A DNA stretch of 64,000 nucleotides from an uncultured Nitrosomonadales bacterium (GTDB lineage Bacteria > Pseudomonadota > Gammaproteobacteria > Burkholderiales > Gallionellaceae): assembly GCA_903915035.1 (NCBI GenBank), contig CAIWRI010000135.1:1-64000 (forward strand). The letters are read 5' to 3'. Every line of letters starts with the position of its first letter. The stretch's first letter is position 1. The notes beneath the pieces are model-generated. The model was not told the origin of the DNA, did no database searches, and was given only the letters and a program-made list of their open reading frames with translations. Made by a program: the position numbers and the translations under genes. Below are positions 1 through 64,000 of this stretch, one piece after another.

Positions 1-1
1 C

Positions 2-118
2 ACCGCAAAACTCAACGGCATCGAACCATCTGCCTGGCTAAAAGATACGCTGGAAAAACTTCCCGTCTGGACCATGCGCCGCATCGACGAACTTCTGCCA
101 ATCAAACTAACAGCATAG
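2..118 (+). mobile_element. IS66-family transposase (TnpC) C-terminal fragment, truncated by window edge
   Basis: Frame 2 reads TAKLNGIEPSAWLKDTLEKLPVWTMRRIDELLPIKLTA*, the characteristic IS66 C-terminal motif (AWLKDTLxRLP...RIDELLP). Confidence 0.8.
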
Positions 119-163
119 ATTGACTAACTCGAACAGGTGAGCTAGACGGACGGATACGATTAT

Positions 164-1135
164 TCAAACGATCAAAACGCTTGATCCCGTTGTTTTGCGC
201 GATTCCAGATTACGGTGAGCTTGCACTGCATCCTTTAAAGCATAGCTTTGATTGACGTGAATTTTCACCTTGCCAGAGCTAACCACATCAAAAAGTTCTG
301 CCGAGTTTTCTTCCAGCAAGGCTTTTGTTGCTATAAATGTAGCAAGCGTAGGCCTTGTGATTAACAACGAGCCTTTCTGTGACAATATCGACAAGTCGAA
401 TGGAGGAATCGGACCTGATGACGCACCGAAGAGCACCATAAGTCCGCGCGGACGCAAACAATCTAAGGATTTCATAAACGTGTCACGCCCCACGGAATCA
501 TAGACCACAGCCAGCTTTTCTCCTCCGGTAATTTCAAGTAAACGCGCCTGAAAATCTTCACGCGTATAGATTATCGGAAAATGGCAGCCATTAGCTTTGG
601 CCAGAGCGGCCTTTTCTTCACTGGACACGGTGCCAATCACCGTCGCACCGAGTGCGGCAGCCCATTGACAAATGATCAAACCAACACCTCCGGCAGCGGC
701 ATGAATAAGAATCGTGTCGCCCGGCCCGACCTTGTATATATCCCGTATCAAGTAGCGTGCTGTCATGCCCTGCAACATCATTGCTGCGGCAGTCTTGTCG
801 CTAATGGTATCCGGAAGTTTAACCAGGCGGTCCGCAGCAATTATTCTTTGCTCCGTATACGCTCCGAGCACGGATGCATAGGCAACCCTGTCTCCCTGTT
901 TTAGATGGCTAACACCTTCTCCGACTAAATCAACGACTCCTGCCGCCTCCATACCAGGCACAAATGGCCTCGGTACTGGATACAGCCCGGTCCGGTGGTA
1001 GACATCAATATAATTTAGCCCAACCACAGTTTGCTTTATCCGCACCTGCCCTGCCTCAGGAGTACCGATTTGGGTTTCTTCCCATTGCAATACCTCCGGG
1101 CCACCAGTTTGATGAATTTGAATTGAATATGTCAT
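164..1135 (-). CDS. NADPH:quinone oxidoreductase / zinc-type alcohol dehydrogenase-like (MDR family)
   Basis: GLNYIDVYHRTGLYP, IHAAAGGVGLIICQWA, PRGLMVLFGASSG motifs; internal start MTYSIQIHQTGGPEVLQ preferred over the ORF-track start. Confidence 0.9.
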   Translation of the reverse strand: MTYSIQIHQTGGPEVLQWEETQIGTPEAGQVRIKQTVVGLNYIDVYHRTGLYPVPRPFVPGMEAAGVVDLVGEGVSHLKQGDRVAYASVLGAYTEQRIIAADRLVKLPDTISDKTAAAMMLQGMTARYLIRDIYKVGPGDTILIHAAAGGVGLIICQWAAALGATVIGTVSSEEKAALAKANGCHFPIIYTREDFQARLLEITGGEKLAVVYDSVGRDTFMKSLDCLRPRGLMVLFGASSGPIPPFDLSILSQKGSLLITRPTLATFIATKALLEENSAELFDVVSSGKVKIHVNQSYALKDAVQAHRNLESRKTTGSSVLIV

Positions 1136-1715
1136 AAATGAATTCTTTCTTGATTTTCTATCACGAGGGTTGATAAGCTTAACGGTCGAACGGTTACCCG
1201 GCAAGTTGAAGCCGCCAGCTTTAAGCCACCCGGCCGGCCCACTGAAACTGGCGAGTAACTCGGTCATATTCACCGGTTTATATTGTACTGATCAGGCATA
1301 GTCCGAATTATGCATCATGATTGCATGAAGGTATCTACTGTCACCAAGAGAGTAACCCACCATCCAGCGTTTACTGACCACAATGCAACGCATCTTATAG
1401 CCTAACATGGTGAGAGCAACAGGAACGTGATTGAAAAACAGATGAAATAACTCTACTCTCGTAAAAAGCGGTATATCAAGACGTATAGTATTTTTGTGAT
1501 TATCACGCAAGTTATCAGATAGTCATGATTTATCCTCAATATCAGTACTCTGCAACCCCACTTCGTACGTGACAACCTCGGATACGAGCGATTTTTGCGG
1601 CATCTAAAAACCGATTCTGAAACTCAATTCGTAGGCTAACCCAACAGACGAAACCAACATGGTGGCAACCGGCTGGCTTAGCTCGCTCGAATTTGGGAGC
1701 ACGGATTCAAGATAG

Positions 1716-2363
1716 TTATTTTGTTAGTGCCTGCGAAAATGCATCCAGCATGGGCTGAATGACGCTACGCTTCAATTTGAGCGCGGCCTGATTGACAACC
1801 AGACGCGAAGAAATATCACTGATATGCTCAACCGCCTTGAGATGGTTGGCTTTAAGCGTATTACCGCTGCTCACCAGATCAACAATCACGTCAGACAATC
1901 CCACCAGCGGAGCCAATTCCATCGAACCGTACAATTTAATCAGATCGATATGGACTCCCTTGGCAGCAAAATGCTCGCGCGCTGCCTTGACATATTTGGT
2001 CGCCACACGCAGGCGCGCACCTTGTTTCACCGCGGACTCGTAATCGAAATCATTATGCACCGCCACCATCATGCGGCAACGTGCGATATTCAAATCCAGC
2101 GGTTGATACAAACCTTCACCACCATGTTCATTCAATACATCCTTGCCCGCCACACCGATATCCGCCGCGCCATATTGCACGTAGGTAGGAACGTCGGATG
2201 CACGCACGATAATCAACCTGACATCAGCACGGTTGGTATCCAAGATCAGCTTGCGTGAAGATTCCGGATCCTCCAGCGCCGTAATGCCTGCGGCTGCCAG
2301 CAAAGGCAATGTCTCTTCAAAAATACGGCCTTTGGATAATGCAATGGTAATCATGTTTTTCAC
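1716..2363 (-). CDS. hisG: ATP phosphoribosyltransferase, short form
   Basis: [59 protein letters not shown]. Confidence 0.96.
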
Positions 2364-2364
2364 T

Positions 2365-2461
2365 GTAAGTGGTAAGTTGTAAGCGGGACGGCGAAGGGGA
2401 GAAGGGGAAAGAGGGAAGGGGCAACCTGCTTCTTACTCACCACTCTCTACTCACCACTCCC
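2365..2461. repeat. 7-bp tandem repeat tracts (GTAAGTG GTAAGTT GTAAGCG ... CTTACTC ACCACTC TCTACTC ACCACTC), inverted relative to each other
   Basis: Direct reading of the hisG-murA intergenic spacer. Confidence 0.8.
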
Positions 2462-2465
2462 TGGC

Positions 2466-3858
<1,393 letters not shown>

Positions 3859-3866
<8 letters not shown>

Positions 3867-4101
3867 CGTTTTTCTCCCATTCTTCCGGTGTGTAGGTTTT
3901 CATGGACAGTGCGTGAATTTCGCCCGTCATGCGCTCGCCCAGCGTTTTGTAAACCAGTTGCTGGCGTTGAATGCGATTCTTACCGGCAAACTCTTGACTT
4001 ACCACCACCGCCTCAAAATGCTGCCCGTCGCCGGTAACGGTTAAGTGCGCTGTCGCCATATTTTTTGCGATATCTTGTTGTATGCTTTCAGGGGTAACCA
4101 T
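3859..4101 (-). CDS. ibaG: BolA/IbaG family protein
   Basis: Small BolA-like protein between murA and mlaB, as in the conserved mla-ibaG-murA cluster; HFEAVVVSQEFAGKNRIQRQQLVYKTLGERMTGEIHALSMKTYTPEEW. Confidence 0.88.
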
Positions 4102-4163
4102 AATGACTTTCGTTGATTGTAAGCCGGATTAAATCCGATATTAAAGAGGGCAGAAAATACAAC

Positions 4164-4442
4164 TTACTGAGGCAGCATCTGAGCCACACCATACAGATTA
4201 GCAAGACTCAATAAGTCCGCCGGTATATTTGCAACTTGCAAACTGTGCTTATTTGCCTGCGCCGCCCTGGACCAGGCCAGCAACATACTTACCGCTGCCG
4301 AATCTACCGATACTACTTTTGCCATATCTACCAGCAAATCCCCGTCAGACAGAAGCTGCAAACCAGTTTTATACAGTGCCGTCACCGTCGCCATGGTCAA
4401 GTTGCCACTGAGCATCAGACGTTCGGCTTGCATCTCAATCAC
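4164..4442 (-). CDS. mlaB: STAS-domain protein, Mla pathway
   Basis: STAS-like sequence (VDMAKVVSVDSAAVSMLLAWSRAA) downstream of mlaC. Confidence 0.88.
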   Translation of the reverse strand: MIEMQAERLMLSGNLTMATVTALYKTGLQLLSDGDLLVDMAKVVSVDSAAVSMLLAWSRAAQANKHSLQVANIPADLLSLANLYGVAQMLPQ

Positions 4443-5062
4443 TTTGCCTCAGCCTTCTGCACCTTATCTGCATTCATGCCGGATAATTCCTTGATCAACC
4501 CGTCTACGCCCGACTGCTGTATGGTGGATGCAAACTGACTGCGATAATTGGTTACCAGACTCACCGCTTCAATCACCACATCGTAGACTTTCCAGCCGTC
4601 AGGCATTCTTTCCATCCGGTAATTCACCGAGGTCGGTTGGCCACCTGACTTGATAATACGGCTGTACACCATAATATCGGTATCCGTCGCCGCGAGTTTC
4701 AAGGGTTTAATCTCAATTTGCTGGTCGTGATACAGGGTAAACGCATTCGTATAAGTGCGCACCAGCATATTGCGAAATTCCGCGACCAGAGCCTTTTGCT
4801 GCACAGGGGTTGCCTGATGCCAGTATCTGCCCATTGCCAGTTGCGTCATGTGAGTAAAATTAAAATTAGGCAGCACCTCCGCATCGACCAGTGCCAGAAT
4901 TTTTTTCTGGTTCTCCGCCTTACTGCCGGAGTCCTGTTTAACGATTGTCATGACGTCCTGCGCCACGCTCTTGATCATCACATCGGGTGCGACCACCTCC
5001 GCATTTGCAACGCCTGCCAGACACATTATTCCCAACGCCATTAAATATTTTTTCATTATCAT
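4439..5062 (-). CDS. mlaC: Phospholipid-binding protein MlaC (Tgt2/ABC toluene tolerance family)
   Basis: Signal peptide; VDAEVLPNFNFTHMTQLAMGRYWHQATPVQQKALVAEFRNMLVRTYTNAF. Confidence 0.94.
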   Translation of the reverse strand: MIMKKYLMALGIMCLAGVANAEVVAPDVMIKSVAQDVMTIVKQDSGSKAENQKKILALVDAEVLPNFNFTHMTQLAMGRYWHQATPVQQKALVAEFRNMLVRTYTNAFTLYHDQQIEIKPLKLAATDTDIMVYSRIIKSGGQPTSVNYRMERMPDGWKVYDVVIEAVSLVTNYRSQFASTIQQSGVDGLIKELSGMNADKVQKAEAK

Positions 5063-5070
5063 TACTGCTC

Positions 5071-5535
5071 CTATTTAGCTGCTTCCGAGGCTTTGCTATA
5101 CATAAACTTGGAAATCAAATCTTCAAGCACCATTGCAGATTGCGTCTGCTTCATCAGATCGCCGTTTTTCAGCATCGCCGTATCTCCACCTGGTACCAGA
5201 CCGATATATTGTTCACCCAGCAAGCCCGACGTCAGAATATTGGCAAAAGTGTCTTTGGGGAAAGGGTAACGCTTATCAATGCTCATCACCACGTCAGCTT
5301 CGTAACGTTCAGTATCCAAAGAGATGGACGTCACACGGCCAACCAGCACGCCTGCACTCCTGATTGAGGCTTTGGGTTTTAACCCGCCGATATTCGAAAA
5401 ATAAGCATGTACCTGATAGGTATCGGATACGTTATAAGTTCCCAGGTTTCCGACCTTCATTGCCAGCATCACCAGCGCGGCGATGCCTGCCACTACAAAC
5501 ATCCCTACCCATAAATCCAGTGTCGTCCGTTCCAT
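5071..5535 (-). CDS. mlaD: MCE-domain phospholipid transporter subunit MlaD
   Basis: MERTTLDLWVGMFVVAGIAALVMLAMKVGNL...VHAYFSNIGGLKPKASIRSAGVLVGRV. Confidence 0.95.
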   Translation of the reverse strand: MERTTLDLWVGMFVVAGIAALVMLAMKVGNLGTYNVSDTYQVHAYFSNIGGLKPKASIRSAGVLVGRVTSISLDTERYEADVVMSIDKRYPFPKDTFANILTSGLLGEQYIGLVPGGDTAMLKNGDLMKQTQSAMVLEDLISKFMYSKASEAAK

Positions 5536-5538
5536 CTG

Positions 5539-6330
5539 TCAAGCCCCTCTGAACATGATTGCAGTCAATACAAAATCCAACATCAAAATCGCCAGCGATG
5601 AAGTGACCACTGTGCGAGTCGTCGCACCCGATACCCCTTCCGCCGTCGGCGGCGCATCAAATCCTTCAAACAGTGCAATCACCGTGACCACGACGCCAAA
5701 CACCAGGCTCTTGATCATGCCATTCATAATATCCTCACGAAAATCCACCGCAGCCTGCATTTGTGACCAGAACGAACCTGCATCCACGCCGATTTGCACC
5801 ACACCGACCAGATAACCGCCGAAGATTCCTACCGCACTGAACAAGGCCGCCAGCAGCGGCATGGAAATAACGCCTGCCCAGAAACGCGGGGCAACGATAC
5901 GCGCAATCGGATTGACCGCCATCATTTCCATCGCCGAAATCTGCTCGGTTGCTTTCATCAGGCCAATTTCAGCAGTCATTGCGGAACCCGCCCTGCTGGC
6001 GAACAACAGCGCTGCCATCACCGGCCCCAACTCCCTGACCAAGCCTAACGCCACCATCACCCCTAACGCCGATTCAGAACCGTAGCGTTTAAGCGTCTCA
6101 TAACCTTGCAACCCCAACACCATACCGACGAACAAGCCCGCGACAACGATGATGATCAGCGACATCACGCCACTTGAAAATAATTCTTTTATAATCAAAT
6201 GAAAACGTCTGAAACTATTCCCTGAATAGAGCAAGGTGAGAAAAAAGAAACGGGACGCCACACCAATACGCCACACTGCGTTGATGATGCGATGCCCGAT
6301 TGCTCTGATTGTGTTTACAACTCCCATCAT
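5539..6330 (-). CDS. mlaE: ABC transporter permease MlaE
   Basis: LVRELGPVMAALLFASRAGSAMTAEIGLMKATEQISAMEMMAVNP. Confidence 0.96.
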   Translation of the reverse strand: MMGVVNTIRAIGHRIINAVWRIGVASRFFFLTLLYSGNSFRRFHLIIKELFSSGVMSLIIIVVAGLFVGMVLGLQGYETLKRYGSESALGVMVALGLVRELGPVMAALLFASRAGSAMTAEIGLMKATEQISAMEMMAVNPIARIVAPRFWAGVISMPLLAALFSAVGIFGGYLVGVVQIGVDAGSFWSQMQAAVDFREDIMNGMIKSLVFGVVVTVIALFEGFDAPPTAEGVSGATTRTVVTSSLAILMLDFVLTAIMFRGA

Positions 6331-6331
6331 G

Positions 6332-7135
6332 TCAGACCCGTAAATTTAATGCCTGGCGATAATCAACACCGGGATAATGAAATGGCACCGGCCCGTCCAT
6401 CTCGCCGTGCACAAATTGACGCACAAAATCTTTTTCCGAAACACGCAACTCGGCAGGCGTACCTTCTGCAACAATCACGCCTTGCGCCATGAAATAAACG
6501 TAATCTACAATTTTCAACGATTCCTGAATGTCATGCGTGACAATAATCGAAGTCGCGCCCAGCGTATCATTCAAACTGCGAATCAGGTCTCCGATGACTG
6601 TCATTGAAATCGGATCAAGTCCGGCAAACGGTTCATCATACATGACCAGCACCGGATCGAGCGCCATAGTGCGCGCCAAGGCTACACGCCGCGCCATTCC
6701 GCCTGACAACTCAGAGGGCATCATATACTGTGCACCGCGCAATCCCACTGCGTGCAGCTTCATCATAACTAGATTATGAATCAGATCTTCCGGTAAATCG
6801 GTGTGCTCGCGCATTTGAAAGGCGACATTATCATACACTGACATATCAGTGAACAAGGCACCAAATTGAAACAGCATACCCATTTTACGCCGCATCGCAT
6901 ACAAACCATCCTGATTTAGCTCATGGATATTCTGCCCGTCAAACTTAACGTAACCACGATCCGGCTTCAAGGCGCCGCCGATATGGCGCAGCAATGTAGT
7001 CTTGCCGCAACCGGAAAGTCCCATGATGGCAATCAACTTTCCTTTCGGAAACGTCATATTGATACCCTGCAAAACAGGGCGTTTATCATAAGTAAAGTTC
7101 AGATCGCGAATTTCAACTATAGCTGGTTGTGACAA
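6332..7135 (-). CDS. mlaF: ABC transporter ATP-binding protein MlaF
   Basis: Walker A GLSGCGKTTLL, signature LSGGMARRVALAR, Walker B LVMYDEPFAGLDPI. Confidence 0.96.
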   Translation of the reverse strand: MSQPAIVEIRDLNFTYDKRPVLQGINMTFPKGKLIAIMGLSGCGKTTLLRHIGGALKPDRGYVKFDGQNIHELNQDGLYAMRRKMGMLFQFGALFTDMSVYDNVAFQMREHTDLPEDLIHNLVMMKLHAVGLRGAQYMMPSELSGGMARRVALARTMALDPVLVMYDEPFAGLDPISMTVIGDLIRSLNDTLGATSIIVTHDIQESLKIVDYVYFMAQGVIVAEGTPAELRVSEKDFVRQFVHGEMDGPVPFHYPGVDYRQALNLRV

Positions 7136-7188
7136 ATTTGAATTCCCAAGGGCTAGGCACGCATTCTAAACGATTGCATCCTTTTTGC

Positions 7189-8418
7189 TCAACTATTAGA
7201 CGCAATTTGACTTTCCGGCATGGCAAACAAACGCTGCAGACTGACATCAGTGCTTTGCTCAAGCTGTGCGGCACAAGTGGCCAGCCATTGCTTCAACGGG
7301 TCATCAATTTCAGCCGCCAGCAATACACTTTTGTCCAACACGAACAAATGCAGCAACTCTGTGGCACGAATATGACCGGTCTCTTTCAGCATAATCCAGC
7401 CCTGCCCCTCCGCCTTGCAAACCAGACCGGCACCCGCCAGACGATCCATAATCTCTTCCAGGGTATAAAAACCCAAATGCAATAAACTCGACAATACCGG
7501 AATGGTCATGACCACCCCCTGCTGCATGCCGACTGACATCAGTTTCAACACCCGCAACGCATCCAGCAATTGCACCACTGCCGGAAGATAGCGTGATTCC
7601 GGCGTGCGCCAATATGGCAATGAGGCCGCCACTACCGCACCCAACAAGATCATCAGCCAGGAAAAATATATCCACATCAGGAATATCGGCACACTGGCGA
7701 ATGCGCCATAGACTAATTTATAGGTCGGAAAATGGCTGATGTAAAAGCCAAACACCTGACTCATGGATTCAAACAATACCGCAGCGACGATACCCCCGAT
7801 CAATGCGTGCATCATCGGCACATAGCGATTAGGCACGATGCGGAACAGCAGCGCAAACGCCAGCGTGGTAAACAACACGGGCAAGGCTTTGAGCATACCC
7901 ACACCAAAAATCGGGATATGCCGGGCATAACCCATGGACAATCCGACAAGCCAGGAAGTCAACGACAGACTCGCGCCCACCAGTAATGGCGCCAGCGTAA
8001 GTACCGCCCAGTAAACAATCAGGCTTTTGAACACAGGACGCGACCGGTTGACCCGCCAGATGGTATTAAAGGCCTGCGTAATGGTCATCATCATGCTCAT
8101 CGCCGTCACAGCCAGAAATATCACCCCCACCGCGCTCAGACTGCCCGCACTTTCAGCAAACTGTTCGGTGTAGTGCGCAATCATCTTGCCTGCCGTTTCC
8201 GGCATCAGGTTACCCAGCAAGTAGCTTTTGATCTGCGCTGAAAAATCCTGAAATACCGGAAGGGCGGAAAACATGGCCAACGCGATTGTTATCAAAGGCA
8301 CCAGCGACAACAAGGTCGTGAAAGTCAGACTCGCAGCGATCTGCATACAGCGATCCTGTTTGAAGCGTTCCGCGACAAAGCGGATAAATTTTTCTACATC
8401 CTGACTATTGTTATGCAT
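7189..8418 (-). CDS. YihY/UPF0761 family inner membrane protein
   Basis: AASLTFTTLLSLVPLITIALAMFSALPVF; IFLMWIYFSWLMILLGAVVAAS. Confidence 0.93.
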   Translation of the reverse strand: MHNNSQDVEKFIRFVAERFKQDRCMQIAASLTFTTLLSLVPLITIALAMFSALPVFQDFSAQIKSYLLGNLMPETAGKMIAHYTEQFAESAGSLSAVGVIFLAVTAMSMMMTITQAFNTIWRVNRSRPVFKSLIVYWAVLTLAPLLVGASLSLTSWLVGLSMGYARHIPIFGVGMLKALPVLFTTLAFALLFRIVPNRYVPMMHALIGGIVAAVLFESMSQVFGFYISHFPTYKLVYGAFASVPIFLMWIYFSWLMILLGAVVAASLPYWRTPESRYLPAVVQLLDALRVLKLMSVGMQQGVVMTIPVLSSLLHLGFYTLEEIMDRLAGAGLVCKAEGQGWIMLKETGHIRATELLHLFVLDKSVLLAAEIDDPLKQWLATCAAQLEQSTDVSLQRLFAMPESQIASNS

Positions 8419-8429
8419 GCCGGTGTTGA

Positions 8430-9050
<621 letters not shown>

Positions 9051-9159
9051 CCGGGCACATAAAAATTTGCACAACCTTACATTTATATGCATAATGCTCG
9101 GCTAGCTTATAAACCCCATGCGCACGCCCGCCGCATAAAATTACCTGCAAGGAAGAAAA

Positions 9160-9375
9160 ATGAAAGCAAATACCCATCCCGATTACCATGACATCACCGT
9201 AACCTGCAGTTGCGGCAATTCATTTGTTACCCGTTCAGCCATGGTTAAGTCCACGCTGGGCGTTGAAGTCTGTTCTGAATGCCATCCGTTCTATACCGGC
9301 ACACAGAAAATTGTTGATACTGCCGGTCGTATTGACAAGTTCCGCCAAAAATATGCAACAAAAGCTGCTGCTTAA
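9160..9375 (+). CDS. rpmE: 50S ribosomal protein L31
   Basis: [28 protein letters not shown]...[25 protein letters not shown]. Confidence 0.97.
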
Positions 9376-9406
9376 GAACTTCCTGTAAGTTTTTTGCTAA
9401 AGCAAC

Positions 9407-9432
9407 GGGCAGCTTACGCTGCCCTTTTTTTT
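9407..9432 (+). terminator. Rho-independent terminator after rpmE
   Basis: GGGCAGC-TTAC-GCTGCCC followed by a T run. Confidence 0.9.
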
Positions 9433-9486
9433 AGCTGCATAAAAGCGGTATCCTGCACCTTGTTATCTGCGAGCTGATTTTAAACC

Positions 9487-11133
9487 ATGTATTTTATCAA
9501 GCCCACCGACCCTCACCCGATTACACCAGCCACCGCTGTAATGCTGGGTTTGCTGTGCCTCGTCTGGCTGTTAACCGGTCTGGTCGGGCACGATCCGTGG
9601 AAACCCGAAGATGCATACAGCTTTGGCATCGTCTACTCGATGCTGCAAAGCGGTCACTATCTCGTCCCCACCCTGGCAGGCGAGCCGTTCATGAGCAATC
9701 CGCCGCTGTATTACTGGACAGCGGCTCTGTTTGCCAAAATACTCTCCCCTTTGCTGTCATTGCACGATGGCGCTCGCCTTGCCAGCGGTTTTTACGGTGC
9801 ATTAACGCTGCTGTTTCTCGGTCTGACAGGGCGAAAACTATACGGTGAGCATCGCGGCTGGGCTGCCGTCATCATTCTCATCGGCAGCTTAGGCATGCTG
9901 GTACGGGCGCACCAGATTATCACCGACATGGCATTGCTCAGCGGCATCGCGATGATGCTCTACGGTTATAGCCACAGCCAGGTACGCGCAGTGCGCGCAG
10001 GCTTCTGGATCGGCACCGGCACCGGCATCGGCTTCATGGCCAAAGGCTTCATAGCACCGGTGGCCTTGATTCTGATCGCAGTGCTGTTACCCGCATTGTT
10101 TCGCAACTGGCGCAAGCGTAATTACGTGCTTAGCATCGCCATCGCAGCCTTGTTTGCCCTGCCCTGGCTTAGCATCTGGCCCTATCTATTGCATCAGGAT
10201 TCAGCTAAGCTATTCCACGAATGGGTCTGGTCACATAATATCGGTAACTGGCTGGACTACGCCAAAACAGGACCGGGTACGGACGCGCTATATTACCTGA
10301 AAAATCTGCCCTGGCTGGCCTGGCCCGCACTTCCTCTGGCAGCATGGGCGGTATGGCGCGAGCGCAAACACCTCACGCAGCGGGATGATATGCAGTTGCC
10401 GCTGGTCAGTTTTCTGGTGCTGTTCGTGATTTTAAGCCTGGTGCCCAGCATCAAGGAAGTGTACGCACTGCCCATGCTGCTGCCGATCGCGCTACTGGCC
10501 ACCGCCTCACTCTCCATGCTCAAACGGGGGGCTGCCAACGCACTGGACTGGTTTGGCCTGATGACATTTGCACTGATTGTGCTTTTGCTATGGTGGGGAT
10601 GGGCGGGCTTATTGCTGGATAACCACGCCAAAATCACCTTGTGGCTGAAAGACTACCAACCGGGTTTCGAACCCGTTTTTCAAGTTACGCCCTTCATCAT
10701 CGCGATTCTCTCCACGCTGGTGTGGCTGCTGGTGGTCTGGCGTGTAGGACGCTCAATGCGCCGTGCGGTGTTCAACTGGGCATCAGGTATTACGCTGATC
10801 TGGATATTGGCCATGACACTGTGGTTGCCCTGGCTGGACAGCGGCAAGAGTTACCGCGGCATGGTCGCATCGCTCAAGCAATCACTGCCTGCCGAATACA
10901 ACTGTATCGCCCGCAATACCGAGCTAGGTGACAGTCAGCGCGCCATGTTGCACTATTTTGGCGACATCATCACCCGCCGTGATCCGGCACGTTACTGCGA
11001 TTTACGCCTGATTCAGGGCACCAAGACCTCCAAACCGCTGATGGATGCTTCCCTCTACGATAAAATATGGGAAGGCAGCCGCAAGACCGACAAGAATGAA
11101 CAGTATCGGCTGTACCGGGCGATCAAAAAGTGA
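9487..11133 (+). CDS. Glycosyltransferase family 39 / ArnT-like membrane protein
   Basis: GHDPWKPEDAYSFGIVYSMLQSGHYLVPTLAGEPFMSNPPLYYWTAALFAK; multiple TM segments. Confidence 0.88.
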   Translation: MYFIKPTDPHPITPATAVMLGLLCLVWLLTGLVGHDPWKPEDAYSFGIVYSMLQSGHYLVPTLAGEPFMSNPPLYYWTAALFAKILSPLLSLHDGARLASGFYGALTLLFLGLTGRKLYGEHRGWAAVIILIGSLGMLVRAHQIITDMALLSGIAMMLYGYSHSQVRAVRAGFWIGTGTGIGFMAKGFIAPVALILIAVLLPALFRNWRKRNYVLSIAIAALFALPWLSIWPYLLHQDSAKLFHEWVWSHNIGNWLDYAKTGPGTDALYYLKNLPWLAWPALPLAAWAVWRERKHLTQRDDMQLPLVSFLVLFVILSLVPSIKEVYALPMLLPIALLATASLSMLKRGAANALDWFGLMTFALIVLLLWWGWAGLLLDNHAKITLWLKDYQPGFEPVFQVTPFIIAILSTLVWLLVVWRVGRSMRRAVFNWASGITLIWILAMTLWLPWLDSGKSYRGMVASLKQSLPAEYNCIARNTELGDSQRAMLHYFGDIITRRDPARYCDLRLIQGTKTSKPLMDASLYDKIWEGSRKTDKNEQYRLYRAIKK

Positions 11134-11148
11134 AAGATAAAAAGTTAA

Positions 11149-12084
11149 ATGTCTGAAATAATCGTTGCAGCAATTTATAAATTTGTTAAGTTGGAGGATT
11201 GCGCGTTGCTGCGCGAACCGCTACAGGCGCAATGCGATGTGCTGGGCATCACCGGCACCTTGCTGCTGGCGACTGAGGGCATCAACGGCACCATCGCAGG
11301 AACACGTGGCGGTATTGCTCAGCTATTGGCCTATTTGCGTGCTGATCCGAGGCTAGCCGATCTGGAACACAAGCAATCGACTGCTGAATTCCCGCCTTTT
11401 TATCGCATGAAGGTCAAACTCAAAAGTGAAATTGTAACCATGGGTGTGCCGGGTATTAACCCCACAGAACGGGTAGGACAATACATCAAACCGGAAGACT
11501 GGAATACACTGATCAACGATCCCGATGTCTTACTGATCGACACACGCAATGATTATGAAGTCGACGTTGGCACTTTCAAGGGCGCCCTTGATCCGCGCAT
11601 CAGCACTTTCCGCGAGTTCCCGGACTACGTCAAAAAACATCTTGATCCTGCGAAAAAACCGCGCATCGCTATGTTCTGTACCGGTGGCATACGCTGCGAA
11701 AAAGCCTCCGCCTATATGCTGGAACAGGGCTTTCCCGAGGTCTATCACCTGCAGGGTGGCATTCTGAAGTATCTGGAAAAAGTACCTGCCGAGCAGAGTT
11801 TGTGGCAAGGGGAATGCTTCGTGTTTGATCAACGCGTGGCTGTAGGACAAGATCTGGCGCCCGGGCATTATGAGCTATGCTATGGCTGTTCACGCCCGAT
11901 CACCTTAGCGGAAAAAGCTCATCATCACTATCAGGCGGGGATTTCCTGTCCGAAATGCTATGACAGTCTCACGCCTGACAAGCGCGCTGCCGCAATGGAA
12001 CGGCAAAAACAGGTCACGCTGTCAGTCAAGCGCGGCGAAAAACACATCGGGCGGAAAAAACGCCGGGTTGAAAGCGCGGATTAG
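11149..12084 (+). CDS. trhO: Rhodanese-domain tRNA uridine(34) hydroxylase (YceA/TrhO)
   Basis: [57 protein letters not shown]. Confidence 0.94.
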
Positions 12085-12114
12085 CCCCCCATCCGCTAAT
12101 CCCTTTGTACCTAA

Positions 12115-13200
12115 TTATATTTTCGGCGTTGCACACACCACGTCCGCATTTTGCGCGCGATGGCGCAGTGCATGGTCGATCAGCACCAGCGCCAGCATCG
12201 CTTCGGCAATCGGCGTTGCGCGTATGCCGACACAAGGATCGTGACGGCCATGCGTTTCCACCATCACAGCTTCCCCCTGCAGATTAATCGAACGGCGCGG
12301 GATACGGATACTGGAAGTGGGTTTGATCGCCAGATGCGCAACGATATTCTGCCCGGTTGAAATACCGCCTAAAATACCCCCTGAATGATTCGACAGGAAT
12401 CCGTCCGGTGTCATTTCATCACCGTGAAAGCTGCCTTTTTGCGTCACACAGTCGAAACCATCGCCGATCTCCACCCCTTTAGCCGCATTGATACTCATCA
12501 GCGCATAAGCAATTTCGGCGTCCAGCCTGTCATAGACCGGCTCACCCCAGCCCACCGGCACATTCTCAGCCATGACGGTAAGCCTGGCTCCAATCGAGTC
12601 ACCGGATTTACGCAAACTGTCCATGTAATCTTCCAGTGGCGCGACCAGCGACGGATCAGCTGCAAAAAACGGATTGTCATTCACCCCCTCCCAACTCTTG
12701 AACGGCATAGCCAGTTCACCAAGTTGTGAAATATAACCGCGAATCACCACGCCATAACGCTCAAATAACCATTTTTTGGCTATCGCACCGGCCGCCACCC
12801 GCACTGCCGTTTCACGCGCAGAAGAACGTCCGCCGCCGCGATGATCACGGAAGCCGTATTTTTGCGTATAGGTATAATCCGCGTGTCCGGGACGAAAGGT
12901 CTCGCTGATATTGCCGTAATCTTTACTGCGCTGATCTTCATTGCGGATTAAAAGGGCGATCGGCGTGCCGGTGGTCCTGCCCTCGAAGATGCCGGAGAGA
13001 ATTTCCACCGTATCCGATTCGCGCCGCTGCGTAACATGTCGCGAAGTCCCGGGTTTGCGTCTGTCCAGTTCATGCTGTATGTCTGATGCCGAAAGTATCA
13101 GACCCGGCGGGCAGCCGTCCACTACACAACCGATCGCCGCACCATGCGACTCACCAAACGAGGTGACGGTAAAAAGAAGTCCCAAGGTGTTACCTGACAT
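12115..13200 (-). CDS. aroC: Chorismate synthase
   Basis: [62 protein letters not shown]. Start moved to the internal Met at 13200. Confidence 0.97.
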
Positions 13201-13329
13201 AAGCAATCCAGTCGAAAAGATGCACGAATAAGGCGGACAGTTTAACATAGCGCTACTGCTCATTGAAAAATGAGCGCATTCCTGAAGACTTGCGTGAAAG
13301 CCCAACTTATTGATACGAGGAAGACAAAC

Positions 13330-14112
13330 ATGGACGGGTTTATTGATACCCACTGCCATCTGGATGCGGCCCGGTTTGACGAGGATCAGGCCGCATTACT
13401 GCACAACGCCCGGGTAGCCGGCGTGTCTCGCATCGTAATACCTTCAGTAGCACGCGCCGGCTTTACCGGTGTCAGCCGCCTCTGCCGGAAATATCCTTGC
13501 TGCCACCCCGCTTATGGCATACATCCGCTGTTTGTTAGCTCTGCAACAGCAGAGGATCTGCTTGTACTGCGCGAGTATTTACGCGAGCATCAGGCAATTG
13601 CCATCGGTGAGATCGGCCTGGATTTTTTCATTGACGGCCATGATCAGGCACGACAGGAATATTTTTTTGCAGCGCAGCTCAAGCTGGCAAGTGAATTTGC
13701 TTTGCCAGTATTGCTGCATAGCCGCAGCTCAGTCGACACCGTACTCAGACATCTGCGCCGAAATGAGCTATGCGGTGGCATTGCCCATGCCTTTTCCGGC
13801 AGCCATCAACAGGCAGACGAGTTCATCAAGCTGGGCTTCAAATTAGGCTTTGGCGGAGCTGCGACTTATCCGCGTGCCACGCGCTTGCGCGAACTGGCTG
13901 CCAGCCTGCCGCTCTCCTGTATCGTGCTGGAAACCGATGCACCCGATATGAGCCCTGAATTTATAGCGCGCGGACAGCCAAACAAGCCTGAATATCTGCC
14001 GCGCATTGCGCAAATTCTGGCTGATTTGCGTGGCATAACCCTGGCCCAATTAGCTCAAGCGACCACGGCAAATGCAAACGCAGTCCTGCAGCTGCACCAG
14101 GCCATTGCATAA
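13330..14112 (+). CDS. TatD family deoxyribonuclease/hydrolase
   Basis: [62 protein letters not shown]. Confidence 0.93.
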
Positions 14113-14249
14113 ATAGCGCGAAAAGAATGGCGGTGCCTTGTCCACAGTTTCTGTGGATAACTGTGTGGGCGACATTGTGGACAGCGCCCTCAAGACATTG
14201 TCTTTATAAGCATTCATACCGTATGCCTGTTTTTTCGCGTTTAAAAAAA

Positions 14250-15146
14250 TTAAAAGTTGAGCACTACCCAGTTCATACCGGCTAAGCTGCCCAGAAAAAT
14301 GCACAGATGCACCCCGCCCCAGACCAGATAACGACGAGATAATTTTGCCAGCGTAAGATTGCTGATCAGAAACAACCTGCCGTCTTGCGGCCGGCCTATC
14401 ATCAGCACATCAGGAATAGTCTGCAGTTCACGTTGCAGCTTAGCCACTTCAAGCCCGGCTGCATCGCGCACCTGTTGCCACTCATTCATATCCAGCATGC
14501 CGTCCTTATTCAGGTCGAAGCGCCTGAGCAGCGCAGGCATGTCCAGCTTCCAACTGGCCAGCAGCGTTTTGGTTTCCTCGTTACAGTTGAATTCCCATGT
14601 GCAATTTTTGGTGCGAAATTCGCCAAGAACGTAAATTTTATCCCCCGCCAGCAATTTCCATTCCGTATAACGATGATTATCCAGCGTCCAGCAATCGCAA
14701 TGACAAGTGGAAATTTCTGCCTGCTCAGGATCAACCACGCAGACACCGCTCTGGTCACGCAGCAAAAATGAATCATCACTCTCGCCTTTATCCTCGATTT
14801 TCCAGTCTTTTTCGGCATCGCGCACCTCGACGGTATAGCGATACCAGAGACAGGGCATTTTTTTCAGCTGGCTGAACACAGGCTGTTCGCCAAATGTTAC
14901 GCCACGCCCGGTCAACTCCACATAGCCTTGTGCGGCGGAGGCGACTTTTGAGGCGGGCGTGTCGCGGATTGCGCGTAGCCGGTTCAGATTGGACAGCCAG
15001 GCAAACAGGCTGATAACGGCGATCAGCGCCAGGCAAAACAGCCAACCGTTCTTCGACTCGAAGTACAGGCCGAAAAACAACAGCAACAGCTCTGCGCCAG
15101 AGGCGAGAAATTCGGCATACCGGCGACGCAATGAGATGAATATCAC
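14250..15146 (-). CDS. GIDE-domain-like membrane protein with EF-hand-like motif
   Basis: Two N-terminal TM segments, GIDE-like region PCLWYRYTVEVRDAEKDWKIEDKGESDDSFLLRDQSGVCVVDP, and FDLNKDGMLDMNEW (EF-hand-like). Adjacent to lemA. Confidence 0.7.
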   Translation of the reverse strand: MIFISLRRRYAEFLASGAELLLLFFGLYFESKNGWLFCLALIAVISLFAWLSNLNRLRAIRDTPASKVASAAQGYVELTGRGVTFGEQPVFSQLKKMPCLWYRYTVEVRDAEKDWKIEDKGESDDSFLLRDQSGVCVVDPEQAEISTCHCDCWTLDNHRYTEWKLLAGDKIYVLGEFRTKNCTWEFNCNEETKTLLASWKLDMPALLRRFDLNKDGMLDMNEWQQVRDAAGLEVAKLQRELQTIPDVLMIGRPQDGRLFLISNLTLAKLSRRYLVWGGVHLCIFLGSLAGMNWVVLNF

Positions 15147-15162
15147 GGAAATTCCTGACAGA

Positions 15163-15729
15163 CTACTTAAACAGCGCTTTCATGTCGATATCAGTTTTTT
15201 CACCGGAGGAGAACTCCAGCAGCGAAGCTGTCTGATACCGGAACATATTGGCAATCAGCGCGGCGGGGAATTGTTCGATGCTGATATTGTAGATATTAAC
15301 TGCCTCGTTGTAGAATTCGCGACGATCCGCAATGCCATTTTCAAGGCCGGTGATACGTGCTTGCAACGGCATGAAGTTCTCATTGGCTTTCAAGTTCGGA
15401 TAGGCTTCGGCAATCGCAAAGATTCCGCCCAGACCTGCCCGCAACCTTCCTTCCGCCTCGCCCAATGCCGCCATGTCCTGCGTCTGACGCGCTTCATGAA
15501 CAAGCGATCTTGCTTTGATCACCCTTTGCAGGGTGGACTGTTCGAACTCCTTGTATTGTTTGCATACTTCTACCAGCTTGGGCAGTTCGTCATGACGCTG
15601 CTTGAGTAACACATCAATGTTTGCCCATGCTTTGCTCATCGTATGCTTGATATTGACCAGATGGTTATACAGGCTTACAGCATAAATCAATGTTGCGAGC
15701 GTGATGCCTGAAACAATTAAACTGCTCAT
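15163..15729 (-). CDS. lemA: LemA family protein
   Basis: YNHLVNIKHTMSKAWANIDVLLKQRHDELPKLVEVCKQYKEFEQSTL. Confidence 0.95.
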   Translation of the reverse strand: MSSLIVSGITLATLIYAVSLYNHLVNIKHTMSKAWANIDVLLKQRHDELPKLVEVCKQYKEFEQSTLQRVIKARSLVHEARQTQDMAALGEAEGRLRAGLGGIFAIAEAYPNLKANENFMPLQARITGLENGIADRREFYNEAVNIYNISIEQFPAALIANMFRYQTASLLEFSSGEKTDIDMKALFK

Positions 15730-15750
15730 GATGGGGGACCTTTTAAACGG

Positions 15751-16506
15751 TTAAATAATCAGCATGTTATTCGCGCAGATTTTAGCTTGCGCCAGTCGGG
15801 TCATTGTCGGCAGCAGATTCAATCCGGTTTCTTTTTTCAAAATTTCGGCGTTCAGTTTCAGGTCCTCCAGGCTGATACTCACCTGATCGCCTTCGGCTGC
15901 AAAGGCGATGGTGTTACCGCTCTCGCAAGAAGGGAACATCAGCCCCCTGTCCTCAAAGGCATTGAGAATATGCGTAAAGCCACCCAGCACGCCTTTACTA
16001 AGCCCTAGCATATTGACAGCCATAATGCCCTGTTCGGTGAGGCGACTGCGGCAGGCCTGATAAAACGGCAGGCTGTTCAACTGTCCGGGATGCGCGTGCT
16101 CATTAAAGCCATCCACCAGGATTAAATCAAACTTCTTATCCGTGCCAAGAATAAAATCCGCCCCGCAGCCTATCACCAGATGGATGCGCTTGTCATCTTC
16201 GGGCAGCTTGAAAAAATGCCTCGCGGCGGCGACCACCGCAGGCTCAATCTCAACGATGGTCAGATGCGCATCGGGGCGATAGCGATACAGAAATTTGGTT
16301 AGCGATGCCGCGCCCAGCCCGATTAGTAATATTTTGCGCGGCCAGCGCGTTTCTTCGCGCAGCAGCAGGGATGCCATCATTTCGCGGGTGTATTCCAGTT
16401 CCAGATTCCACGGACGGGCAATGCGCATCGCGCCTTGTACCCAGCTTGAACCGAAATGCAAATAGCGCACACCGGCTTGTTCAGAAATGTCGATAGGGGT
16501 AGTCAT
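15751..16506 (-). CDS. Spermidine synthase-like methyltransferase-fold protein
   Basis: ILLIGLGAASLTKFLYRYRPDAHLTIVEIEPAVVAAARHFFKLP; DLILVDGFNEHAHPGQLNSLPFYQACRSRL. Confidence 0.87.
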   Translation of the reverse strand: MTTPIDISEQAGVRYLHFGSSWVQGAMRIARPWNLELEYTREMMASLLLREETRWPRKILLIGLGAASLTKFLYRYRPDAHLTIVEIEPAVVAAARHFFKLPEDDKRIHLVIGCGADFILGTDKKFDLILVDGFNEHAHPGQLNSLPFYQACRSRLTEQGIMAVNMLGLSKGVLGGFTHILNAFEDRGLMFPSCESGNTIAFAAEGDQVSISLEDLKLNAEILKKETGLNLLPTMTRLAQAKICANNMLII

Positions 16507-16534
16507 AGTGGATAGTGGATAGAAAAATTGTGAT

Positions 16535-17383
16535 TTAATGACTGATCCACTGATGCAAAAGCCGGCGTGCCGCATCGGTCAGTTCAGTCGCGGTCATGCC
16601 GATGGCGGTTTGTTTAGCGAGTTCATCTCCCGCAGCGCCATGCAGGTGCACTGCCAGCAACAGCGCATCGTCAACGTTTAAACCCTGCGCGATAAAGGCC
16701 GCTATCATACCAGCCAGCACATCACCCATGCCGGGGCCGCTCATGCCGGGGTTGCCGGTATTGTTCACAAACAGTCCCTTGCCGGTAGCACACAGACTGT
16801 TTGCGCCTTTTAGCACGACTGAGCAGGAAAACAGTCGGCTTATTTTTTGTACGGCGGCGATGCGGTTGGCTTGAACGTCTGCCGTATTGCAAGCTAACAG
16901 GCGGGCAGCTTCACCCGGATGCGGGGTCAATATCGTCGGATTTTTTCGGGCAACAGCCAGTTCGTGCAAGTCGGGATGAGCCGCCAGCAGATTTAACGCA
17001 TCCGCATCGAGCACCAGGCTGGCCGTACTCTCTAACACCGCTGAGAGCCATCGCTGCGCTGACGCATCAATGCCCATCCCGCAACCAATCGCAATTACAT
17101 TAGCATTATTGTAGGGGTGCGATTTATCGCACCCTCCGGCCTTATGCAGCATCAGTTCCGGCTGGATAAAGTCCACCGCCGGCGCGTTGTCTGCCAGCAG
17201 CACAACATGCACGCAACCCGCACCCAGTTTGAGCGCGGCACGTCCGGCCAGCAACGCCGCCCCTGTCATGCCGGAGGCGCCGCCTACGACAGCTAGCGTG
17301 CCGAACAGTCCCTTATGGCTGTCGGACGGGCGTCTTGGCACCAGTTGCGAGACCTCGTGCCGGGTGATGATAAGTGGATTCAT
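16535..17383 (-). CDS. nnrD: ADP-dependent NAD(P)H-hydrate dehydratase
   Basis: HKGLFGTLAVVGGASGMTGAALLAGRAALKLGAG; LVLDADALNLLA; TILTPHPGEAARLL; GSGMGDVLAG-type GPGMGDVLAGMIAA. Confidence 0.94.
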   Translation of the reverse strand: MNPLIITRHEVSQLVPRRPSDSHKGLFGTLAVVGGASGMTGAALLAGRAALKLGAGCVHVVLLADNAPAVDFIQPELMLHKAGGCDKSHPYNNANVIAIGCGMGIDASAQRWLSAVLESTASLVLDADALNLLAAHPDLHELAVARKNPTILTPHPGEAARLLACNTADVQANRIAAVQKISRLFSCSVVLKGANSLCATGKGLFVNNTGNPGMSGPGMGDVLAGMIAAFIAQGLNVDDALLLAVHLHGAAGDELAKQTAIGMTATELTDAARRLLHQWISH

Positions 17384-17447
17384 AATGGATAGTCAGCTTG
17401 ACTTGATGGCATAGTATAATCGCGCCCCGAATTTTATTCTCACCGTC

Positions 17448-20400
17448 ATGTTTAAAATCTCTGTCGGCAGTTCAGCTTTATCCGCTTTTCGTCTTAAAAA
17501 ATTGCATGCCGCATTGAACGCGTTAGCGCCCGATGTTGTCCTTAATGGCGCGCGCCATTGCTATTTCAGCGCGCTGCAAGAGGAAACCCTCAATGATGCG
17601 CAAACCGGCTTGCTGGATCGTGTACTGGGTCTGACAGCACAGGAAACTGAACCTGCCGGTGAAGTAATCCTGGTTGTGCCACGTCTGGGCACGATTTCGC
17701 CCTGGTCGACCAAGGCCACGGATATCGCGCAGCATTGCGGTTTAACCGGCGTTGCGCGCATCGAACGCGGCGTAATTTACTACCTCGAAGGCAAGCTGGG
17801 TGCTGCCTTGAGCGTTGCTGAAAAAATCGCCGTTTTGCCGTTGCTGCATGATCGCATGACCGAGTCTGTGCTCTCATCCATCGAAGATGCCGCAGCAAAG
17901 CTCTTCCTGCATGGTTCGCCGCAGCCTCTGGCGACCGTGGATATTTTGCAAGGCGGCTGTGATGCACTGGCTTTGGCCAACCGCGAGATGGGATTAGCCT
18001 TGTCCGCTGACGAAATCGAATATCTGGTTGAAAACTTCCAGAAGCTGCAACGCAATCCCACCGATGTTGAACTGATGATGTTCGCACAAGCCAATTCCGA
18101 GCATTGTCGTCACAAGATTTTTAATGCCGACTGGGTAATCGACGGTGTGGTAGAAGAGATGTCGCTGTTTGGCATGATACGCAACACCCATAAAGTCAGC
18201 CCGACCGGCACGGTAGTGGCTTATTCAGATAATTCCTCGGTGATCGAAGGCGCATCCGTTGAGCGTTTTTATCCGCGCAGCAATGGCGCTTATGCGTTTT
18301 CCGAGGAGCTGACGCATACCTTGATGAAGGTGGAAACACATAACCATCCGACCGCAATAGCGCCCTTTGCCGGAGCCGCGACAGGTTCGGGTGGCGAGAT
18401 ACGCGATGAGGGTGCTACCGGTATCGGCTCACGCCCCAAGGCAGGTCTGACTGGGTTTTCAGTGTCGAACCTGAACATTCCGGGTTATGTTCAGCCCTGG
18501 GAAGTGTACGATGCTGCCGTAGCGACTTACGGTAAACCATCGCGCATTGTCACGGCCTTGCAGATCATGCTGGACGGCCCGTTAGGCGGCGCGGCATTCA
18601 ACAACGAGTTTGGCCGGCCTAATCTGACGGGTTATTTCCGCACTTTTGAAGAGCAGGTCGGCGGCGAGATGCGCGGCTATCACAAGCCCATTATGCTAGC
18701 CGGTGGCGTGGGTAGCATTTCTGCTATCCACACGCATAAGCACGATCTGCCGGTAGGCGCACTGGTCGTGCATCTGGGCGGGCCGGGCATGCTGATCGGA
18801 CTGGGGGGCGGTGCCGCATCCAGCATGGATACCGGCAGCAATGCCGAAAATCTGGACTTCGATTCAGTACAACGCGGCAATCCCGAGATGCAGCGACGCG
18901 CGCAGGAAGTGATCGACCGCTGCTGGCAGTTAGGTACGGATAATCCCATCCTGTCCATCCATGACGTAGGGGCCGGCGGCATGTCCAATGCCCTGCCTGA
19001 GCTTGTACATGGCGGCGGGCGCGGTGCGACATTTGAATTGCGCCGCATTCCACTGGATGAGAGCGGCATGTCGCCCAGGCAAATCTGGTGCAATGAATCT
19101 CAAGAGCGTTATGTGCTGGCAATCGCACCGGAACGTCTGGAACAGTTCAAATCATTCTGCGAACGTGAACGTTGTCCGTTTGCGGTAGTTGGCGTGGCCG
19201 TTGCAGATGATCAACTCATTGTTCACGACACTGAATTTGACAATGACCCGGTGAACATGTCGCTGTCGGTATTGCTGGGCAAGCCGCCTAAGATGACGCG
19301 CAATGTTACCCGCGAAACGCCAACACTGATTCCCTTTGATACCGCATCGCTGGATTTAAAGGATTCCATCGAACGCGTATTGCGCCTGCCGGCGGTCGCA
19401 AATAAAACTTTCCTTATCAGCATCGGTGATCGCACCGTGGGCGGCATGACCGCGCGCGACCAGATGACAGGTCCCTGGCAGGTGCCGGTAGCGGATGTGG
19501 CCGTGACCTTGATGGGTTTTAACACGCATCTTGGCGAAGCCTATGCGCTGGGCGAACGCACCCCGCTGGCACTGGTCAATGCGGCGGCTTCCGGACGTAT
19601 GGCGGTAGGCGAAGCGCTCACCAACATCGCAGCGGCCCGTATCGCAAAAATCGGCGACATCAAGTTATCCGCTAACTGGATGGCCGCCGCAGGTCATCAC
19701 GGCGAAGATGCCGCCTTGTTCGATACCGTTTATGCCGTCGGCATGGAACTATGCCCTGAGCTGGGCATAGGCATACCGGTCGGCAAGGACTCCATGTCGA
19801 TGAAGTCGACCTGGACGGATGGCACAGACAACAAATCCGTCACCTCGCCGCTGTCGCTGATCGTCACCGCCTTCGCACCTTGTGCGGATACGCGTAAAAC
19901 GATGACGCCGCAATTGTCAGCCGATGCTGACAGCACACTACTGCTGATTGATCTGGGCTGCGGCAAGAACCGCATGGGCGGCTCGGCATTGGCGCAAGTG
20001 TACAAGCAGGTAGGCGATACCGCGCCGGATGTGGACTCTGCTGCGCAATTGAAGGCCTTCTTTGAATTAATCCAGCAACTCAATCTGGACGAAAAACTGC
20101 TCGCCTATCACGACCGCTCGGATGGCGGCGCGTTTGTGTCCTTGTGCGAAATGTCCTTTGCCGCTCATATCGGCTTGAACATGCAGCTAAGCGATCTGCC
20201 CGGCGACACCTTGAGCGCGCTGTTCAATGAAGAGCTAGGTGCGGTAGTGCAGGTGAAAAACAGCAATCTGGCTGATGTATTGCAACGGGTGAAAACCGCA
20301 GGATTGCTTGTGTATACCATTGCCACACCGAATCCTGGCGGCTTAATCAAAATTTGTCGCGGCGATAAGCTGCTGTTCAGCGACACCCGCGTGAACCTGC

Positions 20401-21320
20401 AACGCAGCTGGTCTGAAACGACTTATCAGTTACAAAAACTGCGCGACAATCCTGCTTGCGCAGAAGCCGAGTTCGACGCGCTGCTGGATGCGACTGACCC
20501 CGGCTTGCATGTGAGTCTGACTTACGATATCAACGCTGCGCCCGCTGTCATGCGCAGCCGCCCGAAAATCGCCATTCTGCGCGAACAGGGTGTGAACGGT
20601 CAGGTGGAAATGGCGGCGGCGTTTGACCGTGCCGGATTTGCCACGGTGGATGTCCACATGAGCGACATCCTCAGCGGGCGTGTCACGCTGGCAGATTTTA
20701 AAGGAGTGGCGGCCTGCGGCGGCTTCTCCTACGGCGACGTGCTGGGCGCAGGCGAGGGTTGGGCGAAATCCATCCTGCTCAATACAAGAGCGCGCGATGA
20801 ATTTGAAGCATTCTTTAAGCGCACCGACACACTGGCACTGGGCGTATGCAACGGCTGTCAGATGATGAGCAATCTGCACGAAATCATTCCCGGCGCGCAA
20901 AACTGGGCGCACTTCTCGCGCAACCTGTCAGAACAATTTGAGGCGCGTTTCGTGATGGTGGAAGTACAACCCTCAGCTTCGATTTTCTTCGACGGCATGG
21001 CGGGCAGTCGCATGCCGATTGTAGTCGCACACGGCGAAGGCTATGCCGACTTTGGTACGGAGGCGAAGTTACAAGCGGCACTGGTGACTTTACGCTATGT
21101 GGATAATCGCGGCACGCCTACTGAAACTTACCCTCTGAATCCGAACGGCTCACCGCAAGGCATCACCGGTTTGACGACGCCGGACGGACGTTTTTCCATC
21201 ATGATGCCGCATCCGGAACGCGTGTTCCGCGCGGTGCAAAACTCATGGCATCCGTCAGACTGGCAGGAAAACGGCGCCTGGCTGCGTATGTTCCAGAATG
21301 CCAGGACGTGGGTGGGATAA
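17448..21320 (+). CDS. purL: Phosphoribosylformylglycinamidine synthase
   Basis: 1290 aa; [34 protein letters not shown]-terminal amidotransferase [13 protein letters not shown]. Confidence 0.98.
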
Positions 21321-21340
21321 TTTTTTACCGGAGGCAGCCC

Positions 21341-21597
21341 GGTGGCTGGTTACTTTTTCTTGCGTCGCCAAGAACAAGTAACCAAAAAGAAGGCGACCCC
21401 GGTTTACCGCGCCGCCAGTCTGATGCCAATCTGGCGGCGTACCCTTGATAGTCTGCAAACAGCGGGGCTGCGGAACTCGCACGATTCGCGTTGCGGCCAC
21501 GTGCTCAAACAGTCCTCGCCCAACAGCACCGCCATTTTCAGACTATCTTCGGCGGCGCACAGGGGATAAGGGTGACATGCGCCGGGTTTCTTAGTGA
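21341..21597. repeat. Dispersed hairpin-containing intergenic element
   Basis: GGTTACTTTTTCTTGCG...CAAGAACAAGTAACC inverted repeat followed by AAAAAGAAGGCGACCCCGG; its minus-strand translation (LLFGYLFLATQEKVTSHRA) resembles a spurious ORF widely seen in proteobacterial genomes. Confidence 0.6.
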
Positions 21598-21658
21598 ACA
21601 TAATTTACGACTGCGCCCCCTTCAATTTCAAGGAGCTTGTTCGTAACATCAGTGAATA

Positions 21659-21796
21659 TCAGCGAACGATTTGACTTTCCGGCAACCCAATGCCGTGCGG
21701 GTTGTGATAAAAATTCACCAAACGTCTAATCCAACTCATGTATGATTGCTCCGTTCGCCGACTGTTTCGCCCGGATGCGTTCACGCGCAGCAGCAT
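21659..21796 (-). pseudogene. intI: Integron integrase (IntI) N-terminal remnant
   Basis: MLLRVNASGRNSRRTEQSYMSWIRRLVNFYHNPHGIGLPESQIVR* resembles the IntI N-terminus (YSRRTEEAYVxWIRRFILFHGKRHPREM...); oriented away from the adjacent cassette. Confidence 0.75.
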
Positions 21797-21854
21797 GGGT
21801 GCATGAACTGCCAGCAGGATGGCTTGATATGTCAAATCTATTGTCAATGTAAAA

Positions 21855-21938
21855 TCAGCGGGTTGCAGTATATCAGGACAGCTTATACAGAACACTATCC
21901 TGCATACATTTAAATAGTTCTGTCTACTTAACGTTATA
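21855..21938 (+). other. attI: attI-like site (copy 1), ending at G|TTATAC junction
   Basis: Lies between the intI remnant and the first cassette; about 80 bp shared in inverted orientation with 33981-34064, which is also next to an intI remnant. Confidence 0.65.
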
Positions 21939-21984
21939 CGGCTCGCGAATATTGCAAATTTGGAAGAAAGGAAAGACTATCCTA

Positions 21985-22422
21985 ATGGACTCTCTCAATC
22001 GACTAACAGCGATGGGCTTCATTGAGTGCGGTGAATGGGTCGCCGATGAAGACCAACTTGTGTCGAAGCTTCTCAAGTGTGCGGATGCTCAAAATATCCT
22101 ATACGCTTTTGTTGTTGACGACGCTGTCAAGTACATAGGTAAAACTGTACAAAGTCTCCGCGCACGCATGCAGGGCTATCGCACTCCTGGCCAAACGCAA
22201 CTTACAAATGTTCGAAACAATCAAAATCTTCGCGACGCCCTCGGCTCTGGGCTCCGCGTGGCAATCTATGTACTTCCCGATAACGGACTCCTGTATTACG
22301 GTGGGTTTCATGTAAATCTAGCCGCAGGACTTGAAGACTCGTTGGTGCGCGAACTACAACCGCCATGGAACGGTGGGAAAAAAGACAGCGGCGAACCACC
22401 GCTTCCCGATGTCGCCGTATAA
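21985..22422 (+). CDS. GIY-YIG domain protein (integron cassette gene)
   Basis: ILYAFVVDDAVKYIGKTVQSLRARMQGYRTPG resembles the GIY-YIG core; lies between GTTATACGGC and GCCGTATAAC boundaries. Confidence 0.75.
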   Translation: MDSLNRLTAMGFIECGEWVADEDQLVSKLLKCADAQNILYAFVVDDAVKYIGKTVQSLRARMQGYRTPGQTQLTNVRNNQNLRDALGSGLRVAIYVLPDNGLLYYGGFHVNLAAGLEDSLVRELQPPWNGGKKDSGEPPLPDVAV

Positions 22423-22522
22423 CAAATCGTTGGACGCGAGCGGTCGGAGCGTATTTCTCAACTTGATTCGTCCGGCGATGCTTGATTGAATTTGCGCCGC
22501 CGCGTCAACTAGATCGTTATGC
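22417..22522 (+). other. attC: attC recombination site (106 bp)
   Basis: R'' GTATAAC, L'' GTTGGACGCG ... L' CGCGTCAAC, R' GTTATGC. The L boxes pair with one extrahelical G. R'' is the exact complement of the cassette start GTTATAC. Confidence 0.85.
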
Positions 22523-22638
22523 ATTTCGGAAAAGGTGATGGTAATTGATGCGATTGAAGAGCCAAATAAATTATAAATAACTCTTTTCAATTTATTGGTT
22601 TATAGTAGCCGCGCGCTCCAAAATTCAGGAGCTTGCAA

Positions 22639-22823
22639 GTCCGCAGCAGGCCGTCTCACGTCCCGCACTGCCGTGGCAATGTCCGCCGCATAGCGAAACT
22701 GGTTCGCACATACCGGCGGCAGGTCCGAATGGCGGCGGTGGATGTTCCAGTGGCACCGGAAACAGTCCAGGTGGAGCCGGAAGAGGTCCGGACGGCTCCG
22801 AAAAATCTTCCGCCGAAAAACTG
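22639..22823. repeat. 21-bp tandem repeat array 1 (8 full units plus partial)
   Basis: Units start with GTCC/GTTC every 21 bp: gtccgcagcaggccgtctcac / gtcccgcactgccgtggcaat / gtccgccgcatagcgaaactg / gttcgcacataccggcggcag / gtccgaatggcggcggtggat / gttccagtggcaccggaaaca / gtccaggtggagccggaagag / gtccggacggctccgaaaaat. Confidence 0.9.
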
Positions 22824-22871
22824 TTTTTTAATTTAAAATCAATAAGTTAAACGAATAATTTTTTAAACATA

Positions 22872-23101
22872 GTCCGCTATAAACCATTTGACGTCTGCGA
22901 CAGACCGAATACAGTCTGCAACAGGCCATTAGAAGTCCGCAACAGACCAGTGAACGTCTTAAACAGACCGAATAGAGTCAGATATAGATAAACAAGGTCT
23001 GAGACAGACCGAATACTGTCCCGGACAGACCATTCGAAGTCCGCGACAGACCGAATACAGTCCGCAACAGACCATTTGAGGTTCGACACAGGCCAGTGAA
23101 G
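22872..23101. repeat. 21-bp tandem repeat array 2 (11 units, one 20-bp)
   Basis: Units such as GTCTGCGACAGACCGAATACA / GTCTGCAACAGGCCATTAGAA / GTCCGCAACAGACCAGTGAAC; one unit (GTCAGATATAGATAAACAAG) is 20 bp. Confidence 0.95.
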
Positions 23102-23255
23102 TGCAAAACCGTCCGATTGAATCATGGCGCGGGCAATGAAAATCAGCAGCATGGAATTAGTAACTTAATATCAAGCAGGGCAATGTTACACTCGCATCAA
23201 ATCAAGGCGAATATCCGATTTTAAATTCTAAATTTAATTATTCAAGGAGATTGCA

Positions 23256-23363
23256 ATGCCTAAAGCCAATTTTGTACCCGATGCGGATCATGATTTTATG
23301 GTCTGGTTCGGCCATCTTATTACCAACCTGACGCCTGACATGCACAAAATGGCAGCCCCCTAA
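23256..23363 (+). pseudogene. Short ORF downstream of 21-bp arrays, apparently truncated small protein
   Basis: SD AAGGAGATTGCA then MPKANFVPDADHDFMVWFGHLITNLTPDMHKMAAP* (35 aa); stops abruptly. Confidence 0.55.
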
Positions 23364-23753
23364 AAGTACAACTCAATGGTGGACCCCGCTGATGTGTATC
23401 CCCTCAAAGTTTGTTAACAGTAAGCTTCCATTGGCCAAAAGACGCGCCAGAGGCTACAGAAATACGGGCAACTTTATCAATATGATTTACTTCTTATGCG
23501 GAAAAATGAAATTCAGCAACCCACTCTATTTCACCTAGAGCCAATAATTTAATGGTGGATGCCCTTTTCAGCCAGCCTACTTGTAAATTCGTGTCTAAGG
23601 TCGGGGATAATTGGGCACAGACCACGCTTTCACCTTATATTCAAAATAGTGGTCTGGCCCTGATTTGCTACTATCGCTAGCATAGTCAGAATCCGCCCCA
23701 CGCGCTGCTTATAGTGGGCTAAAATCCAATTTCTGAAAAAATAGACGATAAAA

Positions 23754-24410
23754 ATGGAAAAAGATTTTTGGTTGAGACGCTGGGAGCGTGAAGAAACTGC
23801 TTTTCATCAGGGCGAGATTAACCCTTATCTGCGGCAATACTGGGAAGAATTGCATCAGCCTTGCGGCGGCGAAATCTTTGTGCCGCTTTGCGGCAAAAGC
23901 CTCGACATGTTGTGGTTGAGATCGCAAGGCTACGATGTGCTAGGCGTAGAGTTAAGCTCAGTCGCGGTGCAGGCGTTTTTCGAAGAAAACGGTTATGTTC
24001 CGAAGCTCAGCAAACATCAGCGTTTTGACTGCAGTGAAGCTGATCGTATGCGCATCCTGTGCGGTGATTTTTTCGATTTAAGCCGGGATGATCTGGCTCG
24101 GGTACACGCGGTGTATGACCGGGCGTCGTTGGTGGCCTTGCCGCCGGCCATGCGCAAGCGCTATGTACAACATCTGGTGAGCATCCTGCAACCGGCAACA
24201 CAGATATTGCTGGTGACTTTCGATTATCCGCAAAATGAAATGTCCGGACCGCCCTTTGCCGTATCTGCAGCAGAAGTCGATGAACTGTACCGGGATTTCG
24301 CGGAAATACGACTGATAAAAAAGGCCGATGTGCTGGCGGACAATCCGCGACTTGTAGCGCGTGGCGTCAGTCGCCTGCACGAGAACATCTTTGTACTGAC
24401 GATAAACTAG
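23754..24410 (+). CDS. tpm: Thiopurine S-methyltransferase
   Basis: FWLRRWEREETAFHQGEINPYLRQYWEEL; FVPLCGKSLDMLWLRSQGYDVLGVELS. Confidence 0.95.
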   Translation: MEKDFWLRRWEREETAFHQGEINPYLRQYWEELHQPCGGEIFVPLCGKSLDMLWLRSQGYDVLGVELSSVAVQAFFEENGYVPKLSKHQRFDCSEADRMRILCGDFFDLSRDDLARVHAVYDRASLVALPPAMRKRYVQHLVSILQPATQILLVTFDYPQNEMSGPPFAVSAAEVDELYRDFAEIRLIKKADVLADNPRLVARGVSRLHENIFVLTIN

Positions 24411-24413
24411 CGC

Positions 24414-24445
24414 CATCGCCCCCTCACTGTTATGAGAGGGCGATG
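24414..24445. terminator. Bidirectional hairpin between convergent tpm and cytochrome b561
   Basis: CATCGCCCCCTCA-CTGTTA-TGAGAGGGCGATG. Confidence 0.75.
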
Positions 24446-24449
24446 CGGT

Positions 24450-24968
24450 TTAGTGTGGCGTCATGCGTTTAATCAAGCCATCTTTCATGATGAACTGATG
24501 TTTCAACGCACCCAGCACATGAATTGCGACCAGCACGAGCAGGACAGTTACCAGTGTTTCATGCACCGAATGGGCAAACACATGCTCATAAACGTCCTTA
24601 CCCGGCAACAGCTTCGCATCGCCTGACAATAAAGCACGACCTGCATCGCTGGAGAATACCGTCGCAATACCACTCAACGGCAGCACGAACAGCAGGGTAT
24701 AAAGCAGGTGGTGCACGCCCTTGGCGACTTTATCCATGGGCGTATTGCCTACCGCTTTTGGCACACCATCCTTACTGCGGAAAAACAGACGCAGCAGCGT
24801 CAATAACAGTACCACACCCCCCGCGACAAGATGAAGCTGATACGCGGCTAAAGTCGCACTACCGGTATCGGTTAACTCCGACAGACTGTCGCCCAAAAAC
24901 CAGGCCGCGACGAGCAATGCCAGCGTCAGCCAGTGTGTAAATATCATGCGGTTGCTATACTGCGTCAT
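24450..24968 (-). CDS. Cytochrome b561 family protein
   Basis: MTQYSNRMIFTHWLTLALLVAAWFLGD; YQLHLVAGGVVLLLTLLRLFFR; HSVHETLVTVLLVLVAIHVLGALKHQFI. Confidence 0.92.
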   Translation of the reverse strand: MTQYSNRMIFTHWLTLALLVAAWFLGDSLSELTDTGSATLAAYQLHLVAGGVVLLLTLLRLFFRSKDGVPKAVGNTPMDKVAKGVHHLLYTLLFVLPLSGIATVFSSDAGRALLSGDAKLLPGKDVYEHVFAHSVHETLVTVLLVLVAIHVLGALKHQFIMKDGLIKRMTPH

Positions 24969-25053
24969 CGTGTTTCTCCTTATCATTTTTTGTGAATGCG
25001 TCTGATAGCCGCTATCCGGTAAAGTTCCATCGCGGCTGAACGTTAGCTGAAAC

Positions 25054-27666
25054 ATGCAGGCACTGTTAATTGCTGAGCCGCACCGACTTTTAACTGAAGC
25101 TATAGCAGCCATACAAGCATACAGGGAGATCCGCCAAATGAAAGCCACGCATAATTCAGGCCTGAGCAGCACAGAAGCATTGCGGCGTCTGGCCGAAACA
25201 GGCTATAACGAACTGACGCCGCCCCATCCGCGCCGTTTATGGAATATTTCAGCCGAAGTCGTGCAAGAACCGATGTTTCTGCTGTTAATCGCTGCGGGCG
25301 GAATTTATCTGTTGCTGGGCGAGATTTCCGACGCGGTGATGCTACTGGGCTTCGTGGTACTCATCATCAACATGACCATATTTCAGGTGCAAAAAAGCGA
25401 ACGGGTGCTGGAAGCGTTGCGCGATTTATCCAGTCCGCGCGCACAAGTCATACGGGATGGCAAAGTTCAGCGCATTGCCGGACGCGAGGTGGTAACAGGC
25501 GATTTACTGCTACTTACCGAAGGCGACCGGGTTGCTACGGATGCGGTCTTGCTCAATTGCTGTGATCTGTTCGCCGATGAATCCATGCTGACCGGCGAAT
25601 CTGTCCCTGTGCGCAAACAGGCAGGCAACCCGGATACTGCATTACAGGCGCCGGGCGGTGATGATCAGCCATTCGTCTATGCCGGCACGATGCTGGTGCA
25701 AGGTTACGGCATCGGCCAGGTCACCGCCACCGGTCACGCCAGCGCCATCGGTCAGATCGGAAAATCGATAGCAGACACTCAGGCTGGCGTATCGCCATTG
25801 CGCACACAAACGGCTCAACTGGTACGTCGCCTTGCCCTCATTGCCATCACTCTTTGCATCTTGCTGGTGCTGATCTACGGATACACGCGGGGAGATTGGC
25901 TCAATGCGCTGCTGGCCGGCATCAGTCTGGCGATGTCCACCCTGCCGGAAGAGTTTCCGGTGATCCTGTCAGTATTCATGTCGCTGGGCGCCTGGCGCAT
26001 TTCCCGCCATCAGGTACTGACCAGACGGCTGGATGCCATCGAAACGCTGGGCGCGACTACCGTGCTATGCACCGACAAGACCGGAACACTGACGCAGAAT
26101 CATATGGTGATCAAGAAACTGTATGGCGCTGGTCAGATGTTGGATGTAGAGGATCTGGCCGAGCTGCCCGAACCCTGGCATGAACTGGTGGAGTTCGGCA
26201 TTCTGGCCAGCGAAAAAGAGCCGTTTGATCCGATGGAACGCGCCTTGCATGAGTTAGGCAAGCGCACCTTAGGCGGCAGCGAACACCTGCATGACGATTG
26301 GGAAATTGTCCACGAATACAGCCTGTCTGCTGAAATGCTGGCGATGTCTCATGTCTGGCGGGGTAATAATGAGCCACATCAGCTGGTTGCTGCTAAAGGC
26401 GCGCCGGAAGCGATCATTGATCTGTGCCACCTGCCGTCTGAAATTGCGCGTGAAATTGAACAAGTTGCCGCTGGCATGGCCGATGGCGGTCTTCGTGTGT
26501 TAGGCGTTGCAAGAGCGAAATTATCAACCGCTAAAGACTCAGCCTGGCCTGCCTGCCAGCATGATATCGACTTTTCCTTTGTCGGCCTGCTCGGTCTGCA
26601 AGACCCGCTGCGCCCCGCTGTCAAAGAGGCGATACAGCAGTGCCACGGGGCAGGCATACATGTAGTGATGGTAACAGGCGACCATCCGCGCACCGCCATG
26701 GCAATTGCCCGGGAACTGGGATTGCCGGCAGAGAAGGTACTGACCGGGCCTGAACTGAGCGTACTGAGCGATGCAGCATTACGCGCCAGCCTTCATGAGC
26801 TATGGGTATTTGCGCGCATCGTGCCGCAGCAAAAACTGCGCCTGGTAGAAGCCTTCAAGGCCAACGGCGACATCGTCGCAATGACAGGCGACGGGGTGAA
26901 CGATGCGCCCGCCTTAAAAGCGGCACATATCGGCGTGGCAATGGGCAAACGCGGCACTGACGTGGCGCGTGAAGCGGCTGCGCTGGTTTTACTTGACGAT
27001 GACTTTAGCTCGCTGGTGACGACCATACGATCAGGGCGGCGCATTTACGACAATTTGCGCCGCGCGATGAGTTACACCCTGTCTGTTCATTTGCCTATTG
27101 TAGGAATGGCCATGCTGCCGGTATTACTGGGGAAGCCGCTGATGCTGATGCCGGCTCACATCATGTTTCTGGAGCTGATCATCGGCCCCGCCTGTTCGAT
27201 ATTTTTTGAGGCCGAAGCGGAAGACGAAAATATCATGCAACGCCCGCCGCGCAAGGCCAACGAAGCATTGTTCTCAGGACTGCGACTGGCACTCAGTTTG
27301 CTGCAAGGAGTCGCCGCACTCACCGTTGCCGTCGCTGTTTACGCTTGGGCATTACTAAATTCCTGCGAAACTGACACCATCCGCGCACTGGTATTCACCG
27401 CCATGGTGACGGGAAACATCACGCTAATCTTTGCCAATCGCTCAATATCGTTACCGGTATCAAAACCGGCTTCACAACAAAATCCCGTGCTGAAGTGGAT
27501 ATTACTGGGCACCGGCAGCGGATTAGCCCTGGTATTGAGCGTTCCGCTATTGCGCGAACTGTTCCATTTCTCAGGGAATATGCAGTTTTTTCTGCTCACA
27601 GGCCTGCTGGCGGCGATGGGCACAGCACTGCTTAATGCAGCAATAAAAAGAATTGCCGTTGCTTGA
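25054..27666 (+). CDS. Cation-translocating P-type ATPase
   Basis: DKTGTLTQN phosphorylation motif, TGDGVNDAPALKAAHIGVAMG, STLPEEFPVI; an internal start at 25138 is also possible. Confidence 0.93.
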   Translation: MQALLIAEPHRLLTEAIAAIQAYREIRQMKATHNSGLSSTEALRRLAETGYNELTPPHPRRLWNISAEVVQEPMFLLLIAAGGIYLLLGEISDAVMLLGFVVLIINMTIFQVQKSERVLEALRDLSSPRAQVIRDGKVQRIAGREVVTGDLLLLTEGDRVATDAVLLNCCDLFADESMLTGESVPVRKQAGNPDTALQAPGGDDQPFVYAGTMLVQGYGIGQVTATGHASAIGQIGKSIADTQAGVSPLRTQTAQLVRRLALIAITLCILLVLIYGYTRGDWLNALLAGISLAMSTLPEEFPVILSVFMSLGAWRISRHQVLTRRLDAIETLGATTVLCTDKTGTLTQNHMVIKKLYGAGQMLDVEDLAELPEPWHELVEFGILASEKEPFDPMERALHELGKRTLGGSEHLHDDWEIVHEYSLSAEMLAMSHVWRGNNEPHQLVAAKGAPEAIIDLCHLPSEIAREIEQVAAGMADGGLRVLGVARAKLSTAKDSAWPACQHDIDFSFVGLLGLQDPLRPAVKEAIQQCHGAGIHVVMVTGDHPRTAMAIARELGLPAEKVLTGPELSVLSDAALRASLHELWVFARIVPQQKLRLVEAFKANGDIVAMTGDGVNDAPALKAAHIGVAMGKRGTDVAREAAALVLLDDDFSSLVTTIRSGRRIYDNLRRAMSYTLSVHLPIVGMAMLPVLLGKPLMLMPAHIMFLELIIGPACSIFFEAEAEDENIMQRPPRKANEALFSGLRLALSLLQGVAALTVAVAVYAWALLNSCETDTIRALVFTAMVTGNITLIFANRSISLPVSKPASQQNPVLKWILLGTGSGLALVLSVPLLRELFHFSGNMQFFLLTGLLAAMGTALLNAAIKRIAVA

Positions 27667-28137
27667 TCCCTTTGAATTCGGTCTTACCAAAGTTGCACTT
27701 CAGAGTTGAATCCGCCCAGCAATATCATTCATTCGCATTAAAAACAACCTCGCCGGTGGCAGACCCGCCGCAAATCCGCAGGGGTATTTTACGATACGCA
27801 AGGATCATCGCAATAAAAAGGCAACCACGACGTTTTATTGCGAGTGCGCAACATCAGTTGATAAGACAGCCAAAATTCGGGACCACCCTTGCTGCATTGA
27901 TGCTGTCATCAGTTTTTTATACCTTCACAAACCAGCATAACCGCGACACAAACTTCGCCAAAAAATTCAAAATTTTCCCTGCGCTAACAAAAAGTTACAT
28001 AGGCCATTTGGCATATTGTTTTACAAGGCTCGCAGACGTATTGTGAAGACCGTTTGAAGGATGCACCTTAGTCCGCTCAAGCTGAGACAGGGATAGTTCC
28101 TGTAAATTCTTTTCACTCACGTTAAGGAGATGATGTC

Positions 28138-29007
28138 ATGTCAGAATCAGTTACCAGATTTGGTTGGCTACCCGACTTTCCCAGCATTCAGGATTACACC
28201 GTTGAACATGCCAGGATCAAGCCGCTGCTTGCCAAGGTCAACCGCACAGCTCCAGCCACGCTGCCCGTCAGTGTGGATTTGCGCACCTGGTGTTCGCCGA
28301 TTGAAAACCAGCTCAATCTGGGTTCATGCACCGCCAATGCGGGCGTCGGCATGGTCGAATATTATCAGCGCCGTGCCTATGGCTATGATATTGATGCCTC
28401 TCGCCTGTTCCTCTACAAAGCGACCCGCGATTTATTGAAGTCAACCGGCGACACGGGCGCTTTTTTACGCACCACAATGGAAGCACTAGTACTGTTCGGT
28501 GTACCACCGGAAGAATACTGGCCGTATGTGGTCGCCAATTTCGACATCGAACCCAGCGCTTTTTTATATTCTTTCGGACAAAATTATCAAGCATTGAATT
28601 ATTACCGGCTTGATCCGGCAGGCACAGCCAAACCGACTTTGCTGAATGCAATTAAATCCAATCTGGCTGCGGGACTGCCTGCCATGTTCGGTTTCACGGT
28701 ATACAGCTCCTATACCCAGGCCAGCGTCGCCAACCAGGGAGCGTTCCCTTATCCTGCCGCCGGCGAAAAAATTGTCGGCGGACACGCGATCATGGCGGTC
28801 GGATATAACGACACCATACAGATCAAAAATACCGCAGTCGGCGCAGTTGCAACCACAGGCGCCTTGCTGATCCGCAATTCCTGGGGAACCAGCTGGGGCA
28901 ATGGCGGCTACGGCTGGCTACCCTATGCCTACGTGCTGAACGGATTGGCCACCGACTGGTGGGCGCTGATCTCCGCAGAATGGGTAGACACAGGCAAGTT
29001 TGGCTAA
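28138..29007 (+). CDS. Papain-like C1 family cysteine peptidase
   Basis: SVDLRTWCSPIENQLNLGSCTANAGVGMVEYY (Cys), GGHAIMAVGYND (His), LIRNSWGTSWGNGGYGWLPYAYV (Asn); no obvious signal peptide. Confidence 0.88.
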   Translation: MSESVTRFGWLPDFPSIQDYTVEHARIKPLLAKVNRTAPATLPVSVDLRTWCSPIENQLNLGSCTANAGVGMVEYYQRRAYGYDIDASRLFLYKATRDLLKSTGDTGAFLRTTMEALVLFGVPPEEYWPYVVANFDIEPSAFLYSFGQNYQALNYYRLDPAGTAKPTLLNAIKSNLAAGLPAMFGFTVYSSYTQASVANQGAFPYPAAGEKIVGGHAIMAVGYNDTIQIKNTAVGAVATTGALLIRNSWGTSWGNGGYGWLPYAYVLNGLATDWWALISAEWVDTGKFG

Positions 29008-29038
29008 GCATTCCGCAATAGTCTGATTCAGGCTATTG

Positions 29039-29075
29039 AGCCGGGAACGGGAATCATCCGCTTCCGGCTTTTTTA
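29039..29075 (+). terminator. Rho-independent terminator after the C1 peptidase
   Basis: GCCGGGAACGGG-AATCAT-CCGCTTCCGGC then a T run. Confidence 0.75.
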
Positions 29076-29210
29076 CGTACCTGTGATGGTACTTTTCCCG
29101 TGGCGGATGCTGCGGGGCTTTTTCCCGTGATGATCACCTGGATGATGCATAAACTCCGTCAGACTGCTAGAATCCATCCTTTGTAACTGACCCCTCAAAG
29201 GAATTCGAAT

Positions 29211-30131
29211 ATGAGCATGTCCGACCGCGACGGTTTTATCTGGCACGATGGCAAACTTGTGCCCTGGCGCGATGCGACCACCCATGTATTGACCCACACA
29301 TTACACTATGGCATGGGCGTATTTGAAGGCGTGCGCGCTTACAAGGCAACTGAGGGGACCGCAATTTTCAGACTTCGCGAACACACCGAGCGATTGTTCA
29401 ATTCGGCACATATCTTCCAGATGAAAATGCCTTGGGATAAGGAAACCATCATGGAAGCGCATCGCGAAGTGGTGCGTACCAACAAACTTGAATCCTGTTA
29501 CATCCGCCCGATCTGTTTCTACGGCTCTGAGGCGATGGGCATCGCTGCCACCGCGCTGTCAACTCATGTGGCCATTGCGGCCTGGCCGTGGGGCGCTTAT
29601 TTGGGCGACGAAGGCATGCAAAAAGGCATCCGCGTCAAAACTTCCAGCTTCACCCGTCACCATGTCAACGTCAACATGTGCCGTGCAAAATCGGTTACCA
29701 CTTACGCCAATTCGATTCTGGCACATCAGGAAGTGGCCAACGACAACTACGACGAAGCCCTGCTGCTGGACGTAGATGGCTATGTGGCTGAAGGTGCTGG
29801 AGAAAACATCTTCATCGTCAAGAAGGGAAAGCTGTACACGCCTGATCTGACTTCCTGTCTGGAAGGGATTACCCGCGATTCCGTGATCACGCTGGCACGT
29901 GAAATAGGCATTGAAGTGATTGAAAAACGCATCACCCGAGATGAAATTTACTGCGCAGAAGAAGCCTTCTTTACCGGCACTGCGGCTGAAGTCACTCCGA
30001 TACGCGAACTGGATCAGCGCATGATAGGCGCAGGTTCACGCGGTCCGGTTACCGCCGTGTTACAACAGGCATTCTTTGATTGTGTCGCAGGAAAACATCC
30101 GCTACATACCGACTGGCTGGACTATGTTTAA
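29211..30131 (+). CDS. ilvE: Branched-chain amino acid aminotransferase
   Basis: GKLVPWRDATTHVLTHTLHYGMGVFEGVRAY; GEGAGENIFIVKKG-type motif; EAFFTGTAAEVTPIRELD. Confidence 0.96.
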   Translation: MSMSDRDGFIWHDGKLVPWRDATTHVLTHTLHYGMGVFEGVRAYKATEGTAIFRLREHTERLFNSAHIFQMKMPWDKETIMEAHREVVRTNKLESCYIRPICFYGSEAMGIAATALSTHVAIAAWPWGAYLGDEGMQKGIRVKTSSFTRHHVNVNMCRAKSVTTYANSILAHQEVANDNYDEALLLDVDGYVAEGAGENIFIVKKGKLYTPDLTSCLEGITRDSVITLAREIGIEVIEKRITRDEIYCAEEAFFTGTAAEVTPIRELDQRMIGAGSRGPVTAVLQQAFFDCVAGKHPLHTDWLDYV

Positions 30132-30143
30132 AGGAGCAGCATC

Positions 30144-30320
30144 ATGACTATTGAAATCACCGCAAAGGATTTACCGCTAACTTGCCCGAAACAGGGTGCA
30201 AGCCTGTGGAATGCACATCCGAAAGTATCACTGGCGCTGAATGAACACGGCGAGGCGAGTTGCCCGTATTGCGGTACACACTACAAACTGACCGGCGCGC
30301 TACCTGCAGGACATCATTAA
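30144..30320 (+). CDS. Zinc-finger domain protein (zf-CHCC-like, 58 aa)
   Basis: MTIEITAKDLPLTCPKQGASLWNAHPKVSLALNEHGEASCPYCGTHYKLTGALPAGHH*, SD aaggagcagc; too short for the ORF track. Confidence 0.85.
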   Translation: MTIEITAKDLPLTCPKQGASLWNAHPKVSLALNEHGEASCPYCGTHYKLTGALPAGHH

Positions 30321-30377
30321 CCGTCCTCTCCTCTACCCCTCCCCTGCGTGGGAGGCGAGCATGAACGTAAAGGTTGC

Positions 30378-31388
30378 ATGAAAAAAATACTGGTTATCGG
30401 GCCGAGCTGGGTCGGCGACTGCATGCTGATGCAGCCGATGCTGATGCGCCTCAAACAGCGCCATACCGACTGCCGGATAGATGTACTGGCACCCGCCTGG
30501 ACGGCGGGATTGCTGGACGCCCTGCCTGAAGTTAATCAGTCTATCGTCAACCCTTTCCCGCACGGCACCTTACAGCTCAAAGCCCGCTACCGGCTGGGCG
30601 TAGAGTTGCGTGCAGCGCACTACGACCAGGTCATCGTGCTGCCCAATTCACTCAAATCTGCCCTGACTCCCTTTTTTGCCCGCATCCCGCTGCGTACCGG
30701 CTTTGTCGGCGAGATGCGCCACGGTCTGCTTAACGATGCGCGCAAACTGGACAAAAGCGAATTGCCGCTGATGGTGGAACGCTTCGCGCAGTTAGCCGAA
30801 GAACGGGATGCAAAAATTCCACGTCCGCTGGCTAATCCGCAACTGAGTATTTCAACAAATCAGGTTGATGCCACACTGATTAAACTGAGTTTATCGCTCG
30901 CGCAACCGGTCGCCATCTTCTGCCCGGGTGCGGAATACGGTCCGGCTAAACGCTGGCCTGGCAGCTATTTTGCCGATATTGCCAACCGGCTACACGCGAA
31001 AGGCTACGCCATCTGGCTGATAGGCTCCGCAAAAGACCATGGCATCGCAGAAAAAATCGCCTCAAATAGTCCTGCGCTCAACTTATGCGGCCAAACCGAT
31101 TTGAGCGATGCACTCGCGTTGCTGTCCATAGCACAACTTGTGATCAGCAACGATTCAGGCTTGATGCATCTGGCAGCGGCTCTTGACAGGCCTTTAATCG
31201 CCTTGTTCGGCTCCAGCAGCCCGCAATTCACCCCCCCTCTGTCAAGCGCTGCCGCCATTGTCAAACTCGACCTCGAATGCAGCCCCTGTTTCAAGCGCGT
31301 CTGCCCGCTGGGTCACTTTAACTGTATGAATCAACTTACACCGGAACTGGTGTGGGAAAAAATCCAGCGGATACTCCGCATTACCTGA
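30378..31388 (+). CDS. waaF: LPS heptosyltransferase II
   Basis: MKKILVIGPSWVGDCMLMQPMLMRLKQ; FCPGAEYGPAKRWPG; ISNDSGLMHLAAALDRPLIALFGSSSP. Confidence 0.95.
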   Translation: MKKILVIGPSWVGDCMLMQPMLMRLKQRHTDCRIDVLAPAWTAGLLDALPEVNQSIVNPFPHGTLQLKARYRLGVELRAAHYDQVIVLPNSLKSALTPFFARIPLRTGFVGEMRHGLLNDARKLDKSELPLMVERFAQLAEERDAKIPRPLANPQLSISTNQVDATLIKLSLSLAQPVAIFCPGAEYGPAKRWPGSYFADIANRLHAKGYAIWLIGSAKDHGIAEKIASNSPALNLCGQTDLSDALALLSIAQLVISNDSGLMHLAAALDRPLIALFGSSSPQFTPPLSSAAAIVKLDLECSPCFKRVCPLGHFNCMNQLTPELVWEKIQRILRIT

Positions 31389-31462
31389 ACGCTGCCGGTA
31401 GAAGTTGGCTCAATCAGGATAAGGTAAGTAGCTGGCGTAGCCTGTCTCGCTCGAAGGTAAGG

Positions 31463-31570
31463 TTAGGGTGTCGTTTGCCAGGAAATATCAATTTTTCTAT
31501 GGATTGATACACAGTCTCGCAGATAAAGATTTATCAGGCTCTGATACGATACACCGTTTTCGTCAGCCAT
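31463..31570 (-). pseudogene. BrnA-like antitoxin C-terminal remnant
   Basis: MADENGVSYQSLINLYLRDCVSIHRKIDISWQTTP*; about 55 bp of it is duplicated at 32221-32272. Confidence 0.6.
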
Positions 31571-31712
31571 TTGCTTGAAAAAGACGCCCTAACGTAGAAG
31601 TGAGCGACTGGCCGGTCACGAAATGTGATTGAAACTCCTGTGTAATTTATCACAGGCCATGAAAGAAGCCATTGCTTGGTCAATCTGCTCTTCTGACGGG
31701 TTCGACGCTTGC

Positions 31713-31939
31713 TTAAATGTGAACTGCTGCAGCATGCAGTTTAAGGCCTAGCGCACTGACCACTTTCAGGATGGTGTCGAAGCTCGGTGCGCGATCACCA
31801 GAGAGTGCCTTGTAAAGGCTTTAGCGATAAATGTGGCATCACCATTTGCTTCTTCCAGACAGGCCTCTAGGTAGGCAGCCACTTCTTCTGGTGTGCGCAA
31901 ATACTCTGCTACATCGTAGCGTGTAGTTTTTACCATCAT
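31713..31939 (-). pseudogene. HigA/XRE-type antitoxin with internal frameshifting deletion
   Basis: MMVKTTRYDVAEYLRTPEEVAAYLEACLEEANGDATFIAKA, then after a frame change LYKALSGDRAPSFDTILKVVSALGLKLHAAAVHI*; the central HTH segment appears deleted. Confidence 0.75.
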
Positions 31940-31945
31940 GCACTC

Positions 31946-32131
31946 CTATAGATTGCGAGCCAGGCGTAAGGCGATCCTGATATCCGCAGCCTGGGTGGAT
32001 TTATCCCCACCGGCCAGCAAAACCACAACATCACTACCGCGTTTTGTAAAGTACACCCTATAACCTGGGCCGTAATCAATACGCAATTCAGCAACCCCTT
32101 CTCCAACAGCTTTGTTGAGTTCAAACATCAA
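31946..32131 (-). pseudogene. RelE/HigB-like toxin, C-terminal portion only
   Basis: VGEGVAELRIDYGPGYRVYFTKRGSDVVVLLAGGDKSTQAADIRIALRLARNL*; the usual N-terminal half is missing. Confidence 0.75.
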
Positions 32132-32319
32132 TGTGACCTGACTGTTTCAGCGCCGGGCGTTGAAATCAGTAAGTCATCAACGACCGCCATGCTGAACTTG
32201 CTGCACCTAACGTTAAGGTAAGGGTGTCGTTTGCCAGGAAATATCAACTTTTCTATGGCTTGATACACAGGCAAGTCACGCTGTTGCGCTCCGGTTCAGC
32301 TGCGGGTTCGATAGCCGAT

Positions 32320-32603
32320 TTACACCGGAGAATGTGTTTTGAGCCAATCGCGTAGCGCCGCATTCATGCGTGTTTGCCAGCCAGTGCGCGGAAAGCCGAT
32401 AGCACATCTCAATCCAAGCGGATTGCCACTTGTTCCTTCGTTCCAGAACCAGCCGGGCGACCACGTTTGGTGCGATACGAGGCTATCACTGCACCCAATT
32501 CCTCAGCTGTAGCCGGACGGTCATCTTCGTGCTTACCGTCCCAAACAAAATCATTTTCAAGCAGAATGGCACGTATTGCAGTAAGTACTTCATTACGACT
32601 CAT
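32320..32603 (-). pseudogene. brnA: BrnA-type antitoxin with in-frame stop and frameshift
   Basis: MSRNEVLTAIRAILLENDFVWDGKHEDDRPATAEELGAVIASYRTKRGRPAGSGTKEQVAIRLD*DVLSAFRAL / frameshift / GWQTRMNAALRDWLKTHSPV*. Confidence 0.8.
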
Positions 32604-32635
32604 CGTATTCGTTTTCGAGCCAGGCATCGTACACC

Positions 32636-32887
32636 TCATTTATTGCTTGCAGGGCGGAAGCTGATAACGCGCGTTGCACCATCGCGCTCGGTATGAACTA
32701 CCGTCAACACGGCCAGAAAGCCTGGCGCATAAGAAAACGACTGAATACGAGCTTCGCCACAGCGCACTACTTGTACGTCCATTCGGTAACGCGAATCCAG
32801 CACCTCGCTTGCATCTGCGAAGTCGAAGCCATGCTTCCGAATATTCTCATGACATTTGGCTTCATCCCAAATCAATTTCGTTTCCAT
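32636..32887 (-). CDS. brnT: BrnT family toxin, probably C-terminally frameshifted
   Basis: METKLIWDEAKCHENIRKHGFDFADASEVLDSRYRMDV...RVISFRPASNK*; the expected tail continues in another frame (INEVYDAWLENEYDES). Confidence 0.8.
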   Translation of the reverse strand: METKLIWDEAKCHENIRKHGFDFADASEVLDSRYRMDVQVVRCGEARIQSFSYAPGFLAVLTVVHTERDGATRVISFRPASNK

Positions 32888-33024
32888 AAAAATAATTGCA
32901 TATGCGATAACTCTGCTGGTCAACTATTATTTGCATATATACTAAATAAACCATCCGCTCGCTCAGGAGGCTGCCTAACGTTAATTAGGTTGGAATAAGA
33001 TAGCAACGCATGATGCCATGCCTA

Positions 33025-33321
33025 TTAATCATCAAACCGCTCAAGCCAAACACCCGGTTCACGATGCTGATGAAAGAATGAAACCACCAGCAACTCATCT
33101 GGGCTTGGCAGATAAATGAGCGTGTAAGGAAACTTGCGAAAGAGAACCCGACGAAACTCCTCTTCGATGCGCAAATGCCCAAAGGGATTGCGAAGTGCAG
33201 ATGCAACTGCCGCGTCAGCAGCACGAGCGAACTCAAAGCCAAGCCCAAGCGCTTTTGATTCGTACCAAGCCTGCGCTTCCAGAAGCTCTTGTTCTGCCTC
33301 TGGACGGAGCACGACCAACAT
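33025..33321 (-). CDS. RelE/ParE family toxin
   Basis: MLVVLRPEAEQELLEAQAWYESKALGLGFEFARAADAAV...EFRRVLFRKFPYTLIYLPSPDELLVVSFFHQHREPGVWLER. Confidence 0.88.
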   Translation of the reverse strand: MLVVLRPEAEQELLEAQAWYESKALGLGFEFARAADAAVASALRNPFGHLRIEEEFRRVLFRKFPYTLIYLPSPDELLVVSFFHQHREPGVWLERFDD

Positions 33322-33557
33322 CAGGGTTTACTCGGAAATAATTTGGATCGAACCTGTTCCCAAGGGATCGCGGTGGAAGGATCAGCGCGATGTGCGGCAA
33401 CGCGACGATGCAACTCAGCCCTTTGGGTTTGTGATAACCCAACGGCATCCGGTGCATCAGCAGCAATACTGTCCCATATGTCTTCGACGAGCTGGATACG
33501 CTCGGAGACAGAAAGTTTCATGTATTCGGCAGTGACAGTTGGAGTATGCATGGGCAT
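33321..33557 (-). CDS. Addiction module component (antitoxin) paired with the ParE-like toxin
   Basis: EYMKLSVSERIQLVEDIWDSIAADAPDAVGLSQTQRAELHRRVAAHRADPSTAIPWEQVRSKL; stop overlaps the toxin start. Confidence 0.85.
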   Translation of the reverse strand: MPMHTPTVTAEYMKLSVSERIQLVEDIWDSIAADAPDAVGLSQTQRAELHRRVAAHRADPSTAIPWEQVRSKLFPSKP

Positions 33558-33596
33558 AGTATAAATCAAGGCAAACGTTTTAGGTACTGTGGCGAG

Positions 33597-33662
33597 GGCT
33601 AACACCAAACTAACCGGCGCGCGTCACTTTTGCGCACGTCCGAGTTGAGCGCCGGGTTGGGC
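33597..33662 (-). other. attC: attC recombination site (66 bp)
   Basis: Minus strand GCCCAACCCGGCGCTCAACTCGGACGTGCGCAAAAGTGACGCGCGCCGGTTAGTTTGGTGTTAGCC: R'' GCCCAAC, R' GTTAGCC, imperfect inverted arms. Confidence 0.8.
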
Positions 33663-33669
33663 ATCCGTT

Positions 33670-33966
33670 TCATGGCGTTCTTTTGAAACCAGCTTTTATC
33701 CAAACTACTGCACCGAAACAGAACCACAGCACTGCAACCGGGACAAGAGCAGTAGTTAAGAGTCGGCCAAGCATCAATGTGAACTCGAACTTCCCTTGTG
33801 CAACGTAAGCCCACAACCAAAAGATGTGCTGACACACAGCACCCTCACCGTCAAATTGGCAAAACACGTTACTGCTTTGATGTTCATAGCTGACAAATCC
33901 AGCCAAGACGAGAAGCCATGCAACTGTGATTGCAATCATGATGCGAGACCAGCCGGTTAGGTTCAT
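33670..33966 (-). CDS. Small membrane protein, first cassette gene after attI copy 2
   Basis: Start moved to MNLTGWSRIMIAITVAWLLVLAGFVSYEHQSSNVFC..., shortly after the G|TTAGGC junction; three or so hydrophobic segments. Confidence 0.65.
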   Translation of the reverse strand: MNLTGWSRIMIAITVAWLLVLAGFVSYEHQSSNVFCQFDGEGAVCQHIFWLWAYVAQGKFEFTLMLGRLLTTALVPVAVLWFCFGAVVWIKAGFKRTP

Positions 33967-33980
33967 GAGTTTATGCCTAA

Positions 33981-34064
33981 CGTTAAGTAGACAGAACTGT
34001 TCAAATGTATGCAGGAGAGTGTTATGTATAAGCTGTCCTGAAATACTGTAACCTGCTGATTTTA
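33981..34064 (-). other. attI: attI-like site (copy 2), ending at G|TTAGGC junction
   Basis: Inverted homologue of 21855-21933 (AAAATCAGC...CTGTCTACTTAACG); lies between the intI remnant (+) and the cassette array (-). Confidence 0.7.
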
Positions 34065-34118
34065 ATTTAAAAAAGTTATTAAACGTCGTAAATATTCCTG
34101 CCAGCACCTCATGCACCT

Positions 34119-34430
34119 ATGCGTGAACGTATCCGGTTGCTCGCAAAGGATACGCGGGCCAGATTAAGCGCTTTATCTGGTTCTATAGCAAGCGATATGC
34201 GAAAGAGTCGGGTGCGCCGGAAATCGAGGCATATTTATCGCATCCGGCGGGCGATCACGCTATCTGTGTCGACTCAGAATCAGGCGAATAGCGTCTTGCT
34301 GTTTTTATACGGTAGTGGCAATCCAATTGCCGTGGCTGGATAATGTCACACAGGCGAAGATCTCCAGGAGGATATTTTCTTGCATTCGATACAGGTGTAT
34401 ATTCAGCGCATGAAATGAGCCACGATAAGG
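34119..34430 (+). pseudogene. intI: Integron integrase (IntI) N-terminal remnant with several frameshifts
   Basis: Pieces in different frames: IKRFIWFYSKRYAKESGAPEIEAYLSH; VSTQNQANSVLLFLY; QLPWLDNVTQAKISRRI. These match the order of IntI N-domain motifs. Confidence 0.85.
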
Positions 34431-34555
34431 TTATCGGTATTACCGTGCGTAAACTGCACGGTTTTAATTTGCAGAATTTGCATTCCGGCAAAATAAGGGC
34501 GGTGCTCCCCGTTTATACAACCCGGCTCGCTGATTCAACTGACACAAGGAAAAAG

Positions 34556-35932
34556 ATGCAACACATTCCGGCTCAAATTTTTAAAGCCTATGACATACGC
34601 GGCATTGTCGGCAAAACGCTTAACGCCGGCATAGTCGAAGCCATAGGACATGCGATCGGTTCGGAAGCTTGCGCACGCGGACAAACCAGTATCATCATCG
34701 GACGAGACGGGCGTTTGTCCGGACCTGAACTCATCGCAGCACTGGCGCGCGGCATACAAAAAAGCGGCATCAACGTGATTGATATCGGTTGCGTGGCGAC
34801 ACCAATGGCGTATTTCGCCGCCTTTCAGCTCAAAACGAATAGTTGCGTCGTGCTCACCGGCAGCCATAATCCGCCGGATTACAACGGCCTTAAAATCGTA
34901 TTGGGTGGTGAAACACTGTACGGCGAGGCGATACAAGCACTGCGCCAGCGTATCGAACGGGATGATTTGTCGCACGGTGCGGGCAGCTACTCGCAGCAGG
35001 ACATCAGTGCGGCTTATATTGAGCGCATCGCCTCAGATGTTAAACTTTTTCGTCCCATGAAGCTCACCGTCGATTGCGGCAACGGCGTGGCGGGCGCGTA
35101 TGTGGCCAAGCTTTATCGCGCACTTGGCTGTATTGTTGAAGAGTTATATTGCGAAGTGGACGGCAATTTTCCCAACCATCATCCCGATCCGTCCGTGCCT
35201 GAAAATCTGCAAGACCTGATGACAGCTGTAAAGGAGAACGGCAGCGAACTGGGACTGGCCTTCGACGGTGACGGCGACCGTTTGGGTGTGATCACCAGGG
35301 ACGGCAACATCATCTATCCGGATCGCCTGCTGATGCTGTTTGCCGCTGATTTACTGAGCCGCGAGCCGGGTAGTGAAATCATCTTCGACATCAAGTCCAC
35401 CCGTAATTTGTTTGGCTGGATACGCAAGCGCAGTGGCATACCGACTATCTGGAAGACCGGTCATTCGTTGATCAAGGCCAAAATGAAAGAGACCGGTGCA
35501 AAGCTTGCAGGTGAGATGACCGGCCATGTGTTTTTTGCAGAACGCTGGTATGGGTTCGATGACGGGCTGTATGCCGGTGCACGGCTGCTGGAAATTTTAA
35601 GCCGCGTTGCGGATCCTTCTGCCACACTTAATGCCCTGCCCGATGCGTTCTGCACGCCTGAATTGCACATCAAAACACAGGAGGGCGAAAACCATACGCT
35701 GCTGGAAAAACTGCTGCGAATGGCAGATTTCAGCGATGCGACAGAGATCATCACGATAGATGGCTTGCGGGTGGAATATGCAGACGGATTTGGACTTGTG
35801 CGAGCCTCCAACACCACCCCTGCCATCGTGCTGCGCTTTGAAGGCGACACGCAAATCGCACTCGCACGTATTCAAAAGGACTTTCGCCAACTATTCACGC
35901 TGGCCGCACCACACCTGCACATGCCGTTCTGA
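34556..35932 (+). CDS. Phosphomannomutase/phosphoglucomutase
   Basis: MQHIPAQIFKAYDIRGIVGKTLN; VVLTGSHNPPDYNGLKIVLGG; LAFDGDGDRLGVI; AGEMTGHVFF. Start at internal Met 34556. Confidence 0.95.
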   Translation: MQHIPAQIFKAYDIRGIVGKTLNAGIVEAIGHAIGSEACARGQTSIIIGRDGRLSGPELIAALARGIQKSGINVIDIGCVATPMAYFAAFQLKTNSCVVLTGSHNPPDYNGLKIVLGGETLYGEAIQALRQRIERDDLSHGAGSYSQQDISAAYIERIASDVKLFRPMKLTVDCGNGVAGAYVAKLYRALGCIVEELYCEVDGNFPNHHPDPSVPENLQDLMTAVKENGSELGLAFDGDGDRLGVITRDGNIIYPDRLLMLFAADLLSREPGSEIIFDIKSTRNLFGWIRKRSGIPTIWKTGHSLIKAKMKETGAKLAGEMTGHVFFAERWYGFDDGLYAGARLLEILSRVADPSATLNALPDAFCTPELHIKTQEGENHTLLEKLLRMADFSDATEIITIDGLRVEYADGFGLVRASNTTPAIVLRFEGDTQIALARIQKDFRQLFTLAAPHLHMPF

Positions 35933-36015
35933 ACCTGCCGGCAAGAATATAAAGCATCACCGGCCGCCACTTCCGTAGCAGCCGGTTTGCGGCTATCGCC
36001 AGATAAAATTCCAGA

Positions 36016-38640
36016 CTACAAAAGCTTGCTTTCTACCCAGGCGGTCACCGTAGCCAAAGCCTGCGCCAGATGCTCAGGCTGCGTACCACCCGCCTGTGCC
36101 ATATCCGGACGACCGCCGCCCTTACCGCCTACCTGCAGGGCTACCATATTGACCAGTTCTCCGGCTTTTACCTTACGGGTTTGATCCGCAGTGACTCCGG
36201 CAATCAGCGCCACTTTGCCATCGGTCACTGACGCTAACAAAATCACCGCAGATTTAAGTTTGTCTTTTAACTTATCCAGCGTCTCGCGCAAAATAGCCGC
36301 ATCCGCCCCCGGCAACAAGGCGGCTAATACTTTAACACCGCCTATATCCTGCGCCTGCCCCAGTAATTCATCGCCTTGCGCCGAAGCCAGTTTTGATTTG
36401 AGCGCGGCCAATTCCTTTTCAAGCAGCTTTTGATGCTCCAGTAACTGAACTATGCGCGCGGCAGCTTCATGCGGCTGCGCCTTCACCGCATCAGCCACTG
36501 CCCGCAGTTGCCGTTCCTGACTCTGAATCAGCGCCAGTGCACCAACGCCTGTCACCGCTTCGACGCGGCGCACACCTGCCGCGACACCGCTTTCAGTCAG
36601 TATCTTGAACAGTCCGATGTCACCGGTGCGTTTGACGTGCGTCCCCCCGCACAATTCGATAGATGAACCGATGTTCAGCACGCGCACCTGATCGCCGTAT
36701 TTCTCACCGAACAGCATCATCGCGCCGGTCTGTTGTGCTTCTTCTATGCCCATTGAGCGTGACTGAGTGGCTGCATTTGTTAATATCTCGGCATTGACGA
36801 TGGCTTCAACCTTGAGAATCTCGCTGTCCGTCATCGGCTGGCTATGCACAAAGTCAAAACGCGTCTTGTCAGGATCAACCTGCGATCCTTTTTGCTGCAC
36901 ATGCGCACCCAACACCTCACGCAACGCCTTGTGCATCAGATGCGTGACCGAGTGATTACGCTCCGTGGCCTGCCTGGCCGCCACATCCACTTTCGCAGCA
37001 ACACCGTTGCCCACGGCAAGCTTGCCGGTAGTTAGCACACCATGATGACCGAATACGGCTGCCTGAATCTTTTGTGTGTCTTCCACCGCGAAAATGCCAT
37101 GCACGCTGCGTAGCTCGCCACAGTCGCCTGTCTGCCCGCCTGATTCGGCATAGAACGGCGTATCATCCAGCACCACTACGCCGCTATCGCCTTCCTTCAG
37201 CTCATTGACTGACACGCCATCCTTGTACAGCGCCAAGACGCACCCCTTATGTTCCAGCATTTCATAGCCATGAAAATTGCTTACAGGGCCGCTATATTCC
37301 AGATTCGCTGACATCTTAAACTTGCCGGCAGCGCGTGCCTGTTGCTTTTGCTGCGCCATTGCCGCATCGAAGGCGGCAAAATCGACCGTCACGCTATGTT
37401 CGCGACACACATCTGCCGTCAGATCGACCGGAAAACCGAAGGTATCGTGTAATTTGAAGGCAGTCACGCCGTTGAATACCTTATTGCCGGCGTGCGCCAT
37501 CACCGCCAGCTCCGCATCAAGTATCGCCATGCCATTTTCGATGGTGGCGAAAAAGCGTTCTTCTTCGAGCTTGAGTATGCCTTTGATGTGCACCTGTTCA
37601 GCAATCAGTTCAGGGAAAGCCGCCCCCATCTGCTCAACCAGATCAGGCACCATGTGATAGAAAAAAGCCTCTCTTGCGCCCAGTTTGTAGCCGTGACGGA
37701 TCGCGCGGCGAATGATACGGCGCAGCACAAAACCGCGACCTTCATTGCCGGGAATGACGCCATCAGCGAGCAGAAACGAGCAGGCCCGAATATGGTCAGC
37801 CAGCACCTTGAGCGAGGGAGAATCCAGGTCGGAACAATTCGTCTCTCTGGCCGCAGCGGCAATCAGCGCGACAAACAGATCAATCTCATAGTTGGCGTGC
37901 ACATGCTGCAGTACCGCCGAGATGCGCTCAAGCCCCATGCCGGTATCAACGGAAGGTTTGGGCAAGGGATGCATCACGCCGGCCTCATCGCGGTTGAATT
38001 GCATAAACACGTTGTTCCAGATTTCGATATAACGATCACCATCTTCTTCAGGAGTGCCCGGCAAGCCGCCCGGGATATGCTCGCCGTGATCGTAAAAAAT
38101 CTCGGTACAAGGACCGCAAGGGCCGGTATCGCCCATCATCCAGAAATTGTCCGACGCGTAGGGTGCACCCTTGTTGTCGCCGATGCGGATCACCCGGGAA
38201 GCATCCAGCCCCATTTCCTGAGTCCAGATATCATAGGCTTCATCATCCTCGGCATAGACCGTCACATAGAGCTTATTTTTGGGTAGTTTATATACTTCAG
38301 TCAGCAACTCCCAGGCAAAGGCGATCGCATCGCGCTTGAAATAATCACCGAAGCTAAAGTTGCCCAGCATTTCAAAAAAAGTATGATGGCGCGCGGTATA
38401 ACCAACATTTTCCAGATCATTGTGCTTGCCGCCTGCCCGAACGCACTTTTGTGAAGAAGTTGCGCGAGTATAGGGACGCTTGTCGAACCCTAAAAACACA
38501 TCCTTGAACTGATTCATCCCCGCATTGGTGAACAGCAGCGTCGGATCATCCGCTGGCACCAGTGAACTGGAAGCGACGATGGTGTGGCCTTTTGAGGCGA
38601 AAAAATCGAGGAACTGCTGGCGTATTTCACTGCTTTTCAT
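36016..38640 (-). CDS. alaS: Alanyl-tRNA synthetase
   Basis: [51 protein letters not shown]; 874 aa. Confidence 0.98.
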
Positions 38641-38800
38641 GTTTGGTATCCATCTGGTTGATACTGGCGGCTAAGCACGCCGGACTAGGCTCGTATCATA
38701 CCATCCGACGCACTGAGCAAGCCACATCCCCGGGAAAAACACCGTGATTAACGTAAGGAAAAGCAGTTTGTCCTACATGACAGAAATCCTTTGCATACAG

Positions 38801-38853
38801 GCCTAACGAAGTAAGGGACTGCCCGAATACACATTTGCGCACTTCCGTTGAAC
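38801..38853 (-). other. attC-like sequence (candidate)
   Basis: Minus strand GTTCAACGGAAGTGCGCAAATGTGTATTCGGGCAGTCCCTTACTTCGTTAGGC; AACGGAAGT versus complementary arm AACGAAGT (one extra base). Confidence 0.45.
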
Positions 38854-38873
38854 CGTAAGGATAGCCAGCACTT

Positions 38874-39356
38874 TCACGGCGACTTATGGGTGAGTAAGGC
38901 AACGAGACCAGTAACTGCACCGATAACGCCTGTGAAGCCGGAGAGCCAGACGAGCCAGTGTGCACGCGCTTCATGTCGAGCTTTTTCTTCACGACGAATC
39001 TCCTCCCTCAACGCAGAAAATCCGCTGGTTGTTAAATACCATCGGTATGTATATTGACCTTCATACCAGTGTTCAGATTCGGTCTTGTCATCGTTGTATC
39101 TGTGCGGAACGGGTACACGAAGTCGGCGCGCCTTGGCGAGTATATTTTTGGTTAGGTGCGAGTCTTCTTCTTCATCAAGTAGATCAATCTCGAACCGATG
39201 ATCACATCCCAAAGATTCAACTTTAACATTATCTTTCAACTTTCGCGCAGCCGTAATATCCTTACCGTATGCACGATCAAGCAACGAGCGTTGCCACGCA
39301 AGGCGCGTTTCTGTCGAAATGGGTAGATTCGAGACTAGACATAGTATAAATGGCAT
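38874..39356 (-). CDS. Hypothetical protein with C-terminal TM segment
   Basis: 160 aa ORF ending ...EARAHWLVWLSGFTGVIGAVTGLVALLTHKSP. Confidence 0.6.
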   Translation of the reverse strand: MPFILCLVSNLPISTETRLAWQRSLLDRAYGKDITAARKLKDNVKVESLGCDHRFEIDLLDEEEDSHLTKNILAKARRLRVPVPHRYNDDKTESEHWYEGQYTYRWYLTTSGFSALREEIRREEKARHEARAHWLVWLSGFTGVIGAVTGLVALLTHKSP

Positions 39357-39383
39357 GAGAATCAGCTCTGTTGCAATGTTATG

Positions 39384-39875
39384 CTAGTGTATATTTGCAG
39401 ACAGGAGGTTTAGCGCTACTAGACAACCGACAACGACAATAGCCAGAAAAATCCGATTTAAGAATCGGTAAATTTTTTGCACACTTTCGACGCTTGTCTC
39501 GTGATTGACAGATGAATTTGAACTAGTGGGTAGCGATGAGTCTCGGAGCTGATGAAATACTGTTTGTATTAAATTTTGATTGTTGCAGGATATTGCGTTA
39601 ATTAGTTCATCAAGTTTGTCAGTCACCAAGGTGTTGGCGATTGGAATATCTTCCTTCTTTTGTTGATCACTTTCCTGAGACGACTGTGACGCTGTTTTAT
39701 ATATCACGGTCAAGCATATTGATTCCGCAGTTACAGTGGATTCCTTTTCAACATCCCAAATGGTTTCACCCGTAACATGCCTATAACTAACACTGCTTTC
39801 GCCTGCTAGATAGGCTTGAATATTAGTGGAAAAGGTTAAGTAAATTGATACCTGCTCTAAATTTATTCTGAACAA
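39384..39875 (-). CDS. Hypothetical protein with C-terminal TM segment
   Basis: 163 aa ORF ending IYRFLNRIFLAIVVVGCLVALNLLSANIH. Confidence 0.55.
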   Translation of the reverse strand: MFRINLEQVSIYLTFSTNIQAYLAGESSVSYRHVTGETIWDVEKESTVTAESICLTVIYKTASQSSQESDQQKKEDIPIANTLVTDKLDELINAISCNNQNLIQTVFHQLRDSSLPTSSNSSVNHETSVESVQKIYRFLNRIFLAIVVVGCLVALNLLSANIH

Positions 39876-39878
39876 ATT

Positions 39879-40157
39879 CTAGAAGATAGTTGTTGGCAAA
39901 TATGCATTAACAGAAAAGATATGGGGTTCATTCTTGGTTCTTTCTCCGTAAGAAATCTTTCCTTGATATATTTTACTGCTATCATCTCCAATTTCAAAAA
40001 ACGTCACATCCCCTGTTGCTAATTGACCATTATTTTTGATCTCAACGGTATATCCTGACGCAACTTTAGAGGCAAACATAAAACGCTGCATCGACTTGTC
40101 TTTGGTTGCTGAGTAAAAATATCGTTTATCTGTGAGTTCAAAAGTAAATTTTGCCAT
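39879..40157 (-). CDS. Hypothetical protein (92 aa)
   Basis: MAKFTFELTDKRYFYSATKDKSMQRFMFASKVASGYTVEIKNNGQ..., preceded by aggaag. Confidence 0.6.
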   Translation of the reverse strand: MAKFTFELTDKRYFYSATKDKSMQRFMFASKVASGYTVEIKNNGQLATGDVTFFEIGDDSSKIYQGKISYGERTKNEPHIFSVNAYLPTTIF

Positions 40158-40652
40158 AATGCTTCCTATTTATTTGCATTTTATGCTCCAAAGCCACCAC
40201 TCCAAACCTTCCACACATAACGCTTTAAAAGCGCCCCCTTAATGGTACGCACGATAGTCTGATAATGCACGATGCCGCTGGGAAAATTCAGTCCGATTAT
40301 TTACCAATATAGCAGTTGGTCATCGAATGTATACTCGATGCGTTCGAGTCCCTGCGCAGTGATTTGTACAGCAAGCGTTGCTGCCTGCCAAATTATCAAC
40401 TTGAGTTATGATTCGTGTATCCGATATTGGCACAAACTTGCCAGTGGCGACTGCCTGCTTTCGAACTGATAATCCTACACCCAACAAGCTTTTATCCCTC
40501 GCTACCATTACACTTTTCAGCCCAACCATGTATTGCACATAAAGGGGCATCATATTTCTGTGTTGGTCAACCTTGGCATACACAAACCTACATAATTTAG
40601 AGATGTCGAAGAGGCCTAGCTTTCTACCTCAGAATACACTTAGCTTCATAAA

Positions 40653-40907
40653 TCAGGCCGCCAGCAATTGATTACGTGTTCTGTCACCGATACCCAACAA
40701 CAAATTTTCGACGCTAATATCTTCGTCAAGCTGATCCCAGTGCAGTCCACTACCGCCTCCGCTGATTTCATACTGTTCACGTTGCGCAGCTTGGGCATTC
40801 AATAATCGAGGAAAGTAAGCCAACGGCACACCCAACTTGCGTCCATCAACGAAGTCCACCCACATCGTGTTCGCATCGAAACTCACTGCATTAGCTAAAG
40901 AACTCAT
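40653..40907 (-). CDS. DUF2442 domain protein
   Basis: VSFDANTMWVDFVDGRKLGVPLAYFPRLLNAQAAQREQYEISGGGSGLHWDQLDEDISVENLLLG. Confidence 0.88.
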   Translation of the reverse strand: MSSLANAVSFDANTMWVDFVDGRKLGVPLAYFPRLLNAQAAQREQYEISGGGSGLHWDQLDEDISVENLLLGIGDRTRNQLLAA

Positions 40908-41132
40908 ACCATGTCCTTTCTATCAATTGACGGTTATCTACAATTACTTTTGTAAGCTCATTCAATTCCTGACTGTTTAGCCCGTAGCTTTCCGATACAC
41001 GAACTTGCGGTTCAAGCCAAAATTTCGCGCTCGAACCTGATTTTCACACATGAACGGTAGAGGTTCTCTCGGATTACCCTCGTTCGAAAAGAAGAAAAAC
41101 GTGTAGCCCTTAAAACGTAAAACAACAGGCAT
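40891..41132 (-). pseudogene. DUF4160 domain protein, frameshifted
   Basis: MPVVLRFKGYTFFFFSNEGNPREPL then, in another frame, KFWLEPQVRVSESYGLNSQELNELTKVIVDNRQLIERTWYEFFS*. Confidence 0.8.
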
Positions 41133-41134
41133 TA

Positions 41135-41614
41135 TCAGTCCTCCACATCAGACGATTGCAGCACTTTGAATATCACGTCAAAGCCGAAGCCCCGCGACTG
41201 CAAGAAGCGCATCTGGCGTGCTTTCTCCTTTGCGTCAACAGCTATTGTGCCGAACTTTCGCTGCCATACGCTGCGTGCCGCCTCCAGCTCGCTATCTTTT
41301 AATTCAGGCAAGGCCTGTTCGATTAATTCCTCGCCCATGCCCTTCTCGCGCATTTCACGGGTAATACGCTGTATACCGAAGCGGGATCGCCTGGCATGCA
41401 ACAGTTGCGTTGCGGCGCGTTCATCAGACAGATAACCGCTTTCAGTCAGCTCATTGAGCAAGGCCTCCAGATCGACCCGTTGCAACTGCTCGAAATCATC
41501 TTCAACTTGCACATAGGGACGTAATTTGGCTGCCAGCTCCGCCCGGCTATATTCGCGGCGGGCCAGATATTGCAAGGCTCGCCCGCGAAGACTCAGCTCA
41601 GGGCTTTTCTTCAC
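41135..41614 (-). CDS. recX: Regulatory protein RecX
   Basis: [44 protein letters not shown]; downstream of recA. Confidence 0.94.
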
Positions 41615-42680
41615 CTGAATTGGCGGTCAGCAGCTTTTCCGCCGCTTTGGCCTTGGCGGCCTCTTTCGGCGACGGACCGCCTTCCATCAGCGTCACGCCG
41701 ACAATAGTACGGATCTTGTTTTCAATTTCACGTGCCATTTCAGGACGGGAGCGCAGCAGTTCTCTGACATTGTCCTTGCCTTGGCCAATTTTTTCGCCGT
41801 TATAGCTATACCAGGAACCGGCTTTTTCAATCAGCTTATGCAACACGCCCAGATCAATAATTTCACCTTCGCGGGAAGTGCCCTCACCATACAATATATC
41901 GAACAACGCTTCCTTGAAGGGCGGCGCAACCTTGTTCTTGACCACTTTCACGCGAGTCTCATTGCCGATCACTTCGTCCCCCTTCTTGATAGCCCCGATA
42001 CGGCGAATATCCAGACGAACGGAGGCATAAAACTTCAGCGCATTGCCACCGGTGGTGGTTTCAGGATTACCGAACATCACGCCGATTTTCATGCGCAACT
42101 GGTTGATGAAAATCACCAGCGTGTTGGAGCGTTTGATGTTGGCAGTGAGCTTGCGCAGTGCCTGAGACATCAGGCGCGCATGCAAGCCCATTTGCGCATC
42201 CCCCATTTCGCCTTCGATTTCTGCCTTGGGAGTCAAAGCGGCCACTGAGTCGATCACTACCACATCCACTGAAGCGGAGCGCACCAGCATATCGGTAATT
42301 TCCAGTGCCTGTTCGCCGTTATCGGGTTGTGAGATTAGCAGATCTTCGACCTTGACGCCGAGTTTCTGCGCATATTGCGGATCAAGCGCATGCTCCGCAT
42401 CAATAAAGGCCGCTGTGCCGCCCAGTTTCTGCATTTCTGCGATCACCTGCAAGGCCAGAGTCGTCTTGCCGGAAGATTCAGGTCCGTAAATTTCCACGAC
42501 TCGGCCACGCGGCAAGCCACCCACGCCCAGCGCAATGTCCAGACCAAGCGAGCCGGTAGAGACAACCTGAATATCCTGTGCGACTTCGTTTTCCCCGAGG
42601 CGCATGATAGAACCCTTGCCGAACTGCTTTTCAATCTGACTCAGTGCGGCGGCAAGGGCCTTGCTTTTATTCTCATCCAT
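41598..42680 (-). CDS. recA: Recombinase RecA
   Basis: [51 protein letters not shown]. Confidence 0.99.
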
Positions 42681-42761
42681 TTGGCATTCCTTAATAATTT
42701 AATGCATGGATTATGGCACATCAATCCCCGTCTGAACAGAACGAACGTTCTTTTTATCTTT

Positions 42762-43253
42762 TCAAGTTAACTCAGTGTGAACCTTGAGCAAGTCGATTAC
42801 CCCCTGCAAAGCGATTCGTACCGCTTCGGCACGCACTTCGGCGCGATTGCCGGCGATCAGATAACACCGGCTATATACGGCTGCATTTTTCAGGCCCCAG
42901 GCAAACCATACCGTACCGACCGGCTTGTCCGGCGTACCGCCATCGGGTCCGGCAATTCCGCTGACCGACAAAGCTATCTGTGCCGCACTGTTAATCAACG
43001 CACCGGCCACCATTTCACGCACCACCGCTTCGGATACCGCTCCGTATTGCGCCAGGGTCGGCGCACTCACACCCAGCATTTGCTGCTTGGCCAGATTGGA
43101 ATAAGTCACAAAGCCGCGCTCAAACCAGGCTGAACTCCCGGCCACGCCGGTAATCGCTTGCGCCACCCCGCCGCCGGTACAAGATTCCGCTGTTGCCAGC
43201 AGCAAGCCATGGACTTTGAGCAAATTGCCGGCTTCAGTCGCCAGAATATCCAT
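42762..43253 (-). CDS. pncC: Nicotinamide-nucleotide amidohydrolase (CinA C-terminal)
   Basis: LLATAESCTGGGVAQAITGVAGSSAWFERGFVTYSN; SVSGIAGPDGGTPDKPVGTVWFAW. Confidence 0.95.
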   Translation of the reverse strand: MDILATEAGNLLKVHGLLLATAESCTGGGVAQAITGVAGSSAWFERGFVTYSNLAKQQMLGVSAPTLAQYGAVSEAVVREMVAGALINSAAQIALSVSGIAGPDGGTPDKPVGTVWFAWGLKNAAVYSRCYLIAGNRAEVRAEAVRIALQGVIDLLKVHTELT

Positions 43254-44425
43254 TAATAATTAAGTCCGCGTGCCAGATCGTTCTGAATATCCACCAGCGC
43301 CTCCAACCCTACGCCGATACGAATCAAACCGTCACTGATACCGGCGGCGGCGCGTGCCTCAGGACTGATCCGCGCATGCGTCGTACTGGCGGAATGGCAA
43401 ATCGTGGTGCGGGAATCGCCCAGATTGGCGGTAATCGAGAGCATTTTCGTCTCGTCGATGACCCGCCAGGCAGCCGCTTTGCCGCCCTTGACTTCAAAGG
43501 CAACAATCCCGCCACCGCTTGTTTGCTGACGCATGGCCAGTTCATGCTGCGGATGAGAAGCAAGACCCGGATAGAAAACCCGCGCTACCGACGGTTGTGC
43601 TTCCAGCCAGCCTGCCAGCGCCAGGGCAGACGCCGAATGTGCATCCATGCGAATCTTGAGCGTCTCCATGCCCTTCAGAAACACCCAGGCATTAAAAGCA
43701 CTCATGGTAGGTCCTGCAGTACGCAAAAAGCCATACACACCCGCCATATTTGCGCGATTGCCCAGCACCGCACCGCCCAGCACGCGTCCCTGGCCATCCA
43801 GATACTTGGTTGCGGAATGAATGACAATATCAGCACCCAACGCCAGCGGGCGCTGCAATATCGGCGTACAAAAGCAGTTATCCACCGCCAGTAGTGCACC
43901 GCACCCTTTTGCAATAGCCGAAATCGCCGCAATGTCGGAAATCTCCGTCAGCGGATTAGAGGGGGTTTCCAGAAAAAACAATTTGGTATTGGGTCGCACG
44001 GCAGCCTGCCACTCGGCCACATTGCTAGCTGAGACAAAGCTTGTGTCCACACCGAACTTCTTGATCACATTGTTAAACAGGTTCACGGTAGAGCCAAACA
44101 GGCTTTGCGAGGCGACAATATGGTCGCCGGCTTGCAGCAACCCCATCACGCATGCCAGTATCGCCGACATACCGGAAGCCGTGGCAACGCATTGCTCCGC
44201 CCCTTCCATTGCCGCTAACCGGTCTTCAAACATGCTGACCGTCGGATTGGTGAAGCGCGCATAAATATTGCCCGGTTCTTCGCCGATGAAGCGTGCGGCA
44301 GCTTGCGCTGCGCTCTCGAAGACAAAACTTGAAGTCAGGAACATCGCTTCGGAGTGTTCGCCAAACTGGCTGCGCACACTGCCGGCCCGGATTGCCAATG
44401 TTTCAGGTTGATACAATTCAGTCAT
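43253..44425 (-). CDS. metZ: O-succinylhomoserine sulfhydrylase
   Basis: TLAIRAGSVRSQFGEHSEAMFLTSSFVFESAAQAAARFIGEEPGNIYARFTNPT; SATKYLDGQGRVLGGAVLG. Confidence 0.94.
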   Translation of the reverse strand: MTELYQPETLAIRAGSVRSQFGEHSEAMFLTSSFVFESAAQAAARFIGEEPGNIYARFTNPTVSMFEDRLAAMEGAEQCVATASGMSAILACVMGLLQAGDHIVASQSLFGSTVNLFNNVIKKFGVDTSFVSASNVAEWQAAVRPNTKLFFLETPSNPLTEISDIAAISAIAKGCGALLAVDNCFCTPILQRPLALGADIVIHSATKYLDGQGRVLGGAVLGNRANMAGVYGFLRTAGPTMSAFNAWVFLKGMETLKIRMDAHSASALALAGWLEAQPSVARVFYPGLASHPQHELAMRQQTSGGGIVAFEVKGGKAAAWRVIDETKMLSITANLGDSRTTICHSASTTHARISPEARAAAGISDGLIRIGVGLEALVDIQNDLARGLNY

Positions 44426-44678
44426 TATTCTTCCTTACTATTTATCCGGAAAATTCATTAATAAAAAACCGGTAAGTTTGCTGTCAAAGCGGACAAATCC
44501 AACTTTAGCTGTATTTATCAAGGTATCCGCAAGCGAATTCTTAAACCGGCGCGGTTCAAAAGTAACACCCGCCACCTCACACTGTCAATCTGCTGCATGC
44601 AATTTATTGCGTCTATACCTTTCGGCCTATATATATTTTGGTCTATTATTTTATTGAAGCCGTGCGCTCAGAATGCAA

Positions 44679-44846
44679 GTCGTGGCGGTGCAGTATTTCT
44701 TCTCTGCATTTTCCCGACAGCAGAATAAGCGAAATAGAATGGGTGTCAGGCAGGAATTGAAGGGTATCCCGCGAAAATCGAGGAGCATTCCTCAGGAGTC
44801 GGGGAACATCTGACAGGAAACAGGGAGCATAAAGAAACATCCGGCA
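44679..44846. repeat. Degenerate 21-bp tandem repeat array 3 (8 units)
   Basis: 21-bp units such as ggtgtcaggcaggaattgaag / ggtatcccgcgaaaatcgagg / agcattcctcaggagtcgggg / aacatctgacaggaaacaggg / agcataaagaaacatccggca; the minus-strand ORF has a 7-residue period (FLSDVPR LLRNAPR FSRDTLQ FLPDTHS). Confidence 0.75.
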
Positions 44847-44920
44847 GTATAAAAGCAGCAATTAATTCTATCGTACGCCTATAAAATCCGTATTATAATG
44901 TTTTTTTAAGGAGATTGATC

Positions 44921-45497
44921 ATGGCGACTAAGAGCTACCTGCCCAAAGACGATAGGGGCAAGCTGGCATTGCTTAAGCATTTTTCAGCAAATTTATCCGC
45001 GTATGTCGCTAATTTTGGTATCAGCACGAAGACGCAGGAAAGGCTGAACGCGGATACTGCCGCTTTTGATTATTCAGTTACCCGGCAGCAGCAGAGGCAA
45101 AGCGCACAAATGGACTGCGTATAAAAATCAGCTGCGCGATGGCGGTACGGGTTCGGCTAGCTGGCCGGTTGAGATTCAAAGCGATCAGGCCATCTCCCTG
45201 CGGTCAGCCCCGGCATCATGGTGCCTCTGTCCACATTGGTTGCCGGCATTAAAGGGCCGTTACAGTGCGAGTCATCCTATTGTCTGCTGAATCAAGGGCG
45301 AGGCTGGCGCGATTGAGATCTGGGTGGACAGGGGTAATGGTTTTGCATTTTTCACCATCAATATCGAACCCGATACCATTAATAAAACAGCGTTGCCGGC
45401 GATGGGCGCTATCTGGAAATACAAGGCAATTTACCGGCTGCATGATGAACAGGTCGGTCAATGGAGCGACGTCTTGAACATGCCGCTCAGTGCCTGA
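44921..45497 (+). pseudogene. Decayed small protein gene (fibronectin-like C-terminal half) downstream of 21-bp array 3
   Basis: SD AAGGAGATTGATC; MATKSYLPKDDRGKLALLKHFSANLSAYVANFGIS... then, in changing frames, KAHKWTAYKNQLRDGGTGSASWPVE, PGIMVPLSTLVAGIKG, GAIEIWVDRGNGFAFFTINIEPDTINKTALPAMGAIWKYKAIYRLHDEQVGQWSDVLNMPLSA*. Confidence 0.75.
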
Positions 45498-45788
45498 TTC
45501 GGCGCTTTTCCGGCGCTGCAGCTTCTCCGGAAAAGTCCCGAAATAATCGTTCTGCGAATACCCGCCGCCCGGCACTATGCGGATGGTTTTTTCATGCCGT
45601 CCAGCATGTTAAGGATTTTAATTGCACAAGAAGGCCGGAGGCCGCATAAGCGCCTTGGCTTATTACTCTTGCCCTTTCAGCCTAAAACAACAGATAATTC
45701 CCTGCGTCGGGAATAATGCACACTTCCCGCATTAAGAGAAATTATTGTTCAGGGTCTGCTCTGAAATTGGCTATGCCAGGGAAGCATT

Positions 45789-47153
45789 ATGAACGTACCG
45801 CAGCTAGAAAATTCCGACCATAAACACCCGCCCGCGCAAGTTTTACTGTCCGACGCTTTTGGGTACTGGTTCAAACTTGGCTTGATCAGTTTTGGCGGGC
45901 CTGCCGGACAGATTTCCATGATGCATCAAGAGTTGGTTGTGCGTCGCCGCTGGATTTCCGAGCACCGTTATCTGCATGCGCTCAATTTCTGCATGCTGCT
46001 GCCGGGACCTGAAGCCACCCAGCTTGCGATATATATCAGCTGGCTGATGCATGGCGTACGCGGCGCGGTCGTTGCAGGCGTTCTGTTTTTCATGCCGGCT
46101 TTCGTGCTTTTGTCATTGCTGGCGGATCTCTACCTGAGTTACGGCACGATGCCTGCGGTACAAGGGATTTTTTACGGCATTAAACCCGCCGTTGTCGCCA
46201 TGGTACTGTTTGCCGCCTGGCGCATTGCTGCCCGGTCAATTACAAACAAACTATTATTTGCGATTGCAATACTGGCATTCGCCGGGATTTTCTTTTTTAA
46301 AATTGGTTTTCCCTGGATTGTGCTATCTGCTGGCATTTCGGGTGCCATCGGCGGTAAATTAATGCCTGACAAGTTTAAAGCGCAGGCAAATCACGCTGCC
46401 GGCAGTAAAACTTACGGTCCCGCCTTGATCGACGACGATACGCCTCCGCCGCTTTATGCGAAATTTAGCTGGTGGAAACTGACGCTCACCACAATGATTT
46501 TTATCGCAATATGGCTGACAGCCATGTTAATTCTGCGCGACCATGCTGAAGATGGAAATCTTTATGATATGGGGATCTTCTTTAGCAAAGCGGCTTTCCT
46601 CACCATAGGCGGCGCTTATGCCGTACTGCCTTATGTCTATCAGGGTGCGGTTGAGCATTTCAACTGGCTCAGTGCGTCCCAGATGATGGATGGTCTGGCG
46701 CTGGGAGAGACCACGCCCGGACCGCTCATCATGATCGTAACCTGGGTAGGTTTTCTGGGAGGTGTCGCCCGGCATTCCTTTGACTATCCTCTTGTCGCAG
46801 GACTTGCCGGCGCGGCGGTGGCCACTTTTTTTACCTTTTTACCCTCCTTCTTTTTTATTCTGGTCGCAGGCCCCATCGTCGAATCGACACGCGGCGAACT
46901 CAAATATACTGCGCCGCTTACCGCAATTACCGCCGCTGTTGTGGGCGTGATTATCAATCTGGCTGTCTTTTTTGCCTGGCACACCTTTTGGCCCAAAGCG
47001 TCTGTGGCTTTGCCTTTCGCAGGCCCCTTTAATGCAATACCGTTAATCATTGCCGTTCTGTCGTTTATTGCACTTTGGAAATACAAAGTGGACGTCATGA
47101 AATTGATCGGCGTTTGTGCCATCGTGGGTCTTGGCTGCTCCTTGATTGTTTAA
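45789..47153 (+). CDS. chrA: Chromate efflux transporter
   Basis: YWFKLGLISFGGPAGQISMMHQELVVRRRWISEHRYLHALNFCMLLPGPEATQLAIYISWLMHG; second repeat FSKAAFLTIGGAYAVLPYVYQGAVE. Confidence 0.94.
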   Translation: MNVPQLENSDHKHPPAQVLLSDAFGYWFKLGLISFGGPAGQISMMHQELVVRRRWISEHRYLHALNFCMLLPGPEATQLAIYISWLMHGVRGAVVAGVLFFMPAFVLLSLLADLYLSYGTMPAVQGIFYGIKPAVVAMVLFAAWRIAARSITNKLLFAIAILAFAGIFFFKIGFPWIVLSAGISGAIGGKLMPDKFKAQANHAAGSKTYGPALIDDDTPPPLYAKFSWWKLTLTTMIFIAIWLTAMLILRDHAEDGNLYDMGIFFSKAAFLTIGGAYAVLPYVYQGAVEHFNWLSASQMMDGLALGETTPGPLIMIVTWVGFLGGVARHSFDYPLVAGLAGAAVATFFTFLPSFFFILVAGPIVESTRGELKYTAPLTAITAAVVGVIINLAVFFAWHTFWPKASVALPFAGPFNAIPLIIAVLSFIALWKYKVDVMKLIGVCAIVGLGCSLIV

Positions 47154-47659
47154 ATTCGGACGCGCTGCCACCGGTCAACGAGCGGAATGACTACAGAGAT
47201 ACGCGAAGAGACTTGCCGGGTCTGCCAGTGGATGGTATGTTCAAAATTGCAGCGGCATAGTAAATAAATACAATTTATTAACCGTCATAGATGAAAAATT
47301 TCCGATTGACGGGGGCTTTTAAACGACACAGGCCGGATCATTCTTGACGCGCGGTGCTGCTGTATTTCGTTTTTCCTTGCGCCAAGGCGGACAAACAGGC
47401 GATAAGGTCAATCAATTGAGCGCGGCCCTGCTCCGGCAAGATGCCGCCTGCAGGCAGTTCCGCCTGATCAGGCAAAGCGAGCAGTTTAACGGAGCATCTG
47501 CCGAAATGCGGAAGGATTGCGAGCGGCCAGATTTATCATCGAAAAGACCAATATGCCTGCAGCAGCAAGCCTTGAGCCTGTTTTTCTGACTTTGCATCCG
47601 GCGTTGTGCTTTGCCGGTGTTACGGTGCTATGGCAGCCATGCAAAAAAACACGCCAGGC

Positions 47660-49186
47660 TTACATTGAACTGGCATTCATCGCCAATTCCAGCTCCAGTT
47701 GATCATCATCCGCTGTTTTATTGGCTTTACTCCCCGCACGACCGCGTTCTATCTTATCCAGATAAGTCTGGGTAATGTCGCCGGTAATATAGATGCCATC
47801 AAAACAGGACGCTTCAAAATCCACGATAGCCGGATTAGCCTTACGCACCGAGGCCTTCAAGTCTTCCAGATCCTGATAGATCAGCGCATCAGCGCCTATC
47901 TCCCGACAGATTTCCTCATCCGAACGCCCGGTTGCAATTAATTCGGTTCGACTGGGCATATCTATGCCATACACATTCGGAAAACGAACAGGGGGCGCTG
48001 CGGAAGCAAAATAGACCTTTAGCGCGCCAGCATCCCGTGCCATTTGCACGATTTCCCGGCTGGTCGTGCCGCGCACGATGGAATCATCTACCAGCAAAAC
48101 ATTCTTGCCTTTAAACTCCAGGCCAATCGCGTTCAGTTTTTGCCTGACTGATTTCTTGCGCATCGCCTGGCCGGGCATGATAAAGGTACGTCCGATATAA
48201 CGATTCTTGACAAACCCTTCACGGAACAAAATATTCAGGCGGTTTGCCAGTTGCAATGCACTGGGGCGGCTGGAATCAGGGATAGGAATCACCACGTCAA
48301 TTTTGACGTCAGGCCAGACACGCGCCAGTTTGTCTGCCAGATATTCCCCCATATGCAGACGAGACTCATGCACCGAGATCCCGTCGATGACCGAATCCGG
48401 ACGAGCGAAATAAACATATTCGAAGATACAAGGGGTCAACTTTGCCTTGTCACTGCACTGCATGCTGTGCAAACGGCCTGAAAAATCGACGAATATCGCT
48501 TCACCCGGCGCAATATCACGCAGGAATTTAAAGCCTAGCGTATCAAGCGCCACACTCTCCGAGGCGATCAGATATTCCGTGCCATCTGCCGTTTCGTTGA
48601 CGCCGATCACCAGCGGCCTTATGCCGTGAATATCGCGGAACGCCAGCAAGCCATAACCGGCAATAATTGCCACTACCGCGTAGGCGCCGTGACAACGCTT
48701 ATGTACACCGGATACCGCAGCAAAAATAATCGCCGCATCCAGACGCAAACCTTTTGATTTGGATTGCAATTCATGCGCCAGCACATTGAGCAGCACTTCC
48801 GAATCCGAATTGGTGTTAACGTGACGCAAATCCTGAACAAACAATTGCCTTTTTAATTCCTCGGCATTGTTCAAATTACCGTTGTGCCCCAGCACGATAC
48901 CAAACGGCGAATTCACATAAAACGGCTGCGCCTCGTTGTGATCGACTGAAGAACCCGCAGTCGGGTAACGCACGTGTGCAATGCCGGTATTACCCAGCAA
49001 GGCGCGCATATTCCGGGTACGAAACACATCGCGCACCAAACCGTTTCCCTTGTGCAGATGAATGGTATCGCCATCCATGGTCGCGATACCGGCGGCATCC
49101 TGCCCCCGATGCTGTAAAACCTGTAAGCCGTCATACAAAAGCTGATTGGCTGGTGAATAGGAGACTACTCCGAGAATGCCACACAT
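47660..49186 (-). CDS. purF: Amidophosphoribosyltransferase
   Basis: [63 protein letters not shown]. Confidence 0.98.
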
Positions 49187-49200
49187 ATTTTATTCCTTGA

Positions 49201-49689
49201 TTAATGTCTGTAATGTATGCGCTGTGCGATGTTGTCAGGCAGCACAACCTTGGCAAATTGCGCAGTTTTTTCAGCGACACCGCTGAATTTCGCTTCGCGC
49301 CAAAAGTCTTGTGCCGGGATACTCGTTGCACCGGCCAGCCAAACCAGCAACAGTATGATCAGTGCGCCGCGCATTAAGCCGAACAATCCGCCCAGCAGGC
49401 TGTCCAGCATATTTAAGCCGACCGCATGTATCAATTTTGTAAAAAGCCAGACCAGTATGCTCCACAAAATCAGCGAAGCAATAAAGACCAGCGCATAAGC
49501 TAAAGTGATCCGTGCTGTCTCCAGACTGACCGGCAGCAGCGGCTCTAATTTCCCGGCGAACTGTCGGCTCAGCATAAATGCCAGCGGCCAGCCTAGCAGC
49601 GACAAGACTTCATAAACCAGTCCCCGCCACAAACCAAGCGAGCAGGACAACAGCATGATGCCTATAATGGTGTAATCAAAATTGGTCAT
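49201..49689 (-). CDS. cvpA: CvpA family protein
   Basis: FDYTIIGIMLLSCSLGLWRGLVYEVLSLLGWPLAFMLSRQFA; upstream of purF. Confidence 0.93.
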   Translation of the reverse strand: MTNFDYTIIGIMLLSCSLGLWRGLVYEVLSLLGWPLAFMLSRQFAGKLEPLLPVSLETARITLAYALVFIASLILWSILVWLFTKLIHAVGLNMLDSLLGGLFGLMRGALIILLLVWLAGATSIPAQDFWREAKFSGVAEKTAQFAKVVLPDNIAQRIHYRH

Positions 49690-50399
49690 TTATTTGTCAT
49701 GATGACCGGATGCAACCTGTGTTTTAGCAAATGAGCACGGACTTCTTCGGCAATTGTTCTGTCAGCATAAGGCCCCACCCGCACTCTGGTCGTGCCGCTG
49801 ACCATTTCGGTATAAGCCTTGAATCCCCACGCTTTTAACTGCTCGGTTTGCTGCGCAGCCGTTTCTGCATTTGCAAACGCAGCGACCTGAACGGTATAGC
49901 CGGTTGCTGAATCTGATTGTTCCGGGAGCTTTTCTGCTTTTTTTTCTGCTGTTTTCCCCGGCGATAATAACGGCGATTTTTCAGTTCGTTTTACTTTGAC
50001 AGGCTCTGTGGGCGCTAGCGGTTTAATTTCAACAGGTTTGACAGCAGACGCGCCGGCCTGATTTGTCGCATCCGACCCGGCCTCAGCGTGAATTATTTTT
50101 CCCGGTGCTGTTTCCTGTGGAACGACGTCAGATGCCGGAGCGGCTTCACCTGCAGGGCTGACGCCGGAATCAGCCAGCACATCGGCTTCAAGCACATCGG
50201 ATATTGCAATACCGGGCACGAATACCCCGGCCTTATCCGGTGAAGGAATACGCAATTCGATGTCTTTTCCACTTGTTTTTGGCTCACTATCCAGCACCAT
50301 AGGCAGGATGACGACGACTCCCAGCGCCAGTGCAACAGCACCTATCAGGCGTCGACGTGCGCGACTTTTAATATTTTGCGCTTCGGGTTGTTTGGCCAT
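49686..50399 (-). CDS. SPOR-domain protein (DedD-like)
   Basis: N-terminal TM RLIGAVALALGVVVILPMVLDSEPK; C-terminal SPOR GYTVQVAAFANAETAAQQTEQLKAWGFKAYTEMVSGTTRVRVGPYADR. Confidence 0.9.
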   Translation of the reverse strand: MAKQPEAQNIKSRARRRLIGAVALALGVVVILPMVLDSEPKTSGKDIELRIPSPDKAGVFVPGIAISDVLEADVLADSGVSPAGEAAPASDVVPQETAPGKIIHAEAGSDATNQAGASAVKPVEIKPLAPTEPVKVKRTEKSPLLSPGKTAEKKAEKLPEQSDSATGYTVQVAAFANAETAAQQTEQLKAWGFKAYTEMVSGTTRVRVGPYADRTIAEEVRAHLLKHRLHPVIMTNK

Positions 50400-50579
50400 G
50401 GATGAAAACCTTTAATTGCAGCATGATCGTGGTTCAAACGGGCGTGGCGAATATACCACGCCTGATGGTGCAATGCTTCCCGCAAACTTGCCTTGCCCGC
50501 GTCCCTCATCTCAATCATTTCCCGGAGGTAGAAGGAGCAAACGGACGCTTACGCGCGTTTCAAGTTAAAGAAGCTTAGT

Positions 50580-51863
50580 CTATGCCATGACGATGTTTTT
50601 TACTTTCATCGCCGCCGCCACAGTATAAAACGATCCAAACACTACAATTCTATCATTTTCACCCGCCACATTACAGGCATGAGAGAGCGCTTGTGCCGTG
50701 TCAGCAAAACAGATGATCTTTGCCGTCACGCCGGCCTCGTGCAATACAACATTCAATTCTTCGGACTTTGCCCCGCGCGGCGCATCTATATCCGCTACCA
50801 GCCAGGTATTGATGTAAGGTTTTAAGGCCGCTATCACACCTGCCATATCCTTGTCTTTTAGCATTGCAAAAACAGCATAAGTATGCGGACAAGGCGGCAA
50901 GGCGGCCAGATTTTGCGCCAGGGAACGCGCCGCATGCGGATTGTGCGCCACATCCAGAATCAGTTGTGGCTTACCGGGCACAAACTGAAAGCGTCCGGCC
51001 AATTGCACTTCAGATAAACCGCGACGAAGGGCCGCCATGCTCACAGGCCGCTTTTCTTTCAAGGCATCCACTCCTGCCAATGCAGCGCAGGCATTGTTTA
51101 TCTGAAAGCTACCGCGCAGCGCAGGATGCGGCAATGCATTGCGGGTACCCGAATTGCTGCGATAATCCCATTGTCCCTGATGCAGCTTAAAACCGAACTC
51201 ATGCCCGAGGCGCCATAGCTGCGCGCCCGTTTTTTCAGCATGTTCAACGATCGCCTGGGGAACAGTGTAATCCGAAAAAATTGCCACGCGATTGGGGCGA
51301 AAAGTACCGGCTTTTTCGAAGGCAATTTCCGCTATGGTCTCGCCCAGATAATCAGTGTGATCAATATCCACTGAAGTCACAATCGCGCAATCAGCATCAA
51401 ACACGTTCACCGCATCCAGCCGTCCGCCTAAACCCACCTCAAGAATCGCAATCTCAACTTTTTGTTCGATGAACAATTGCATCGCGGCGAGCGTGCCATA
51501 TTCAAAATAGGTCAATGGTATATCGCCACGCACTTGTTCAATACGTTCAAATGATGCGCACAACATCTCATCCGAAACCGTCTGTTTACTGATGCGCACG
51601 CGTTCGTTATAGCGCAGCAGATGCGGCGAGGTATAACAACCGACGCTGTAGCCCGCAGCATAAAAGATGGATTCCAGCATGGCGCACACAGAGCCCTTGC
51701 CATTAGTGCCACCCACGACAATAACAGGAAAGTCCGGCGATAAATTCAGCCGCTGTTTCATGTCAGCCACGCGCGCCAGTCCCAGGTCTATGGTTTTGGG
51801 ATGCAGTGTTTCAAGATAGGAAAGCCAGTCGGCCAAATTTTTGGACATATTAATTGTACTCAT
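50580..51863 (-). CDS. folC: Bifunctional folylpolyglutamate/dihydrofolate synthase
   Basis: VVGGTNGKGSVCAMLESIFYAAGYSVGCYTSPHLLRYNERVRI; LDVAHNPHAARSLAQNL. Confidence 0.95.
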   Translation of the reverse strand: MSTINMSKNLADWLSYLETLHPKTIDLGLARVADMKQRLNLSPDFPVIVVGGTNGKGSVCAMLESIFYAAGYSVGCYTSPHLLRYNERVRISKQTVSDEMLCASFERIEQVRGDIPLTYFEYGTLAAMQLFIEQKVEIAILEVGLGGRLDAVNVFDADCAIVTSVDIDHTDYLGETIAEIAFEKAGTFRPNRVAIFSDYTVPQAIVEHAEKTGAQLWRLGHEFGFKLHQGQWDYRSNSGTRNALPHPALRGSFQINNACAALAGVDALKEKRPVSMAALRRGLSEVQLAGRFQFVPGKPQLILDVAHNPHAARSLAQNLAALPPCPHTYAVFAMLKDKDMAGVIAALKPYINTWLVADIDAPRGAKSEELNVVLHEAGVTAKIICFADTAQALSHACNVAGENDRIVVFGSFYTVAAAMKVKNIVMA

Positions 51864-51914
51864 AGTTACGCGAAAAGCACTCGGCCTCTGTTTGCATATT
51901 TATAACTGCGCGCT

Positions 51915-52796
51915 TCAGAGCGCTTCCAGCTCAACAATTGCAGGCTGTTTTGTCAGGAGCGTAATCAAAGTCGTCAACTGGTTACGCATTTCGCGCCGGT
52001 CAATGATCATGTCCACAGCCCCGTGTTCCAGCAGAAATTCAGCGCGTTGGAAGCCATCCGGCAGGGTTTCACGCACAGTCTGTTGGATTACGCGCGCACC
52101 CGCGAAGCCGATCAAGGCACCCGGCTCTGCGATGACCACGTCTCCCATGAAGGCAAAACTGGCAGACACGCCACCCATGGTAGGATCAGTCAACACAGAA
52201 ATAAACGGCAATTTCCCTTCAGATAACTGTGTCAGCGCTGCGCAGGTTTTAGCCATCTGCATCAGGGACAGCAAACCTTCCTGCATGCGCGCACCACCGC
52301 TGGCAGCAAAACAGACAAACGGACATTTCTGTTCAAGTGCCGCTTGCACGCCGCGCACGAAGCGCTCGCCGACCACTGACCCCATAGACCCGCCCATAAA
52401 GGCAAATTCAAATGCTGCGACAACGACCGGAACGGCATGTATATTACCTTGCATCACCACCAGCGCGTCATCTTCACCGGTGCTCTTCGTCGCCGCGAGC
52501 AGACGCTCGGGATATTTCCGGCTATCTTTGAATTTAAGCGTATCAACCGGCAGCACCTCCGTGCCGATTTCAAAGCGACCCTGGCCATCGAGCAACCAGT
52601 CCAGGCGGGTGCGCGCAGCGACACGATGATGATGACTGCACTTGGGGCAAACGCCAAGATTTTTTTCCAGATCGGAGTGATACAGCACCGTTTCACAGGA
52701 AGGACATTTACTCCACAGCCCTTCCGGTACGGTCTTTCGAACATCACCTTCGCGGCGATTGATTTTCGGCGGTAATAATTTTTGAAACCAACTCAT
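51915..52796 (-). CDS. accD: Acetyl-CoA carboxylase carboxyltransferase subunit beta
   Basis: [58 protein letters not shown]-like motif. Confidence 0.97.
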
Positions 52797-52866
52797 CTTG
52801 TCTCCCTTGGGGCTGATCTATCGCAAGCAGTACTGATTCCGCCCGACAGATCAATCCACTCAATAT

Positions 52867-53667
52867 TTACGTCTGATCGATTGCCGCGCGCAATTCGCTC
52901 ACCAACTGAGTGACATTGGCAAGCACGGTAGTTTCATTCGAATCCTCAATTTGTTGCACAATGCGGCTACCTACGACCACCCCGTCACACAGTCTGGCCA
53001 CTGCTTTTGCAGTCTGTGCATCGCGAATACCGAAGCCCACACCGATAGGCAGTTTGATATGTTTACGCAGTTGCGGCAATTTTTGCTCAATGGCCGAAAG
53101 ATCAATATTACCCGCACCGGTCACGCCCTTGAGTGAGACATAGTAGACATAGCCGCGAGCAAGTTTGGCTACCTGTTGTATACGCGCCTCTGAAGTCGTA
53201 GGGGCTAACAGGAAAATAGGATCAATGCCATGGCGTTGCAAATGAAGGAAAGCTTCATGGCTCTCTTCCGGCGGAAAGTCCACCGTCAGCACGCCGTCTA
53301 CACCGACTTTGGCGCAACGCCCGGCAAACAACTCCCAACCCATCGCTTCAATAGGATTACCATAACCCATCAACACCACCGGGGTCGCGTTGTCCTCGCG
53401 GCGAAATTCGGCTACCAGGTCAAGCACCCCGTGCAGTGACATGCCTTGTTTGAGCGCACGTTCGGATGCGCGCTGAATGGTCGGGCCATCCGCCATCGGG
53501 TCGGAAAACGGCACGCCCAGTTCAATTACGTCGGCGCCTGCAGTAACCAGGGCATGCATTAATGGAACGGTGAAAGCGGGAGACGGATCCCCTGCGGTAA
53601 AAAAAGGTATCAGTGCGCGACGGTTTTGCTGTTTAAGTTTTTCGAATCTGGCTTGAATGCGGCTCAT
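52867..53667 (-). CDS. trpA: Tryptophan synthase alpha chain
   Basis: [55 protein letters not shown]. Confidence 0.97.
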
Positions 53668-54860
53668 AGTGCGATTCCCGACAGACGTGCAACGGTGTTA
53701 ATATCCTTGTCACCCCGGCCTGACAAATTCACCAGCAATACTTTATCCGCACTCATCGTTGGCGCAATTTTTGCCGCGTATGCCAAGGCGTGACTGGATT
53801 CCAGCGCCGGAATAATGCCTTCAAAACGGCACAAATTGTGGAACGCCTGCATGGCTTCATCATCGGTGATTGCGACATATTGGGCACGGCCGGTATCTTT
53901 CAGCCAGCAATGTTCGGGGCCGACACCGGGATAATCAAGTCCGGCAGAAATCGAATGTGTCTCAATGATCTGGCCATTCTCATCCTGCATCAGGTACACC
54001 TTGTTGCCATGCAATACGCCGACCTTGCTGTTGGAGGTCAGCGGCGCTGCGTGCAAGCCGCTATTCAGACCGTGCCCGCCCGCTTCCACGCCGATCATCT
54101 GCACGTTTTTTTCTTCGATGTAAGGATAAAACAGACCGATGGCATTGGAACCGCCGCCAACACAAGCGATCACCGCATCCGGCTGACGGCCGATCATTTC
54201 CGGCATCTGAACTTTCGCTTCATTGCCGATCACACTCTGGAAATCGCGCACCATCATAGGATAGGGATGCGGACCTGCCGCCGTACCGAAGATATAAAAG
54301 GTATTCTCGACATTGGCCACCCAGTCGCGAATCGCTTCGTTACAGGCATCTTTCAGCGTTCTGGAACCGCTCTCAACCGGCACTACCGTAGCCCCCAGCA
54401 ACTTCATGCGATAGACGTTAGGCGACTGGCGCAAAATATCTTCCGCGCCCATATACACGATGCATTCCATACCGTAACGCGCAGCGACGGTAGCTGTTGC
54501 AACACCATGCATGCCCGCGCCGGTCTCGGCGATCACGCGCTTCTTACCCATGCGTTTTGCCAATAGCGCCTGGCCGATGGCGTTGTTGATTTTATGCGCA
54601 CCGGTGTGATTCAAATCTTCGCGCTTTAGATAAATCTGCGCACCACCCAACCGGTCTGACCAGTTTTTGGCGTGATAAATCGGACTGGGGCGTCCGACAT
54701 AATGGTTCAATTCGTAGGCAAATTCAGCCTTGAATTCAGGATCATCACGGTAACGCAGATATTGCATGCGCAATTCTTCCACAGCAGGAATCAGGGTTTC
54801 TGCCATGTAAATGCCACCGAATTGACCGAAGTGGCCTGTACTATCTGGATAGTTATACAT
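53664..54860 (-). CDS. trpB: Tryptophan synthase beta chain
   Basis: [64 protein letters not shown]. Confidence 0.98.
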
Positions 54861-55487
54861 TTATTCGTTTACCCTTTTGTAATCAATTTGCCTAACTTCC
54901 TGCATGAAACGACTCACCTTCGCCGCGTCCTTTATTCCTTTACTCAGCTCGACCCCGCTTGACACATCCACCGCCCAGGGCCGAACCAGCCTGATTCCTT
55001 CTGCAACATTCTCGGCATGCAAGCCACCGGACAGAATCAGCGGCAGGGGAAATTGCGGTGGTATCAGCGTCCAGTCGAACACCGCACCGGTACCGCCGGG
55101 TATTCCTTCCACATGCGCATCGAGCAGCAATCCTTGCGCCGAACTAAAATCAGCCGCGCATTGTAACAAATCCACACCCGGCTTGACGCGAATTGCCTTG
55201 AGATAGTGGCTTTGAAACTGCTCACAAAATTGCGGCGACTCATCGCCATGAAATTGCAGTACATCCAGCGAAACTGAATTTTGCACTTCGCGCACCCTTT
55301 GTGCAGTGGCATTAACGAACAAACCGACCACCGTCACGAAAGGCGGCAAGTGCGTCAACAACCTTACCGCTTGCGCTATGCTGACATTCCTCGGGCTTTT
55401 TTCATAAAACACCAATCCGATCGCATCCGCCCCGCTCATCGCCGCATCCAGCATGTCCTCGACTCGGGTGATCCCGCAAATTTTCAC
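54861..55487 (-). CDS. trpF: Phosphoribosylanthranilate isomerase
   Basis: VKICGITRVEDMLDAAMSGADAIGLVFYEKSPRNVS; GTG start at 55487 proposed because the upstream ORF extension is heptamer-repeat sequence. Confidence 0.93.
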   Translation of the reverse strand: MKICGITRVEDMLDAAMSGADAIGLVFYEKSPRNVSIAQAVRLLTHLPPFVTVVGLFVNATAQRVREVQNSVSLDVLQFHGDESPQFCEQFQSHYLKAIRVKPGVDLLQCAADFSSAQGLLLDAHVEGIPGGTGAVFDWTLIPPQFPLPLILSGGLHAENVAEGIRLVRPWAVDVSSGVELSKGIKDAAKVSRFMQEVRQIDYKRVNE

Positions 55488-55491
55488 ACGG

Positions 55492-55636
55492 CAGGATGCA
55501 GGATGCAGGATTCGGGATTCAGAAAAGCCAGTCTTCGATCCAACGCATCGTACCGACACATTACCCATTTCCTGCTCAATCATATTCAATCTCATTCGTA
55601 TTTTTCATTTGACGCTCCTGACTCCTGAATCCTGTA
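55492..55636. repeat. Inverted 7-bp repeat arms (AGGATGC/AGGATTC ... CCTGACT/CCTGAAT)
   Basis: Left gcaggatgcaggatgcaggattcgggattcag; right gctcctgactcctgaatcctg. Confidence 0.8.
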
Positions 55637-56390
55637 TTTGAGGTAATCCCCACTTCGCGTCATATTTAATATGGCGCAAGTATAAGCCATCCGGCGAAAA
55701 AGTCGGCGCGGCAAGGCTGCGTTCACGGCAGGCTAATACTTGCGCCAACCATAAGGGCGGATATTTCCCTTTGCCCACATATACCAGACAACCCACCAGA
55801 TTACGCACCATATGGTGCAAAAATGCATTCGCAGCGAGATCGAATACCAGCATCTCTCCGTCTTGATAAATATCAACTCTACTCAGGCATTTGACCGGCG
55901 ACTTGGCCTGACATTCCGCAGCACGGAATGCACTGAAATCATGTTCGCCCAGTAAATATTGCGCAGCCTCCTGCATCAATGCGATATCCAGAGGCTGATG
56001 AAACCAGCCTGCACGACCCGCATACACTGCGGAGCGAACCGGACGATTGATCAGCAAATAACGATAACTACGTCCCTGCGCTGAAAATCTTGCATGAAAT
56101 TCGTCCGGGACAACATGTGCCCAGCGCACTGCGATACTGTCCGGCAACAACGCATTCACGCCACGCACCCAAGCCGTCAAAGGACGCACGGCCTCTGTTT
56201 CAAAATGTACCACTTGCTCCAGCGCATGCACCCCGGTATCGGTGCGCCCGGCTGCATTCACTGAAACTGGCATCGCTGCAATCTGAGTTAAGGCCTGCTG
56301 CAAATTATCCTGTACCGTCATGCCATTGGGCTGGCTCTGCCAACCGCAATAAGGCCTGCCATCGTATTCCACGCCCAGCGCAATTCTCAT
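55605..56390 (-). CDS. truA: tRNA pseudouridine(38-40) synthase
   Basis: MRIALGVEYDGRPYCGWQSQPNGMTVQDNLQQAL; VNAAGRTDTGVHALEQVVHFET. Confidence 0.97.
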   Translation of the reverse strand: MRIALGVEYDGRPYCGWQSQPNGMTVQDNLQQALTQIAAMPVSVNAAGRTDTGVHALEQVVHFETEAVRPLTAWVRGVNALLPDSIAVRWAHVVPDEFHARFSAQGRSYRYLLINRPVRSAVYAGRAGWFHQPLDIALMQEAAQYLLGEHDFSAFRAAECQAKSPVKCLSRVDIYQDGEMLVFDLAANAFLHHMVRNLVGCLVYVGKGKYPPLWLAQVLACRERSLAAPTFSPDGLYLRHIKYDAKWGLPQIQDSGVRSVK

Positions 56391-57049
56391 ATAACGACCC
56401 GCCATAACAGCAGCACAGCAGTGACCAGCAACAACACATCAACTCTGGAGAAATGAAAAACCGGTAATTCCATTGTTCTAACCGCCTCTCGAGCAGGCAG
56501 ACCAACTTTGTTTTCAGTCATTGCTTCGCCATTTTCGGCTTTCAGCATATGCAAACTGTCCTGCCATGATTGCGAGCGCAGCACAGCGACTTCGGCATAA
56601 TGCAAGGTTAGCGCCAGGCGCACTGCCAGTCGTTCGCGCGACAGCCCCAGCCATTTCAGCGGAGCGAATAGCGAATACAGACCCGCTATCAGTTGCTGAC
56701 GGTGCAAGCGCTCCAGCAAAATCGCAAGACCGGCCAGCGCCATCAATAAACGCATCAGTTGCAGCAGTCCATCCTGTAAGCCTTCAAGACGGGGGCTAAA
56801 CGCGCCTAATAATACCGAAACCGGTTGTCCTGGTGTGGTGTAAGCATAAATCAGCCATAGCGAGAACATAATCCAGCGTGTACGACGCAGCAATTGGATA
56901 AATTTGTGGCGCGACAAAATAAAGGCGATTACCAGCAGCATGCCTCCTGAGGCAAGCAAGCCAGCAGGCGGCAGAAATTGCGTCACTGTGACCAGTACAC
57001 ACCAGATCAATATTTGTGTGGCGGGATGTAAGCTCATGATACTCTCCAC
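56387..57049 (-). CDS. CbiQ/ECF-T-like membrane protein
   Basis: Multi-TM; LMRLLMALAGLAILLERLHRQQLIAGLYSLFAPLKWLGLSRERLAVRLALTLHYAE. Confidence 0.65.
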   Translation of the reverse strand: MESIMSLHPATQILIWCVLVTVTQFLPPAGLLASGGMLLVIAFILSRHKFIQLLRRTRWIMFSLWLIYAYTTPGQPVSVLLGAFSPRLEGLQDGLLQLMRLLMALAGLAILLERLHRQQLIAGLYSLFAPLKWLGLSRERLAVRLALTLHYAEVAVLRSQSWQDSLHMLKAENGEAMTENKVGLPAREAVRTMELPVFHFSRVDVLLLVTAVLLLWRVVI

Positions 57050-57121
57050 TAAAAACGATATCCGCCTGAAACCATAGTAACCGTGTGCTGAAACGCCCTT
57101 ATGCAGTCGACAGGCTATCAG

Positions 57122-57152
57122 AAAAAAAGCACCCGATCCGGGTGCCTTTTTA
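57122..57152 (-). terminator. Rho-independent terminator after sodB
   Basis: Minus strand GGCACCCGGATCGGGTGCTTTTTTT. Confidence 0.88.
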
Positions 57153-57174
57153 TATTGCTGTTACTGAAAACCCG

Positions 57175-57762
57175 TTATGCGGCGAAATTTTTCGCGACAA
57201 AATCCCAATCAACCAGATTATTCAGATAGGTTTCAACAAACTTCGGACGCATGTTGCGATAGTCGATATAGTAAGCATGTTCCCATACGTCTACGCACAA
57301 CAAGGCGGTATCACCTGTCGTCAGCGGCGTGCCGGCAGCGCCCATATTGATAATTTCAACCGATCCGTCGGCCTTTTTAACCAGCCATGTCCAGCCGGAA
57401 CCGAAGTTAGCTACTGCGGAAGCCTGAAAAGCCTTCTTGAATTCTTCAAAACTTCCCCATTTTACGTTGATTGCGTCAGCCAGTGCGCAGGCAGGCACAC
57501 CGCCCCCTGCAGGTTTCATGCAAGTCCAGAAAAATGAATGATTCCACACCTGGGCTGCATTATTGTAAATGCCGCCGGCTGGTGCCTTTTTGATAATCGA
57601 CTCCAGATCAAGCGCTTCATACTCAGTGCCTTTGATCAGATTATTCAGATTAGTCACATAAGCCTGATGATGCTTGGCATAGTGATATTCAAATGTTTCC
57701 TGGGACATGTGCGGTTGCAGTGCATCCATTGCGTAAGGCAGAGCAGGTAAAGTATGTTCCAT
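57175..57762 (-). CDS. sodB: Superoxide dismutase [Fe]
   Basis: [77 protein letters not shown]. Confidence 0.97.
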
Positions 57763-57896
57763 ATTGTTCCCTTTAAAATATAAAAATTAACAAAGCAGTA
57801 ACGAAATAATACCACAGCTTTTTAGTCAAGCATCACTCAATTTCCCATTGACTGTCAATTCACACGCCGCTGAACGTCACACGACAAGCCTGATAT

Positions 57897-58220
57897 CTAT
57901 CGTTCCAGCAAATGCAGTTTATCTTTCACGCCCAGCCAGTCATCTGCGTCGACTGGCGGATCTTTCTTCTCGACGATAACGCCCCACAATTTGGACAATT
58001 CGGCATTCAATGCGATGAAATGGCTTTGTTCAGGTGGCAAATCATCCTCGGCAAAAATCGCTTCAGCCGGGCATTCAGCCACACACAAGGTGCAATCGAT
58101 ACATTCATCGGGATCAATCACCAGAAAGTTCGGGCCCTCACGAAAACAGTCAACCGGACACACATCCACACAATCTGTGAATTTGCATTTGATACAGCTT
58201 TCTGAAACTACATAAGTCAT
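57897..58220 (-). CDS. fdxA: 7Fe/3Fe-4S + 4Fe-4S ferredoxin
   Basis: [56 protein letters not shown]. Confidence 0.96.
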
Positions 58221-58268
58221 GACAATACTCCACTGTGCAAAATTTTTTGCATTCTACCAGAACGCAAG

Positions 58269-58290
58269 CGGATTGCGGATTGCGGATTGT
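58269..58290. repeat. Short 7-bp tandem repeat (GGATTGC)3
   Basis: gcggattgcggattgcggattg in the fdxA-trxA intergenic region. Confidence 0.85.
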
Positions 58291-58413
58291 CACAATAGCA
58301 CTTCACAACAACGTATTTTTTATATAGGATGCATACTATTGCAACAAACAAAGTTGCCAATCCCCTCTTCATTACAACTTGACTCAACCCCTAATTCACA
58401 GCGAGACCTAATC

Positions 58414-58740
58414 ATGAGCGAACATATTCACTACGTTACCGATGCAACCTTTGATGCCGACGTTACCCAGGCTGCATTGCCAGTGCTGGTTGATTACTGG
58501 GCAGAATGGTGCGGCCCCTGCCGCATGATTGCACCTATACTTGAAGAAGTCGCCAAGGAATATGCAGGACGCCTGACCATCGCGAAATTGAACGTTGACG
58601 AGAACCAGCAAACGCCACAGAAATTCGGCGTGCGCGGCATCCCGACACTGATGCTATTCAAGAACGGCAATATCGAAGCCACCAAAGTCGGCGCACTGTC
58701 AAAATCTCAGTTGACCGCTTTTATTGACAGCCACATCTAA
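58414..58740 (+). CDS. trxA: Thioredoxin
   Basis: [62 protein letters not shown]. Confidence 0.97.
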
Positions 58741-58864
58741 AACGTTTATTGTCACACCCGCATTACTTATAGAAAAAGCTGATAACAGCTCATGTCTTGC
58801 GGGTGGATACCTACACCGTATCGTCCGGCTCAACCCAAATCCTATTCATCCTTCTCGCGTTGCC

Positions 58865-60121
58865 ATGCACTTATCTGAAATAAAGTTAAAACATATTACT
58901 GAACTCGTTGAAATGGCAGCCGCCAATCAGATCGAGAATGCCAACCGGATGCGCAAGCAGGATCTGATGTTCGCGCTGCTAAAAAGCCATGCGAAAAAAG
59001 GAGAAAGTATTTACGGCGACGGCACACTGGAAATACTGCCGGACGGCTTCGGCTTTCTGCGCTCTCCTGATACCTCCTATCTGGCAGGACCTGACGATAT
59101 TTACGTCAGTCCCAGTCAAATACGCAGGTTCAATCTGCACACCGGCGATTCGATCGAAGGCGAGATCCGCACACCGAAAGACGGTGAACGTTATGTCGCG
59201 CTGGTAAAAGTCGACAAGGTTAATGACGAGCCGCCGGAAAATGCCAAGAACAAAATTCTGTTCGAGAATCTCACCCCGCTTTTCCCGACCCGACCGCTGA
59301 TCCTGGAGCGCGACATTCGCGCCGAGGAAAACATCACCGGCCGTATCATTGATATTGTGGCGCCGATAGGTAAAGGTCAGCGCGGCCTGCTGGTCGCCTC
59401 GCCGAAATCCGGTAAGACGGTGATGTTGCAACACATCGCACACTCGATTTCCGCCAACAATCCGGATGCAACATTAATCGTGCTGCTGATCGACGAGCGC
59501 CCTGAAGAAGTAACCGAGATGACCCGCACCGTGCGCGGCGAAGTGGTTGCCTCAACGTTTGACGAACCGGCCAGCCGTCATGTACAAGTTGCTGAAATGG
59601 TGCTGGAAAAAGCCAAGCGCCTGGTCGAACACAAGAAGGATGTGGTCATTCTGCTCGACTCGATCACCCGCTTGGCACGCGCCTACAACACCGTCATCCC
59701 CTCTTCAGGAAAAGTGCTGACCGGCGGTGTCGATGCCAATGCGCTGCATCGTCCCAAGCGTTTCTTTGGCGCGGCACGCAATATCGAAGAAGGCGGTTCT
59801 TTGACCATCATCGCAACCGCCCTGGTCGATACCGGTTCACGGATGGACGATGTGATCTACGAGGAATTCAAGGGTACCGGCAATATGGAAATCCATCTGG
59901 ACAGACGTATGGCTGAAAAGCGCATCTATCCTGCGATCAACATTAACCGTTCAGGCACCCGCAAGGAAGAATTACTATTAAAGCCTGACGTGCTGCAACG
60001 CATCTGGCTGCTGCGTAAACTGCTTTACCCGATGGACGAACTTGAATCCATGGAATTTTTGCTCGGAAAAATCAAGGCAACAAAAAACAACGCCGAGTTT
60101 TTCGATTCTATGCGTCGTTAA
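58865..60121 (+). CDS. rho: Transcription termination factor Rho
   Basis: [62 protein letters not shown]. Start at internal Met 58865. Confidence 0.98.
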
Positions 60122-60258
60122 ACCCTGCTCTTCGCCAAAGGCAGCGCAAAGCGACCCGTTAGCGATATTTTATTTTTATTTACAAAAGGCTTTTGACGTG
60201 AGCGGTTTTTTCTGTATAATCCTCGCTTTCGCAAAATCCGCATTCGATCGAGGTTGTT

Positions 60259-60570
60259 ATGTACGCAGTCATTAAAACCGGTGGTAAGCAATATCGCGTC
60301 ATTACCGGCGAAACTTTAAAAGTTGAAATTCTTCCAGGCGAAATCGGCACTAGCTTCGTACTGGACAAGGTATTGATGATCTCTGATGGAGAAACGCTGT
60401 CAGTCGGTAAACCTATGCTGCTTGGCGCAACCGTTGCAGCAACCATCATTTCTCATGGTCGCGGCGATAAGGTTCGCATCTTCAAGATGCGCCGTCGTAA
60501 GCATTACCAGAAGAATCAAGGTCATCGTCAAAACTATACCGAAATCCGTATTGACGGCATTTCCGCGTAA
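60259..60570 (+). CDS. rplU: 50S ribosomal protein L21
   Basis: [54 protein letters not shown]. Confidence 0.98.
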
Positions 60571-60587
60571 TTTAAGGAGCACATACC

Positions 60588-60845
60588 ATGGCATCAAAAA
60601 AAGGCGGCGGCAGTACCAGTAACGGACGTGACTCGCACTCAAAGCGACTTGGCGTCAAACGTTACGGCGGTGAACTGATTAATGCGGGCAGCATTATCAT
60701 TCGTCAACGTGGCACAGAATTTCATCGCGGCGAAAATGTAGGCATGGGTAAAGATCACACCCTGTTTGCCAAAGTTACAGGCCGTGTTGTGTTCGCCATC
60801 AAGGGCGCGCAACAGCGCAGGACAGTTTCCATCATTGCAGCTTAA
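60588..60845 (+). CDS. rpmA: 50S ribosomal protein L27
   Basis: [62 protein letters not shown]. Confidence 0.98.
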
Positions 60846-60867
60846 GCTGTTTCGTTTGGAGCAAATC

Positions 60868-60897
60868 AGCCCTATCGCAAGGTAGGGCTTTTTTTAT
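60868..60897 (+). terminator. Rho-independent terminator after rpmA
   Basis: AGCCCTATCGCAAGGTAGGGCT followed by a T run. Confidence 0.88.
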
Positions 60898-60901
60898 TTA
60901 G

Positions 60902-62009
<1,108 letters not shown>

Positions 62010-62014
62010 ATGCA

Positions 62015-63136
62015 ATGACAAAAACCGTATTGACCGAAGCCCGTCGCATCGTCGTTAAGGTCGGCAGCTCTCTGGTGACCAATCAAGGAGCGGGGCTTGA
62101 TCTTGATGCCCTGAACAACTGGGCAAGGCAAATCTCCGCACTCATCGGCAGTGGCTACGAAGTGGTACTGGTATCCTCCGGTGCGATTGCGGAGGGTATG
62201 CAACGTCTTAACTGGCGCACACGCCCTGTAGCGATTCATGAACTGCAAGCCGCCGCCGCAGTCGGACAAATGGGTTTGGTGCAAGCCTACGAGACCTGTT
62301 TTCGCAAGCATGACCTGCATGCAGCACAAGTGCTGCTCACACATGCTGATCTGGCCGATCGTGAACGCTACCTGAACGCTCGCGCCACACTCAGCACTCT
62401 GCTGCAGCTACGCGTGATTCCAATCATCAATGAAAATGACACCGTGGTAACCGATGAAATCAAGTTCGGCGACAACGATACCCTAGGCGCGCTGGTCACT
62501 AATCTGATTGATGCAGATGTACTGGTCATCCTCACCGATCAGGACGGCTTATATACTGCCGATCCACGCCGCGATCCAACGGCCACACTGGTCGACACCG
62601 CAACCGCAGGAGACGCACAACTGGAGAGTATGGCGGGCGGCGCTGGAAGTTCCATCGGACGTGGCGGCATGCTGACCAAAATACTGGCGGCCAAACGCGC
62701 GGCGGCTAGCTCCGCACATACCGTGATCGCCTCCGGACATGAACCCGATGTCCTGCTGCGTCTTTTCAAGGGCGAGTCTATCGGCACACTGCTCACGGCA
62801 CCCGCACTGCCACTCGCAGCACGCAAACAATGGCTGGCCGGACACCTGCAAGTTACCGGCAAGCTAATACTCGATGACGGCGCAATCCGTGCGTTACGCA
62901 ACGATGGAAAGAGCTTGTTGCCGATAGGCGTCAAACAGGTATCCGGCGAATTCCAGCGCGGCGCTGTGGTCGCCTGCGTAAGCTTACAAGGCGTGGATAT
63001 TGCCCGCGGCCTGATCAACTACAACTCGGATGAAGCTATCCGCATTGCAGGTCATGCCAGCGGTGATATCGCTACTCTATTGGGCTATGGCGGCGACAGC
63101 GAAATCATCCATCGGGACAACCTTGTTTTATTGTAA
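62015..63136 (+). CDS. proB: Glutamate 5-kinase
   Basis: [56 protein letters not shown]-terminal PUA domain. Confidence 0.97.
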
Positions 63137-63325
63137 ATACGGCAAGGTTTTGACGAAATAATTTCGTTGCCCGACAAGAAATATTCCAAAGCGATGGCAA
63201 TGATTATTTTTTCTGCGGAGAGTACATTTGATAGAACCAGGCATAGGGACTCAATCTGCGCCTGGATGCGCGAAGAAATAGTGGGGTATTTTGGCTTTGT
63301 GATGGATACTGGGTGTCCGTATATT

Positions 63326-63670
63326 TCATATGGTAGTGACTATCGCTCTCCTGGATACCAGTTTTTCAGGGTTAATTTCGAAGGGAGATAAGCCCAGCCA
63401 CCGATAGATATGCGACATGCAGGCCACAGGTTGCGCCATCAACTCTTCAAAGCGCACAAAATACAGTCGTTCCTGCACCCTTTTGGGCAATTCGGGTACG
63501 GCATGCAGGGAGATCAGCAGCGCACCGATCGACTTGTCTTTGGCAAACAGCATGTCCGCGCGACTCAGGCGGTCAAAATCGGCCAGATGATCGATGAAAT
63601 CAATCAGGATGGTTTTTTGATGCGGCACCTCGATGGAGCCGTAAATCTGTCCCAGCTCGCGGATACACAC
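63326..63670 (-). pseudogene. Sulfotransferase fragment
   Basis: DFIDHLADFDRLSRADMLFAKDKSIGALLISLHAVPELPKRVQERLYFVRFEELMAQPVACMSHIYRWLGLSPFEINPEKLVSR resembles the C-terminal part of PAPS sulfotransferases; N-terminal P-loop region missing. Confidence 0.55.
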
Positions 63671-64000
63671 AATCAGTTTCGCTTAAGGTGTATGGATAAC
63701 AAAAGCTCGATGCAATGCAACCAAGCGCGGCTCTTATCCACCACGACAGGCTGATCACAATCCTGATTCCAGCCCCCTGCATTGCCGTTGTCAGATACGC
63801 ATAGCTGCTCTCAAATAAATTGCCCAATTGCGACAGCGTTTATTGCAGCGGAGCACGGAATTGCTATTGGAAAACAGATCACAGAGGCACGCAATCGGTG
63901 ATTCCAAAACGGGTGTGCGAGATTCATAAGGACGGCTCTATGTGATTCCTAGTGGGTAATCAAACGTCAACTTTCCACCAAATCATGGCGGATTCAACTC

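Follow-up and report, generated by a model that had tools for sequence, protein, structure and literature searches.

Repeats that accompany bacterial genes have been described in several settings. Type III toxin–antitoxin loci (ToxIN, CptIN and TenpIN) are compact, horizontally spread units in which tandem repeats of about 34-48 nt lie directly upstream of a single gene. Plasmid iterons and the partition centromeres parC and tubC consist of tandem sites about two helical turns apart, upstream of a gene and with locus-specific sequence. REP/BIME and MITE-type repeats are dispersed, intergenic, palindromic and multicopy. In Beggiatoaceae, short direct repeats of a conserved heptamer, TAACTGA, precede genes that vary; they are patchy over Gammaproteobacteria and Bacteroidetes, and a post-transcriptional role has been proposed for them (PMC4679880).

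Each of these partly resembles a gene cassette found in a Gallionella-group genome and its relatives, in which a promoter, an array of 21-bp units, a Shine-Dalgarno sequence and a gene for an acidic protein of ~225 amino acids follow one another in that order. Like a type III locus, the cassette sets tandem repeats before a single gene, but the repeats are 21 bp long, unrelated between loci and without an RNA signature, and the protein is predicted to be helical with an FN3 domain rather than an endoribonuclease of the ToxN-type fold. The spacing recalls iterons and partition centromeres; the cassettes, however, are chromosomal, dispersed and off plasmids, and their protein has no known DNA-binding or Rep/ParR domain. 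REP families share sequence genome-wide, whereas the arrays do not, and most arrays have a downstream gene. Set against the TAACTGA repeats (PMC4679880), the arrays keep a period instead of a sequence, and the gene that follows belongs to one constant family. No conserved heptamer was found in the arrays, whose unit consensuses are unrelated between loci; nor do they show the identical repeats and unique spacers of CRISPR, being continuous 21-bp units without spacers. Arrays locked to 21 bp were not described in the open-access literature searched. It is our judgement, not a result, that the combination of features tested here is unmatched by any known kind.

A decayed cassette beside metZ

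The window, the whole 64,000-nt stretch of DNA analysed, belongs to a 3.16-Mb genome in 155 contigs whose group name comes from named neighbours. At 44.6-45.5 kb, with metZ on one side and a chromate-transporter-like gene on the other, lies module 2, a decayed member of the dispersed cassette family. Its left edge is placed at 44609: by blastn, the sequence upstream of metZ in the nearest relative (L163) can be aligned up to 44608 and no further. The elements that follow read on the forward strand. An operator-like palindrome found by pattern search, CTATACCTTTCGGCCTAT (44613-44630), has two mismatches to the genus-wide motif ATAGRCC-N4-GGYCTAT. The leader behind it (44631-44721) is 85% identical to a copy on contig C114; a consensus promoter scan of this leader gave no match, and the other copies make it likely by analogy that a promoter is present though degenerate. 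The tandem array (44722-44862) comprises about 6-7 diverged units of period 21. Its best 100-bp lag-21 identity is 0.54, where dinucleotide shuffles give 0.35 ± 0.026 (z = 7.2); that value was unmatched by any lag across 200 shuffles. A Shine-Dalgarno sequence, AAGGAG (44908-44913), then precedes the start codon ATG 44921. The small gene that had been predicted here does extend to a stop codon ending at 45497, but it is really a frameshifted pseudogene of the ~225-aa helical and FN3 family (44921-45497), recovered by the family profile in pieces at 44921-45253, 45096-45194 and 45237-45485, with stops inside the first.

The metZ neighbourhoods of relatives do not contain module 2. Where it was covered in those genomes, the metZ-purF gap is short or holds other genes, and the chromate-transporter-like gene (45789-47153) was not seen near metZ in the four relatives read. 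Within the pseudogene, positions 45377-45409 match a CRISPR repeat family in Rfam at 24.6 bits, below the gathering score of 39; this match is probably due to chance.

Module 1, also on the forward strand, has the same layout. A -10-like TATAGT (22601-22606), common to the copies on contigs C15 and C117, is followed by an array of about 20 period-21 units with a diverged middle (22697-23130; TRF 22893-23073), which gives a lag-21 z of 8.1 against shuffles over 22.7-23.1 kb. The Shine-Dalgarno sequence AAGGAG (23245-23250) precedes a gene cut to its first ~35 codons (23256-23363; MPKANFVPDADHDFMVWFGHL...), which resemble the start of the intact C117 gene (L008). The original prediction that both loci carry a 21-bp array, with units that differ between them, is borne out. 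Its near-identical Shine-Dalgarno sequences are both present, but such a match is generic. The claimed alignment of the two leaders did not survive: it is marginal (P = 0.0025 in a loose alignment), its score was equalled by 3/456 same-strand window tiles, which may include tiles holding these very sequences, and the similarity is gone once the closest paralogues are aligned, namely C114 (closest to module 2) against C15 and C117 (closest to module 1), with P of 0.22-0.74. Leader homology between the modules was accordingly rejected.

The cassette family, its promoter and its spread

The two occurrences in 64 kb are both real, but two is too few: a profile search of the host genome returned 24 gene matches, of which some are fragments of a single copy, and there are arrays without a gene in addition. 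Searches with DNA and protein found many more copies in this genome, and other hosts have 1-37 family matches per genome. Named relatives, found through searches seeded with proteins of this genome, include Gallionella, many Methylococcales (Crenothrix and Methylobacter included), Zoogloea, Thiodictyon, Verrucomicrobia and Bacteroidetes. The family is nonetheless patchy, present in 5/76 genomes of the genus, this one counted, and in this one only among 369 genomes of a class-level sample. It was absent from the viral contigs, plasmids and phages searched, with no match in 72,556 plasmids, and a plasmid, phage or viral element was set aside. Most hosts are metagenome-assembled genomes, in which arrays break assemblies. 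Contigs C11, C97, C99 and C76 (L084, L090, L091 and L095) break off some 90-160 bp away from the cassette promoter; further contigs start or stop within arrays. As the repeats seem to have broken the assembly, copy numbers are lower bounds.

Movement is visible in a related genome, in which one contig carries two copies with unrelated flanks and 98.7% identity over 793 bp. The left edge that they share is some 10 bp ahead of the operator, and one copy is cut within the gene at its right end; the pair shows recent spread or duplication. The suggestion of a real, mobile or multicopy unit thus holds on this and the searches above, although the shared-leader argument originally offered for it fails. 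C11 and C97 likewise show no difference over the stretch that begins 6 bp ahead of the operator and lasts until the contig ends, but homology between C11 and C48 reaches further left, so the left edge is not strictly fixed.

Gallionella copies have a common promoter ahead of the array, ATAGGCC-N4-GGCATAT followed by TTGTTT-N17-TATTGT or TATTAT, which looks like a regulated, sigma-70-like promoter. Most Gallionella arrays lie between this promoter and the gene, an order plain in several copies, in what is likely a transcribed leader; in C142, an exception, the operators stand between array and gene. An IS200/IS605- or REP/RAYT-type element would have fixed ends and a terminal hairpin recognised by a Y1 transposase; left edges of the copies do lie near an imperfect palindrome, but this is itself a genus-wide promoter element. 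It occurs before other genes and in relatives without the family, where TAGGCC-N4-GGCATATTG is found up to 11 times per genome (G448, G027, G009 and others). From these occurrences we read the operator as part of the host's own regulation, of which the cassettes make use, and an element-specific terminus was rejected on the same grounds. An uncharacterised regulator is implied by the motif. In the window, a perfect operator, ATAGGCCATTTGGCATAT (27999-28016), and a promoter with a 17-bp spacer stand ahead of a papain-family (Peptidase_C1) gene (28138-29007), which suggests that this gene and the cassettes may belong to a shared regulon.

Intact genes on other contigs have 203-245 codons. An AlphaFold model of the protein (pLDDT 88.7, pTM 0.56) places helices at the N-terminus and an FN3-like domain at the C-terminus, and the better Foldseek matches are restricted to the FN3 part. 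Searches of Pfam, NCBIfam, PHROG and PADLOC assigned no family, PDB sequence matches were weak only, and domain searches recognised no nucleic-acid-binding domain. With no PADLOC match, identity as a defence gene was dropped. The median pI is 5.9 and, together with the lack of a known domain, makes it unlikely that the protein binds its own array.

Period and unit sequence of the arrays

The period is locked across unrelated sequences. Upstream of the gene in named relatives, the best lag was 21, 42, 63 or one less in 36/42 cases, where about four would be expected from equally likely lags; copies fetched later gave 21 or a multiple in 31/39, or 28/35 after removal of four already seen. In 242 kb around named loci, 34/37 period-21 segments lay upstream of a family gene; periods 19, 20, 23, 25 and 26 had no segments, and periods 15, 18 and 27 had 8-10, the pattern expected of codon-based repeats. 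The pairing of array and gene recurs in three phyla. Wider censuses, with detection thresholds of the analyst's own choosing, covered 1.2 Mb of a relative and 0.89 Mb of the host genome. In the former, an array stood at each of the five family genes or fragments, and five other period-21 segments lacked a family gene and appeared by eye to be coding low complexity. In the latter, 18 period-21 segments compare with at most five for any other period of 15-39; some five of these segments consist of 7-bp repeats, and among the others are several arrays that lack a gene or are cut by a contig end. No array was detectable at L053, L241 or L242. Tracts of TAGTGAG and ACTTACT face each other beside a murA-like gene at 3712-3866 in the window (also 2365-2459); similar 7-bp tracts occur elsewhere in the genome and by eye form a class separate from the 21-bp arrays.

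When 53 arrays were segmented, 562/589 unit spacings were 21, with 24 of 20 and three of 22; the segmentation penalises other spacings, and these exact counts lean to 21, a bias from which the lag tests are free. The unit sequence, by contrast with the period, is free: consensuses are common to close homologues and unrelated between subfamilies or loci. AGGTAT is shared by L075, L076 and L079, TCACRTGA by Zoogloea and relatives, and cores like GAGCRCTC recur in several other arrays. Array length has a median of 306 bp (range 122-739). In L018 (C142), L016 (C99) and L017 (C11), later units reverse-complement earlier ones, forming a long inverted repeat.

How the array may act

Tentatively, we favour a reading of module 2 as a decayed copy of a cassette whose array controls the gene as a DNA-level platform, phased at two helical turns, within a transcribed leader. 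Dyads are enriched in the arrays, significant (P < 0.05) in 21/48 where about 2.4 are expected, and lack RNA-strand asymmetry, which favours double-stranded DNA as the form in which the array would act; we infer that it does so. Two turns of B-DNA span 21 bp, so the often palindromic site of each unit, or its bend, would face the same side of the helix. This would allow cooperative binding by a dimeric or architectural protein, or wrapping of the leader by it, and transcription across the array would be held back. Such a protein would be supplied by the host, given that the cassette's own is acidic and that no nucleic-acid-binding domain can be recognised in it. With helical phase constrained and sequence not, each array would be free to diverge and to become uniform around a unit of its own. 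Several findings sit awkwardly with this DNA platform: the other 27/48 arrays have no significant dyad, the order in C142 is different, some copies lack arrays, and gene-less arrays persist in the host genome. In a wedge model, random units are predicted to bend most at period 21 among periods 18-25, which speaks for the platform, but real arrays were no more curved than column-permuted ones; selection for added curvature was rejected on this result, which also leaves curvature and same-face binding inseparable here.

An unlikely alternative, though one with points in its favour, is that the transcript is the active form: its array would fold into repeated hairpins, or serve as an antitoxin-like RNA or a sponge, and so control either the downstream gene or what that gene encodes. 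The arrays lie in a likely transcribed leader, and repeats before one gene are the layout of type III toxin–antitoxin loci. ATG is depleted on the sense relative to the antisense strand (ratio 0.76, 95% interval 0.65-0.89, corrected for composition), which would fit a transcribed leader; this is supporting and not decisive, since other trinucleotides are likewise uneven between the strands. Both strands also fold better on average than shuffles (z about -3.4 and -3.2), but the sense strand has no advantage over the antisense strand, folding better in 24/48 arrays. Mismatches within dyads are G.T in 116 cases and A.C in 115, an equality that disfavours RNA pairing. Base-composition skew was not significant, Rfam gave nothing at gathering score, and units are unrelated between loci. 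With no strand asymmetry, an indirect test, the repeats do not behave as the structured RNA of type III systems, and an RNA-structure reading was rejected.

Equally doubtful is the proposal that the array serves copying, integration or homogenisation of the cassette, with any effect on the gene incidental. It draws on the recent duplications, on left edges that lie within 4-12 bp of the operator, on a 3′-truncated copy, on a dispersed, multicopy and phylogenetically patchy distribution, and on arrays that outlast lost genes. Yet the palindrome at the edge is the promoter element found genus-wide, C11-C48 homology runs leftward past that edge, neither a terminal repeat nor a plasmid or phage carrier was identified, and a period that is locked while the sequence is free would be left unexplained.

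Much less plausible is a neutral minisatellite, grown by slippage and hitch-hiking upstream of the gene. Units homogenised within arrays and different between them, and arrays shared by duplicated copies, are what slippage would leave. It would not account for a single period in unrelated sequences from three phyla when neighbouring periods scarcely occur in the same DNA, nor for a constant placement ahead of one family of genes. That 21 bp encodes seven codons of heptad-repeat peptides is scarcely credible: some arrays are open, such as the heptad repeat in L098 and L099, but no reading frame is maintained through the arrays, fully open frames (10 sense and 6 antisense among 47 arrays) being no commoner than in column-permuted arrays (7.8 and 8.4), one-base contractions make up 24/589 spacings, and several arrays hold units in both orientations.

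The cassette is widespread and was unnamed before, and its array suggests a type of DNA-level leader element that has gone unrecognised. What defines most cis elements is their sequence or, in RNA, their structure; in these arrays a period is conserved across phyla and the sequence is free. With somewhat more reserve than attaches to the DNA platform itself, we suggest that the array may be a sequence-free, geometry-coded cis element: a transcribed leader array in which only the two-helical-turn repeat is conserved, which acts through DNA phase and not through sequence or RNA structure, and which travels in a mobile cassette together with a single, undescribed family of proteins in Proteobacteria, Verrucomicrobia and Bacteroidetes. 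The arrays are a likely reason for assembly breaks in host genomes, and the cassettes add a dispersed, multicopy protein family outside all the libraries searched. Regulation by helical phase alone would be directly testable in culturable bacteria such as Zoogloea.
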